From the NCBI GenBank assembly GCA_015066385.1, contig SVOJ01000025.1, positions 1-41,807 on the forward strand: a stretch of DNA of 41,807 bases, read 5' to 3'. The translations under genes were made by a program, and so were the position numbers. Origin of the DNA: Oscillospiraceae bacterium (GTDB taxonomy: Bacteria > Bacillota > Clostridia > Oscillospirales > Acutalibacteraceae). This document shows, piece by piece, positions 1 through 41,807 of the stretch. The notes under the pieces are model-generated. The model saw only the letters and a list, made by a program, of their open reading frames with translations, had not been told where the DNA came from and searched no databases. The first letter of the stretch is position 1. Every line of letters begins with the position of its first letter.

Positions 1-90
1 TTCCTTTCCAAAGATGCAGAAAAGCTCCGCGAGTTTTTCGCAGAGCGTCAGGAACCGGCTGCGCTTGAAAAAACTTCAAGCGCAAGCTAA
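1..90 (+). CDS. C-terminal end of an unidentified gene (partial)
   Basis: An open frame runs in from the left edge of the window and ends at a TAA at 88-90, giving about 29 residues rich in Lys, Glu and Ala with a Ser-rich end. The last codons are also the arms of a hairpin terminator, which supports this being a true gene end. Too little is present to name a family. The opposite strand is also open here as the tail of a broken integrase, so coding on this strand is likely but not certain. Confidence 0.4.
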   Translation, partial: FLSKDAEKLREFFAERQEPAALEKTSSAS

Positions 91-98
91 AAATTTTT
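60..98 (+). terminator. Rho-independent terminator overlapping the end of the edge gene
   Basis: The arms GCGCTTGAA (61-69) and TTCAAGCGC (75-83) form a 9-bp perfect stem, or 10 bp with the flanking T-A pair, around a 5-nt loop. A T-run follows within about 10 nt. The stem lies inside the last codons of the edge gene. Confidence 0.55.
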
Positions 99-886
99 GT
101 CGTGTGCTTGACATACGGGTGCCGGAATTGATGAATGGTTGAATGTTCCAGTCCTGCACCCTCTATCAATCTGTTAACAACTCGGTTGATGGCACCAAGA
201 TTTGAATAGGGCTTCATCTCTGTATTCAAAACAACATAATCACCACCCTCGTAACTTGATCCCATCATTTTTTTAATTCTGTCTTGTCGGTCTTTTTCTT
301 CTTGCAGAGCTTCCAACAACGGTTCTGAAATCGGTATTCGCCTAACTGCTTTTTTTGTTTTTGGAGTTGTTGTTTTTTTTGCAACTTTGGCATTTGTGCC
401 GCTTCTGCTTTTGTTTATGCAAATGACCTTGTTTTTCAGGTCTATATCAGACCACAATAAAGCGTGTGCCTCGCCTTTTCTCATGCCTGTATGAAAAATC
501 AGCATCAGAAACGGATATGCATGGCTTCCCTGTTCTTTAGCATACAAAAGCAGACGATTGGCTTCTTCTGCACCATATACTTTCATATCTTCTTTAATTG
601 CATCTTCAAAAACCGGCATTTTAGATTTCTCAACGGGATTAACAGGTATAAATCCATCATTTACCGCATCATTCAGGACAGCTGACAATACTGAACGTGT
701 ATTGGAAACTGTTTTCTCTGCAAGACCACCGCCTGTTTGTTTATTACCGGACGTCTTCAGATAGATCAGAAATTGGTTCACATGATCCGTTGTCAAGTCA
801 CTCAGGGTAAGTTTTAACGGTTCAAAATACGGAATAATATGAATTCTGATTCGTTTCTCATTGTCCTCATATGAGGACGGTTTGTC
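91..886 (-). pseudogene. Tyrosine recombinase/integrase remnant, broken at both ends
   Basis: The minus strand encodes a phage/ICE-type tyrosine recombinase. From the N-terminal side one reads part of the SAM-like core-binding domain (about 839-700), then the catalytic domain with the first active-site Arg in HTGMRKGEA (around 465-490) and the HxxRH box as HQFRH (119-133). The frame has no start: an in-frame stop sits at 887-889 where the N-terminal arm should continue. After HQFRH the sequence stops resembling the family, and the nucleophilic Tyr region is absent. Both ends are therefore missing and the product cannot be an active recombinase. It abuts a truncated Z1 gene on its 5' side, so the two relics were probably joined by deletion. 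Confidence 0.8.
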
Positions 887-896
887 TTATCTTCAT

Positions 897-1649
897 TTAT
901 GTTGGTATTAGCGAACAGATAAGTCTGCTCGCAGGGCTGCATGGTTGCCACCATACCAACACTGTTGTTCTTGTAATCCATGGATGAATTGGCTTATTAT
1001 CAAGACCAACACCAACTCGTTTTCCTCCTGTTTTGTTTGCAGACATATCAATTCCGATAAAGCCTTCTTCAACACGTTCCTGAGTCTGCTTTCGCAAAGA
1101 TTCAATAGTTCCTGTAAGCAGAATGAATACTTTATATCCGGCATCAGCTGCTTTGCAGATAAATCCAATATACGTTGAAGTTTTTCCGGATTGAACATCG
1201 CCGATAATGAGTCCCCTTCTCAATACCGGATATGGATAATCAGCTGTTGGGTCAAGAATATAATTCATCAATTTTTGATCAAGAGTGTCTTCCCCCAACG
1301 TGCTGACAACATTCGGGCTAAAATGTTTGGTATCAATAAGATAATCTTTGTAGCGTGTCCAGAATTTTGATTCAATGCTGGTTTTACGATCATCATACCA
1401 ATTATCCTGCTCATAATCTTCAAGAATACTTTGGCCAGGATTTGCAAAAATCTGATATTTCCATGAAATATCTCGTCTTGCTGCTTCTTTTTCTTCATCT
1501 GAATATGCAGCACCACTTATAATGATAGCTTGTTCTATCATTTCTGTAATCAAGGATTCATCAAGAATGGTTTCAATTTCTTTAATTTGAATAAGTTTGT
1601 CAACAAAACCTGTAAGTTTACTGATTTTATCAAGATTTATACTCATCAT
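897..1649 (-). pseudogene. Z1-domain superfamily helicase/endonuclease, N-terminal fragment
   Basis: The 250-aa frame matches the N-terminal part of Z1-domain proteins, with a Walker A-like GDVQSGKTSTY at about residues 150-160 and a helicase-like ILLTGTIESLRKQTQ segment. Full-length Z1 proteins are several times longer. Here the family-like sequence ends around residue 228 and is followed by an unrelated 20-residue tail, so the helicase motor domain 2 and the C-terminus are gone. The start ATG (two adjacent ATGs) has a strong GGAGGA site and overlaps the stop of the upstream ATPase gene, the usual coupling in MORC-Z1 operons. In intact systems (predicted restriction systems described by Iyer, Abhiman and Aravind) a PD-(D/E)XK DUF4420 gene and AIPR follow; neither is here. 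Confidence 0.75.
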
Positions 1650-2222
1650 TATTCCTCCAAAAGCTTTTCTTTTAGCTGGGGATAATTATTAAAGGGCTCG
1701 GAATTGAATAAATTTCTGATAATTTCAACTCTTGAATTATTTCCCATGACCATCGCCATTGAAATCAACATACATGCTTTTGCTTCAATCTCTGCAATAC
1801 GCTCATCATCAACGGTATCATCAATCTTGTTTTGCGATTTATCAATATATATCTGCTGATAAGGTAAGGCATTTTCAATTTCTTCAAGAACCATATCAAT
1901 TCGTGCCCATGTTTCATCATCAATTTTCTCACGAATTAATTCAAAAATTTTCGCTTCGCGATTGATAATGTAGCTATGTTGCTCATCACGTGTTTTTATC
2001 GGAAGCCATATGTAATCTATTTTTTCGTCATTTTTGTCTACTCGCCCACGAAATTTTTGTGCTTTTACAGCTATATCCATCGCCTCATCAACAGCACGGG
2101 TCAGATGCACTGATGCTGTTATCAATGATATCAGCAACTGCACTCTCAAAAGAATATCCCATTGCACGCATTGATATCATCAAAATGTCTGCAGTAGGTT
2201 TGTTTTCTTTTAAATTACTCAT
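1649..2222 (-). pseudogene. GHKL/MORC-type ATPase with large internal deletion
   Basis: Translation from the ATG at 2222 (AGGAGG site just upstream) begins MSNLKENKPTADILMISMRA and then shows the GHKL N-box, AVADIIDNSISA. This is the ATP-binding start of MutL/MORC-like ATPases. Directly after the N-box the frame runs into TGA TGA (about 2095-2105). A second frame then encodes about 150 residues of helical, acidic sequence ending LLEE at the start of the Z1 gene, which looks like the C-terminus of the same protein. The middle of the ATPase, including the G1/G2 boxes and transducer domain, is missing. The simplest reading is one out-of-frame deletion of several hundred codons. Confidence 0.7.
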
Positions 2223-2290
2223 CTTCAGCCTCCTGAAAAACACAAACAGTAAAAGAAGAAATAATTAGCCTATTATAATATATTTATTTT

Positions 2291-2319
2291 ATTATAACAA
2301 AATGCGACAACAAATACAA
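2291..2319 (-). promoter_or_regulatory. Sigma-A-like promoter of the relic ATPase/Z1 operon
   Basis: On the minus strand a -35-like TTGTAT (2314-2319) lies 17 bp from a perfect TATAAT (2291-2296), about 70 bp upstream of the ATPase start. The spacing fits a housekeeping promoter. The -35 is weak. Confidence 0.5.
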
Positions 2320-2364
2320 CAAAAAAAGGACAAAATATTCGCATTTTTAACAATGTATACTTTT

Positions 2365-2499
2365 TTAGCGTCCAAGCAACAACAAAAATACTATTATGAT
2401 TGCAATCACAATAACAACTGTGGCACCGTCTGCACTTCCGCCTCCGGATGAACTGCCGGAGGTCATTTTGAATGCATAAAAATCATCAAGGTCAGGCAT
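2365..2499 (-). CDS. 44-aa Gly/Ser-rich single-pass membrane peptide
   Basis: An ATG at 2499 preceded by GAAAGGA opens a 44-residue frame. It has an acidic start (MPDLDDFYAFKM), a Ser/Gly-rich linker (about residues 14-23) and a hydrophobic C-terminal helix of Val, Ile and Leu (about 28-42) ending LLGR and a stop. The layout of a short polar head, glycine linker and one C-terminal membrane segment resembles small uncharacterised peptides found in gut Clostridia. No function can be assigned. It stands alone between the relic defence operon and the tRNA-like 3' end. Confidence 0.6.
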   Translation of the reverse strand: MPDLDDFYAFKMTSGSSSGGGSADGATVVIVIAIIIVFLLLLGR

Positions 2500-2722
2500 G
2501 AACAAAATCCTTTCTCAAGATATTTTTTAATATTGCTTTAATGTTAATGTTATCCTTATTTTAACACATCGTTTGTCCAATTCTTAGTACTCGATTGTTT
2601 TCTAAATCATTTTTTCATATTAAACACACATTTACCTCTTTACCTTTAAAAAAATAACGTATAACAAAATTCTTGTTCAAAATCTACGATTGTTTTAATA
2701 TATCTATATCATTCAATTAAAA

Positions 2723-2750
2723 AAAGTCACCCAAACAATCAGGTGACTTT
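2723..2750 (-). terminator. Terminator directly after the tRNA/tmRNA-like 3' end
   Basis: Arms AAAGTCACC and GGTGACTTT (9 bp perfect) enclose a 10-nt loop, and on the minus strand the stem is followed by a T-run. It starts at the encoded CCA of the tRNA-like 3' end, as expected for a stable-RNA gene terminator. Confidence 0.75.
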
Positions 2751-2845
2751 GGTGGATGCCTGAGGATTCGAACCTCACGTCTACATCCCTTCATATTCAT
2801 GCACTCTACCTATAAATATGCCCATCAGCTACCTCAACAGCACCC
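2750..2845 (-). ncRNA. tRNA-like 3' end, probably a tmRNA (ssrA) or tRNA 3' fragment
   Basis: On the minus strand the segment ends with a canonical T-arm (stem TGAGG/CCTCA, 7-nt loop TTCGAAT, 2761-2777), an acceptor 3' strand GGCATCC (2754-2760), discriminator A and encoded CCA (2750-2752), then a terminator. The sequence GTAGACG just before the T-arm resembles the end of bacterial tmRNA. A complementary strand GGGTGCT lies at 2839-2845, but no U8, D-arm or anticodon arm can be drawn between; instead there is a 9-bp hairpin (2792-2800 with 2812-2820). A full tmRNA would need about 350 nt and would run into the DUF4238 gene. It is best read as a duplicated 3' end left by integration. The 5' limit is uncertain. 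Confidence 0.5.
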
Positions 2846-3021
2846 ACGTAAGACGGCGGATAAATCCCCAGGAACACCTATCAAAACTATACAAATCATC
2901 ATCAAATACAATCCTTTCATTTCACATTTGAGTTCAAATCCATTATTGAATTTTTTAATAATTGACAGTGTTGAGTTGGATATAAATATAAGCAGAGCAC
3001 TAATAAAGGACTATATAAAAC

Positions 3022-3798
3022 TTACTCATACATTCTTTTTAATCTTTCCAATTCCTTTTTCTCAGGACAGACAACATACCCCCAATTGCGTCTAATTTGA
3101 GCTAAAAAAGAACTTTGATTCATTATCATAATATCCTCTTCTTTATTGATTTGAAACATTGATAATGAACCGTCTTTTTGTTCAATTCGATTTGAATAAC
3201 TTTTGTGAAACAGACTAACTGTTGACTTTGGCGATATTGGTAAGTTTATAACCAAATAATTATTAAATGAATATCCATAGAGTCCATCCATTGATAACAC
3301 AAAAGGTATATCGGTTTCATTTATCATAAATGTTACGATAAAATCGCTCAACAGATCGTATTTTTTTGCTATATTTATTCCTTTATATGCCACAACATCA
3401 TGTTGCTCTTGCGGTGTAAGATATTGCAACAATTCTTCTGCTTCATTCATTTGATTTTCAAACTTTGGCCCACGAGCAATTAAGGCATATAAAAAATTTT
3501 TTATGGTTATTTGAAAATCAGAAGGCACGCATAATGTTTCACTTTTAAAAGAATCTTTTTCAAGAAAAGAAATCACCTCTCCAAAAGGTGCTTCTATATT
3601 ATCTCTTAAATAATGCTCCATGTCAATAGAATAATAACCATATTCTGTATTAATAGATTTAGCAGTACCTTTTTCGCCAATAAATTGTTTCTCTATGTCA
3701 TAATAGTAAAAATGATTGTGTTTATTATGGAAACGCTTTAATAGTAATTTCGGCATTTGAATATGTGAATTTATCATACTTTCTTTTTCAGAATCCAT
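3022..3798 (-). CDS. DUF4238 domain protein
   Basis: This 258-aa protein carries the DUF4238 hallmark near its N-terminus, HIQMPKLLLKRF, followed by a FYYYDIEKQ strand, and a middle region with LYALIARGPKFENQM. The family is found in bacteria and phages, often in accessory regions, and has no established biochemical role. There is no signal peptide or membrane segment. The start ATG at 3798 has a GAGAGGATC site 7-8 nt upstream. It lies alone, transcribed toward the tRNA-like fragment and downstream of the HTH-DUF3990 pair on the same strand, so it may be part of the same accessory patch. Length is typical of the family. Confidence 0.65.
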   Translation of the reverse strand: MDSEKESMINSHIQMPKLLLKRFHNKHNHFYYYDIEKQFIGEKGTAKSINTEYGYYSIDMEHYLRDNIEAPFGEVISFLEKDSFKSETLCVPSDFQITIKNFLYALIARGPKFENQMNEAEELLQYLTPQEQHDVVAYKGINIAKKYDLLSDFIVTFMINETDIPFVLSMDGLYGYSFNNYLVINLPISPKSTVSLFHKSYSNRIEQKDGSLSMFQINKEEDIMIMNQSSFLAQIRRNWGYVVCPEKKELERLKRMYE

Positions 3799-3870
3799 AT
3801 AAGATCCTCTCTCATTGTTTTAATTGCAATATTTCTTTTATTTTTTCCAGTGTTATATTTTCAACATTTT

Positions 3871-4287
3871 TTAACTTTGATTATAAATCTCTTTTAAATC
3901 ATCAACAGCAAGTTCGGGGGCCATGGTGTGGAACATCATATAATTCCGTTTCATGGTTGCGAACGGGGCTTGCTTATATATTTTGGCACTGTCTTCACCG
4001 GTGTAAAAATGCCAGAACCGGTAAATATAGCCCATCCAGTAAAGAACATCCTTTGAAAGAATCTCTGCATTCTTTGTGAGATTTTCAATGCCGACAGAAT
4101 CGGTCAGTTCGTCCAACAGATATTCCTCTCCTGCCCATTGCATATGATTGAACTTTGAATCAAGACCTTTGGCAACATGCGAAGACATGAATGCTTTCAC
4201 AAAAGCGGCACTGTTCAGTTGGCTTTCGGCGGAAAGCTCAAAAAGTCGCCCCTGAACATCGCACTGTTTCAATTGCAGTTCGTTCAT
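3871..4287 (-). CDS. Partner (putative antitoxin) of the HTH-DUF3990 protein
   Basis: A 138-aa soluble protein whose ATG lies 1 nt after the stop of the HTH-DUF3990 gene, with a GGAGAG site inside the upstream gene, so the two are translationally coupled. The C-terminal half has a distinctive aromatic patch (YWMGYIYRFWHFYTGED, about residues 83-99, then a FHTMAPELAVDDLKEI helix) seen in small proteins paired with DUF3990 genes. It has no DNA-binding motif, which fits an arrangement in which the toxin-like partner carries the HTH. The antitoxin role is inferred from position. It could instead be an accessory or substrate protein of the ADP-ribosyltransferase-like partner. Confidence 0.55.
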   Translation of the reverse strand: MNELQLKQCDVQGRLFELSAESQLNSAAFVKAFMSSHVAKGLDSKFNHMQWAGEEYLLDELTDSVGIENLTKNAEILSKDVLYWMGYIYRFWHFYTGEDSAKIYKQAPFATMKRNYMMFHTMAPELAVDDLKEIYNQS

Positions 4288-4288
4288 T

Positions 4289-5164
4289 TTATTTCTCTCC
4301 GTTCAGCACTTCATCAAGAATTTCATCAAAAAACTTTCCTTCGCGGCGGTAGTTTTTGCAAATCTCACTTGCAAGAGAACTTCCCTTTGCTCTGTTTGCA
4401 TCTGCAATATCTTTTATAAAAAGTCGCTCAAGATAGGAAAGCGGAATTTCGCGTTCAATACAGACATTGTCACATCCCTTTTGAGAAACTGCCACATACT
4501 GTTTGCCGAGCTGCAAGGCAGACAGGCTGTTTACAAGTGCAGTATCGGTAATGTTGCCAATAAAGAAGTTATCAATCACATAAAACATTCTGTCATTTGC
4601 AATGCTGCCGATAATTAAATCCTTTTCTGTAGTCAGATCACGGTACTTGTTATAGAACGGTGTGTCTTTTATTTTTTCCATTCTGCCTCTGTTGAATGCG
4701 ACAAGCATTGCCCATTCAATATCCGCAGACACTTCCAGATGCTCCAATTCATCCGCACATATGGAAATGATATAAAATTTTGATTTTTCATAATCACAAA
4801 TGAGCGTAAGAGCCTGCATGGGTTCGGTACCCATATAAAAGCCGCCGCCGAAATCGCATTGCTTGCGACTGAGCGGAGCGATTGACCCCTCAATACCCGA
4901 TTTTGAACCATGATAGAGCAGAATTCTGCCATCTTCAAGACAGACAGCATCTGCTGCTTGGGCAATTTTGTTGATAACAAAATCATAAACCGGCACTGCC
5001 CGTTCTCTGCAGAAATCATATATTTTGGATTGTGCAAGTCTGTTCGGTACAACCTTTCCGTTTTCCCAACGATTGACCGTCTGAAAGGTAACATGCAATT
5101 GCTCTGCAAACTCTGTCTGACTTAAATTCAGATGAGATCGTATTTGCTTTATCAGTGTGTTCAT
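4289..5164 (-). CDS. HTH plus DUF3990 (ADP-ribosyltransferase-like) protein
   Basis: Two domains are visible. Residues about 5-60 are an XRE-type HTH (LNLSQTEFAEQLHVTFQTVNRWENG). From about residue 80 follows a DUF3990 domain with LYHGSKSGIEG and DFGGGFYMGT, the pattern of ADP-ribosyltransferase folds: a His in strand 1 and a Tyr-containing GxGFY strand. I chose the ATG at 5164 because GAGG precedes it by about 7 nt; an upstream in-frame TTG would add four residues. The gene has a strong promoter with a palindromic operator, so self-repression by the HTH is likely. The fused HTH-ART layout next to a coupled small gene suggests a toxin-antitoxin-like module. Catalytic activity and target are unknown. 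Confidence 0.75.
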   Translation of the reverse strand: MNTLIKQIRSHLNLSQTEFAEQLHVTFQTVNRWENGKVVPNRLAQSKIYDFCRERAVPVYDFVINKIAQAADAVCLEDGRILLYHGSKSGIEGSIAPLSRKQCDFGGGFYMGTEPMQALTLICDYEKSKFYIISICADELEHLEVSADIEWAMLVAFNRGRMEKIKDTPFYNKYRDLTTEKDLIIGSIANDRMFYVIDNFFIGNITDTALVNSLSALQLGKQYVAVSQKGCDNVCIEREIPLSYLERLFIKDIADANRAKGSSLASEICKNYRREGKFFDEILDEVLNGEK

Positions 5165-5173
5165 AATAAACCT

Positions 5174-5227
5174 CAATATAACATTGTTTCTATGATTTAT
5201 TATAGACTATGTTATATTGTTTGTCAA
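5174..5227 (-). promoter_or_regulatory. Promoter and 11-bp inverted-repeat operator of the HTH-DUF3990 operon
   Basis: On the minus strand a consensus TTGACA (5222-5227) and TATAAT (5199-5204) are separated by exactly 17 bp. A perfect inverted repeat, CAATATAACAT (5174-5184) and ATGTTATATTG (5209-5219), brackets the -10 and the start site. This placement would block the promoter when bound, and the encoded HTH protein is the obvious candidate binder. Confidence 0.8.
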
Positions 5228-5244
5228 TCTTTTTTACTTAAGCA

Positions 5245-5273
5245 TTGCTTTTCGAATAATATAAGTGTATAAT
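5245..5273 (+). promoter_or_regulatory. Promoter of the SWIM gene
   Basis: TTGCTT (5245-5250) and TATAAT (5268-5273) are separated by 17 bp, about 50 bp upstream of the ATG at 5323. Confidence 0.55.
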
Positions 5274-5322
5274 CAGATTCAGGAAAACTATTATTCAGAT
5301 TTTTGCAGATTGAGGGATTAAA

Positions 5323-5844
5323 ATGAGCATACTGACAAAAGCAAGTTAAAAATCCAGAAGTCGGGGATATGACTATTATATCAAGAATAAAGTTTTATCA
5401 TGCAAAGAAATCAGCAATATTGAATACGAAGGCACGGTGCAGGGTTCTGCGGAAGAACCGTATAAAGTTCGTATCAACCTTGAAAAAACGATGTCTTCAA
5501 GCTGCAATTGTCCGTTTGCAAACGGAAGAAAAATCTGCAAACATATGGTAGCGGTTTTCTTTTGCGTATTCCCCGGTGAAGCACAAAAATATAAATCAGA
5601 ATACAAGGAATACAAGTCTGCATCAAAAAGATATCATTATGACAGTTTCTTTGATGATTATTATGACGATGAACCCGATGAAGACTATATTGACGAAGAG
5701 GAAGACTATGATAAATTTGAAGATATGCTCCGTAAGTGCATAAAAAAACTGTCAAAAACACAATTACAAAATGCTCTGTTCGATCTTTTGTATGACGGAA
5801 CTGAAGAGCAACTGAATCTGTTTTTATATAATTATACCGAGTAA
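5323..5844 (+). pseudogene. SWIM zinc-finger protein with nonsense codon at position 9
   Basis: A full reading frame from the ATG at 5323 (GAGGG site upstream) would give a 173-residue SWIM protein: an RGYDYYIKNKV N-terminus, then the zinc motif CNCPFANGRKICKH (CxC...CxH), a strongly acidic Asp/Glu/Tyr stretch and a C-terminal helical segment. Codon 9 is TAA (5347-5349), so the native start is cut off. Translation could resume at the GTG at 5437, which keeps the zinc motif but loses the conserved N-terminal strand and has no clear ribosome binding site. SWIM domains bind nucleic acid or protein; no specific function is known for these small ones. Either this is a fresh nonsense mutation or the shortened form is used. 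Confidence 0.65.
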
Positions 5845-5892
5845 AACAACTATTTTTATTTCATGCTGTAAAGAATACAATTACAAACAACA

Positions 5893-5940
5893 GCACCTCA
5901 CACCTGTCGCACAGTGACGAAAGTGTGAGGTGTGATTTTT
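5893..5940. terminator. Bidirectional terminator between SWIM gene and rhamnosidase
   Basis: CACCTCACAC (5894-5903) pairs perfectly with GTGTGAGGTG (5923-5932) over 10 bp. A T-run follows at 5935-5939 on the plus strand. It sits between two convergent genes and can serve both. Confidence 0.65.
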
Positions 5941-8554
5941 ATATTGTGATGGTGTGTTCTCCTGCAGGCAGTTTTTGGGTAGTGCCGTCCGGTAAGGTGA
6001 CATCGGCAGTGCAGTTGGCAGGAATTGTGATTGCAAACACATAGCGGTCATTTTCTTTTTTCCAGCCGCTTTTTATGGTGCCGAAAATGCTGTTGTAGGT
6101 GGCTTCGGCAAAGGTGAAACTGCCGCCGGGCTTCGGGTTAATGGTGAAATGATTTTCACCGCTGACATTGATTCCGCACATGGTTGAGAACAGCCATTCA
6201 CAGACAGCACCCTTTGAATAGTGATTCAGCGATGCGATGCCGCCCTGTGCTTCGGTACCCTCCCACGATTCCCAAATGGTGGTAGCACCCATTTTGGTCA
6301 TATAAAGCCAACCGGGCATCTGCTCATTTTCAAGCAGTTTATAGGCAGATTCAAGATCAAATTGTTCAAGCACACCGAGAATCAGTGGTGTGGAAAGGAA
6401 GCCCGTTCCGAGCCTGTAACCGTAGTTTTCAAGGGCTTGCAGAAGTCTGTATTTTGCATACTCGGTCTGCGTTTCGCTCAACAATCCGAACGCCAACGGA
6501 CGGACAAGACAAGCCTGTCGGTCGGTATCAAGCGAAAAGTCTTCGGTTTCAACCAAAGCCTGATATGCCTTTTTGCAACGCTCGCTGACGGCGGCATATT
6601 TTGCGGCATCCGCTTTGTTGCCGAGTGTTTCTGCAATTTCGGACATCAGCCCCAACACATGGCTCGTATAAGCCGTTGCAACCTCGGGTTCGGGCAGAAT
6701 GACATTTGTCCACTTGTTCGGATACACATCGGCAGGCTCTGCCCATTCGCCGTAAGCCTGCCCTTTATTGACAACAAACTTACGGTCTGCACCCTTGACC
6801 TTGTGCGGCTTGGAAAGCAGGGCATTTTTGCCGATTCTGCCGATCATGAAATCGGCATACTTTTTCATTCTGTCATAGTAGTCGGACAGAATGGCGGTGT
6901 CGTTGTATTTTTTGCTGAAATAATACGGAATGAGAATGCCTGCATCCGCCCAACCGACACTGCCGTTCATGCTGACCATAAAAAAGTCGGTGCCGCCCTG
7001 CGGTGCGATCTGCGGCAATTTGCCGTCCTCTGTCTGCCAATCGTAAACATCGGTCAGATACTTCTTGGCAAAGGGGGCATAATCAAAAAGATACGAAGCA
7101 CTCGGGAAGAAAATCTGTGCATCCCCGGTCCAGCCGTGTCGCTCACGGGTCGGGCAATCGGTAGGCAGATCCGCACTGTTGCTTTTGGTTGACCACACCG
7201 TTGCATCCACAAAACGGTTGAGCAGTTCGTTGGAACTGTCAAAAAAGCCGGTCTGCTCCATATCGGAATAAACGGCAATGCCCGTAAAGTTTTCGGCTTT
7301 GAAAGCAACATCGGTTTCAACGAGCACATAGCGGTAGCCGAAAACGGCAAAGGTGGTTTTATACTGATTCTCGCCTTCCTTGCAAATATATTCAATCTGT
7401 TGTAAAGGCGTTGTGATTCTTTTGGTGGAAAGCTGAATGTTTTTCTGCGTGAATTCACCGTCCTTGTCAAGCATTTCACCGAAACGAAGAAATACTTTTT
7501 GTCCTTTTTTTGCTTGCAGCTTAAATGCAATGATGCCTGCAAAATTCTGCCCCATATCCAGAACGGTCTTACCGCTCGGAGTGATAAGCAAGGTCGGTTT
7601 GAAGTGCTCTTTTTCGGTCACAAAGACATTGTTTGAAGCGGTTGGAATAACCGTGTGGCTTGTTTGCTTTGCCCAATGCGAATAAGACGGTTGCTCGTTT
7701 GCATCCACAGTTTCTCCGTCCTTGTTGTCGGCAAAGCGGATAGGACCGTCATTGCTCCATTTCCAATGGCGATCGGTGACAACCGTTTGCGTTGTGCCGT
7801 CGGCATATTCAAGTTCGAGTTGGGCAAGCAGTTTGGTTTCAAAGCCGTATTCCTGTTTCAGTCCCCATGCACCGACCGAGCCTCTGTACCAGCCGTCGGC
7901 AAGCTGCACGGTGATTGTATTGTCACCGCCGGACAAAAGCTCTGTTACATCATAGGTCTGATACTGCACCCGTTTGCTGTAATCGGTAATACCGGGTGCA
8001 AGATAAAAGCCGCCGACCCGTTTGTCATTGATTTTTGCTTCATACACACCGCAGGCAGTGATATAAAGCCTTGCTTTTTTGATTTCTTTTGCCAACGAAA
8101 AGGACTTTCGGAAACAATCCACGGGGTATCGTGCAAGGCTTTCGGGCTTGTTCATATTGATGAGAAAATCCACACCCTGCAAGAAAAAGGATTTGCCGAT
8201 TTTTTTCTTTTTATCGGCAATGCTGCGATCCGGCTCGTAATTGCCCGTAATCCACTGTGCTGACCAGTTTTTGATGCCATATTCAAAGAAATTCTCTTCG
8301 CTTTCATCCCCTGCGACATCATTTTCATCCCACAGTTGTATGCGGAATGAAACTCTTTTGCCGTCAGAAAACTGCACGGGGACGCGGCATTGCATGGAAC
8401 CTGATGCAACCTTTCCGCTGTCCCAATCATCGGTAAAGATTCTGTAAGCTGTCTGCGTGATGCCGCCCTCGCAATTCCACATGACACGGGGATTGTCAAT
8501 ATCAATGCCGAGCGGATTTTTCAGATATTCGGTTTTTATGTTTACAGCTTTCAT
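5939..8554 (-). CDS. Alpha-L-rhamnosidase, GH78
   Basis: An 871-aa protein with the GH78 layout: N-terminal fibronectin-like and beta-sandwich domains (about 1-320, including YDVTELLSGGDNTITVQLADGWYRG), then the (alpha/alpha)6 catalytic domain and a C-terminal beta domain. The conserved block DCPTRERHGWTGD lies near residue 466 and GATTIWESWEG near 761; these carry the family's acidic catalytic residues. It hydrolyses terminal alpha-L-rhamnose from glycosides. No signal peptide is visible, so it acts in the cytoplasm on imported oligosaccharides or glycosides. The ATG at 8554 lies 1 nt after the transporter stop, with the GGAG site inside the transporter gene, so the two are coupled. Regulation is probably by the divergent TetR gene. 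Confidence 0.9.
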   Translation of the reverse strand: MKAVNIKTEYLKNPLGIDIDNPRVMWNCEGGITQTAYRIFTDDWDSGKVASGSMQCRVPVQFSDGKRVSFRIQLWDENDVAGDESEENFFEYGIKNWSAQWITGNYEPDRSIADKKKKIGKSFFLQGVDFLINMNKPESLARYPVDCFRKSFSLAKEIKKARLYITACGVYEAKINDKRVGGFYLAPGITDYSKRVQYQTYDVTELLSGGDNTITVQLADGWYRGSVGAWGLKQEYGFETKLLAQLELEYADGTTQTVVTDRHWKWSNDGPIRFADNKDGETVDANEQPSYSHWAKQTSHTVIPTASNNVFVTEKEHFKPTLLITPSGKTVLDMGQNFAGIIAFKLQAKKGQKVFLRFGEMLDKDGEFTQKNIQLSTKRITTPLQQIEYICKEGENQYKTTFAVFGYRYVLVETDVAFKAENFTGIAVYSDMEQTGFFDSSNELLNRFVDATVWSTKSNSADLPTDCPTRERHGWTGDAQIFFPSASYLFDYAPFAKKYLTDVYDWQTEDGKLPQIAPQGGTDFFMVSMNGSVGWADAGILIPYYFSKKYNDTAILSDYYDRMKKYADFMIGRIGKNALLSKPHKVKGADRKFVVNKGQAYGEWAEPADVYPNKWTNVILPEPEVATAYTSHVLGLMSEIAETLGNKADAAKYAAVSERCKKAYQALVETEDFSLDTDRQACLVRPLAFGLLSETQTEYAKYRLLQALENYGYRLGTGFLSTPLILGVLEQFDLESAYKLLENEQMPGWLYMTKMGATTIWESWEGTEAQGGIASLNHYSKGAVCEWLFSTMCGINVSGENHFTINPKPGGSFTFAEATYNSIFGTIKSGWKKENDRYVFAITIPANCTADVTLPDGTTQKLPAGEHTITI

Positions 8555-8555
8555 T

Positions 8556-10010
8556 TTATTTCTCCGCTGTTTCTTCTTTTCTTGCCTTGATTTCCGCCTG
8601 CTCCTTTGCAATCACCTTTTCAACACCGATGAAAGCAAGAATCACAACAAGAGCGATCGCTGTAAATGTTTCAAGTCCGACAAAGGAGAAGGTGATGACA
8701 TTTTTCACACTTTCACACTGTTCGGCTGCAACGGTGACACCGTCAATTAAAGAGGGTGCCACATAGCCTGCCTTTGCAAGCAGCATATTGAACGCACCCG
8801 TGACGATGCCGACAGAAGACACGGCAATGATGTTGTAAACGGACATGGCAACGCCGTCCACACGGAAATTGTGCTTCCATTCAATGTGGTCAAGGATATC
8901 GGCAAACAGTGCCATAAACACATAGCAGCAAGGCAGACCGCCGATGTTTTTGATGAACTGACCGATGAGCACCACAACCATATTGGCAGGAGCCATCCAG
9001 CAGATTGCACTGCCCACAGCATACAGCACAAAGCCTGCCATGGTGAGATTGCGTTTGCCGAATTTCTTGGCAAGCGGCCAGACAGCAAAAATGCCGATAC
9101 CGAGCGGCACACCGCCGATGACGGAAATCAGAGTCTGCGTCATGCCGTCATTGTATGTACCGAGCACATAGTTGCAGTAATAAACAAGGCCGAGATTCTT
9201 GAACTGTGAGCCGACGGTGTAAATGAGGAAATAAACAAGAATCAGCACCATAAATTTATCGGTAAAAATAGCGGTGAGCAGTTTTTTATAGGGCACTTTT
9301 TCGGTCGGCTTGTCAATGTCTTCAAGTGTTACACGCTCTTTGGTGAAGTAGTATTCAAGCAGTGTCAAAGGCAGTGCAATGATTGACAGCACACTCATGG
9401 TGATGATCCACTTGGACTTATCCACACCGAGCATCGGCATAATGACCATCGGGAAAATGAGAGCCACGAGAATACCGCTCATCATGATGGTTGCAATCTG
9501 ATTAAACACGGAAAGTGAGCCTCTCTGCTCGGTGTTTCTTGTTGAAAGCGGCACCATGAGATTATGGCTCATATTGAAAATGGTGTAGGCAAAGGAATAA
9601 AACAGATTATACGACAGCATAACCCATACAACCTGCACGGTCTGATTGCTTTCGGGCACCGTAAACAGCAGAATACCCGTAATCATCAGAAGCGGTGCCG
9701 ACAGCAGTAGCCACGGTCTTGCCTTTCCCTGCGTGGTTTTCGTGCGGTCGATGATATAACCCATTACAACATTGGTAACGGCATCAATTACCTTGGAAAC
9801 AACGGGAAAAACGGCAAGGAACACACCGCCCCAGACGGATGTAAGGTTGAGAACGTCCGTGTAGTACACATTCAGATACGTTGCAAGCACGGCATTGAGC
9901 AGCAATGCACCCGCAGGCCCGAGCAGATAGCCGAGCCATTTTTCTTTTGCATTGACATCCTCGTTTTTTACACGGCTCTGCAACAGAGGTGATTGTAATT
10001 TGTTGTTCAT
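8556..10010 (-). CDS. GPH-family (MelB-like) glycoside/cation symporter
   Basis: A 484-aa protein with about 12 membrane segments. The loop after helix 2-3 carries the GPH signature [13 protein letters not shown] (about residues 88-100), and an acidic residue lies in the helix [11 protein letters not shown], as in melibiose carriers. It likely imports rhamnose-containing glycosides with Na+ or H+. The start is preceded by AAAGGAGC. It is the first gene of a two-gene operon with the downstream GH78 enzyme, and its promoter region is shared with the divergent TetR regulator. The substrate is inferred from the neighbour and not from the protein itself. Confidence 0.85.
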
Positions 10011-10051
10011 AATAAATGCTCCTTTGCTTGACTTTTGTGACCGTTTATATT

Positions 10052-10086
10052 ATCATTATACCAACACTGTGTTGTTTCAACAATCA
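10052..10086 (-). promoter_or_regulatory. Transporter/rhamnosidase promoter with CAACACtGTGTTG operator
   Basis: On the minus strand a TTGTTG -35-like element lies 17 bp from TATAAT. The spacer contains the perfect palindrome CAACACTGTGTTG (10062-10074), well placed for repression by the adjacent TetR protein. Confidence 0.6.
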
Positions 10087-10095
10087 TCAGTTTGT

Positions 10096-10123
10096 ATATT
10101 GTTGGCTGTAAAACCGACAATAT
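10096..10123. promoter_or_regulatory. Second inverted repeat upstream of tetR gene
   Basis: ATATTGTTGG (10096-10105) and CCGACAATAT (10114-10123) form a 10-bp inverted repeat with one mismatch and an 8-nt spacer, 25 bp before the tetR start. It shares the TTG core with the CAACAC palindrome and may be an autoregulatory operator or a leader hairpin. Confidence 0.4.
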
Positions 10124-10147
10124 GGCGGAAAGTGACGGAATAATAAA

Positions 10148-10714
10148 ATGAACACTAAAGACAACCAACGCACAAGGCTTTCAAAGCTGCTTCTCAAAAA
10201 CGCATTGACGGATCTGATGAAAACCAAGGAATCGGTCAGCAAAATCTCGGTGCGTGAGCTTTGCGAAACGGCAGGACTCAACCGTTCCACATTTTATGCA
10301 CACTACAATGAACCCAAAGATCTGCTCAAGGAAATGGAGGATGAAATTCTCGCCTCCACCAAGGAGCATCTTGAAAAAATCGGTGCAGAAAATGACATCG
10401 GTGCAAGAAAGTATATATTATCGTTTCTCAAATACATCAAGGACAATGACAACACGTTCCGTTGCCTGCTGATTGACTCGGCAGATCCGCAGTTCCGCAC
10501 ACGGTTCATGCAGCAGACCATTGTGCAGTTCATTGAAAATCTGGATGTGAGCCTGCCTGCAAAAATTGAGCAATATGTTTATTCCTATATTCTCAACGGC
10601 AGCACGGGCATTCTGATTCAATGGATCCGTTCGGATTATGAATGTGACGAAAACACCGTCTGCAATCTGCTGTTTGCCATCAACAACGGTGCATTGACGA
10701 ATTTGAATCTGTAA
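10148..10714 (+). CDS. TetR/AcrR-family regulator of the rhamnosidase locus
   Basis: A 188-aa protein. The N-terminal three-helix DNA-binding domain is clear (residues about 12-58: ALTDLMKTKESVSKISVREL then ETAGLNRSTFYAHYNEPKDLL). The C-terminal half is an all-helical ligand domain like that of the DhaS-type TetR_C_8 group. It is divergently transcribed from the GPH transporter across 137 bp holding two inverted repeats. This is the classic arrangement for a local repressor released by a glycoside or sugar. The inducer is not known. A terminator follows the gene. Confidence 0.85.
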   Translation: MNTKDNQRTRLSKLLLKNALTDLMKTKESVSKISVRELCETAGLNRSTFYAHYNEPKDLLKEMEDEILASTKEHLEKIGAENDIGARKYILSFLKYIKDNDNTFRCLLIDSADPQFRTRFMQQTIVQFIENLDVSLPAKIEQYVYSYILNGSTGILIQWIRSDYECDENTVCNLLFAINNGALTNLNL

Positions 10715-10720
10715 CAAAAA

Positions 10721-10762
10721 AACGGCGGAAGCAAGTTATTTTCTTGCAACCGCTGTTTTGAC
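10721..10762 (+). terminator. Terminator after tetR gene
   Basis: An 8-bp outer stem (10721-10728 with 10750-10757) and a 5-bp inner stem GCAAG/CTTGC are separated by a 2x2 internal loop; a T-rich tract follows. Confidence 0.65.
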
Positions 10763-10883
10763 TTTTATTTACTGATAAATACCGTCATCGACAATATATC
10801 GCCATATATTATTACATTACATAGCCTGTGTGGAAAAACTCCGATGATGAAGTGAAGACATTGACACCCATTTTTAAATTTTG

Positions 10884-11207
10884 TTATTCACTTTCAATCA
10901 GTTGCTTTGATATATTCCGGCCACCATAGATAATTCTGAGTATATGCACCGTTTTTTTCTCTTCGCAAGGCTGATAAATAACCAAATGATTTTTTACAGG
11001 CATAATCCTTATTCCTTGTTTGCTGAGAGCATCCTGTTCAGCTAAATGATGTCTGTTCGGCATCTGTTCAAGACTTCTTACAGATTTCATTATAAGCAAA
11101 ACCAAAGATTCAGCTATGCCGGGTTCTGAAAGAACATTTGCAATGTAATCATGTATTGCATCAATATCTGACAGAGCTTTTTTGGTGTATTCAATTTTCC
11201 AGATCAT
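10884..11207 (-). CDS. RelE/ParE-family toxin
   Basis: A 107-aa basic protein with the ParE/RelE fold pattern: an N-terminal strand and helix (KIEYTKKALSDIDAIHDYI), a middle GIRIMPVKNHLVIYQP strand pair, and the terminal VHILRIIYGGRNISKQL that is typical of this toxin superfamily. Members either cleave mRNA at the ribosome or inhibit gyrase; the sequence alone does not settle which. Its start overlaps the stop of the upstream antitoxin gene by 4 nt (ATGA), the usual coupled arrangement. The pair sits in an accessory cluster next to two HipA-like kinases. Confidence 0.85.
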   Translation of the reverse strand: MIWKIEYTKKALSDIDAIHDYIANVLSEPGIAESLVLLIMKSVRSLEQMPNRHHLAEQDALSKQGIRIMPVKNHLVIYQPCEEKKTVHILRIIYGGRNISKQLIESE

Positions 11208-11509
11208 ATTCCATATTTCTGACGCATATAATTTTCGGCATCATCAGCCGATATGAGATTTCCGTTTTTAACATCCGCCAATCCTTTTTCAACTTCTTGT
11301 GCAAACTGTTCATCAGTAAGATTGCCATATGCAAGCGGTACATTTTGCGGTAACTTCATTTCAAAGGGAATTCCTCTTTGCATAACAACCTGCCTTAAAA
11401 ACATGCCCACAGCATTAGACATAGGAATACCAAGCTGCTCAAGAATTTCTTCGGCTTCCTGTTTGATATTGGGTTCCACACGAGCGAAAACGTTAGATGT
11501 TCTTGCCAT
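11204..11509 (-). CDS. RelB/DinJ-family antitoxin
   Basis: A 101-aa protein with the ribbon-helix-helix start of RelB/DinJ antitoxins: residues MARTSNVFARVEPNIKQEAE and then ILEQLGIPMSNAVGMFLRQVV, followed by an acidic toxin-binding tail. I chose the ATG at 11509 because AAAGGAAG stands 8 nt upstream; the longer frame has no such site. It should neutralise the co-encoded RelE/ParE toxin and repress its own promoter, which carries TTGC repeats. The antitoxin-first order with a 4-nt overlap is standard. Confidence 0.85.
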   Translation of the reverse strand: MARTSNVFARVEPNIKQEAEEILEQLGIPMSNAVGMFLRQVVMQRGIPFEMKLPQNVPLAYGNLTDEQFAQEVEKGLADVKNGNLISADDAENYMRQKYGI

Positions 11510-11531
11510 AATAACACTTCCTTTCGGTAAT

Positions 11532-11575
11532 AGTATACCACATTTGATTGCAATATGCAAGCAATTCGCAAGCTT
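11532..11575 (-). promoter_or_regulatory. RelB/RelE-type operon promoter with TTGC repeats
   Basis: On the minus strand TTGCAT (11555-11560) and TATACT (11532-11537) are separated by 17 bp. The element TTGCATATTGCAA (11548-11560) is a near palindrome with TTGCA/TGCAA arms, and further TTGC copies lie just upstream, fitting ribbon-helix-helix autorepression. Confidence 0.6.
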
Positions 11576-11632
11576 TTGTTAATTTTATGATATGAAGTTG
11601 CCTAAGGTGAAACAGACATGATTCAGAAAGCA

Positions 11633-13018
11633 TTACTTCCCGGTTCTTGTTCTTGGCAAGGACAGGAGCTCTCTTACTCTGGCTTCAATGTGATTTTCAA
11701 TTGCCTGCAGGCGGTCTTCCGGCAGATTGAGCGACAGATGACGGCGGAACTTAAAGCCCAAGAGCTTCCGCAGCTGTGCGGCCTGCTTTTTGCCGAGCAC
11801 TTCCCTGCAGATGCTTTCAAAGGAAACACCGTAGGGCGTGGATCGGGTCTTTGCATATTCGTTCAGATTATCAAAATCATCAGGCATTGCCATATTGAAA
11901 AGTGAAAAACCGTTGTCAAAAATGGGAGCAGGTCCGATGATCTGCCCTGTATGATTGTCACGCAGCACACCGAAATTACCGAAATGTCTGTCTTCGTTAT
12001 AAATAACAGCATCAAACACAAGCATACTGCAAAGTTCTTCGTATGCAGATTCACTGATTGATTGGTAATAATCCAGACAAGCCTTGATACCGCCGTTTTT
12101 CACAAGCCGTCCGATCGGGATGAATGCGGTATCAATATCGGTAAACAGCCTGCACTTTGAAGCAAGAATTCCTTTCCAGTTTTCAAGATCATACTCTACG
12201 GCATTCAGCCCCATTGCTTTTGCAATCTGGCAGGCATAAAACTCACTGTATGGCTCTTTTCCGGCGTTGGCTGCACCCTCTGTACCACCCTTGTACAGAT
12301 AAATGCCGTCATCTTCAATATACCTCCATGCTTTACGCAGCATCCCCTGCGTGGTAAGCTCCGGCGATGTGGTGAATGCACGATTGGAAGCATTGGCACC
12401 GGTGTAAGCAACAAGTGATAACACCTCGGAAAAACGGTTGTCATAAAGATTAAAATCTTCAAAACGACCTTCAAACTCCTGCGGAACAATCCAATAGCTG
12501 TCATTCAGCGACAAGCCCTTGCAAACATCAATAATACCTTTTGTGTTATTGATACTCAATCCTAAGGTTTTCAGAATTTCATCCACAAAGGCTCTGTTTT
12601 TCGGAATCACTCTTTTCTGCAACCATCTGATGATTCCCTCATTTGTAACAACAAGATCAAGCGGCAACAGATGCTGCATTTCTTCACAGACAGAATGAAT
12701 TTCGGCACATAAGCCTTCAAGACCTTTTTCTGCAAGCGAAAAGGTCAGAAGCGTATCGTTATATAATTTCAGATTATATACATTGCTCATCTGCTCACTC
12801 TTTTCATCCAGCCGCAAGCTGATTTCCTTATCCAATGCAGAACAGATTTTTACAAGCATATCCAATGAAACATTCTGCATTCCGCTTTCTATACGGCAGA
12901 TATTACTTCTCTGTGTACCGATCAATTTTGCAAGCTGTTCCTGCGATAAACCTTTTTCAAGTCTTGCTGAGATAATTTGTGATATGATTCTCTGTCTGGA
13001 TGTCAGCAAATCGTTCAT
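11633..13018 (-). CDS. HTH-HipA fusion kinase (HipBA-like single chain)
   Basis: A 461-aa fusion. Residues about 8-65 form an XRE HTH (EKGLSQEQLAKLIGTQRSNI, then CRIESG). The rest is a HipA-like Ser/Thr kinase: SYWIVPQEFEGRFEDFNLYD, a substrate or Ser-loop region SNRAFTTSPELTTQG, the catalytic-loop motif NEDRHFGNFG near residue 343 and a metal-binding FDNG near 368. Classical HipA phosphorylates Glu-tRNA synthetase and is held by a separate HipB; here repressor and kinase are one chain. I chose the ATG at 13018 because AGGTGG lies 8 nt upstream. A 20-bp perfect palindrome fills the promoter spacer, so autorepression is likely. A second HipA-like kinase lies directly upstream on the same strand. 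Confidence 0.8.
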   Translation of the reverse strand: MNDLLTSRQRIISQIISARLEKGLSQEQLAKLIGTQRSNICRIESGMQNVSLDMLVKICSALDKEISLRLDEKSEQMSNVYNLKLYNDTLLTFSLAEKGLEGLCAEIHSVCEEMQHLLPLDLVVTNEGIIRWLQKRVIPKNRAFVDEILKTLGLSINNTKGIIDVCKGLSLNDSYWIVPQEFEGRFEDFNLYDNRFSEVLSLVAYTGANASNRAFTTSPELTTQGMLRKAWRYIEDDGIYLYKGGTEGAANAGKEPYSEFYACQIAKAMGLNAVEYDLENWKGILASKCRLFTDIDTAFIPIGRLVKNGGIKACLDYYQSISESAYEELCSMLVFDAVIYNEDRHFGNFGVLRDNHTGQIIGPAPIFDNGFSLFNMAMPDDFDNLNEYAKTRSTPYGVSFESICREVLGKKQAAQLRKLLGFKFRRHLSLNLPEDRLQAIENHIEARVRELLSLPRTRTGK

Positions 13019-13050
13019 CCGTATCACCACCTGCGATAGTTTGCATCATT

Positions 13051-13079
13051 ATGTTATCATATATGATAACAAGTGTCAA
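13051..13079 (-). promoter_or_regulatory. Promoter with 20-bp perfect palindrome upstream of HTH-HipA gene
   Basis: On the minus strand TTGACA (13074-13079) and TAACAT (13051-13056) are 17 bp apart. The 20-bp perfect palindrome TGTTATCATATATGATAACA (13052-13071) spans the spacer and the -10. It is the probable operator for the HTH domain encoded just downstream. Confidence 0.75.
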
Positions 13080-13103
13080 GAGGACAGTTAAAAACAGAGA
13101 AAC

Positions 13104-13152
13104 AACACCTCATACCGGTCGAATGGACTTTGGCACGAGGTGTATCTTTTTA
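13104..13152. terminator. Terminator-like hairpin after the second HipA-like gene
   Basis: ACACCTC and GAGGTGT arms form a 7-bp stem with partly paired interior, followed on the plus strand by a T-run. It separates the two kinase genes, so they are probably transcribed from their own promoters. Confidence 0.45.
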
Positions 13153-13166
13153 TGCATAAAAAATTT

Positions 13167-14210
13167 TTATTTCCGGATCAGATTGTATCTGTTCATCACA
13201 AGGTCAATAACCGCCTGCGTTTTCACACGCATACCGATTTTTGCAATCACATTGCGGACGGTTTCTTCGGTAAGCACCGGGATGTAATCACGGTATTGCG
13301 GATATTCATCAAGAAGCTCATTAAACAGCTTGATAAGCAGATCACCGGATTTCGGTTTCGACGGATAACCACGGGCAATGAGAGCCATGTTGTTATCGTA
13401 ATTGGGAGCCAAGCCGAGCAGTTCACCCGTTTGCGAATTTCGTAACAGACCGAAGTTATTGGTATGACGATCGGGATTTGCACAGACTGTATCCATAAAA
13501 ATCAGTCTGACATAATCGGGGATTGCCTGCGGACAAAGGCTTTGCAATGCTTTTACAACATCCGGATACTCTTCATTATCGCCCATAAAAGCGGAAGCAG
13601 GTTCAAAATTGACAGAAGCGGCATTTGTAAAATCAAGGGATCGGATACAACCGTTTCCGCGTTCATAAACTGCCATATTCATCCCAAGAGCCAAACCCAA
13701 TTCGCAGATAAACAATTCGGAAAACATTTCATCATGATTGGCTCTTTTGTACATCCACCAGCTGCCGTTGCGGAGTTTCCAGCACTTTTCAAAGCTACCG
13801 ACATTGGTAAGCTCCGGGGTACGGGAACGACGACTGTTGGCAGCTCTGTTGAAGCTGTCATAAGTACCCTTCAGGGCAAGATTGGAAAAATAATCATCGT
13901 TGAATTCAACGTCTTTATATGTCAGCTCAGAGCCAACCGGACGGATCCAATAGTTATCAGTAATGGTTGCACCGTTGACATGAACAACGGTAGATATATC
14001 ATCCTTTTCAGCCAAACGCAATGCTTTCTTGAGCAACCGTGAATTTGCACGATGCGAATCAATCGCACGGGTTTCAAGCCATGAATCCGCATTTGAAAAT
14101 TTTTTCAGATAAAGAGGAAGCAAATTTTCATTTATAACAGACAAAGATGAATCCTGCCAGACTGCTACTACTGTATCGCCACTCAGGATTTCATAATTTT
14201 TCTTTTCCAT
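13167..14210 (-). CDS. HipA-like kinase without HTH
   Basis: A 347-aa protein that aligns by eye with the C-terminal kinase part of the neighbouring HTH-HipA fusion. Shared landmarks are TDNYWIRP (NDSYWIVP in the neighbour), SRTPELTNVGSFEKCW (TSPELTTQGMLRKAW), NPDRHTNNFGLL near residue 248 and NYDNN near 270. The catalytic Asp, Asn and DNx metal-binding residues are kept. It lacks any DNA-binding domain and no separate HipB gene adjoins it. I chose the ATG at 14210, which follows AAAGGAGG by 7 nt. It has its own strong promoter. It could be a partner or decoy of the fused kinase, or a stand-alone protein kinase of the CtkA type. Confidence 0.75.
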   Translation of the reverse strand: MEKKNYEILSGDTVVAVWQDSSLSVINENLLPLYLKKFSNADSWLETRAIDSHRANSRLLKKALRLAEKDDISTVVHVNGATITDNYWIRPVGSELTYKDVEFNDDYFSNLALKGTYDSFNRAANSRRSRTPELTNVGSFEKCWKLRNGSWWMYKRANHDEMFSELFICELGLALGMNMAVYERGNGCIRSLDFTNAASVNFEPASAFMGDNEEYPDVVKALQSLCPQAIPDYVRLIFMDTVCANPDRHTNNFGLLRNSQTGELLGLAPNYDNNMALIARGYPSKPKSGDLLIKLFNELLDEYPQYRDYIPVLTEETVRNVIAKIGMRVKTQAVIDLVMNRYNLIRK

Positions 14211-14238
14211 TCTGCAACCTCCTTTCATCATTTAATAC

Positions 14239-14267
14239 ATTATAAACTATTCTTTTGGTCTTGTCAA
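14239..14267 (-). promoter_or_regulatory. Consensus promoter of the second HipA-like gene
   Basis: On the minus strand a perfect TTGACA (14262-14267) and perfect TATAAT (14239-14244) are separated by 17 bp. No operator-like palindrome overlaps it, in contrast to the fused kinase promoter. Confidence 0.75.
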
Positions 14268-14449
14268 TTTTTTAATCCCGTCAATACTACGGACTTACTG
14301 AACAAATATTCTGAAAATCTTTTTTAATTCACAACAACAGTATGTTTTAATACATAAAAAAAGTTATATTTGTAACAATAACGATTCTTGTTCCACAATG
14401 AATCTGCTTATCATCAGAAAAGTGAGAATTATTCACCTGCCGTATATTT

Positions 14450-14482
14450 CTTTTCTAATGCTTTTCTAATACTTTTCTAATA
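14450..14482. repeat. Three tandem 11-bp repeats
   Basis: The unit CTTTTCTAATA/G occurs three times head to tail at 14450-14460, 14461-14471 and 14472-14482 in otherwise A+T-rich noncoding DNA. The copies differ by one base. Confidence 0.7.
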
Positions 14483-14595
14483 AGCTCATTTCCTTGTTGT
14501 TTTATACAGTGTTATTCAGTTGCAAAATCAGAACATTTGATGCAAAACATGATGATTTTTCACACCAAAAATCGCTCATAACAATGGGCATCGTT

Positions 14596-14618
14596 TTCGA
14601 TTCCTACTACCCCTGCCA
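14596..14618 (+). other. tRNA 3'-tail-like sequence (possible attachment site)
   Basis: TTCGATTCC followed by TACTACCCCTGCCA looks like the T-loop, T-stem 3' strand, acceptor 3' strand, discriminator and CCA of a tRNA, and a strong terminator starts 3 nt later, as after a real tRNA. The 5' half that should pair with it (a GTAGG stem strand) is absent, so it is not a tRNA gene. Short tRNA 3' tails of this kind are typical att remnants of integrated elements. Confidence 0.4.
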
Positions 14619-14620
14619 AA

Positions 14621-14655
14621 AAATCCGACAAGTTTCGACTTGTCGGATTTTTTTA
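14621..14655 (+). terminator. Strong rho-independent terminator
   Basis: A 12-bp perfect stem, AAATCCGACAAG (14621-14632) with CTTGTCGGATTT (14639-14650), a 6-nt loop and a T-run. No coding gene ends here; it follows the tRNA-like tail. Confidence 0.85.
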
Positions 14656-14656
14656 T

Positions 14657-14870
14657 CCAAGCCGACAGGCTTGGTATATCATCAGCCGTAGGCTGTATAT
14701 CATCAAAGGCGGCTCGCCGCCTTTGTATCTCATCACACCTTCAGGTGTGTATCAAAAAACTGTCGGCTTGATGATATGCAAAACTTCGTTTTGATGATAT
14801 ACAACCTCTTGCGAGGTTGATGATATGCAATTCCTGCGGAATTGATGATATACAAGGCTTCGCCTTGATT
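14657..14870. repeat. Hairpin array with fixed 10-bp spacers in two opposed halves
   Basis: Eight small perfect hairpins plus one long-range stem are separated by one conserved 10-mer. Left half: hairpins at 14657-14674, 14683-14695, 14705-14724 and 14735-14748, spaced by GTATATCATC (14674-14683, 14695-14704) and GTATCTCATC (14725-14734). Right half: hairpins at 14780-14792, 14803-14818, 14829-14843 and 14854-14866, spaced by the reverse complement GATGATATAC or GATGATATGC (14770-14779, 14793-14802, 14819-14828, 14844-14853). The 11-mer CAAGCCGACAG (14658-14668) pairs with CTGTCGGCTTG (14760-14770), closing the left half. Stem sequences all differ while the spacers are kept, so selection or mechanism acts on the spacer and on pairing. 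No coding capacity is seen. Confidence 0.85.
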
Positions 14871-14918
14871 ATTTGCCGGCTGAACTACACAAAAGAACAT
14901 CAATAAATATTTTTACTA

Positions 14919-14947
14919 TTGTGCTTTCTCTTTGTTGGTGGTATAAT
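14919..14947 (+). promoter_or_regulatory. Promoter of the first acetyltransferase
   Basis: TTGTGC (14919-14924) and perfect TATAAT (14942-14947) with 17-bp spacing, 46 bp before the ATG. Confidence 0.65.
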
Positions 14948-14992
14948 ATATCAAAAATTCCGACAATAAATTCGATTTGGAGTATAATTAAA

Positions 14993-15526
14993 ATGTTAAG
15001 CCCGAGAATAGAAACAGACAGACTTATTTTAAGACGATACAAAGAAAGCGATATAGATGCTGTTTATGAAATCATAACGGATGAAAGATTAGCAAAATAC
15101 ATTAAATATCCTGCTTTGACAAGAGATGAAGAGTTGGAATGTATCAGAAAATGGATAAGCGAAGCAGACGAAAACAAATACGAGAAGTGGGTTATGGAAT
15201 TGAAATCCACCGGCGAGGTTGTCGGCAATATAGATGTGAATACTGTCGTTAAGAAACATAATTATTGTAATGTCGGATATACAGTAAGGTATAACTATTG
15301 GGGCAATGGTTATGCTGCCGAAGCATTGAAAGCAGTTGCAGACCATTTGTTGAATAACCGCGGTTATTACCTGGTTGAGTGCTCCTGCAACGAACTGAAT
15401 GTGCAATCGTTCAGAGTCATGGAAAAGGCGGGATTCCAAAAGGACGGTTTCATTGCAAACCGAAGATTAAACAAAGACGGAAAATATTCCGGAGTTGTTT
15501 ATTACAGTAAATCAAAATCAGTATAA
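14993..15526 (+). CDS. GNAT acetyltransferase (RimJ/RimL-type)
   Basis: A 177-aa protein of the Acetyltransf_3 class: the opening IETDRLILRRYKESDIDAVY is the RimJ/RimL-like signature, and the acetyl-CoA loop region reads YTVRYNYWGNGYAAEALKAV, followed by VECSCNELNVQSFRVMEKAG. The family acetylates N-terminal amines of ribosomal proteins, antibiotics or small amines; the substrate here is unknown. I chose the ATG at 14993, which has GGAG 10 nt upstream and lies after a clear promoter; a longer frame would start in the hairpin-array flank. It is the first gene of the small-gene run reaching to 22.2 kb. Confidence 0.85.
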   Translation: MLSPRIETDRLILRRYKESDIDAVYEIITDERLAKYIKYPALTRDEELECIRKWISEADENKYEKWVMELKSTGEVVGNIDVNTVVKKHNYCNVGYTVRYNYWGNGYAAEALKAVADHLLNNRGYYLVECSCNELNVQSFRVMEKAGFQKDGFIANRRLNKDGKYSGVVYYSKSKSV

Positions 15527-15572
15527 AGATCAGATGATATAGGAGTTATCTTAATAACTAAGAGGTGATTTT

Positions 15573-15983
15573 ATGTGCTATTTTCTTTATGGAGCCGTAA
15601 ACGATGGAATAAATGCCGATGATTATAAAAAAACAATAAAAAATACCGGATTCCATTTCAGTTTTGGTAATATCACATCTGTAAATGAATGTGTTGCGAG
15701 TTGCGGCAACAACTATAGGATTACACATAATCATTGCGATTGCGATACGGCGATAGGACAAAAACACACCAACAAAAAAGAATTGGAAGAACTGAAAGAT
15801 TTATTGTTAAATTTACAAAGTGTTCGGGGAATTAAACATGTTTTAATCAGTAAGAATTGGTGGGAAGAAACCAATAATAAACAAGAAACTGTTCATATTC
15901 AAGACATAGACGTTCTGCATTTTCTTGCAAATATAGAGGATAACTGTTTATACAAAATAGAACTATATAAAAAATACTATTAA
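15573..15983 (+). CDS. Conserved hypothetical Cys/His-containing protein
   Basis: A 136-aa soluble protein that I do not recognise. It starts MCYFLYGAVNDGINADDY with an AGAGGTGA site 7 nt upstream. The middle has a Cys/His cluster (VASCGNNYRITHNHCDCDTAIG, about residues 42-63) that could bind metal, then a Lys/Glu helix and an ISKNWWEE motif. There is no membrane segment. It follows the acetyltransferase by 46 bp and is probably co-transcribed. A solitary hairpin-spacer unit lies just after its stop. Confidence 0.6.
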   Translation: MCYFLYGAVNDGINADDYKKTIKNTGFHFSFGNITSVNECVASCGNNYRITHNHCDCDTAIGQKHTNKKELEELKDLLLNLQSVRGIKHVLISKNWWEETNNKQETVHIQDIDVLHFLANIEDNCLYKIELYKKYY

Positions 15984-15993
15984 ATCAATTCCA

Positions 15994-16019
15994 TGCAAGG
16001 CTTTCGCCTTGATTTATAC
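15994..16019. repeat. Solitary hairpin-spacer unit like the 14.7-kb array
   Basis: AAGGC, a 4-nt loop and GCCTT are flanked by ATGC on the left and GATTTATAC on the right. This matches the last unit of the large array (AAGGCttcGCCTT with GATGATATAC spacers) apart from a few bases. Confidence 0.6.
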
Positions 16020-16113
16020 ACCAAACAGTAACAACAAAAATCAATTTGTTATCTTTTCTTTTCGTGTTATTTACAGTATGATTGAAACAGAAAACACAGA
16101 AAGGAGAACAAAT

Positions 16114-16524
16114 ATGAAAAATGAACAAAAGCCCGGTTGCAGAATTGCGTATTACAGAAGATTGCATGGTATGACACAGGAGGAGCTGTCAAAATGCTTA
16201 AACGTGTCTGCACAAGCGGTTTCCAAATGGGAACAGCAGCTCACCTCCCCCGATATTATGCTGCTGCCTGCGATAGCGGATGTGTTTCACATTTCCGTTG
16301 ATGAGCTGTTCGGCAGACAGGTGCAGACCGAGCCTGTTTATTCCCTCGTGGACAATGTGCCGTGGGAGGATGACCGCAAAATAAGAATTGCGGTGTATCA
16401 CGGCAAAAAGCTGATACAGCAAACGCAAACCGAGCTGCACAGCGGTGAAAACACCGTCATTTTGCATTTTGATTACGGTGAGGCCTACAAAATCAACGGC
16501 ATCTGCAAGCTGAACAAAGAATAA
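16114..16524 (+). CDS. XRE-family regulator, copy 1
   Basis: A 136-aa protein with an N-terminal HTH (residues about 8-62: RIAYYRRLHGMTQEELSKCL then NVSAQAVSKWEQQ) and a short C-terminal beta-rich domain starting VDNVPWEDDRKIRIAVYHGK. The start ATG follows AAGGAGA. A close paralogue lies 3.7 kb downstream, and the two upstream regions are also similar (a CAA-AAAATCAAT block, then TCTTTTC and a CGTG element). The C-terminal domain may bind a ligand or a partner; no function is known. A short hairpin and T-rich stretch follows the gene. Confidence 0.8.
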   Translation: MKNEQKPGCRIAYYRRLHGMTQEELSKCLNVSAQAVSKWEQQLTSPDIMLLPAIADVFHISVDELFGRQVQTEPVYSLVDNVPWEDDRKIRIAVYHGKKLIQQTQTELHSGENTVILHFDYGEAYKINGICKLNKE

Positions 16525-16577
16525 AAACAGTCCGGTGAAGTCTAAAGACTTTGCCGTACTTCTTTAATTTTCTCCGT

Positions 16578-16606
16578 TTGCTATTTCGTATCCGATGTGT
16601 TATAAT
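16578..16606 (+). promoter_or_regulatory. Promoter of the HD hydrolase gene
   Basis: TTGCTA (16578-16583) and perfect TATAAT (16601-16606) with 17-bp spacing, 18 bp before the ATG at 16624. Confidence 0.65.
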
Positions 16607-16623
16607 TCAATTTGGTGATATAA

Positions 16624-17187
16624 ATGACATTTATTGATTCAATTCAAAACAAATATATATCAAACAATCAACAGGAAGCCTTGCATCATGTTGAAGCTGT
16701 TGCAGAGATTGCCGTCGGGTTGGCAAAAACATACAATCTTGATCTTGAAAAAATTAAACTTGCTGCCTTGTTTCATGACATCAGTGCAATCATGACACCG
16801 CAGGAAATGTATACACTTGCAAAAGAACGCGGGCTGGAAATTGACCCTGCGGAAGAAAAATACCATGCTTTGTTGCATCAAAGAATTTCTGCAATCATTG
16901 CACAAGAGGAGTTCGGCATCACGGATGCGCAGATTCTGCAAGCCGTCGAATGCCACACAACTTTAAAGAAAAATGCAAGTGTTTTTGATAAAATCATATT
17001 TATTGCAGACAAAATCTCCCGTGACCCGAAAGATGTGCCGCAATATGACGATTTAATGCAAAACGGCACTGCGGCAATGCTGGATTCGGCTTGTTATCTT
17101 TTCATAAAGCATCAATTTGATAACGGCTTGTTGGTCTTTGCACATCAGTGGTTGCTGGATGCATATGAAGAATTGAGAAATTTATAA
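16624..17187 (+). CDS. YqeK-like HD-domain hydrolase
   Basis: A 187-aa HD protein with metal-binding residues in YqeK order: LHHVEAVAEIA (His about residue 22), AALFHDIS (His-Asp about 50-51), a His in KYHALLHQR, and VECHTTLKK. It also has the FIADKISRDP stretch of the family. YqeK enzymes cleave diadenosine tetraphosphate symmetrically to two ADP. The usual partner nadD gene is not adjacent, so this is probably a second, lineage-specific HD hydrolase rather than the housekeeping yqeK; substrate assignment is therefore tentative. It has its own promoter. Confidence 0.7.
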   Translation: MTFIDSIQNKYISNNQQEALHHVEAVAEIAVGLAKTYNLDLEKIKLAALFHDISAIMTPQEMYTLAKERGLEIDPAEEKYHALLHQRISAIIAQEEFGITDAQILQAVECHTTLKKNASVFDKIIFIADKISRDPKDVPQYDDLMQNGTAAMLDSACYLFIKHQFDNGLLVFAHQWLLDAYEELRNL

Positions 17188-17208
17188 ACATAATATTAAG
17201 GTGATCAT

Positions 17209-17787
17209 ATGAACGCAGTTAATGTTCTACCGGAAGGGTATAAAGAATTCTATTCTCTGGATTTGCAAAAAGACAAGAAAAAGGCACTGCTTGTAAACGG
17301 GATTGCGTTGGCAATCAGCGTAATTATGGTAATACCGATGCATTTTGTTGTGCCGATAACAACTCTTTTTGACATTAGCAAAGGGTATATCTTCAAAATG
17401 CTGACACTCGTTTTGTTATTGGTTGTCTACATGATTCTGCACGAATTGGTGCATGGTGTCGCCATGAAGCTGTGCGGAACCAAAAAAGTGAAATACGGGT
17501 TCACAGGCTTATACGCTTTTGCAGGCAGTGAAGATTTTTACCCGAAGAAGCCTTATATTTTTATTGCACTGGCACCTGTTGTTTTATGGGGAATTGTACT
17601 TGCCGTTGTAAATATATTGGTTCCGACCGAATGGTTCTGGATTATTTATATTTTGCAGATCATGAATCTTTCAGGTGCGGCAGGAGATTTTTTTGTCACA
17701 ATAAAATTTTCTCAATTTCCCGATGACATCTTAGTAAAGGATCACGGTGTCGGCATGGTTGTTTATTCCACGCACAATGCATCATAA
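17209..17787 (+). CDS. DUF3267 membrane protein with HELVH zinc-protease motif
   Basis: A 192-aa protein with about four membrane segments (about residues 29-52, 66-85, 120-140 and 145-165). The second ends in MILHELVHGVAMKL, an HExxH zinc-metalloprotease motif as in DUF3267 and M50-like intramembrane proteases, and a later Asp in SGAAGDFF is placed like the third metal ligand. It may cut membrane substrates, but no substrate is known for the family. A GGTGATC site precedes the ATG, and it follows the HD gene by 21 bp, so it is co-transcribed. Confidence 0.75.
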   Translation: MNAVNVLPEGYKEFYSLDLQKDKKKALLVNGIALAISVIMVIPMHFVVPITTLFDISKGYIFKMLTLVLLLVVYMILHELVHGVAMKLCGTKKVKYGFTGLYAFAGSEDFYPKKPYIFIALAPVVLWGIVLAVVNILVPTEWFWIIYILQIMNLSGAAGDFFVTIKFSQFPDDILVKDHGVGMVVYSTHNAS

Positions 17788-17817
17788 AATTTAATTCAAA
17801 CAGAAGGTGGTGTTGGT

Positions 17818-18618
17818 ATGCGATACATTGCAGACCATGATTTTCATATTCATTCAACGATTTCACGTTGCTGTCACGACGACACGCAGACACCCGATGC
17901 AATTCTGCGATATGCCAAAAAGAACGAATTCAACAGAATCTGTCTGACCAATCATTTCTGGGATGAGAAGGTAAGCAGTGAAGCGGAATGGATAGAGGAC
18001 CACAATTTTTCGTTTGTTTCTTCCGTTCTACCGTTACCGGAAGACGATCGGATTGAATTCCTGTTTGGTTGTGAAACCGATATGGATTTCAACAATGTGC
18101 TCGGGGTCGGAAAAGAACGATTTGATTGCTTTGATTTTATAATCGTTGCCACAACACATCTGCATCTTGCCGGACATACAGTCAGAACTGCGATCACGAC
18201 ACCCGCCCAAGCAGCTTTTCATTGGGTTGACAAGCTCGAAAATCTGCTGATAAAGGATCTTCCCTTTTATAAAATCGGCATTGCACATCTGACAACGGGA
18301 CATATACTCAAAAGCAAAACAACCGAAGCCTTGTCCCTGATTCCCGATGCCGTCATGTATGATATTTTCAACAAATGTGCACGCAAGGGTGCAGGAATTG
18401 AGCTGAATGTCAAAACAATCAATATGAACGATGAAGAAAAAGAGAGCTTGCTGCGGCCGTATTTCATCGCAAAAGAATGCGGATGCAGATTCTATCTCGG
18501 CAGCGATGCACACAAAGCAAGTGCGTTGGACGGTGCAAAAGAAAATTTTGAGGATGTTATCGACAAACTGAATCTTAAAGAAAGCGATAAGTTTTTGCTG
18601 ACTGACAACAAAAAATAA
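17818..18618 (+). CDS. PHP-domain metal-dependent phosphoesterase
   Basis: A 266-aa PHP protein. Metal ligands are visible in order: DFHIHS at residues 8-13, LTNHFW near 44-49, a Glu in GCETDMDF, HLHLAGH near 114-120 and GSDAHK near 230. The family includes histidinol phosphatases and oligonucleotide or 3'-phosphoesterases; the substrate here is open. AAGGTGGTG precedes the ATG, and it sits 30 bp after the DUF3267 gene in the same run. Confidence 0.8.
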   Translation: MRYIADHDFHIHSTISRCCHDDTQTPDAILRYAKKNEFNRICLTNHFWDEKVSSEAEWIEDHNFSFVSSVLPLPEDDRIEFLFGCETDMDFNNVLGVGKERFDCFDFIIVATTHLHLAGHTVRTAITTPAQAAFHWVDKLENLLIKDLPFYKIGIAHLTTGHILKSKTTEALSLIPDAVMYDIFNKCARKGAGIELNVKTINMNDEEKESLLRPYFIAKECGCRFYLGSDAHKASALDGAKENFEDVIDKLNLKESDKFLLTDNKK

Positions 18619-18631
18619 AGGGGCAACAGAC

Positions 18632-19117
18632 ATGGCATTAAGATTAAGACCTTACAATGAAAAGGATGCCGAAACGATCCTTTCATGGAACAAAGACGAA
18701 AGAGCATTTTACAAATGGTCGGCAGGGGTTATGGGTGAATACCCGATCACAAAAGAGCAATTCGGTTTTGTAAATAATCTCATGGCATTTACAGCCATTG
18801 ACGATGATGAGGTCATTGGATTTTTCACCATGCGAAGACCTACCGCAAGTTTTGACGAATTGCGGTTCGGATTTGTGATTGTCAATCCCGAAATGCGTGG
18901 TAAGGGATACGGAAAAGGAATGCTGCAACTGGGATTAAAATTTGCAAAAGACATTTTCGGTGCCCAAAAGGTGTCTTTGGGTGTTTTTGAAAACAATGAA
19001 TCGGCTTATTACTGCTACAAGTCCGTGGGCTTTAAAAATGTTATTTTGGAAAACACCGAAATATATAATATACTCGGAGAAACATGGAAGTGCATGGAGA
19101 TGGACATGCAGTTTTAA
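18632..19117 (+). CDS. GNAT acetyltransferase
   Basis: A 161-aa GNAT protein: LRLRPYNEKDAETILSWNKD at the start, a FGFVIVNPEMRGKGYGKGML acetyl-CoA-binding A-motif (the RGKGYGKG loop) at about residues 78-97, and VFENNESAYYCYKSVGFK at the end of the fold. The substrate is unknown. It begins 13 bp after the PHP gene, with AAGGGG upstream, and is followed 12 bp later by the YdcF-like gene, so it belongs to one operon. Confidence 0.85.
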   Translation: MALRLRPYNEKDAETILSWNKDERAFYKWSAGVMGEYPITKEQFGFVNNLMAFTAIDDDEVIGFFTMRRPTASFDELRFGFVIVNPEMRGKGYGKGMLQLGLKFAKDIFGAQKVSLGVFENNESAYYCYKSVGFKNVILENTEIYNILGETWKCMEMDMQF

Positions 19118-19129
19118 ACAGGTGATTGC

Positions 19130-19711
19130 ATGAAAAAACTATTAGCTGTCGGCATTTGTATTATCGTTTTGTTTTTGACCGTTACCGCTGTTGGCATTGT
19201 CAATTACGGCAAAACAGACCATAAAGCACAAGCGGATGTTGCCATTGTTCTTGGTGCGGGTGCAACCGATGATGCGGTTTCTCCCGTTTTCCGCGAACGG
19301 ATCAATCACGGAATATGGCTTTATGAAAACGGATTTGTCGATTTTCTGATTTTCACGGGCGGTGTCGGTGAGGGAAACACCAAAAGCGATTCGCTTGTTG
19401 CAAAAGAATATGCACTTTTGCAAGATGTGCCCGCTGATGTTATTCTGATCGAAGAAAAATCGACCATCACGGAAGAAAATCTTGCATATACCAAAGAAAT
19501 CATGGATGAAAATTCTTTCAAAACCGCCATCATCGTAAGTGACCCGTTGCACATGAAACGGGCAATGCTGATGGCAAAGGATTACGGTATTGACGGTTAT
19601 TCTTCACCGACACCGACATCCATGTACCAAAGCCTGCGAACCAAAATCCCGTTTTTGATACGGGAAGAATTTTTTTATATCGGCTATTGCTTCGTGCGCA
19701 TGTTCAGATAA
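19130..19711 (+). CDS. YdcF/SanA-like DUF218 membrane protein
   Basis: A 193-aa protein with one N-terminal membrane anchor (residues 3-23), then a DUF218 domain: ADVAIVLGAG, FTGGVGEGNTKSDS, and ITEENLAYTKEI followed by IIVSDPLHMKRAMLMA. The family (ElyC, SanA, YdcF) is linked to envelope maintenance and may bind nucleotide-like or lipid-carrier ligands. The domain is probably on the outer face of the membrane. It overlaps no gene but follows the acetyltransferase by 12 bp with an AGGTGAT site. Confidence 0.8.
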   Translation: MKKLLAVGICIIVLFLTVTAVGIVNYGKTDHKAQADVAIVLGAGATDDAVSPVFRERINHGIWLYENGFVDFLIFTGGVGEGNTKSDSLVAKEYALLQDVPADVILIEEKSTITEENLAYTKEIMDENSFKTAIIVSDPLHMKRAMLMAKDYGIDGYSSPTPTSMYQSLRTKIPFLIREEFFYIGYCFVRMFR

Positions 19712-19812
19712 ATCCATTCAACTGCCTGTAACAATAAAAATCAATCCGTTCTCTTTTCATTCCGTGACAATTGCGATATTATAAAAACATCACAAGCGGA
19801 AAGGAAATGCTT

Positions 19813-20220
19813 ATGAAAAACGAATCAACACTCGGCGGCAGAATTGCTTATTACAGAAGATTGCATGCAATGACACAAGAGGAACTTGCAAACCGCCTGC
19901 ACATTTCAGCACAAGCGGTTTCAAAATGGGAACAACAACTCACATCGCCTGATATTATGCTCTTACCTGCATTGGCAGATGTGTTTCATATTTCCATAGA
20001 CGAACTGTTCGGAAAACAAGTGCATACAGAACCCGTTTTTTCACTCGTCAACGATGTGCCGTGGGATGATGACCGCAAAATAAGATTTGCGGTTTTTCAG
20101 GGCAAAAAACTGATGCAACAATCCGAAAACGTGCTGTCTGACGGTACAAATACAATCAATGTTCATTTTGATTACGGATCGTATAAAATCAACGGCATTT
20201 GCAAATTGCATAAAGAGTAA
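19813..20220 (+). CDS. XRE-family regulator, copy 2
   Basis: A 135-aa paralogue of the XRE protein at 16114. The HTH and the middle segment SAQAVSKWEQQLTSPDIMLL are nearly identical, and the C-terminal VPWDDDRKIRFAVFQGKK and the ending YKINGICKLHKE match as well. The upstream DNA is also related, so a gene with its promoter was duplicated. I chose the ATG at 19813, which follows AAGGAAATG; the frame extends upstream without a good site. Both copies keep the DNA-recognition helix, so they may share operators. Confidence 0.8.
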   Translation: MKNESTLGGRIAYYRRLHAMTQEELANRLHISAQAVSKWEQQLTSPDIMLLPALADVFHISIDELFGKQVHTEPVFSLVNDVPWDDDRKIRFAVFQGKKLMQQSENVLSDGTNTINVHFDYGSYKINGICKLHKE

Positions 20221-20264
20221 TGATAATTTTTTAAATATAAGCCTTTACAAAGGAGTATGCTTTC

Positions 20265-20312
20265 ATGAATTGTCCTTATTGTAACAAAGAAAGGGAGATG
20301 CAAAATGTATAA
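20265..20312 (+). pseudogene. 15-codon remnant of a CPYC zinc-ribbon gene, or leader ORF
   Basis: AAGGAG (20250-20255) precedes ATG AAT TGT CCT TAT TGT AAC, a MNCPYCNKE start typical of small zinc-ribbon proteins. After a few codons the frame ends with a TAA at 20310-20312, and it overlaps the ATG of the aldo/keto reductase. Either it is the scar of a deleted zinc-ribbon gene, or a leader ORF coupled to the reductase. Confidence 0.4.
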
Positions 20313-21216
20313 AATCGAACTCGGAAAAAGCGGTCTGCAGGTTCCGACCGTGGCAGTGGGCTGCATGCGCATCAGCAACATGAACGAAAAAGAAGCCTCT
20401 GCTTTTGTGAACACGGCACTTGAAAACGGTGCAAACTATTTTGACCATGCCGATATTTACGGCGGCGGGCAGAGTGAGGTTGTGTTCGGCAAAGCAATAT
20501 CCCCCTCCCTGCGCGATACAATTATGATTCAGACCAAATGCGGCATCCGTCCGGGACAGTTTGATTTTTCCTATGAGCACATCACCGCATCCGTGGACGG
20601 CAGTCTGAAACGGCTCGGTACGGACTACATTGATGTTCTGCTGTTGCACCGTCCCGATGCACTGATGGAGCCCGAAGAAGTGGCACGGGCTTTCGATGAC
20701 CTGAAAACGGCGGGCAAAGTCCGTCATTTCGGCGTGTCCAATCAGAATCCGTATCAGATGCAACTGCTGCAATCCTGTATGGATATGCCGCTTTGTGCCA
20801 ATCAGTTGCAGTTCTCGATCATGCATGCACCGATGATTCAGGCAGGGCTCAATGTGAATATGTATAATGATTCAGCGGTTAATCGTGACGGCGGCGTGCT
20901 TGACTTCTGCAGACTGCACAAAATCACCATTCAGCCGTGGTCTCCGATGCAGTACGGTTTCTTTGAGGGTTGTTTCATTGATAATGACAAGTTCCCCGCA
21001 CTGAATGCAACATTGGAACAGATCGGTGAAAAATACAGTGTTTCAAAAACCACCGTTGCTTTTGCATGGATTCTGCGGCATCCCGCCAAAATGCAACCCG
21101 TGACAGGAACGACCAATCTGCAGAGATTGAAAGATTGCATCAAAGCGACCGACATCCGCCTGACCCGCGAGGAATGGTATGAAATATACCGTGCGGCGGG
21201 CAACGTTTTACCGTAA
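20305..21216 (+). CDS. Aldo/keto reductase (YdhF-like)
   Basis: A 303-aa TIM-barrel oxidoreductase. Catalytic tetrad positions are visible: Asp in FDHADIYGGG, Tyr in the same motif (residues about 47-54), Lys in IQTKCG and His in LLLHRPD. The late PVTGTTNLQRLKDCI region is the NADP(H)-binding end. It is closest to the YdhF group of cytoplasmic reductases, whose natural substrates are unclear. AAAGGGAG precedes the ATG. It is followed 9 bp later by a Gfo/Idh/MocA dehydrogenase, a common pairing in sugar redox steps. Confidence 0.9.
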   Translation: MYKIELGKSGLQVPTVAVGCMRISNMNEKEASAFVNTALENGANYFDHADIYGGGQSEVVFGKAISPSLRDTIMIQTKCGIRPGQFDFSYEHITASVDGSLKRLGTDYIDVLLLHRPDALMEPEEVARAFDDLKTAGKVRHFGVSNQNPYQMQLLQSCMDMPLCANQLQFSIMHAPMIQAGLNVNMYNDSAVNRDGGVLDFCRLHKITIQPWSPMQYGFFEGCFIDNDKFPALNATLEQIGEKYSVSKTTVAFAWILRHPAKMQPVTGTTNLQRLKDCIKATDIRLTREEWYEIYRAAGNVLP

Positions 21217-21225
21217 AGGAGTATA

Positions 21226-22218
21226 ATGATGAATAATAAAATCAGATTCGGCATTGTGGGCACGGGCGGTATTGCACACCGCTTTGCCCAGGCGATTCAG
21301 AATGTAAGCAATGCACAGCTTATTGCCGTGGCATCCAGAACACAGGAAAATGCAGACAAATTTGCAGAAGAATTCAGTATTTCCCATGCATTCGGCAGTT
21401 ATGAAGCCATGGCACAATCCGATTTGATTGATGCCGCTTACATTGCAGTTCCCCATTCGGGGCACTGCGAATGCTCCGTTCTTATGATGAATCACGGCAA
21501 ACATGTCATCAGCGAAAAACCGATGGCGGTCAATGAAAAGCAGGCAATCGAAATGTTTGATTGTGCAAAAAAGAACGATGTGCTTCTGATGGAAGCGATG
21601 TGGGCAAGGCTTGTGCCGGGTACAATCAAATTACTCAAACTTGTTGAAAACGGAACACTCGGTGAAATCAAGGGCATCGAGGGAAAATTCTGCTACACGA
21701 TGGACGAAGACGAAATGGATCATCATGTTTTCAAAAATGAAAACGGCGGCGGTTCGCTGTTGGATGTCGGTGTGTATGGACTCAATTTCGCAAGCTGGTA
21801 TCTCGGAAAAGAAGTAACCGGAATCAAAGCTATGTGCAACCCCATCGGCGATGTGGATGATCATACCTGTGTTCTGCTGAAATATGCAAACGGCGGCATT
21901 GCAGATATTTCCAGCGCACTCATGCTTCGCAAACCCAACGAGGGCTATGTGTACGGCACAAAGGGGTATGCCCGCGTGGAACGTTTTTATGCCCCGCAGA
22001 AAATTGAACTGCACCTGAACGACGGCACGAATGAAGTCATTGCTGCACCCTATGCCGGCAACGGTTTTGAAGAACAGATCACGCATTTCAGCGAATGTGT
22101 GCAGAACGGACTGAAAGAAAGTCCGATTGTAACACATGAGCAGACTTTGCATATCACCCGTCAGATGGATGCAATCAGAAAGTTAATCGGCATTACCTAT
22201 CCGCAGGATAGAAAGTGA
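21226..22218 (+). CDS. Gfo/Idh/MocA-family oxidoreductase
   Basis: A 330-aa NAD(P)-dependent dehydrogenase. The Rossmann loop is FGIVGTGGIAHRFAQAI (residues about 7-23), the family Glu-Lys-Pro triad is in HVISEKPMAV (about 95-98), and the C-terminal beta-sheet substrate domain has GGSLLDVGVYG. Members oxidise or reduce hydroxyls of sugars, inositols or trans-dihydrodiols. It is co-transcribed with the upstream aldo/keto reductase and ends in a strong terminator. Two adjacent ATGs after GGAG are possible starts. Confidence 0.9.
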   Translation: MMNNKIRFGIVGTGGIAHRFAQAIQNVSNAQLIAVASRTQENADKFAEEFSISHAFGSYEAMAQSDLIDAAYIAVPHSGHCECSVLMMNHGKHVISEKPMAVNEKQAIEMFDCAKKNDVLLMEAMWARLVPGTIKLLKLVENGTLGEIKGIEGKFCYTMDEDEMDHHVFKNENGGGSLLDVGVYGLNFASWYLGKEVTGIKAMCNPIGDVDDHTCVLLKYANGGIADISSALMLRKPNEGYVYGTKGYARVERFYAPQKIELHLNDGTNEVIAAPYAGNGFEEQITHFSECVQNGLKESPIVTHEQTLHITRQMDAIRKLIGITYPQDRK

Positions 22219-22223
22219 CGAAA

Positions 22224-22254
22224 AAAGCAGGGTTTGTGCCCTGCTTTATCTTTT
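22224..22254 (+). terminator. Terminator after the reductase/dehydrogenase operon
   Basis: AAAGCAGGG (22224-22232) pairs with CCCTGCTTT (22239-22247), 9 bp with a 6-nt loop, then a T-rich tract. Confidence 0.85.
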
Positions 22255-22265
22255 ATGTGTACATT

Positions 22266-22634
22266 TTATCGGTGCTCAAGTTCAACAGGAAAAAACTCTA
22301 TCACAAAATGTTCTTCCTTTATACCTGTGTCGGGATGGGATGTTGCAACGCGAAAAGTAACATCATCAATTTTATGAGAATATTCCAACGCACAAGTTCC
22401 GAATACAATATATTGGCAAGCACAATACAGTATTTTTCCGTTTTTGTCCGGTTCAAGAGGCGAAGTTTCAAAAGGTTTTTCAATATCAATGCCAAGTGAA
22501 TCCAGATAGGTCGCCACTTTCGGATAAGCAGACTTTATCTGCAATCTGTAACAACGGCAATAACCGCAATCACACAAATCCGATTCGGATATTGCATTAT
22601 AATAATTTTTTGTTTTGGCAATATTTATGTTCAT
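22266..22634 (-). CDS. Small Cys-rich conserved hypothetical protein
   Basis: A 122-aa protein. The first third has a tight cysteine cluster (SDLCDCGYCRCYRLQIK, about residues 20-36), and a second pair lies in ILYCACQY, suggesting a bound metal. The rest is a mixed alpha/beta region ending EEHFVIEFFPVELEHR. I recognise the pattern as a recurrent uncharacterised Firmicutes protein, but no function is known. I chose the ATG at 22634; the longer frame upstream is hydrophobic and overlaps the start region of the opposite gene. GGATGTG is a modest ribosome binding site. Confidence 0.65.
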   Translation of the reverse strand: MNINIAKTKNYYNAISESDLCDCGYCRCYRLQIKSAYPKVATYLDSLGIDIEKPFETSPLEPDKNGKILYCACQYIVFGTCALEYSHKIDDVTFRVATSHPDTGIKEEHFVIEFFPVELEHR

Positions 22635-22738
22635 ATATTCACATCCGAAATTTTTAAGGGTAAATAATGGTTTTATTATATGATAATGTTTATCGGATTG
22701 CAACACACCGTGATATTGAAGAAAAAAGGTGAAAAAAG

Positions 22739-23191
22739 ATGACAAAAAAGAATGTAAGTTCACGCACCAAAATACTGCTGTTTTTTGCAGTGGCACCGGT
22801 ATATTGCCTGTGCTCATTGGCTGTATTTTCACATCGTGATCTGATTTGGTTGTTTTTTATTGCATTGTCCTTTGCATTTGAGTTTTTCATCAATCGCAAA
22901 TTCAACACACCGCATTATATTTTTATGTTGGCAAGTCTTGCACCTGTTGTCTTGTACATACTCATATTCAGGCTTGACCCGGTCACCAACATACATGCTA
23001 CCGAATGGTCATTTATCTTTGCCGCAATCAGGATTTTTCTTTCCTTGATAGATTTCATAAAAACAAAAAAGTATTACTTTATTCCTGTCAGCATTCTTGT
23101 ACCTGTGGGACTGATTTGGTTTTCAACAATTGTATGGGACTATCAGTATGTGATTCTTCGCGAGATGGGATTAGATTTGCATCCTTCATAA
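22739..23191 (+). CDS. Small integral membrane protein, unknown
   Basis: A 150-aa protein with about five predicted membrane helices (roughly residues 11-31, 34-50, 57-78, 86-102 and 110-130), a basic N-terminus and no recognisable motif. AAGGTG precedes the ATG. It is divergent from the Cys-rich gene and ends just before a tRNA-like remnant. I cannot assign a family. Confidence 0.6.
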   Translation: MTKKNVSSRTKILLFFAVAPVYCLCSLAVFSHRDLIWLFFIALSFAFEFFINRKFNTPHYIFMLASLAPVVLYILIFRLDPVTNIHATEWSFIFAAIRIFLSLIDFIKTKKYYFIPVSILVPVGLIWFSTIVWDYQYVILREMGLDLHPS

Positions 23192-23219
23192 GAAACCATT
23201 TTTTTCTTCACGGCAAAAC

Positions 23220-23255
23220 CCTCTCAGGGTTCGAGTCCCTGTTTTAGAATGCCAA
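23220..23255 (+). other. tRNA-like T-arm remnant
   Basis: CAGGG, TTCGAGT and CCCTG form a perfect T-arm on the plus strand, followed by TTTTAGAATGCCA with a CCA-like end. Fifteen bases (GGGTTCGAGTCCCTG) are identical to the T-arm of the tRNA-Arg gene 60 bp away on the other strand. No D- or anticodon arm precedes it, and the acceptor side is two bases too long, so it is not a functional tRNA. Confidence 0.35.
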
Positions 23256-23262
23256 AAGAAAA

Positions 23263-23291
23263 AACCACCCTTTGAAGGTGGTGTTTCTTTT
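23263..23291. terminator. Terminator of the tRNA operon
   Basis: ACCACC and GGTGGT arms with outer A-T pairs form a stem around a 7-nt loop, directly downstream of tRNA-Arg on the minus strand. T-rich sequence on both sides suggests bidirectional use. Confidence 0.65.
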
Positions 23292-23368
23292 TGGCGCGCT
23301 TGCAGGGACTCGAACCCCGGACCTACTGCTTAGAAGGCAGTTGCTCTATCCACCTGAGCTACAAACGC
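23292..23368 (-). tRNA. tRNA-Arg (TCT)
   Basis: A full cloverleaf: acceptor GCGTTTG (23362-23368) with CAAGCGC, D-arm AGCTCAGGTGGATAGAGC, anticodon loop TTCTAAG with anticodon TCT, and T-arm with GGTTCGAGTCC. The CCA is encoded (23292-23294). It follows tRNA-Gly by 9 bp and shares its promoter. Confidence 0.95.
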
Positions 23369-23377
23369 AGATTAACT

Positions 23378-23451
23378 TGGAGCGGGTGATGGGAATCGAA
23401 CCCACACAACCAGCTTGGAAGGCTGGGATTCTACCATTGAACTACACCCGC
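23378..23451 (-). tRNA. tRNA-Gly (TCC)
   Basis: Acceptor GCGGGTG (23445-23451) pairs with CACCCGC. The D-arm reads AGTTCAATGGTAGAAT, the anticodon loop CTTCCAA contains TCC, and the T-arm GTGGGTTCGATTCCCAT is intact. The CCA is encoded (23378-23380). It is the first gene of the tRNA operon. Confidence 0.95.
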
Positions 23452-23462
23452 ACAGCACAAGT

Positions 23463-23491
23463 ATTTTAGCACTATGCAACGCATTTGTCAA
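23463..23491 (-). promoter_or_regulatory. tRNA operon promoter
   Basis: On the minus strand perfect TTGACA (23486-23491), 17-bp spacer and TAAAAT (23463-23468), 12 bp before the first base of tRNA-Gly. Confidence 0.8.
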
Positions 23492-23510
23492 GATAAAATT
23501 AAATTGTTTT

Positions 23511-24083
23511 TTAATTTTTTTCAAAATCAATCGTATATACAAGTGCGAAAAGAATTTTATGCCTTAATGTAAAACCATATTTATTATAAAACTGCGGGCC
23601 TTTTTTGTTACCCGTATCGGTAATCAGGAACAACCCTTTGCATTTTTGCTCTTTGAGTGTGGCAAGCAAGGTGTTGACAAGTTGTGTGCCGAGTCCCATA
23701 CGCTGATGCGATTCGAGAATATCAATGTGCATGTGCGCAGGGCGTTTGACGGAAAGCAGACAGAACACCGCAAATTCAGCCATTGCACCGAGCGCATCGC
23801 CGGGAGCCGTTTTGAACAGCGGCAGAATGTGGTGTTTGAGTGCATTTCTGCAATAGGCTTTGGTGTCGGGTGCACAGAGGATATAGCCGACCACGCCTTT
23901 TGCATCGTCTTCGGCAACAAAGCAGATATTCTTTTCAAAATCCACATACGAATCACTGTAAATACAGGACAGTGCTTTTTGCTGTTTTTCGGTTTTCACA
24001 CGTTCGGGGGCGGCGGTGGCAATGCAGATGTATTGACATGCTTCGCGGTCAGAGGGTTGGTATTTTCTTATGATAACTGCCAT
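23511..24083 (-). CDS. GNAT acetyltransferase
   Basis: A 190-aa GNAT protein: IIRKYQPSDREACQYICIATA at the start, ICFVAEDDAKGVVGYILC, the acetyl-CoA loop in AHMHIDILESHQRMGLGTQL (about residues 121-140) and the closing FYNKYGFTLRHKILFALVY. The pattern HIDILxxxQ-GxG resembles acetyltransferases related to the C-terminal domain of O-GlcNAcases. The substrate is unknown. It is a single gene between the tRNA operon and ddh. Confidence 0.8.
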   Translation of the reverse strand: MAVIIRKYQPSDREACQYICIATAAPERVKTEKQQKALSCIYSDSYVDFEKNICFVAEDDAKGVVGYILCAPDTKAYCRNALKHHILPLFKTAPGDALGAMAEFAVFCLLSVKRPAHMHIDILESHQRMGLGTQLVNTLLATLKEQKCKGLFLITDTGNKKGPQFYNKYGFTLRHKILFALVYTIDFEKN

Positions 24084-24140
24084 ATTTTTTCTTCCCTTTT
24101 TATTAAAATTTCCAAAATGTAAAATGCACTCATTTTTTTG

Positions 24141-24169
24141 TTGTCAGGAAATTGCTTTTGTGCTATAAT
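24141..24169 (+). promoter_or_regulatory. ddh promoter
   Basis: TTGTCA (24141-24146) and perfect TATAAT (24164-24169) with 17-bp spacing, 26 bp before the ATG at 24196. Confidence 0.7.
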
Positions 24170-24195
24170 GCATGGCAAAGGTTGGTGAATTTTTT

Positions 24196-25176
24196 ATGAT
24201 CAATATTGCAATTTTCGGTTACGGCAATCTCGGCAAAGGCGTGGAAGCCGCAATCAGACAGAACGAGGATATGGCACTGAAAGCCGTATTCACAAGAAGA
24301 AATCCCGACAGCGTACAGGTAAGAACCGATGTTCCCGTGTACCATGCCGATCAGCTTCTTGCAATGAAAGATGAAATCGACGTGCTGATTCTGTGCGGCG
24401 GCAGTGCAACAGACCTGCCCGAACAGACTCCGTACTATGCACAGTTCTTCAATGTGGTGGACAGTTTTGACAACCACGCAAACATTCCCGTGCATTTTGA
24501 GAATGTCAACAAGAAAGCCCTTGAAGGCGGCAAGACCGCACTCATTTCCGCAGGTTGGGACCCGGGTATGTTCTCTGTGAACCGCCTGTATGCTTCCTGT
24601 ATTCAGCCCGAGGGCAAGAATTACACCTTCTGGGGCAGAGGGGTCAGTCAGGGACATTCCGATGCAATCCGCCGTATTGAGGGTGTTTTGGATGCAAGAC
24701 AGTACACCGTTCCCGTGGAAGAAACCGTCAATGTTGTCAGAAGCGGTGAACAGCCGACTCTGACGGCAAGACAGATGCACAAACGTGAATGCTTCGTTGT
24801 TGCCGCAGAGGGTGCAGACAAGGCTGCCATTGAAACGGCAATCAAGACCATGCCTAACTACTTTGAACCCTATGACACCACGGTGTATTTCATTTCTGCC
24901 GAAGAAATGAAAGCCGAACACAGCGAACTGCCGCACGGCGGGTTTGTGATCCGCAGCGGAGTGACGGGACTCGATAAAGAACACAAGAACATTATTGAGT
25001 ACAAACTGACACTTGACAGCAACCCCGAATTCACTTCGAGCGTGCTGGTTGCGGGTGCAAGAGCCGTTTGCAGACTCAACAAGGAAGGACAGACGGGTTG
25101 CAAGACGATGTTTGACATTGCACCCGCTTACTACTCTCCCCTGTCGGCTGATGAGCTCAGACACACCATGCTGTAA
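24196..25176 (+). CDS. ddh: meso-Diaminopimelate dehydrogenase
   Basis: A 326-aa NADP-dependent enzyme that makes meso-diaminopimelate from tetrahydrodipicolinate in one step, for lysine and peptidoglycan synthesis. The N-terminal Rossmann loop is IAIFGYGNLGKGVEAAI. Characteristic Ddh blocks follow: LCGGSATDLPEQTPYYAQFF, VVDSFDNH, ISAGWDPGMFSVNRLY and FWGRGVSQGHSDAIRRI. The length matches the family (about 326 residues). I chose the ATG at 24196, since the residues before it are not conserved and it fits the promoter and GGTTGGTG site. It is monocistronic with a strong terminator. Confidence 0.95.
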   Translation: MINIAIFGYGNLGKGVEAAIRQNEDMALKAVFTRRNPDSVQVRTDVPVYHADQLLAMKDEIDVLILCGGSATDLPEQTPYYAQFFNVVDSFDNHANIPVHFENVNKKALEGGKTALISAGWDPGMFSVNRLYASCIQPEGKNYTFWGRGVSQGHSDAIRRIEGVLDARQYTVPVEETVNVVRSGEQPTLTARQMHKRECFVVAAEGADKAAIETAIKTMPNYFEPYDTTVYFISAEEMKAEHSELPHGGFVIRSGVTGLDKEHKNIIEYKLTLDSNPEFTSSVLVAGARAVCRLNKEGQTGCKTMFDIAPAYYSPLSADELRHTML

Positions 25177-25188
25177 TATTTCAAAAAT

Positions 25189-25221
25189 ACGGACTGTCAA
25201 AACGGCAGTCCGTTGTTTTTT
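25189..25221 (+). terminator. ddh terminator
   Basis: ACGGACTG (25189-25196) pairs with CAGTCCGT (25206-25213), then a T-run. It also touches the end of the convergent DUF6807 gene. Confidence 0.85.
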
Positions 25222-26026
25222 AGTCTGTGTATTTTGATTCGTCGATTGAATCGGTCCAGAATACGACCGTATAATCGTATTGCAGGCTTTCGTTTGCGGG
25301 AATGGACAGACCACCCTTGAAGAACAGGTTATTGGCGGCCATCAGACCGTAATCACGGATGTGCCATGTGGTAGGGAATCTTTCGTTTGTGTTGCGGTCA
25401 AATGCAGCAATGCCGTAGGTTTTTCCGTTCTGTTCTGCGGAATAATTGCACCAGAGGGCTTCTTTACCCCAGCATTCACCTTCTTTGATGCCGCCGTTGG
25501 AATTGGTGAAGGTACCGCCGTTGTCCGCACGCATGAAGTCATTGACACGAATGCCCAAGGGGCCAGCCTCTTTGGTGGCTCCGAATGCAATGTCACCGTA
25601 AGCGGCTGTGAACACAACGCGCACATCCACGCGGATCCCCGTTTCAGTTTCAGAATAAGTAAGACGGCGGTTTTCGTTGATGACGGGAGTGCCGTCGGGC
25701 TTTTTCCAGATGTTGTTGACAGCCACAACAGCCGTTTCACCGTCGGAAATTTCATCAATACCGTCAAAAACGATAACACCCTTATCGTCTTCAAATTCAT
25801 TCCAGAAGTCCACACCGTTCACATCACCGACACCGATGAACAAAGAACGCTGATGCGGATGTTCTTCATGGAAGGGTGAAAAACGGGTGAATGACACGCC
25901 GTCGGGTGCATTGACGGGGCCCATGAAAGGTCTTTTGTAAGTTGCGGAATAATCGCAGACAGTAAACAGATAATCATTGTGATATACTTCAAAAACATTT
26001 TCTTTGCTGATTACTTTGAAACTCAT
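25220..26026 (-). CDS. DUF6807 (PmoA-like) protein
   Basis: A 268-aa beta-rich protein of the family once labelled 'methane oxygenase PmoA', a misnomer. Characteristic stretches are KRPFMGPVNAPDGVSFTRFS, EEHPHQRSLFIGVGDVNGVDFW, a NGGIKEGECWGKEALWCNY region and WHIRDYGLMAANNLFFKGG. The His-Pro-His near residue 55 and late Asp/Asn residues could bind a metal or sugar. Such proteins accompany sugar dehydrogenases and isomerases in carbohydrate loci, but no activity is firmly established. The ATG at 26026 overlaps the stop of the upstream isomerase gene (ATGA) and uses its AAAGGAG. Confidence 0.75.
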   Translation of the reverse strand: MSFKVISKENVFEVYHNDYLFTVCDYSATYKRPFMGPVNAPDGVSFTRFSPFHEEHPHQRSLFIGVGDVNGVDFWNEFEDDKGVIVFDGIDEISDGETAVVAVNNIWKKPDGTPVINENRRLTYSETETGIRVDVRVVFTAAYGDIAFGATKEAGPLGIRVNDFMRADNGGTFTNSNGGIKEGECWGKEALWCNYSAEQNGKTYGIAAFDRNTNERFPTTWHIRDYGLMAANNLFFKGGLSIPANESLQYDYTVVFWTDSIDESKYTD

Positions 26027-26844
26027 ACAACATTCTCCTTTAAAAAAGCAAGTCCTTCGGACATATCGGTCATAAAATCGCTGTAACCGCATTCAATGGT
26101 CAGATCGCCGTTGTAGCCGATTTCTTTGAGAACGCTACCGACCTTTTTCAGGTATTCGCCGCCGTGAAAACCGGGACGGAGCCGTCCGGGAGCTTCGGAC
26201 ACGTGCATGTGATTGATGTACGGCAGGGCTTCTTTGAGGATTGCGGGATCTTCGTTGCCGACTGCCATGTGGAATGCATCGGGGGTGATTCGCAAAAACG
26301 GATGGTCAAACTCACGGGCAAGTTCAATTGCCTGCGACACAAAATTGACCTGATTGGTTTCGGTCATTTGCAAGGGTTCAATACATGTGTAAATGCCGTA
26401 TTGCGAGCCGACATCGGCACAGTAAAGCAGAAAATCTTTATAGTATTTTCTGCCCTCGGCTTCACTCATGCCTTCGGGAAAGCTTCGTGCACCGCCCGAA
26501 CCGAACACAAGTGCTTTAATGCCGAGGGTGTCAAGATTTTTAAATGTTCTGTCGGCATGGGTTCTTGCTTCTTCGCGGTTCACACAAACACGGATGTGAC
26601 CGGGCAGAAAGCAGTTGACATAATCAATTTTAAATTCACCTGCTTTTGTCATTTCGGCAAGTGTGAACAACTCATTTTCTTTAAGATCATTCACTGAGCC
26701 GACCGTGGCTTCCACATAATCAAAGCCCATGTTTTTGATATTTTTATAACCGTCAACCAACACCGAATACAATTGATCGGCATTGACCGTGTTTTTAAAT
26801 TCAGGCATAAACGTGTTGGGAGATAAACAACAACCGATTCGCAT
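26023..26844 (-). CDS. Sugar phosphate isomerase/epimerase (xylose isomerase-like TIM barrel)
   Basis: A 273-aa protein of the AP-endonuclease-2/xylose-isomerase-like TIM-barrel family. Metal-ligand positions are visible: Glu in TCIEPLQM, Asp-His in TPDAFHM, His in NHMHVSEAPGR and Glu in LTIECGY. Such enzymes epimerise or isomerise sugars, inosose or keto acids. I chose the ATG at 26844, directly after AAAGGAGG. It forms an operon with the DUF6807 gene and is transcribed from a promoter back-to-back with that of the glycosidase gene. Confidence 0.85.
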   Translation of the reverse strand: MRIGCCLSPNTFMPEFKNTVNADQLYSVLVDGYKNIKNMGFDYVEATVGSVNDLKENELFTLAEMTKAGEFKIDYVNCFLPGHIRVCVNREEARTHADRTFKNLDTLGIKALVFGSGGARSFPEGMSEAEGRKYYKDFLLYCADVGSQYGIYTCIEPLQMTETNQVNFVSQAIELAREFDHPFLRITPDAFHMAVGNEDPAILKEALPYINHMHVSEAPGRLRPGFHGGEYLKKVGSVLKEIGYNGDLTIECGYSDFMTDMSEGLAFLKENVV

Positions 26845-26871
26845 GGCAAAGTCCTCCTTTGTCTTTATTTT

Positions 26872-26900
26872 ATGATACAACAACCATTTATTACTGTCAA
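26872..26900 (-). promoter_or_regulatory. Promoter of the isomerase/DUF6807 operon
   Basis: On the minus strand TTGACA (26895-26900), 17-bp spacer and TATCAT (26872-26877), 28 bp before the start codon. Confidence 0.7.
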
Positions 26901-26921
26901 TGAAAAAGTGAAGAAATTCTA

Positions 26922-26950
26922 TCGACAATGAAGTTTCTCTGTGTTACAAT
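26922..26950 (+). promoter_or_regulatory. Promoter of the phosphodiester glycosidase gene
   Basis: TCGACA (26922-26927), 17-bp spacer and TACAAT (26945-26950), 24 bp before the ATG. Its -35 lies only 21 bp from that of the divergent isomerase promoter, so the two operons may be co-regulated. Confidence 0.6.
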
Positions 26951-26974
26951 AGAAAAAAAACGGAGGTTGAAAAA

Positions 26975-28108
26975 ATGTTTGAGGAACTGAAAAAGAATGC
27001 AACCGCGTATGATGCAGACGAAATCGTTGATGTCAGTTATCTGCGTTGCGGTGATAAAATTAAAATCGTTTTCCGTTTTGAATATCCCTGTTTCAACGTA
27101 AAACTGCACATCGGGGATGCCGTTTACGAAGACGGCTTCAATGACAAAGAGCCCTATGATGTGCTGACACACTTTTTCTTTATTCCCGAACCGACTGCCG
27201 ACACGCAGATGTGTCTGACACTGTGGGATGACACTGAAGACGGCGAGTGTTTTTACCACGAATTCAAATTCGGCACACCCGACTATGCAGACGAAAAACA
27301 GTTATTCAACGAATATAACAACGGTTTGTGCGAAGCAGAACGTGAAGAAAAAGAAGTCTGCGACGGCGTTGTTTACCGCCATATTCTTTATAATGATAAA
27401 AACGGTGCCCCCGTGCACACATTCTGGCTTGCCGTGGACACCAAAAAAGTTAGTCTGTCAATCGGAACACCGCTTGACGGCTTGCAGGCAAAAGACATCC
27501 GTGCCACCGTACCTGCCATGATCGATGCAGCGGTTGCCAACGGTAAAAATGTAGTGGCGGCGGTCAATGCTGACTTTTTCGATATGTTCGGAGATGGCAG
27601 CCCCTCGGGTCTTTGCGTAAAAGACGGCAACTGCATTGCCAATGCTGACAGCAAACGCGCCTTTATCGGCATTAAAAAGGACGGCACACCTGTGCTTACA
27701 ACCCTTGCAGATGAACCTGCTTTACTGCCCGAATTACAACAGGCGGCGGCAGGCTTGCAGATGATTCTGAAAGACGGGGCATTTTTTGAATGGGGTCCGC
27801 TGGAACCGTTTGCATTCACAAGGCATCCGCGCACTGCGGCGGGACTTTGCGAAGACGGAACGGTTTTACTGCTTGTTGTTGACGGCAGAATTCCCGATTA
27901 TTCCAACGGCGCAAGCCTTGTGGATTTAGGGCTTCTGATGCAGGCTTTCGGTGCAAAAAGAGCCGTCAACCTCGACGGCGGCGGCTCCTCGGTTTGTTAC
28001 ACGAAAGAAAACGGAGAATTTGTACTGCACTCCAACCCGGCTGACCTTGTGCGCCCGAATGACAAGATCATCCGTGAAGAATTCAACTGTATTCTCGTAA
28101 CAAAATAA
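26975..28108 (+). CDS. Phosphodiester glycosidase (NAGPA-domain) protein
   Basis: A 377-aa protein. Residues about 1-110 form an acidic beta-rich domain without a known name. Residues about 125-375 are a NAGPA domain (phosphodiester alpha-GlcNAcase-like) with AAVNADFFDMFGDGSPSG, RHPRTAAGLCEDG, LVVDGRIPDYS and VNLDGGGSSVCY, all hallmark motifs. The human homologue uncovers mannose 6-phosphate; bacterial members cleave sugar-phosphodiester bonds. No signal peptide is present, unlike many exported NAGPA proteins, so it should act in the cytoplasm. It is divergent from the isomerase operon and convergent, by 2 bp, with a Gfo/Idh/MocA gene. CGGAGG precedes the ATG. Confidence 0.85.
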   Translation: MFEELKKNATAYDADEIVDVSYLRCGDKIKIVFRFEYPCFNVKLHIGDAVYEDGFNDKEPYDVLTHFFFIPEPTADTQMCLTLWDDTEDGECFYHEFKFGTPDYADEKQLFNEYNNGLCEAEREEKEVCDGVVYRHILYNDKNGAPVHTFWLAVDTKKVSLSIGTPLDGLQAKDIRATVPAMIDAAVANGKNVVAAVNADFFDMFGDGSPSGLCVKDGNCIANADSKRAFIGIKKDGTPVLTTLADEPALLPELQQAAAGLQMILKDGAFFEWGPLEPFAFTRHPRTAAGLCEDGTVLLLVVDGRIPDYSNGASLVDLGLLMQAFGAKRAVNLDGGGSSVCYTKENGEFVLHSNPADLVRPNDKIIREEFNCILVTK

Positions 28109-28110
28109 CT

Positions 28111-29163
28111 TTACAACAAGAACAAAGACGGGTCTTCGGGACTCACACGGCTGCCCCTGACGGAGGATTGACAACACGCAAGCACCACCCTGAGTGCATC
28201 ATGTGCTTCTCTCGCTGTACAGATGGGCGGCCGTTTTCCGTTTAAGAATTCGGCAAGCGGTTTTGCCTGTGCAATAAGCCGTTCCCATTGTGCACCTGCT
28301 ACGGGCAGGTCGGAATCGATCCATTTTTTATCTTCATTTTTATACCAACGCACAGCAGGATGTGTGCCGTCATGGGTACTGCAAGCGGGGGCATCGCCGC
28401 CGTAATGCTGCATGGCACCGTCTTCAAAATAGGCTTCGGTGGTGATTTCAGCCGCAGAGCAGACCGCACTGAAAGACACTTCACACAAAAGTCCGCTGTC
28501 ATACCGCATAACGGCAACGGCGGTATCATTTTTAATATAGTTTCGTCTTGCTGTGGAGATTTCGCAACTGACATAACGCGGCATACCGAACAACCACAAA
28601 ATCAGATCCACGGGATGTGCGGCATCATCGGCAAAAATATCACGATTCAGAGCGGGATCAACATGCCATGAATTTTCAAAATTACCCCACAAGTGGCTCG
28701 ACAGACCGTGCCGACGGCGGAAATAAAAACATTTCCCCATTTCGCCGCTGTCAATTTTTTCTTTTATTTCAAGATTCACAGGGTCACACCGCATCTGGAA
28801 TGCGGCGGTGAAATCAACGCCGTTTGCTTCGACCGCTTTGACAATTTTTTCGGAATCACGCAATTTCACTGCCATGGGTTTGTAAAGAATGATCTTCTTT
28901 TTGGCTTCGGCGGCTTGGAGGGCAAGCTCGCAGTGGTAGGCGGTTTCTGCACAGATAAGCACTGCTTTTATATCGGTATCGGACAAAATTTCTTCCAAAG
29001 AAAGCATTTTCAGTCCGTATTTTTCGCAGTTTTCCTTTTGACTTTCTTCTTTTCTGTCCCAACCTGCAACGGCTTTGACCTCATATTCGGGGTGTTCTGC
29101 CCACTGCGAAAGCAGGGCATGCACATGGCCGTGTGCAAATCCGAGAACGGCAAGTGAAATCAT
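28111..29163 (-). CDS. Gfo/Idh/MocA-family oxidoreductase with altered EKP motif
   Basis: A 350-aa dehydrogenase-like protein. The Rossmann start reads SLAVLGFAHGHVHALL, with GFAHGH in place of the usual GxGxxG, and the catalytic-site EKP triad reads YKP (KKIILYKPMAV, about residues 93-102). The C-terminal domain keeps DDAAHPVDLILWLFG, with the family His. The substituted Glu and unusual glycine loop suggest a divergent subfamily. It may still bind NAD(H) and act on a sugar made by the neighbouring enzymes. GGAGG precedes the ATG at 29163. It is divergent from the MFS-LRR operon. Confidence 0.8.
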   Translation of the reverse strand: MISLAVLGFAHGHVHALLSQWAEHPEYEVKAVAGWDRKEESQKENCEKYGLKMLSLEEILSDTDIKAVLICAETAYHCELALQAAEAKKKIILYKPMAVKLRDSEKIVKAVEANGVDFTAAFQMRCDPVNLEIKEKIDSGEMGKCFYFRRRHGLSSHLWGNFENSWHVDPALNRDIFADDAAHPVDLILWLFGMPRYVSCEISTARRNYIKNDTAVAVMRYDSGLLCEVSFSAVCSAAEITTEAYFEDGAMQHYGGDAPACSTHDGTHPAVRWYKNEDKKWIDSDLPVAGAQWERLIAQAKPLAEFLNGKRPPICTAREAHDALRVVLACCQSSVRGSRVSPEDPSLFLL

Positions 29164-29235
29164 AAAATATTCCTCCGTAAAAGAATTTCTTATACATTAT
29201 TTACAATTTAACATAAATAAAGTTAGTTTGCAATG

Positions 29236-29264
29236 TTGAAATTGTTAAATACATATGATATAAT
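29236..29264 (+). promoter_or_regulatory. Promoter of the MFS-LRR operon
   Basis: TTGAAA (29236-29241), 17-bp spacer, perfect TATAAT (29259-29264), 49 bp before the ATG at 29313. Confidence 0.75.
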
Positions 29265-29312
29265 GAAAAAGATTAACGGTATTGCACCGTAAAGAAAAGG
29301 AGTGTGAACTGT

Positions 29313-31079
29313 ATGAGTGACAAGACCGCAGGCATCGTGGATAAAGCCAGGTCGTTGGTTACCGAGTTCAAGACACATTGGAACACCCCTGCCGAAGGAA
29401 AATATGTTCCTTACAAAGAGTACAAGGATATTTTCTTTGCAGTCGGCAGCAACTATGCAGGCATGAAGGTGCTGGAGTACATAGGCTTCTGGTCTTCCTG
29501 TTTCCTGATCATGCATCACTACAATCTGCCCTACCTCACATTCTCCATCATCGGTATCATCAACATGCCTTTGGGCTATGTTTCGGCACTTATATGGTGG
29601 TTTGTGTGCGACAACCTCGGATTTTTACCGAAAAAGACATCACGGATTCTGTATACCGTTTACGGTTTGATGGCGGCATTCGGTATATCGTGCATTTTGT
29701 TTGACTATTCAACGCTGTTTGATCAGACAAGTAAATTCATTATTTATCTCAACGGTCTTGAGGGCATGAATTCGACATCCTGCTTCAAGGTTTTCGGCAC
29801 ACATTTCCTGTATACCGGTTGGGTCGGTATGAGAAATATGTTCTGGCGTAAAAAACTCATCCCGAAATTCGGCAGATATAAATATTCTCTTTACAGCGAT
29901 GTTGTGCCGAAAGTGATCATGGTCATTCTTGTCGGATGGCTTCCCGTTTACAACATTCCCGATGTCACAACCCGTGTGTGGGTTGCAAACCTTATGTTTG
30001 CCTGCTACAATGTGTTCGGTTTCGGTGACTGCCTTGGTGCTTGTGTCAACAACATCAGCCCCAATCTGCAGGAAAGAATCTGGATCAGAAGCTATCCGTT
30101 GAAGCTCTCCCACATCTTCCACTCCATTCTTGCAATCATTCTGCCCGTTATCATCGGCATGCTTCGTTATGACTGGGCAGACATCAACCTGTATCGCTAT
30201 GTAATCCCCATTTATTTCATCATTTGTGCCACCATCACCATGTGCCTTGCCGGCAGAATCAAGGAAAGAATTCCCCAACCGCCGCTTGAAAAGAAGGTGC
30301 AGATCAAATTCTGGGACGGTCTGTTCGGAGTACTCAAGAATAAATATCTGCTCATCAACAACATTGTAGGTCTTATTGACTCGCTCGGCAACGGTATGCT
30401 TCCCTTTGTTACGATTCTGTATTTCTACACATTCCGCTTAAGCGGTCTGCCTTACAGCCTGATCGTGGCACTCGTTTCCTTTGCTGGAACACCGCCCGAT
30501 CTGTGCGCACCGTTTTTCCTCAAAAGATTCTCTTACAAGCAGATCATGATTTTCTATCAGGTTTCGCGTGCACTCGGCAATGCCGCCATTGCGGCCGCGA
30601 TCTGGTTCTGCGGTGAAAATCTGATGCTTTGCGGCACCATCTGTATTGCGGTGCTGTTCTTCATGGAAATGACTTCCACCATTCCCAAAACAGCAGGCCA
30701 CGACATGGGTGTGCGAATCGGTGACTATCAGATGTACTTAACGGGTGAACGTCTTGAAAGTTATGCAGGTATTTTCGGTTGGTTCACAGGTCCCGTCACG
30801 TCTTTTGTGGGAATGATCATCCCCCTGCTTCTGCTCAGATTCGGTTTCAACAGCAACTGGGATGTTCTGTTTGTTGATGCCGCAAGAAGAAATATCATTG
30901 CCGTTCCGCTCCTTGTGGACGTTGTCGGTTTTGCATTGATGACCATTCCCTATCTGTTCTGGGACTATGACAGCGTGAAACAGAATATGGTTATGGAAGT
31001 GCTCAAACGCCGCGCGGAAGTAACGGCAAAGCAAGCCGAAGCCGAGGGTATTTCCACCGACGGCAGTTATCTCGGTTAA
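29313..31079 (+). CDS. Large MFS/GPH-like transporter
   Basis: A 588-aa polytopic protein with about 12 membrane segments, about 100 residues longer than usual GPH symporters. It has a cytoplasmic N-terminal stretch of about 40 residues and a charged C-terminal tail ending GISTDGSYLG. Extra loops lie around residues 135-200 (KVFGTHFLYTGWVGMRNMFW). The fold and the helix pattern are MFS-like, but the DRT-GK-RP signature of MelB is not seen. The substrate is probably a glycan or glycoside, given the surrounding enzymes. I chose the ATG at 29313, since AAGGAG lies 11 nt upstream; an in-frame GTG at 29304 is too close to that site. The LRR gene follows by 15 bp with its own GGAGG. Confidence 0.75.
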   Translation: MSDKTAGIVDKARSLVTEFKTHWNTPAEGKYVPYKEYKDIFFAVGSNYAGMKVLEYIGFWSSCFLIMHHYNLPYLTFSIIGIINMPLGYVSALIWWFVCDNLGFLPKKTSRILYTVYGLMAAFGISCILFDYSTLFDQTSKFIIYLNGLEGMNSTSCFKVFGTHFLYTGWVGMRNMFWRKKLIPKFGRYKYSLYSDVVPKVIMVILVGWLPVYNIPDVTTRVWVANLMFACYNVFGFGDCLGACVNNISPNLQERIWIRSYPLKLSHIFHSILAIILPVIIGMLRYDWADINLYRYVIPIYFIICATITMCLAGRIKERIPQPPLEKKVQIKFWDGLFGVLKNKYLLINNIVGLIDSLGNGMLPFVTILYFYTFRLSGLPYSLIVALVSFAGTPPDLCAPFFLKRFSYKQIMIFYQVSRALGNAAIAAAIWFCGENLMLCGTICIAVLFFMEMTSTIPKTAGHDMGVRIGDYQMYLTGERLESYAGIFGWFTGPVTSFVGMIIPLLLLRFGFNSNWDVLFVDAARRNIIAVPLLVDVVGFALMTIPYLFWDYDSVKQNMVMEVLKRRAEVTAKQAEAEGISTDGSYLG

Positions 31080-31094
31080 GGAGGTGCAGACGCG

Positions 31095-32312
31095 ATGAGT
31101 AAGAAAGAAAAGAAAATAAACAACCCCAATGAACCCATTGTTCTGGACATTCCCGAGGAAGAGATCTGGACATACAGAGTGCCCGGTCTTGCCGCGCCGA
31201 GCATCGGCAAAACCCCGAAACACTACGGACTGAAAAAGGTGCTTCTTGCCCTTGTTATCATTGTTGCGGTTTCATGCTCGTGCTATTTCAGTATCCGCAC
31301 CGTGCAGAAGGATACACTTGAATATGAAACCCATTGGGACGGTGGCTTGATTCTTTCCAAGTTCAGCAACACGGGATTCATCACGGAACTCGATATCGAT
31401 TATCATCAGACCATTGAATACGATTCCGAAAATCCCGATGTAAACACAAATTTCAAATTCGTGAAAGACGAAACACAGCCCGTCACCACCATCCGTGAAT
31501 ATGCGTTCAACTGTGACGAAAAGCTGAAGGTCATCAACATCGGCGCAACCGTTACGGAAATCGATGCAAAATCGTTCTATTCTTGTTGGGCACTTGAAAG
31601 AATTGAAGTCGATGAAAACAACCCCAACTATTGCGACATTGACGGTGTGATTTATAACAAAGATGTGACGGAGATCATCTGTTATCCGACCAACCATGAC
31701 TTCTATTTAAGCAACAAATACGGTTACAGCCAGTATGACGAAAACAACAACTGGCACGAACCCGAGGGTGAAGAATATGATGCCTACAAACTTGCTGTTT
31801 GCAACTATGTTCTTCCCTCTACCGTCACAAAGATCGGTGACCTCGCATTCAACTATGCATTCATCAAGGAACTGTATGTTCCCGAAGGACTTAAGACCAT
31901 CGGTACGCTCGGTCTGTTTGAAATGACTTCTCTGGAGCACATTTATTCTTACAAAACGGACAAAGAGGTTATGAACACCGCATTCACAAGCCGTGAGGAC
32001 CTTGGTGAAGTGTATCTGTCACTTCCCGAAGGACTTGAATACATAGGCTCCGATGCTTTCAGCTACAACCAGTCCATGACCTATATGTACATCCCCGACT
32101 CTGTCACACATATCGGACACCATGCCTTCTGGGACACCTGCTTCAAACAGGACGGTGAACTGCGCGCGGTAACAGAACTGAATGTTGCCCGCGACGAAGC
32201 GGCATTCAAGGATGTGGAAACAGGCGACCAGTGGCGACCGGTTTATGAATTCCTGCTGTTCTTCAAGAGCATACCTGTCAATTACGGAGCCGAAAGACAG
32301 GCACTCAACTGA
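31095..32312 (+). CDS. Membrane-anchored BspA-like leucine-rich repeat protein
   Basis: A 405-aa protein: a cytoplasmic N-terminus (residues 1-46), one membrane helix (about 47-67), then an outside part with LRR_5/BspA-type repeats such as IREYAFNCDEKLKVINIGAT, ITEIDAKSFYSCWALERIEV, VTKIGDLAFNYAFIKELYVP and LEYIGSDAFSYNQSMTYMYI. Such repeats usually bind host or glycan ligands. Here the domain is membrane-tethered and encoded 15 bp behind a transporter, so it may act as a substrate-capture or sensing partner. That role is inference. The start is preceded by GGAGGTG and the operon ends in a strong terminator. Confidence 0.85.
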   Translation: MSKKEKKINNPNEPIVLDIPEEEIWTYRVPGLAAPSIGKTPKHYGLKKVLLALVIIVAVSCSCYFSIRTVQKDTLEYETHWDGGLILSKFSNTGFITELDIDYHQTIEYDSENPDVNTNFKFVKDETQPVTTIREYAFNCDEKLKVINIGATVTEIDAKSFYSCWALERIEVDENNPNYCDIDGVIYNKDVTEIICYPTNHDFYLSNKYGYSQYDENNNWHEPEGEEYDAYKLAVCNYVLPSTVTKIGDLAFNYAFIKELYVPEGLKTIGTLGLFEMTSLEHIYSYKTDKEVMNTAFTSREDLGEVYLSLPEGLEYIGSDAFSYNQSMTYMYIPDSVTHIGHHAFWDTCFKQDGELRAVTELNVARDEAAFKDVETGDQWRPVYEFLLFFKSIPVNYGAERQALN

Positions 32313-32329
32313 ATTTAAGCAAAATGAAA

Positions 32330-32364
32330 AGGCTTGCTGACCCGAACGGTCGGCAAGCTTTTTT
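32330..32364 (+). terminator. Terminator of the MFS-LRR operon
   Basis: GCTTGCTGACC (32332-32342) pairs with GGTCGGCAAGC (32348-32358) over 11 bp with one T-G pair, and a T-run follows. Confidence 0.85.
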
Positions 32365-32468
32365 AATATAAACAAAAGTCACTGAAAACAAGCTCATTAT
32401 TATATTTAAGAAACTAACAAAAATCAGACAAAAATGATAATATCAAGTCAACGCAAATAAACTATTGT

Positions 32469-33800
32469 TTAATTAAATTTTTTATCTTTTATTGCCCATA
32501 CTAAAACTAAAATAACAGCAAAACATACAAAAACAAGGAAACTTATGATAAAAGGGATGCCAAATTCATCTTCTATAACTGGTAATGTCTGTATACAACC
32601 TATAGCAGTGAGGAAAAACAACAAAATATTCAAAAAGCGTGAATTTGTTCCATTTTTTCTCTCATTTGAAATTTGCAATATATTGATAATGTGTTCAATA
32701 TTTTCCTCATACCTTTTAAACGATTTTGTATCTTTAATCGAATCAATAAGATTATAAGTTATTGCTGGCACTTGACTTGGAAAAAACAAGCTTTCGATGT
32801 ATACTTGATGTCCTGTTATTTCTTTTAATTTATAATTCATTTTGCAGTTATATATCATTTCTAACAATATTATCATTTTCAATGATTCAAGAACTAAACA
32901 ATCAATCAACACATCTTTATAGGACGCTTTTACATAAACAACAGTAACTGCTACTGACTCAATAGTATAATAGCTAAATACATCTGTTGTGCTTATATCA
33001 CTCAATTCAAGTTCAGGAATTTTTACATTTAGCACTTCTTGAATATATTGAGCCGGATTGCTCATTGCATCCGTTACAACAAACATATTATGCACAAAAA
33101 CAAGGCTGTCTTTATCTATTATTCCTTTTGTTGTTTGATTTAAAAAACCAAAAACATTATCAGAAATAACATCTGAAATCTTTCTGTTGTCTTTGGCAAA
33201 ATCAGTTTCATCAAAATATGAAATACTATCAACAGGAACGCTACCAAAATTACAAATTCCTTTGAATACCTCATTCTTATTTAAAGGAACCCCTGTTTCA
33301 TAATCAACAAGTTCAAAACAAACTATTAGAATCCCATTTAGAATAAAAGCAATAGAATCAACTTGGTATTTTTTTGAAGAAATTTTCACAAGAAAGCTTT
33401 CCATATTGAAACACAACGGCATACTGACCAATTGATTATCAAATAAAGTCTTCGTTGCATTTTGAAGTTTCAAAAGCAAAAACATATCATTCAAATAATC
33501 TTCATCTTCAGGGATCTGATCTTTAAAGTTGTACTTTGTTTTCTTTTTTATAGCATCATATTGACTATCATATTTTATTTTACTATTTGGGGTAATATAA
33601 TACGAATTTGTCAAAAAGCCTTGTATATGAAATTTTTTAAGAAATACTTGTATTTTCGCATCGTTGTTCGTTTGCAATCTTTTTCGTTTATAATTGCAAA
33701 CTCTATAGGCTGCCATAAAATTTACACAATCATTGTATTCTTCTTGTGCAGCAGCCTGTTCAATTGTTTTTTTCACAAAGTTCACCTCAACAACAATCAT
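32469..33800 (-). CDS. Unknown protein with two C-terminal membrane helices, coupled to the MmeI-like gene
   Basis: A 443-aa protein that I cannot assign. The first about 385 residues are soluble, rich in Lys, Asp and Ile, with a middle alpha/beta region (VDSIAFILNGILIVCFELVD) and a helical stretch (SFKRYEENIEHIINILQ). Two hydrophobic helices close the protein (about 388-405 and 415-438), separated by a short acidic loop. Its ATG lies 1 nt after the stop of the MmeI-like gene, so expression is coupled; an alternative GTG at 33776 follows GAGG by 8 nt and may be the real start. The topology suggests a sensor or effector held at the inner membrane. A part in phage defence is possible but unproven. 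Confidence 0.6.
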   Translation of the reverse strand: MIVVEVNFVKKTIEQAAAQEEYNDCVNFMAAYRVCNYKRKRLQTNNDAKIQVFLKKFHIQGFLTNSYYITPNSKIKYDSQYDAIKKKTKYNFKDQIPEDEDYLNDMFLLLKLQNATKTLFDNQLVSMPLCFNMESFLVKISSKKYQVDSIAFILNGILIVCFELVDYETGVPLNKNEVFKGICNFGSVPVDSISYFDETDFAKDNRKISDVISDNVFGFLNQTTKGIIDKDSLVFVHNMFVVTDAMSNPAQYIQEVLNVKIPELELSDISTTDVFSYYTIESVAVTVVYVKASYKDVLIDCLVLESLKMIILLEMIYNCKMNYKLKEITGHQVYIESLFFPSQVPAITYNLIDSIKDTKSFKRYEENIEHIINILQISNERKNGTNSRFLNILLFFLTAIGCIQTLPVIEDEFGIPFIISFLVFVCFAVILVLVWAIKDKKFN

Positions 33801-33801
33801 T

Positions 33802-36570
33802 TTATATCAGATTGACATACTTCTGCATCAGTTCAGCGACACACTCTGATTCGGTCATTTTGAGGCTGAATCCGTAGGCTTGCATGACGGCTTTGTCGTT
33901 TGCCTGATGTGCCTTGCGGAGTTCAACAGGCATTGTCAGTTCGTCATACAAATCAGCAAGAGAGCAATCGGGATAGAGTGCTCGTGCATCGAGGATTGCC
34001 TGTGCGGTCTGCTCTATTTTGGCTTTCTGCTCGTCTGTCGGCGTCGGCCAAGGGAAGTTGTTGTAAACAATATTTACGGAATAACGATAATCACTTTTCA
34101 ACCTGCCACATACTGCTCTCATCCATGCCATATGAACATTGGAGGTCAAGATACCAAAATGCCAAAGTGTTGCATTTGGAACAAAAGAAGCAGCGTTACT
34201 TGCAATTACATTTTTATTTAAATACCCAATCGGAACATATTTTCTATTTTCAGATGATGTGGCAGGAACCATTAAATAGTCGCTATCAGGTTGTTTGATT
34301 TCCATAAATCGTGTTGGGTAATTTGCGTACTCTCTTGTTGCAGCTTTTACACTCGATAATCTGAAATCACGTACCCTCTCAACTCTTTCTGCAACTTTAG
34401 GTAATGAACGTAATTCTTTTGGTGAAATATCAACAAGCCATAGACACCATCTGGTGTGTCCATTTATAAAATCATCCGAACCCATAAACGGTCTAAAATA
34501 CTCTTTTGACAAGGGCTCTGATTTGATAAACTGTTCTTTTTCTCCTTCATTAAAAATCAAATGTCCACCTTCAACTGGTTTGCCACCACTTTTCATAGCG
34601 GGAACAGAACAAATAGGTTTACTAACGCTTTCAAGAAAAACTGTAGGTGCTTCAATCAAATAAAAATTAATATTATCTACAAGCAGCATTCTTTCAGAAG
34701 AATAAAGTTGTTTTTGTTTATTGTTGACCGCTGTACTGAATCCAACGATAACACAATGCACGTGAGCTTTAACACTTGCTTCACTGTCCCAACGGAAAGT
34801 TCTGTGAGCAAAATCAATATGAATGTTAAAACGATCATAAAGAGGCTTCCACACACCTGCAACCTGTTCGCCTTGTGTAATTGAATTGGTTGAAACAAAG
34901 GCAGTACGAATATTGGTATTCTGCATCAATTCTGCTGCCTTGAAATACCATCCCGAAACATAGTCAATTTTACCGGCGGTTTTATACGGCTTTCCTTTTT
35001 CATCAACATAAATTGCAAGAATATCTTTCTTCTGTTCGCTTGATTGCAATGAATAACCCACAAACGGCGGGTTGCCCATGATGAAGTCTAATTTGCTTTT
35101 CGGCACTACCGTTTCCCAATCGATACGCAGCGCATTGCCCTCAGCGATGTTGGCATAGGATTTCAGCGGCAAAAAGTCAAGATTCATGTGAATGATGTTT
35201 TCCGTTTCCTTTAACATCTGACTTTCGGCAATCCACAGGGCGGTTTTTGCAACGGTCACGGCAAAATCATTGATTTCAATACCGTAAAACTGGCCGATAG
35301 ACACACGGATGCAATTCATCATATTCATCATAATCTGTCCGTCCGTTGTTTCTGCAATGGCTTCATTTTCAAGACGGCGCAGTGAAATATAAGTTTCCGT
35401 GAGAAAATTACCCGACCCGCAGGCAGGGTCAAGAAATGTAAGGGAAGCCAATTTGTTGCGGAACTGCTCCAAACGGGTAAGCTTTGTTTTCCGGACGGCA
35501 ATTGCCTTTATTTCGGCAAACTCTTCACGCAGGTCATCCAAAAACAGAGGGTCAATCACCTTGTGTATGTTTTCAATAGAGGTATAGTGCATACCGCCCG
35601 AACGCCTTGTTTCGGGGTTCAGGGTGCTTTCAAAAACAGCACCGAAAATGGTGGGACTGATCGCAGACCAATCAAAATCCTCGCTTGCTTTGCGCAGAAG
35701 CAAATCACGAACACGGTCATTGAGCTGCGGAATTTCAATGCTTTCATCCGCAAACAAACCACCGTTGACATAAGGAAATTGTGCAAGCAGACCGTTCTCA
35801 TACGGGTCACGGTCTTTTATGTCGGTATCGAGCATTTTGAACAAGTCAATCAAGGCACGACGCATATCTTTTGCTTCAAAAGACTTAATGTAATCATGAA
35901 ACAGGTTACGCGAACCGAAAATGCCGGCATCTTCGGCATACAGGCAAAAAACAAGACGAACACAGAGCATATTCAGACTTTGCAAAGAACGGGGATTGGC
36001 AGGGTCAATATACTGTTTTAAGATTTCATCATACAAAATGCCGACAAGGTCACCGGCTTGCACGGAAACCTCCATTTCCCGTCTGATGTTTTCATCTTCA
36101 ACATTGACCATGAACTGTAAACGGTAAAACTCTTTTTCAAAATCCTTCAGCAAAATCTGTTCAGGTTCACCGTTTGGTTTTTCCATATCATAAATCAAAA
36201 ATTCTTCAAAATTACAGGTGATGATCCAACGGGGTCTTTGCGAATAAGGCAAAACGGCAGAATACCGCTGTGCCTGCTGAAACGGGGTCAGCAAGGAGCC
36301 GTCCGATTGTTTAATCGGTTTTCGTAGGTCTTTTCCTTTTCCCTTTTGCTCAATGAGAACATGCGTTGCAGGTATCATTCCGTCAATAAAACTGGTGTGG
36401 TCAATTTTCACCTGTTCTTCAAAGGTTATATATTTTTCGGGTTGCTCTACTCCGTATACATCACGCAGCAAAGAAAGCCAGAACGGCTGGCTTTCCCCTT
36501 TTTCATAACCTCTTTCCTGCCAATATTCCGCAAATGCTTTGGCTGCTTCATTCTGACGGTTCATACTCAT
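33802..36570 (-). CDS. MmeI-like single-chain restriction-modification enzyme
   Basis: A 922-aa fusion of nuclease and methyltransferase. The N-terminus has a PD-(D/E)XK nuclease core: Asp63 in SFIDGM, then Glu74 and Lys76 in LIEQKGKGK. After a helical linker the gamma-class N6-adenine methyltransferase shows motif I DPACGSGNF (near residue 384) and motif IV GNPPF (near 500). The C-terminal about 250 residues are the target-recognition and spacer region. This is the type IIG/IIL (MmeI family) layout, in which one polypeptide methylates one strand and cuts at a distance. Length fits MmeI (919 residues). All visible catalytic residues are kept. The recognition site cannot be read from sequence. 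Confidence 0.85.
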   Translation of the reverse strand: MSMNRQNEAAKAFAEYWQERGYEKGESQPFWLSLLRDVYGVEQPEKYITFEEQVKIDHTSFIDGMIPATHVLIEQKGKGKDLRKPIKQSDGSLLTPFQQAQRYSAVLPYSQRPRWIITCNFEEFLIYDMEKPNGEPEQILLKDFEKEFYRLQFMVNVEDENIRREMEVSVQAGDLVGILYDEILKQYIDPANPRSLQSLNMLCVRLVFCLYAEDAGIFGSRNLFHDYIKSFEAKDMRRALIDLFKMLDTDIKDRDPYENGLLAQFPYVNGGLFADESIEIPQLNDRVRDLLLRKASEDFDWSAISPTIFGAVFESTLNPETRRSGGMHYTSIENIHKVIDPLFLDDLREEFAEIKAIAVRKTKLTRLEQFRNKLASLTFLDPACGSGNFLTETYISLRRLENEAIAETTDGQIMMNMMNCIRVSIGQFYGIEINDFAVTVAKTALWIAESQMLKETENIIHMNLDFLPLKSYANIAEGNALRIDWETVVPKSKLDFIMGNPPFVGYSLQSSEQKKDILAIYVDEKGKPYKTAGKIDYVSGWYFKAAELMQNTNIRTAFVSTNSITQGEQVAGVWKPLYDRFNIHIDFAHRTFRWDSEASVKAHVHCVIVGFSTAVNNKQKQLYSSERMLLVDNINFYLIEAPTVFLESVSKPICSVPAMKSGGKPVEGGHLIFNEGEKEQFIKSEPLSKEYFRPFMGSDDFINGHTRWCLWLVDISPKELRSLPKVAERVERVRDFRLSSVKAATREYANYPTRFMEIKQPDSDYLMVPATSSENRKYVPIGYLNKNVIASNAASFVPNATLWHFGILTSNVHMAWMRAVCGRLKSDYRYSVNIVYNNFPWPTPTDEQKAKIEQTAQAILDARALYPDCSLADLYDELTMPVELRKAHQANDKAVMQAYGFSLKMTESECVAELMQKYVNLI

Positions 36571-36612
36571 ATCAAATTCCCCTTTTATACAAAAAGAAAT
36601 ACATTATTTTGT

Positions 36613-36641
36613 ATTATACCATACTATTACATCAAAATCAA
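36613..36641 (-). promoter_or_regulatory. Promoter of the MmeI-like operon
   Basis: On the minus strand TTGATT (36636-36641), 17-bp spacer, perfect TATAAT (36613-36618), 43 bp before the start. Confidence 0.7.
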
Positions 36642-36690
36642 TCAATTCAAGGGGGATAAAAGGGACTGTCGACATGTGATAAATGTAAAA

Positions 36691-36754
36691 GTTTCTGACT
36701 TCAAAGTCGAAAACTCCTCATTTTTTGAAAGTTTCTGACTTCAAAGTCGGAAAC
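36691..36754. repeat. Two direct copies of a 24-bp palindromic repeat
   Basis: The 24-bp unit at 36691-36714 recurs at 36731-36754 with one base changed. Each copy is itself a near palindrome (GTTTCtGACTT and AAGTCgGAAAC arms around a CA centre). The copies are 16 bp apart, 40 bp start to start. They lie upstream of the MmeI-like promoter and downstream of the hpf terminator. No CRISPR genes or further copies were seen. Confidence 0.75.
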
Positions 36755-36776
36755 TTCGGTGTAAATGATGAAAATC

Positions 36777-36798
36777 GGGGCTGTCTTTTGACAGCCCC
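36777..36798 (-). terminator. hpf terminator
   Basis: GGGGCTGTC and GACAGCCCC form a 9-bp perfect stem with a TTTT loop just after the hpf stop; on the minus strand it is followed by a T-rich stretch. Confidence 0.85.
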
Positions 36799-36827
36799 GT
36801 GATCTATTTAATTGGATGCTTATTAGT

Positions 36828-37358
36828 TTATTCCTGTTCGGGTTCAAGGATGCCGTAGCCACCGTCATTGCGGCGATAAACGACCGAAATGATACCCGAT
36901 TCGGCATTGCGGAACATATAGAACTGATGCCCCAGCAGATTCATCTGCAGAATGGCTTCGTCTACGCTTTCGGGTTTGAGTGCCACGGTCTTGGTGCGCA
37001 CAACTTCAAATTCAACTTCTTCGTCCACAACTTCAACGGGAGCGAAATCGTCAATCGAGCCGGAGTGCATTCTTTTTTCAACGCGGGTCTTGTTCTTGCG
37101 GATCTGACGAACAAGGAGGTCTACACATTCGTCCAGAGCATCGTTCATATTCTCTGCTCTCTGCTGGGCACGGAACATGAGTCCGCCGGCACTCGTGACA
37201 GTGATTTCAACTGTCTGGGAGGACTTTTCCACCGTTGCGGTTACCTTGGCAGTGGCATCCTCACCGAAGAAGCGTTCAATTTTGGCAAGCTTCTTTTCTG
37301 CTCTTTCCTTGAAAGAGTCACGAGGTGTGCATTTTCTTCCGACGATTGTGATGTTCAT
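36828..37358 (-). CDS. hpf: Long-form ribosome hibernation promoting factor
   Basis: A 176-aa protein. The N-terminal domain (about 1-100) is the HPF/RaiA fold that sits in the 30S decoding region (MNITIVGRKCTPRDSFKERA). A linker and the C-terminal dimerisation domain follow, with EVEFEVVRTKTVALKPESVD, then EAILQMNLLGHQFYMFRNAE, the hallmark of the long form. It dimerises 70S ribosomes into inactive 100S particles in stationary phase. I chose the ATG at 37358, which follows AAAAGGGGATG. It is monocistronic, with its own promoter and terminator. Confidence 0.95.
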   Translation of the reverse strand: MNITIVGRKCTPRDSFKERAEKKLAKIERFFGEDATAKVTATVEKSSQTVEITVTSAGGLMFRAQQRAENMNDALDECVDLLVRQIRKNKTRVEKRMHSGSIDDFAPVEVVDEEVEFEVVRTKTVALKPESVDEAILQMNLLGHQFYMFRNAESGIISVVYRRNDGGYGILEPEQE

Positions 37359-37433
37359 TGTTACATCCCCTTTTCTATATATATTAACAGAACGAAATGC
37401 AAAACTGCATTCCTTTCTTCTGTTTCCGTTTTC

Positions 37434-37462
37434 AGTATACCACATAAAAAGGGCGATGTAAA
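37434..37462 (-). promoter_or_regulatory. hpf promoter
   Basis: On the minus strand TTTACA (37457-37462), 17-bp spacer and TATACT (37434-37439). The untranslated leader is about 70 nt and holds a short ATGCA/TGCAT hairpin. Confidence 0.65.
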
Positions 37463-37528
37463 GAGTTTTTATTGATTTTTTACAGTTCAGGTTAATTTAA
37501 GTTAAAAATTATGTCGATTATGCACAAG

Positions 37529-38371
37529 TTAAAGCACCACTTCCACATGTCGGGTCACATGACAGCCGATATTGACCGCACACGGCAAACCTGCAATATG
37601 CGTGGGGAATGTTTCAATATTGACACCGAGTGCCGTTACATCACCGCCGAAACCCTGACAGCCGACGCCGAGCGCATTGATGCGATCAAGAAGTTGTTGC
37701 TCCATATCGGCATAAAACGGATCGGCATTGCATTCATCAATATCACGGCAGAGGGCCTTTTTGGAAAGCAGTGCCGCATATTCAAAGTCCCCGCCAAGCC
37801 CCACACCGACCACTACGGGCGGGCAGGGATTTGAGCCTGCCGTGCGCACAACATCCACCACAAAATCCATGATTTCTTCGGGTGATACGGTAGGATTGAA
37901 CATTTTCATTTTGCTCATGTTTTCACTGCCGAATCCTTTGGGCGCAACGGTGAGGGTGATTTTATCTCCTGCAACAATGCGGGGATGAATCACCGCGGGG
38001 GTGTTGTCATTGGTATTCACACGGCGAAGCGGGTCAAGGACAATGCTTTTGCGCAAAAAACCCTCCGTATAACCGCATCGCACGCCTTCATTGACAGCCG
38101 ATTCGAAATCCCCGCCGACAATGTGTACATCCTGTCCGATTGTGCAGAAAATGACAGCCATGCCCGTATCCTGACAAACGGGAATCTGCAATTCATCCGC
38201 CGCCTGCATATTTTTGCACATATCACAAAAAATACTTTTGGCAAGCGGATCAGTTTCAGTTTGCGCATTTTCCGCAATACGCTTTTGCAGACTGCCGGGC
38301 AGATATATATTCGCTTTTATAACAGCATCACGGACGGCTGTTGTGATTTGTTCGCAATGGATCTCTCTCAA
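37529..38371 (-). CDS. fumA: Fumarate hydratase class I alpha subunit (orphan)
   Basis: A 280-aa protein matching the alpha (N-terminal) subunit of class I fumarase or L-tartrate dehydratase: IPVCQDTGMAVIF with the Fe-S Cys, APKGFGSENMSKMKMFNP, SNPCPPVVVGVGLGG and VGCQGFGGDVTALGVNIE. The Cys residues for the 4Fe-4S cluster are present. The beta subunit, normally the next gene, is not adjacent: hpf follows and yabR precedes. I chose the TTG at 38371, which lies 8 nt after AAAGGAAG. It should hydrate fumarate to malate only if a beta subunit is encoded elsewhere. Confidence 0.9.
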   Translation of the reverse strand: MREIHCEQITTAVRDAVIKANIYLPGSLQKRIAENAQTETDPLAKSIFCDMCKNMQAADELQIPVCQDTGMAVIFCTIGQDVHIVGGDFESAVNEGVRCGYTEGFLRKSIVLDPLRRVNTNDNTPAVIHPRIVAGDKITLTVAPKGFGSENMSKMKMFNPTVSPEEIMDFVVDVVRTAGSNPCPPVVVGVGLGGDFEYAALLSKKALCRDIDECNADPFYADMEQQLLDRINALGVGCQGFGGDVTALGVNIETFPTHIAGLPCAVNIGCHVTRHVEVVL

Positions 38372-38390
38372 GAATAAAACTTCCTTTCTC

Positions 38391-38418
38391 AACAAAAAAA
38401 GGCGGCAGAACTGCCGCC
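38391..38418 (-). terminator. yabR terminator
   Basis: GGCGGCAG and CTGCCGCC form an 8-bp G+C-rich stem, and on the minus strand a 7-base T-run follows. It separates the yabP-yabR operon from fumA. Confidence 0.85.
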
Positions 38419-38433
38419 GTAAAAAGCATAAAA

Positions 38434-38880
38434 TTATCGGTTGCCGTTGCCGCGGCGATTGGAGCGCATTTCGGGAGAAGAACGGCGAAGATCGGACATT
38501 TTTTCATCACTGTCATGCTTGAATTTTGCCATCATGTCTTCAAAAGACATAGTAGCAGGATCAGCCGAGGGCGGTGTTCCCTGCCATGTCAGCGGACGCG
38601 AGGGACGCGGGTTGCGTTTGCGCGGACGCTCTTCGGGCGGTGCGGGCGGCAAAGCCTGTTTGATGGACAGGCTGATTTTGTTATTGTCGTTCACACCAAG
38701 GACTTTGACTTTGACAGTCTGACCTTCCGCAATGTGATCTTTGATGTCGTTGACATAAGTGGCGGCGACTTCGGAAATATGCACCATGCCCGATTCCCCG
38801 GTGGGAAGTTTGACAAATGCTCCGAAATTGGTCATCCCCGTGACCGTTCCTTCATAAATCTGGCCGATTTCTACCTGCAT
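38434..38880 (-). CDS. yabR: S1-domain RNA-binding protein YabR-like
   Basis: A 148-aa protein. Residues 1-75 are one S1 domain (GQIYEGTVTGMTNFGAFVKL, GMVHISEVA, GQTVKVKVLGVNDNNKISLS). A Pro/Arg-rich low-complexity tail (about 76-148) ends RRGNGNR, likely to bind RNA. It corresponds to B. subtilis YabR/general stress protein 13 by domain and by position behind divIC. The gene ends the sporulation/division operon with a strong terminator. Confidence 0.85.
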   Translation of the reverse strand: MQVEIGQIYEGTVTGMTNFGAFVKLPTGESGMVHISEVAATYVNDIKDHIAEGQTVKVKVLGVNDNNKISLSIKQALPPAPPEERPRKRNPRPSRPLTWQGTPPSADPATMSFEDMMAKFKHDSDEKMSDLRRSSPEMRSNRRGNGNR

Positions 38881-38914
38881 AAAATGCGGTGTTCCTCCTG
38901 CTTCTTATTAAAAA

Positions 38915-39208
38915 TCATTTACCGGGGGTTACGTTGATGACCTTTGTTTCATCAGGATAGCCGTAACCGAGTTCCCGTGCCTGATATTCATACTGTTCGC
39001 GTTCATCCGCTTCATTGAGAATATGCTCATACTGTGCATTTTCTTCGCTGACGGAAGCATACTGCGCTTCAAGCTGTTCCAGTTTGCTTTCCTGCGCTTT
39101 TACCCCGGACTGCGTAGATAAAAAGAGGAACAGCATGACACAGATTGCGAGGATTGCCGCGCAAATCACAAGAATACTGTGTTTTCTGCTTTTGAAAAGT
39201 GTACCCAT
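38915..39208 (-). CDS. divIC: DivIC/FtsB-family septum protein
   Basis: A 97-aa bitopic protein: a short basic cytoplasmic start, one membrane helix (about 10-32), an extracellular coiled coil rich in Glu and Gln (about 36-68), and the short conserved end ARELGYGYPDETKVINV. This is the DivIC layout. It works in the divisome with FtsL and DivIB. Its place between yabQ and yabR matches the B. subtilis order. Confidence 0.9.
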   Translation of the reverse strand: MGTLFKSRKHSILVICAAILAICVMLFLFLSTQSGVKAQESKLEQLEAQYASVSEENAQYEHILNEADEREQYEYQARELGYGYPDETKVINVTPGK

Positions 39209-39239
39209 ATGTTTCCTCTCCTTATTTCATTAAAAAATA

Positions 39240-39737
39240 TTATACATTAGTTTTAATTTGTTTGCAAGTCTTTTTTTTCAATTCCGGAATATTTTTTTTA
39301 CTTTTTTTTATCTTTTTCTTTTCTTTTTGGCGTTTTCGAGAAAAGTGTTTTTTTATGCGGATAAAAAGGCGGAAAAAAAAGCAAAACACAACAAGCAAGG
39401 GCCGCACGACAAAGCGTTGCCATTTTCCGATCAACCAATCGGCAACGCGGAACGTCAATCGCCCCGGCAAACAATACCACAAAAGAAATCCAAACGGTTG
39501 CGCAAGCAGGATATAAGCACGGACAATGCCGAAATTATACACATAGCAAAGCAGAAATGTCAACAGTGACCACACAAGAAAAAAAAGCGTATCTTCTGCA
39601 AACAGCCGGACTCTGCCGGCAGGAATCAAGCGGCGGAAGAACCGCAGCACATCCCACAGAATACCGCAGACAACACCAAGCAGAATCGCACGGACAAGCG
39701 GCTCAAACTGCGCATGATTGGCAATGCCGTAGATCAT
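39240..39737 (-). CDS. yabQ: Spore cortex biosynthesis protein YabQ
   Basis: A 165-aa membrane protein with about four helices in the first 120 residues (LVRAILLGVVCGILWDVLRF, FAEDTLFFLVWSLLTFLLCY, then ILLAQPFGFLLWYCLPG and VVRPLLVVFCFFFRLF), and a very Lys-rich tail. YabQ is needed for cortex formation in the forespore envelope. Identification rests on the WDVLRFFRR and EDTLFFLVWS motifs and on the operon order. It overlaps the end of yabP by 4 nt. Confidence 0.9.
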   Translation of the reverse strand: MIYGIANHAQFEPLVRAILLGVVCGILWDVLRFFRRLIPAGRVRLFAEDTLFFLVWSLLTFLLCYVYNFGIVRAYILLAQPFGFLLWYCLPGRLTFRVADWLIGKWQRFVVRPLLVVFCFFFRLFIRIKKHFSRKRQKEKKKIKKSKKNIPELKKKTCKQIKTNV

Positions 39738-40009
39738 CGCAACACCTTTGCAAGAAAACCTTTTGCGCGCGGACGCGCATCACTGTATTGTAAGGCGGTA
39801 ATATGACCGCACAGTTCCGCTTCCGCAGTTTCAAGTGAAAGTCTGCCGATCTGCAGATTGTTGCCGTGCACAAGAAGTTTACCCTCCGACAAATACAGAA
39901 TCACACTTTGTTCATCGAAATTGCCGATCTGCACAACGCCCGAAACGAAGAGTGTTTTATTGTTCTCCATGTGCAAAGTATGCGGCAGATTCTTTTTTTC
40001 TTCTGTCAA
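39734..40009 (-). CDS. yabP: Sporulation protein YabP
   Basis: A 91-aa protein with the YabP/YqfC pattern HTLHMENNKTLFVSGVVQIG then NFDEQSVILYLSEGKLLVHGNNLQI. YabP is a forespore-side outer-spore-membrane assembly partner of YqfD-type proteins. The start is a TTG at 40009 with AAGGATG 8 nt upstream. It heads the yabP-yabQ-divIC-yabR operon; a mother-cell sigma-E promoter is expected by analogy with other Firmicutes, but I cannot identify one with confidence. Confidence 0.9.
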   Translation of the reverse strand: MTEEKKNLPHTLHMENNKTLFVSGVVQIGNFDEQSVILYLSEGKLLVHGNNLQIGRLSLETAEAELCGHITALQYSDARPRAKGFLAKVLR

Positions 40010-40078
40010 AAAATCATCCTTCTTTCCCGGAATACTTGATTATATATATGTCGTTCACGGAAAAGCTATTCTTTTGAA

Positions 40079-40108
40079 TTGACAAGATTGACAATCGTGT
40101 GATAAAAT
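40079..40108 (+). promoter_or_regulatory. Promoter of the right-end transporter
   Basis: Perfect TTGACA near 40079 lies 18 bp from TAAAAT. AAAGGAG follows upstream of the ATG at 40137. Confidence 0.55.
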
Positions 40109-40136
40109 AAAAACATCAACGAAAGGAGCAAACCGT

Positions 40137-41639
40137 ATGGCTAACATTTTCACCAACACGGGCGATAAGATTTTCGACCGCAACAAGTGGACCTACAGTC
40201 TGGGCGGCATCGGTCGCGACCTTGCCTATTCACTTTACACCTATTTCCTGCTGACCTTCATCCTTTATACAAAAAACATCACGGATGCACAGTTTGCACT
40301 CATCGGTGTCATCATCGTTATTTGCCGTATCTGGGACGGCATCAACGACCCCGTCATGGGCGGAATCATCGAAAATACACGTTCAAAAATCGGCAAATTC
40401 AAGCCATGGATTATTATCGGTTGCATTACCAACTCCATTGTACTGGTTCTCATTTACTCCCTGCCGCTGGACGGTACGGCATTTGTGGTGGCATTCACGT
40501 TCCTGTATCTGCTGTGGGATCTGACCTACACGATGAATGACATCGGCTACTGGTCGATGCTGCCGTCGCTGACAAGCGATCCTGAAAAGAGAGACATTCT
40601 CACCTCATCCGCAAACCTGTGGGCAGGTCTGGGAACGATTCTCGCAAACGGCCTGATTCCGTTGTTCACCGTCGGCAGCATGGCAATCGGCGGCAATGCC
40701 ATTACAGGTTACAGAACCGTATCCATTGTGATTGCACTGCTGTTCATCGGCTGCCAGACCCTCACCTGTGTCGGTGTCAAGGAGCGCAATGTTGCCAATG
40801 TTCCGTTGGAAGAACGTGTCGGTTTCAAAAAAATGATCCGCATTATCTTCAACAACAAACAGGTGCTGTGGACTTCGCTGATTCTGTTGTTTGTTAACCT
40901 CAGCGGAGCACTGCTTACGGCATTCGGAACAAATTACATTTACCTGTCTTACGGCTATGAAGGTTCATTTGCCTCCATTTTTGTCATCTTCTACGGTGCT
41001 TCTTCCGCAATCAGTTATCTTATATATCCCGCTCTTTCCAAAAAGTTCTCCCGCATGGGCATGGTTCGCATCTCGTTCGGGCTGACAATCGTGGGCTATA
41101 TCTGCTTCTTCCTGAGCGGCACCCTTCTTAAAGGCACGGCATCTTTTGCGTTCCTTTGCGCAGAATCACTGTTCATCGGGCTTGGTTATTCATTCTTCTA
41201 TCTTGTCGCGGCGGTCTGTCTGTCGAACACGATCGAATACAACGAATATATGACAGGCAGTCGTGACGAAGCCATCATTTTCTCGGTGCGTCCGTTTATG
41301 TCCAAAATGAGTGCATCCCTGCAACAGGTCATCATCACCGTGGTATATCTTGCCATCGGCATCAAGGGGATCACCGATCAGATTTCCGAAGCGGAAAATC
41401 TTGCCATCAGCAACCCCGGAGCATTCGGGGGACTTACAAAAGAAGAATATGTAGCCAATATTCTTGCCGGTGCTGATGACGGCATGACATTGGGTCTTCG
41501 CATTGTCATGGCAGTTCTTCCCGTGGTCTTCATGGCAGTTGCGTATGTCATCATCCGCAATAAATATACCATTGACGAAAAAGAGTATGACCGTATACTC
41601 AAAGAACTCGAAGCGCGTCATGCTACTGAAGACAAATAA
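40137..41639 (+). CDS. GPH-family sugar/cation symporter
   Basis: A 500-aa protein with about 12 membrane segments. GPH landmarks are present: WDGINDPVMGGIIENTRSKI followed by GKFKPW (residues about 63-88), DLTYTMNDIGYWSML, and a central cytoplasmic loop (KERNVANVPLEERVGFKKM). The C-terminal tail is acidic. It likely imports a glycoside with Na+ or H+. It is monocistronic; no hydrolase adjoins it in the window, so the substrate is unknown. It is clearly distinct from the transporter next to the GH78 gene. Confidence 0.85.
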   Translation: MANIFTNTGDKIFDRNKWTYSLGGIGRDLAYSLYTYFLLTFILYTKNITDAQFALIGVIIVICRIWDGINDPVMGGIIENTRSKIGKFKPWIIIGCITNSIVLVLIYSLPLDGTAFVVAFTFLYLLWDLTYTMNDIGYWSMLPSLTSDPEKRDILTSSANLWAGLGTILANGLIPLFTVGSMAIGGNAITGYRTVSIVIALLFIGCQTLTCVGVKERNVANVPLEERVGFKKMIRIIFNNKQVLWTSLILLFVNLSGALLTAFGTNYIYLSYGYEGSFASIFVIFYGASSAISYLIYPALSKKFSRMGMVRISFGLTIVGYICFFLSGTLLKGTASFAFLCAESLFIGLGYSFFYLVAAVCLSNTIEYNEYMTGSRDEAIIFSVRPFMSKMSASLQQVIITVVYLAIGIKGITDQISEAENLAISNPGAFGGLTKEEYVANILAGADDGMTLGLRIVMAVLPVVFMAVAYVIIRNKYTIDEKEYDRILKELEARHATEDK

Positions 41640-41655
41640 AATATTGCAAGGCAAA

Positions 41656-41679
41656 GGGGCGGATTTTTTAATCCGCCCC
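41656..41679 (+). terminator. First terminator after the right-end transporter
   Basis: GGGGCGGAT (41656-41664) pairs with ATCCGCCCC (41671-41679), with a T-rich loop. Confidence 0.8.
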
Positions 41680-41692
41680 CTCAGACTGTCGA

Positions 41693-41728
41693 AAAACCGT
41701 GTTTCGCAATCAAGCGAGACACGGTTTT
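41693..41728 (+). terminator. Second terminator after the right-end transporter
   Basis: AAAACCGTGTTTCG (41693-41706) pairs with CGAGACACGGTTTT (41715-41728), 14 bp with one T-G pair. It may terminate from either side. Confidence 0.75.
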
Positions 41729-41807
41729 CTGTCTGTATTGTTAAATATTTGGAATAAATTGAATAAAAAGACGTAAAAGTCATGAAAATCCTCGTTTTTG
41801 AACTTCC

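Follow-up and report, generated by a model that had tools for sequence, protein, structure and literature searches.

An array of unlike hairpins joined by a common spacer, possibly the front module of small cassettes at tRNA 3' ends in gut Clostridia

Introduction

The window examined here is a stretch of 41,807 nucleotides from an Oscillospiraceae bacterium (GenBank assembly GCA_015066385.1, contig SVOJ01000025.1, forward strand). From position 14657 onward it carries what the initial annotation described as perfect hairpins of unlike sequence, joined by an invariant 10-bp spacer and arranged in two mirror-image halves. The locus thus raises the question of what kind of element such an array represents, and how its hairpins can be perfect when their stems differ from unit to unit.

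Results

Structure of the array in the window

Eight perfect hairpins with a stem of at least 5 bp are present in 14657-14867, as compared with a mean of 0.82 and a maximum of 4 in 1000 dinucleotide shuffles. The folding z-score of the array is -9.4 for the + strand as DNA and -8.3 for the - strand as RNA, and in either case 0 of 200 shuffles folded equally well. The hairpin array with a common spacer in two inverted halves is therefore far above chance. At gathering thresholds, Rfam recognised two tRNAs and no other family in the window. The features of the array are as follows.

14657..14674, + strand: hairpin 1, CCAAGCC-GACA-GGCTTGG (hairpin scan)
14674..14684, + strand: left spacer copy 1, GTATATCATCA (repeat list)
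14683..14695, + strand: hairpin 2 (hairpin scan)
14695..14705, + strand: left spacer copy 2 (repeat list)
14704..14725, + strand: hairpin 3, with a 9-bp stem (hairpin scan)
14725..14735, + strand: left spacer copy 3, GTATCTCATCA (repeat list)
14734..14749, + strand: hairpin 4 (hairpin scan)
14760..14770, + strand: central strand CTGTCGGCTTG, the complement of 14658-14668, which can pair with the 5' arm of hairpin 1 instead
14770..14779, + strand: right spacer copy 1, GATGATATGC (pattern search)
14779..14793, + strand: hairpin 5 (hairpin scan)
14793..14802, + strand: right spacer copy 2, GATGATATAC (pattern search)
14802..14819, + strand: hairpin 6 (hairpin scan)
14819..14828, + strand: right spacer copy 3 (pattern search)
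14828..14844, + strand: hairpin 7 (hairpin scan)
14844..14853, + strand: right spacer copy 4 (pattern search)
14853..14867, + strand: hairpin 8, the right end of the array (hairpin scan; CACGGC-TTC-GCCGTG in the related genome G021)

The spacer is common to the array but, contrary to the earlier description, not strictly invariant. The left spacer is GTATATCATCA in two copies and GTATCTCATCA, off by one base, in the third, and 3' of the fourth left hairpin only the decayed form GTATCAAAAA is present; the four right copies are of the GATGATATGC/GATGATATAC type. The left core TATATCATCA (one copy TATCTCATCA) and the right core TGATGATATA/TGATGATATG show that the halves are inverted. The 11-bp inverted repeat reported to close the left half (14658-14668 / 14760-14770) is perfect, and because its left strand is the 5' arm of hairpin 1, hairpin 1 and the closure are mutually exclusive. 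The same pairing of the hairpin-1 5' arm with the central strand was also used as an element detector.

Conservation of the stems as structure

Between spacers of the same polarity, 542 of 657 inserts fold into a perfect stem of 4 bp or more, and 95 distinct stems occur among these 542 units, a tally in which overlapping or orthologous loci (e.g. L150/L200 and L016/L191) are counted repeatedly, as they are in the promoter and cargo tallies below. In four size classes, 18 of 20 stem pairs exceeded all 500 column shuffles in covariation and the other two equalled the shuffled maximum; compensatory evolution of the stems, anticipated in the initial annotation, was thereby borne out. Most covarying positions show several pair types, and at one position, for example, 61 of 66 units are paired with all four types represented (shuffled maximum 29). 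The loops are strand-specific, with 325 of the 542 of the form G(N)1-2A against 7 of the form T(N)1-2C. Loops of the former type closed by C-G are very stable in DNA.

Hence, in the repeat unit only the spacer and the pairing are kept and the stem sequence is free, the reverse of the usual repeat family, as had been noted. The unit would consist of a spacer particular to the element and of a perfect hairpin, whose loop is mostly GNA or GNNA. Stems that are perfect yet changing could be due to selection for shape or to template switching between the arms, and the data fit both. The arrays provide a collection of natural hairpins with conservation restricted to structure.

Dispersal in the own genome and in relatives

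The motif GATGATATRC occurs 65 times in the own genome (33 + 32 on the two strands), well above the single occurrence of the reversed pattern, and 45 of these copies lie in ten clusters. A strict two-unit pattern matched the own genome and 10 of 58 relatives, as compared with 0 for the backwards control. In a named genome collection it matched at least 117 stretches, which were retrieved with the spacer pattern itself; the 80 that were listed are MAG contigs labelled Clostridia, Clostridiales, Oscillospiraceae, Ruminiclostridium, Ruminococcus or Christensenella. The array thus belongs to a family scattered over the own genome and shared with many Clostridia of rumen and gut.

In G013, one and the same two-unit array, TGATGATATGCACGCTGGCGCGTGATGATATACA, is present at several sites (C5, C17, C18, C65, C74 and C77), which suggests recent spread. 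Arrays of the same units in one direction only were seen in L043, L044, L046, L057 and L012, the first of which also has GATTCCATAC and GATTACATAC spacers.

Target ends, promoter and cargo

The flanks of the array suggest a cassette whose order would be the 3' end of a target gene, a terminator hairpin, the array in its opposite halves, sometimes a promoter, a cargo gene and, in occasional copies, the target end repeated. The target would be a tRNA gene or, in a part of the relatives, rumA/rlmD, which encodes a 23S rRNA methyltransferase and would likewise be occupied at its 3' end. The corresponding features in the window are listed below.

14594..14618, + strand: decayed tRNA-like 3' end, TTTTCGATTCCTACTACCCCTGCCA, the presumed remnant of the target (sequence)
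14618..14654, + strand: A-run, terminator-like hairpin and T-run, which appear to travel with the element
14865..14870, + strand: TTGATT, where some related elements have their -35 box; the window copy has no TATAAT at 17 bp
14942..14947, + strand: TATAAT, likely the -10 box of the cargo gene, as judged from the sequence
14993..15526, + strand: GNAT acetyltransferase gene, the probable cargo of the window copy (family match)

By eye, 14594..14618 resembles the tRNA-Trp ends of L109/L119. Related elements were anchored at a T-run followed by ATCC; a terminator-like hairpin lies 5' of most anchors and is not evident in a few (L017, L117). An intact tRNA gene is present in the left flank of 55 of the 114 elements with a full flank, always on the same strand, and in 54 of these 55 the distance between tRNA and array is 30-49 nt (L125 being counted twice). 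By a second definition, an intact tRNA gene directly adjoins the array in 61 of 115 elements; both totals include L125 twice and anchors that are probably not true left ends (e.g. L029, L073, L106 minus and L149). Among the other 54 of the 115, many, not all, have tRNA-like 3' fragments as judged by eye, and some end in one of a few recurrent other ends, e.g. GTAAACAC. Six terminator stems are each common to two to six tRNA species; thus, the terminator appears to be a part of the element.

In 27 of 95 elements a TATAAT-like box follows at 17 bp from TTGATT, which is the foot of the last hairpin (5 at the next best offset), so that in these copies the foot would serve as the -35 box of an outward promoter. 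The window copy has no -10 box at this place, and its GNAT gene probably has one of its own. No NCBIfam model scored above its own cut-off with this gene. The gene closest to the array is directed away from it in 66 of the 95 elements and towards it in 17, and none was found in 12, the longest ORF near the right end having been taken, with some doubtful ORFs included. A clustering of ORFs around the arrays yielded, for the most part, spurious ORFs that run through the arrays themselves.

A minority of the same-strand cargo genes in the window's class (9 of 66) encode IVP, also named S23p, a protein without known function that is encoded in rRNA intervening sequences (IVSs) according to the available text of PMC4990558. 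Six elements lie at the 3' end of an rRNA-methyltransferase-like gene. Three of these genes were tested and match TIGR00479 (rumA) over the last 120 residues with E-values of 2e-37 to 5e-41, under the whole-protein cut-off, as expected for gene fragments. In L291, L311 and L352 the first hairpin is built, by eye, with the last codons of the methyltransferase-like gene itself. Inspection by eye further indicated that rumA-site elements seem to have neither T-run nor promoter between that gene and the IVP gene.

Differences between close relatives

The window and its counterpart in G021, which are 96% identical, have the left flank and the array in common, and their right flanks are unrelated from the array end onward. 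Both arms of the last hairpin have changed between the two (CAAGGC..GCCTTG in the window, CACGGC..GCCGTG in G021). In G016 the GNAT gene is found in another context, 3' of another gene, which fits a captured cargo. Also in G016 (L197, 3820-4335), the gene that lies left of the window array precedes an IS110-type transposase-like ORF, as judged by eye, instead of an array.

In G000 the end of a tRNA-Gly gene is followed by a sequence from which it is separated in G021 by precisely a terminator, an array and a gene, a difference equally accounted for by gain and by loss. At a tRNA-Arg gene, the array of G000 is replaced in G021 by an array with the spacer GATTACAT and another gene. Other sites (L015/L195) are the same in both genomes. 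As presence, spacer type and cargo differ at the same tRNA between relatives, sequence comparison supports the suggestion of a mobile, mostly non-autonomous repeat. Hairpins had also been proposed to be added one at a time: L013 and L193, the same site in close relatives, differ by one unit, so that units do come or go, and stepwise addition did not follow from this.

On the far side, 7 of 91 elements of the window's class have a copy of the target end at 18/24 or better (shuffled, 0). Among 69 arrays with IVP such copies are clear in three, L329, L322 and L352, and most have none. The identities are 24/24 in L126, 21/22 in L329, 26/28 in L322 and 30/36 in L352. In L126, L194 and L329 the far copy is located within another tRNA-linked hairpin structure, which is present in G000 without this cassette; hence, the copy alone is no scar of this element. 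This second structure, seen in L009 (1890-1990), L014 (1780-1930), L126 and L329, consists of an inverted T-arm copy, inner hairpins of the AACAGTCCGG..GGACTGTT type and then a direct copy of the tRNA 3' end, and is placed either between tRNA and array or 3' of the cassette.

In L322 the repeated unit of 556 bp comprises the array and the IVP gene alone, in tandem. Between the target copies L126 has a small ORF, and L329 an IVP gene and, by eye, a deaminase-like ORF. These three cassettes are about 0.5-1.3 kb in size, and no recombinase gene was seen in them by eye. Two elements lie close together in L049, L111, L122 and L131.

IVP genes and spacer classes

Directly right of some arrays there is a gene for a 114-aa protein of PF05635 (E 1.3e-17; TIGR02436, 6.2e-32), and among proteins of solved structure the one closest to it in sequence is the uncharacterised 2rld. 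In the window copy there is no IVP open reading frame. A search with PF05635 gave matches in 61 of 108 genomes, and the IVP set was composed of the 30 loci returned and 100 further ones, chosen among the best-scoring matches listed, without those near contig ends. Upstream of the IVP gene, at least five copies of one 7-mer were found in 70 of 145 cases, whereas any of 20 shuffles reached this number in 3 of 145. At the laxer threshold of four copies the test is weak, as 98 of 145 pass and some shuffle does so in 42 of 145. Among IVPs chosen by PF05635 alone, 58 of 125 passed the five-copy test. Two of the 70 (L233 and L260) belong to the classical clade and probably have other repeats.

The other IVP arrays inspected show the same anatomy, namely a tRNA or rumA end, inverted halves and an IVP gene, with quite different spacers, such as AATATAACT, ATTTCACC, CTTCATTA, ATATCGCA and GCATCAC. 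In 24 of the 66 IVP arrays with enough left flank, an intact tRNA gene on the same strand is no more than 70 nt away, and more have one at 70-93 nt. Spacers occur in both orientations in 65 of the 70 arrays upstream of IVP genes. This is compatible with the pairing of left and right spacers into a large cruciform that had been proposed, but a protein site used in two orientations fits equally.

When 22 spacer classes were placed on the IVP tree, 21 changes were required, the minimum possible, as compared with 48-54 in 200 shuffles. The overlapping 7-mers had been merged by hand into these classes, and the 35 raw 7-mers are also at their minimum of 34 changes. The tree is based on few columns, and many of its forks are unresolved; when a single class is set against all the others, AC requires 3 changes and D 2. 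Array presence requires 19 changes (shuffles, 39-55), and one fork of 81 IVPs (support 86) includes 64 of the 70 array IVPs. The core ATATCAT is present in two separate clades, and 13 of the 15 multi-member spacer classes span at least two host-family codes. Thus, spacer class follows IVP clade, although linked inheritance of two parts would predict the same agreement. The many IVP genes behind arrays whose spacers differ clade by clade make the array a direct candidate partner for IVP. G021 has many arrays but a single IVP match, which has no array upstream, and no IVP gene was found beside any of its arrays.

Occurrence in the phylum and in phages

A profile search with an alignment of array-type IVPs matched 38 of 299 genomes sampled from the phylum, and among the loci returned a hairpin array by the strict test was found in the own genome only. 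Two unannotated phage clones from human faeces, L364 (MT835815) and L365 (MT835590), have an IVP gene with an upstream hairpin array, the spacers being ATATCAC and TATTTCA, respectively. The hairpin form may therefore be confined to the order and its phages. IVP-A was confirmed in none of the viral contigs. Hairpin arrays with GATGATATGC were matched in six IMG/VR contigs, including L396 (8666-8743) and, by pattern, L397 and L398; the array in L396 lies just upstream of terminase-subunit-like ORFs, as judged by eye.

Heptamer repeats upstream of other IVP genes

Tandem heptamers with a period of exactly 7 were noticed upstream of IVP genes of other clades in L235, L237, L230, L241 and L284, and also in Treponema (L359), Bernardetia (L360) and Planktothrix (L363). 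Upstream of IVP genes without hairpin arrays, the period-7 score is at least 14 in 26 of 75 cases, as compared with 1 for period 9 and 0 of 75 for periods 4, 5, 6, 8, 10, 11 and 12. The corresponding period-7 values are 3 of 70 in the hairpin group and 4 of 138 downstream.

Discussion

The conservation of structure, the dispersal, the location at tRNA ends, the presence or absence and whole replacement of arrays, and the tracking of IVP clade by spacer class are directly supported. With a probability of about one half, they are explained by the array being the front module of a small mobile cassette at tRNA 3' ends, with IVP as its partner. The initial interpretation overlooked that the array would be only the front of a cassette, as well as the other spacer families and the linked IVP genes. 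The front end would be recognised through spacer and hairpin shape: an oligomer of IVP, a four-helix-bundle protein encoded by some copies, may bind the spacer-hairpin unit, and copies like that in the window would carry another gene. A recombinase supplied from elsewhere might, together with IVP, mobilise or maintain the cassette. Action at the level of DNA is more probable in the window's class, since the array there has a terminator on one side and, in some copies, an outward promoter on the other. The analysis reveals an abundant single-gene cassette system at tRNA ends of gut Clostridia.

More broadly, and only tentatively, IVPs may be sequence-specific partners of short repeat arrays in general, of hairpin-spacer arrays in one clade and of heptamers in others, forming minimal mobile elements at stable-RNA and rRNA-modification genes, with rRNA IVSs as one branch. 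If IVP rewrites or copies the repeats, hairpins that are unlike yet perfect would be expected.

It is also conceivable, though doubtful, that the element works at the RNA level, the array being transcribed, either by read-through from the tRNA or along with IVP, and the RNA hairpins then being processed or bound, with IVP as an RNA-binding protein like Avd. The fold of the minus strand as RNA would suit this, and the rumA-site elements, in which T-run and promoter seem to be lacking, argue against a purely DNA role, as the array there may be transcribed. IVSs are likewise transcribed stem-loops in rRNA (PMC4990558, available text), and PF05635 resembles Avd (PMC10053308, available text). Against this stand the terminator-like hairpin before the array in the window's class, the outward promoter after it in 27 of 95 elements, and the finding of no Rfam family but tRNA in the window. 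A role that serves the host, in which the array is a topological buffer or insulator behind highly transcribed tRNA genes, as a cruciform or gyrase site, and the cargo is incidental, would account for the position 3' of tRNA genes and for the strong folding potential as single-stranded DNA. It is unlikely, because presence and type vary between close relatives, the cargo is biased in orientation (66 same, 17 opposite, 12 none) and most multi-member spacer classes extend over at least two host-family codes.

Integron attC cassettes are small and carry genes, have a folded site of variable sequence and in some cases stand in tandem, and the array cassettes share these properties. The array could accordingly be a folded single-strand recombination site for a tyrosine recombinase acting in trans, and the single-gene cassettes, the neighbouring pairs in L049, L111, L122 and L131 and the occasional target-end copies agree with this; insertion at tRNA or rumA 3' ends, not at attI, makes it improbable. 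REP/BIME sequences, which are accompanied by RAYT transposases, are short intergenic palindromes in alternating orientation with many copies per genome. The array cassettes are similar in all these respects, and their palindromic units have a conserved foot (TTGAT) and both orientations within one element, but variable stems on fixed linkers (95 distinct stems among 542 units) are the reverse of REP. A Y1 (RAYT/IS200) transposase was rejected as the mover, since its gene and the array do not match in presence: G001, G019 and G058 have arrays and no Y1 (PF01797) match, as judged in draft genomes with the strict pattern, and many Y1-bearing relatives are without the array pattern. Ordinary REP/BIME-like repeats are therefore very improbable.

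Two further known kinds of element are comparable with the cassette of the preferred reading, which has IVP as partner. Tycheposons and other tRNA-targeting integrative elements (ICE/IME) use tRNA 3' ends, have occasional target-end copies and carry interchangeable cargo. The array cassettes likewise lie at tRNA 3' ends with interchangeable cargo, and the target-end copies in a few of them may correspond, but they are headed by a hairpin array and, in the three inspected, are small and without a visible recombinase gene. The rRNA IVSs (S23p/IVP, PF05635, TIGR02436) are likewise parasitic elements tied to stable-RNA genes, with stem-loops and an IVP gene, but are located inside a helix of 23S or 16S rRNA and not at tRNA and rumA 3' ends (PMC4990558, available text). 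Compared with IVSs, the array cassettes add many unlike hairpins and swappable cargo.

In the literature searched, with few subscription papers and bioRxiv preprints covered, no account was found of such arrays or of their link to IVP, and among the matches listed for the array 10-mer all look unrelated by title. The parts available of PMC4990558, of PMC10053308, in which Avd of DGRs is an IVP relative, of PMC10910872, where a figure legend places IVP among the associations of CRISPR adaptation modules, and of PMC8040213, on palindromic candidate RNAs of the microbiome that are mostly terminators, do not describe such arrays.

The heptamer repeats are likewise located directly upstream of IVP genes, in other clades, but have no hairpins between the repeats. 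The STRR of cyanobacteria are tandem repeats of heptamers. TAACTGA heptamer tandem repeats are reported in Beggiatoaceae (PMC4679880), and heptamer repeats are also described in PMC4692102; neither 'intervening' nor 'four helix' appears in the main text of either paper, as far as available. IVP-like genes on plasmids (L358, L363) were seen flanked by the type I system genes hsdS and hsdR, and next to the DISARM gene drmD.
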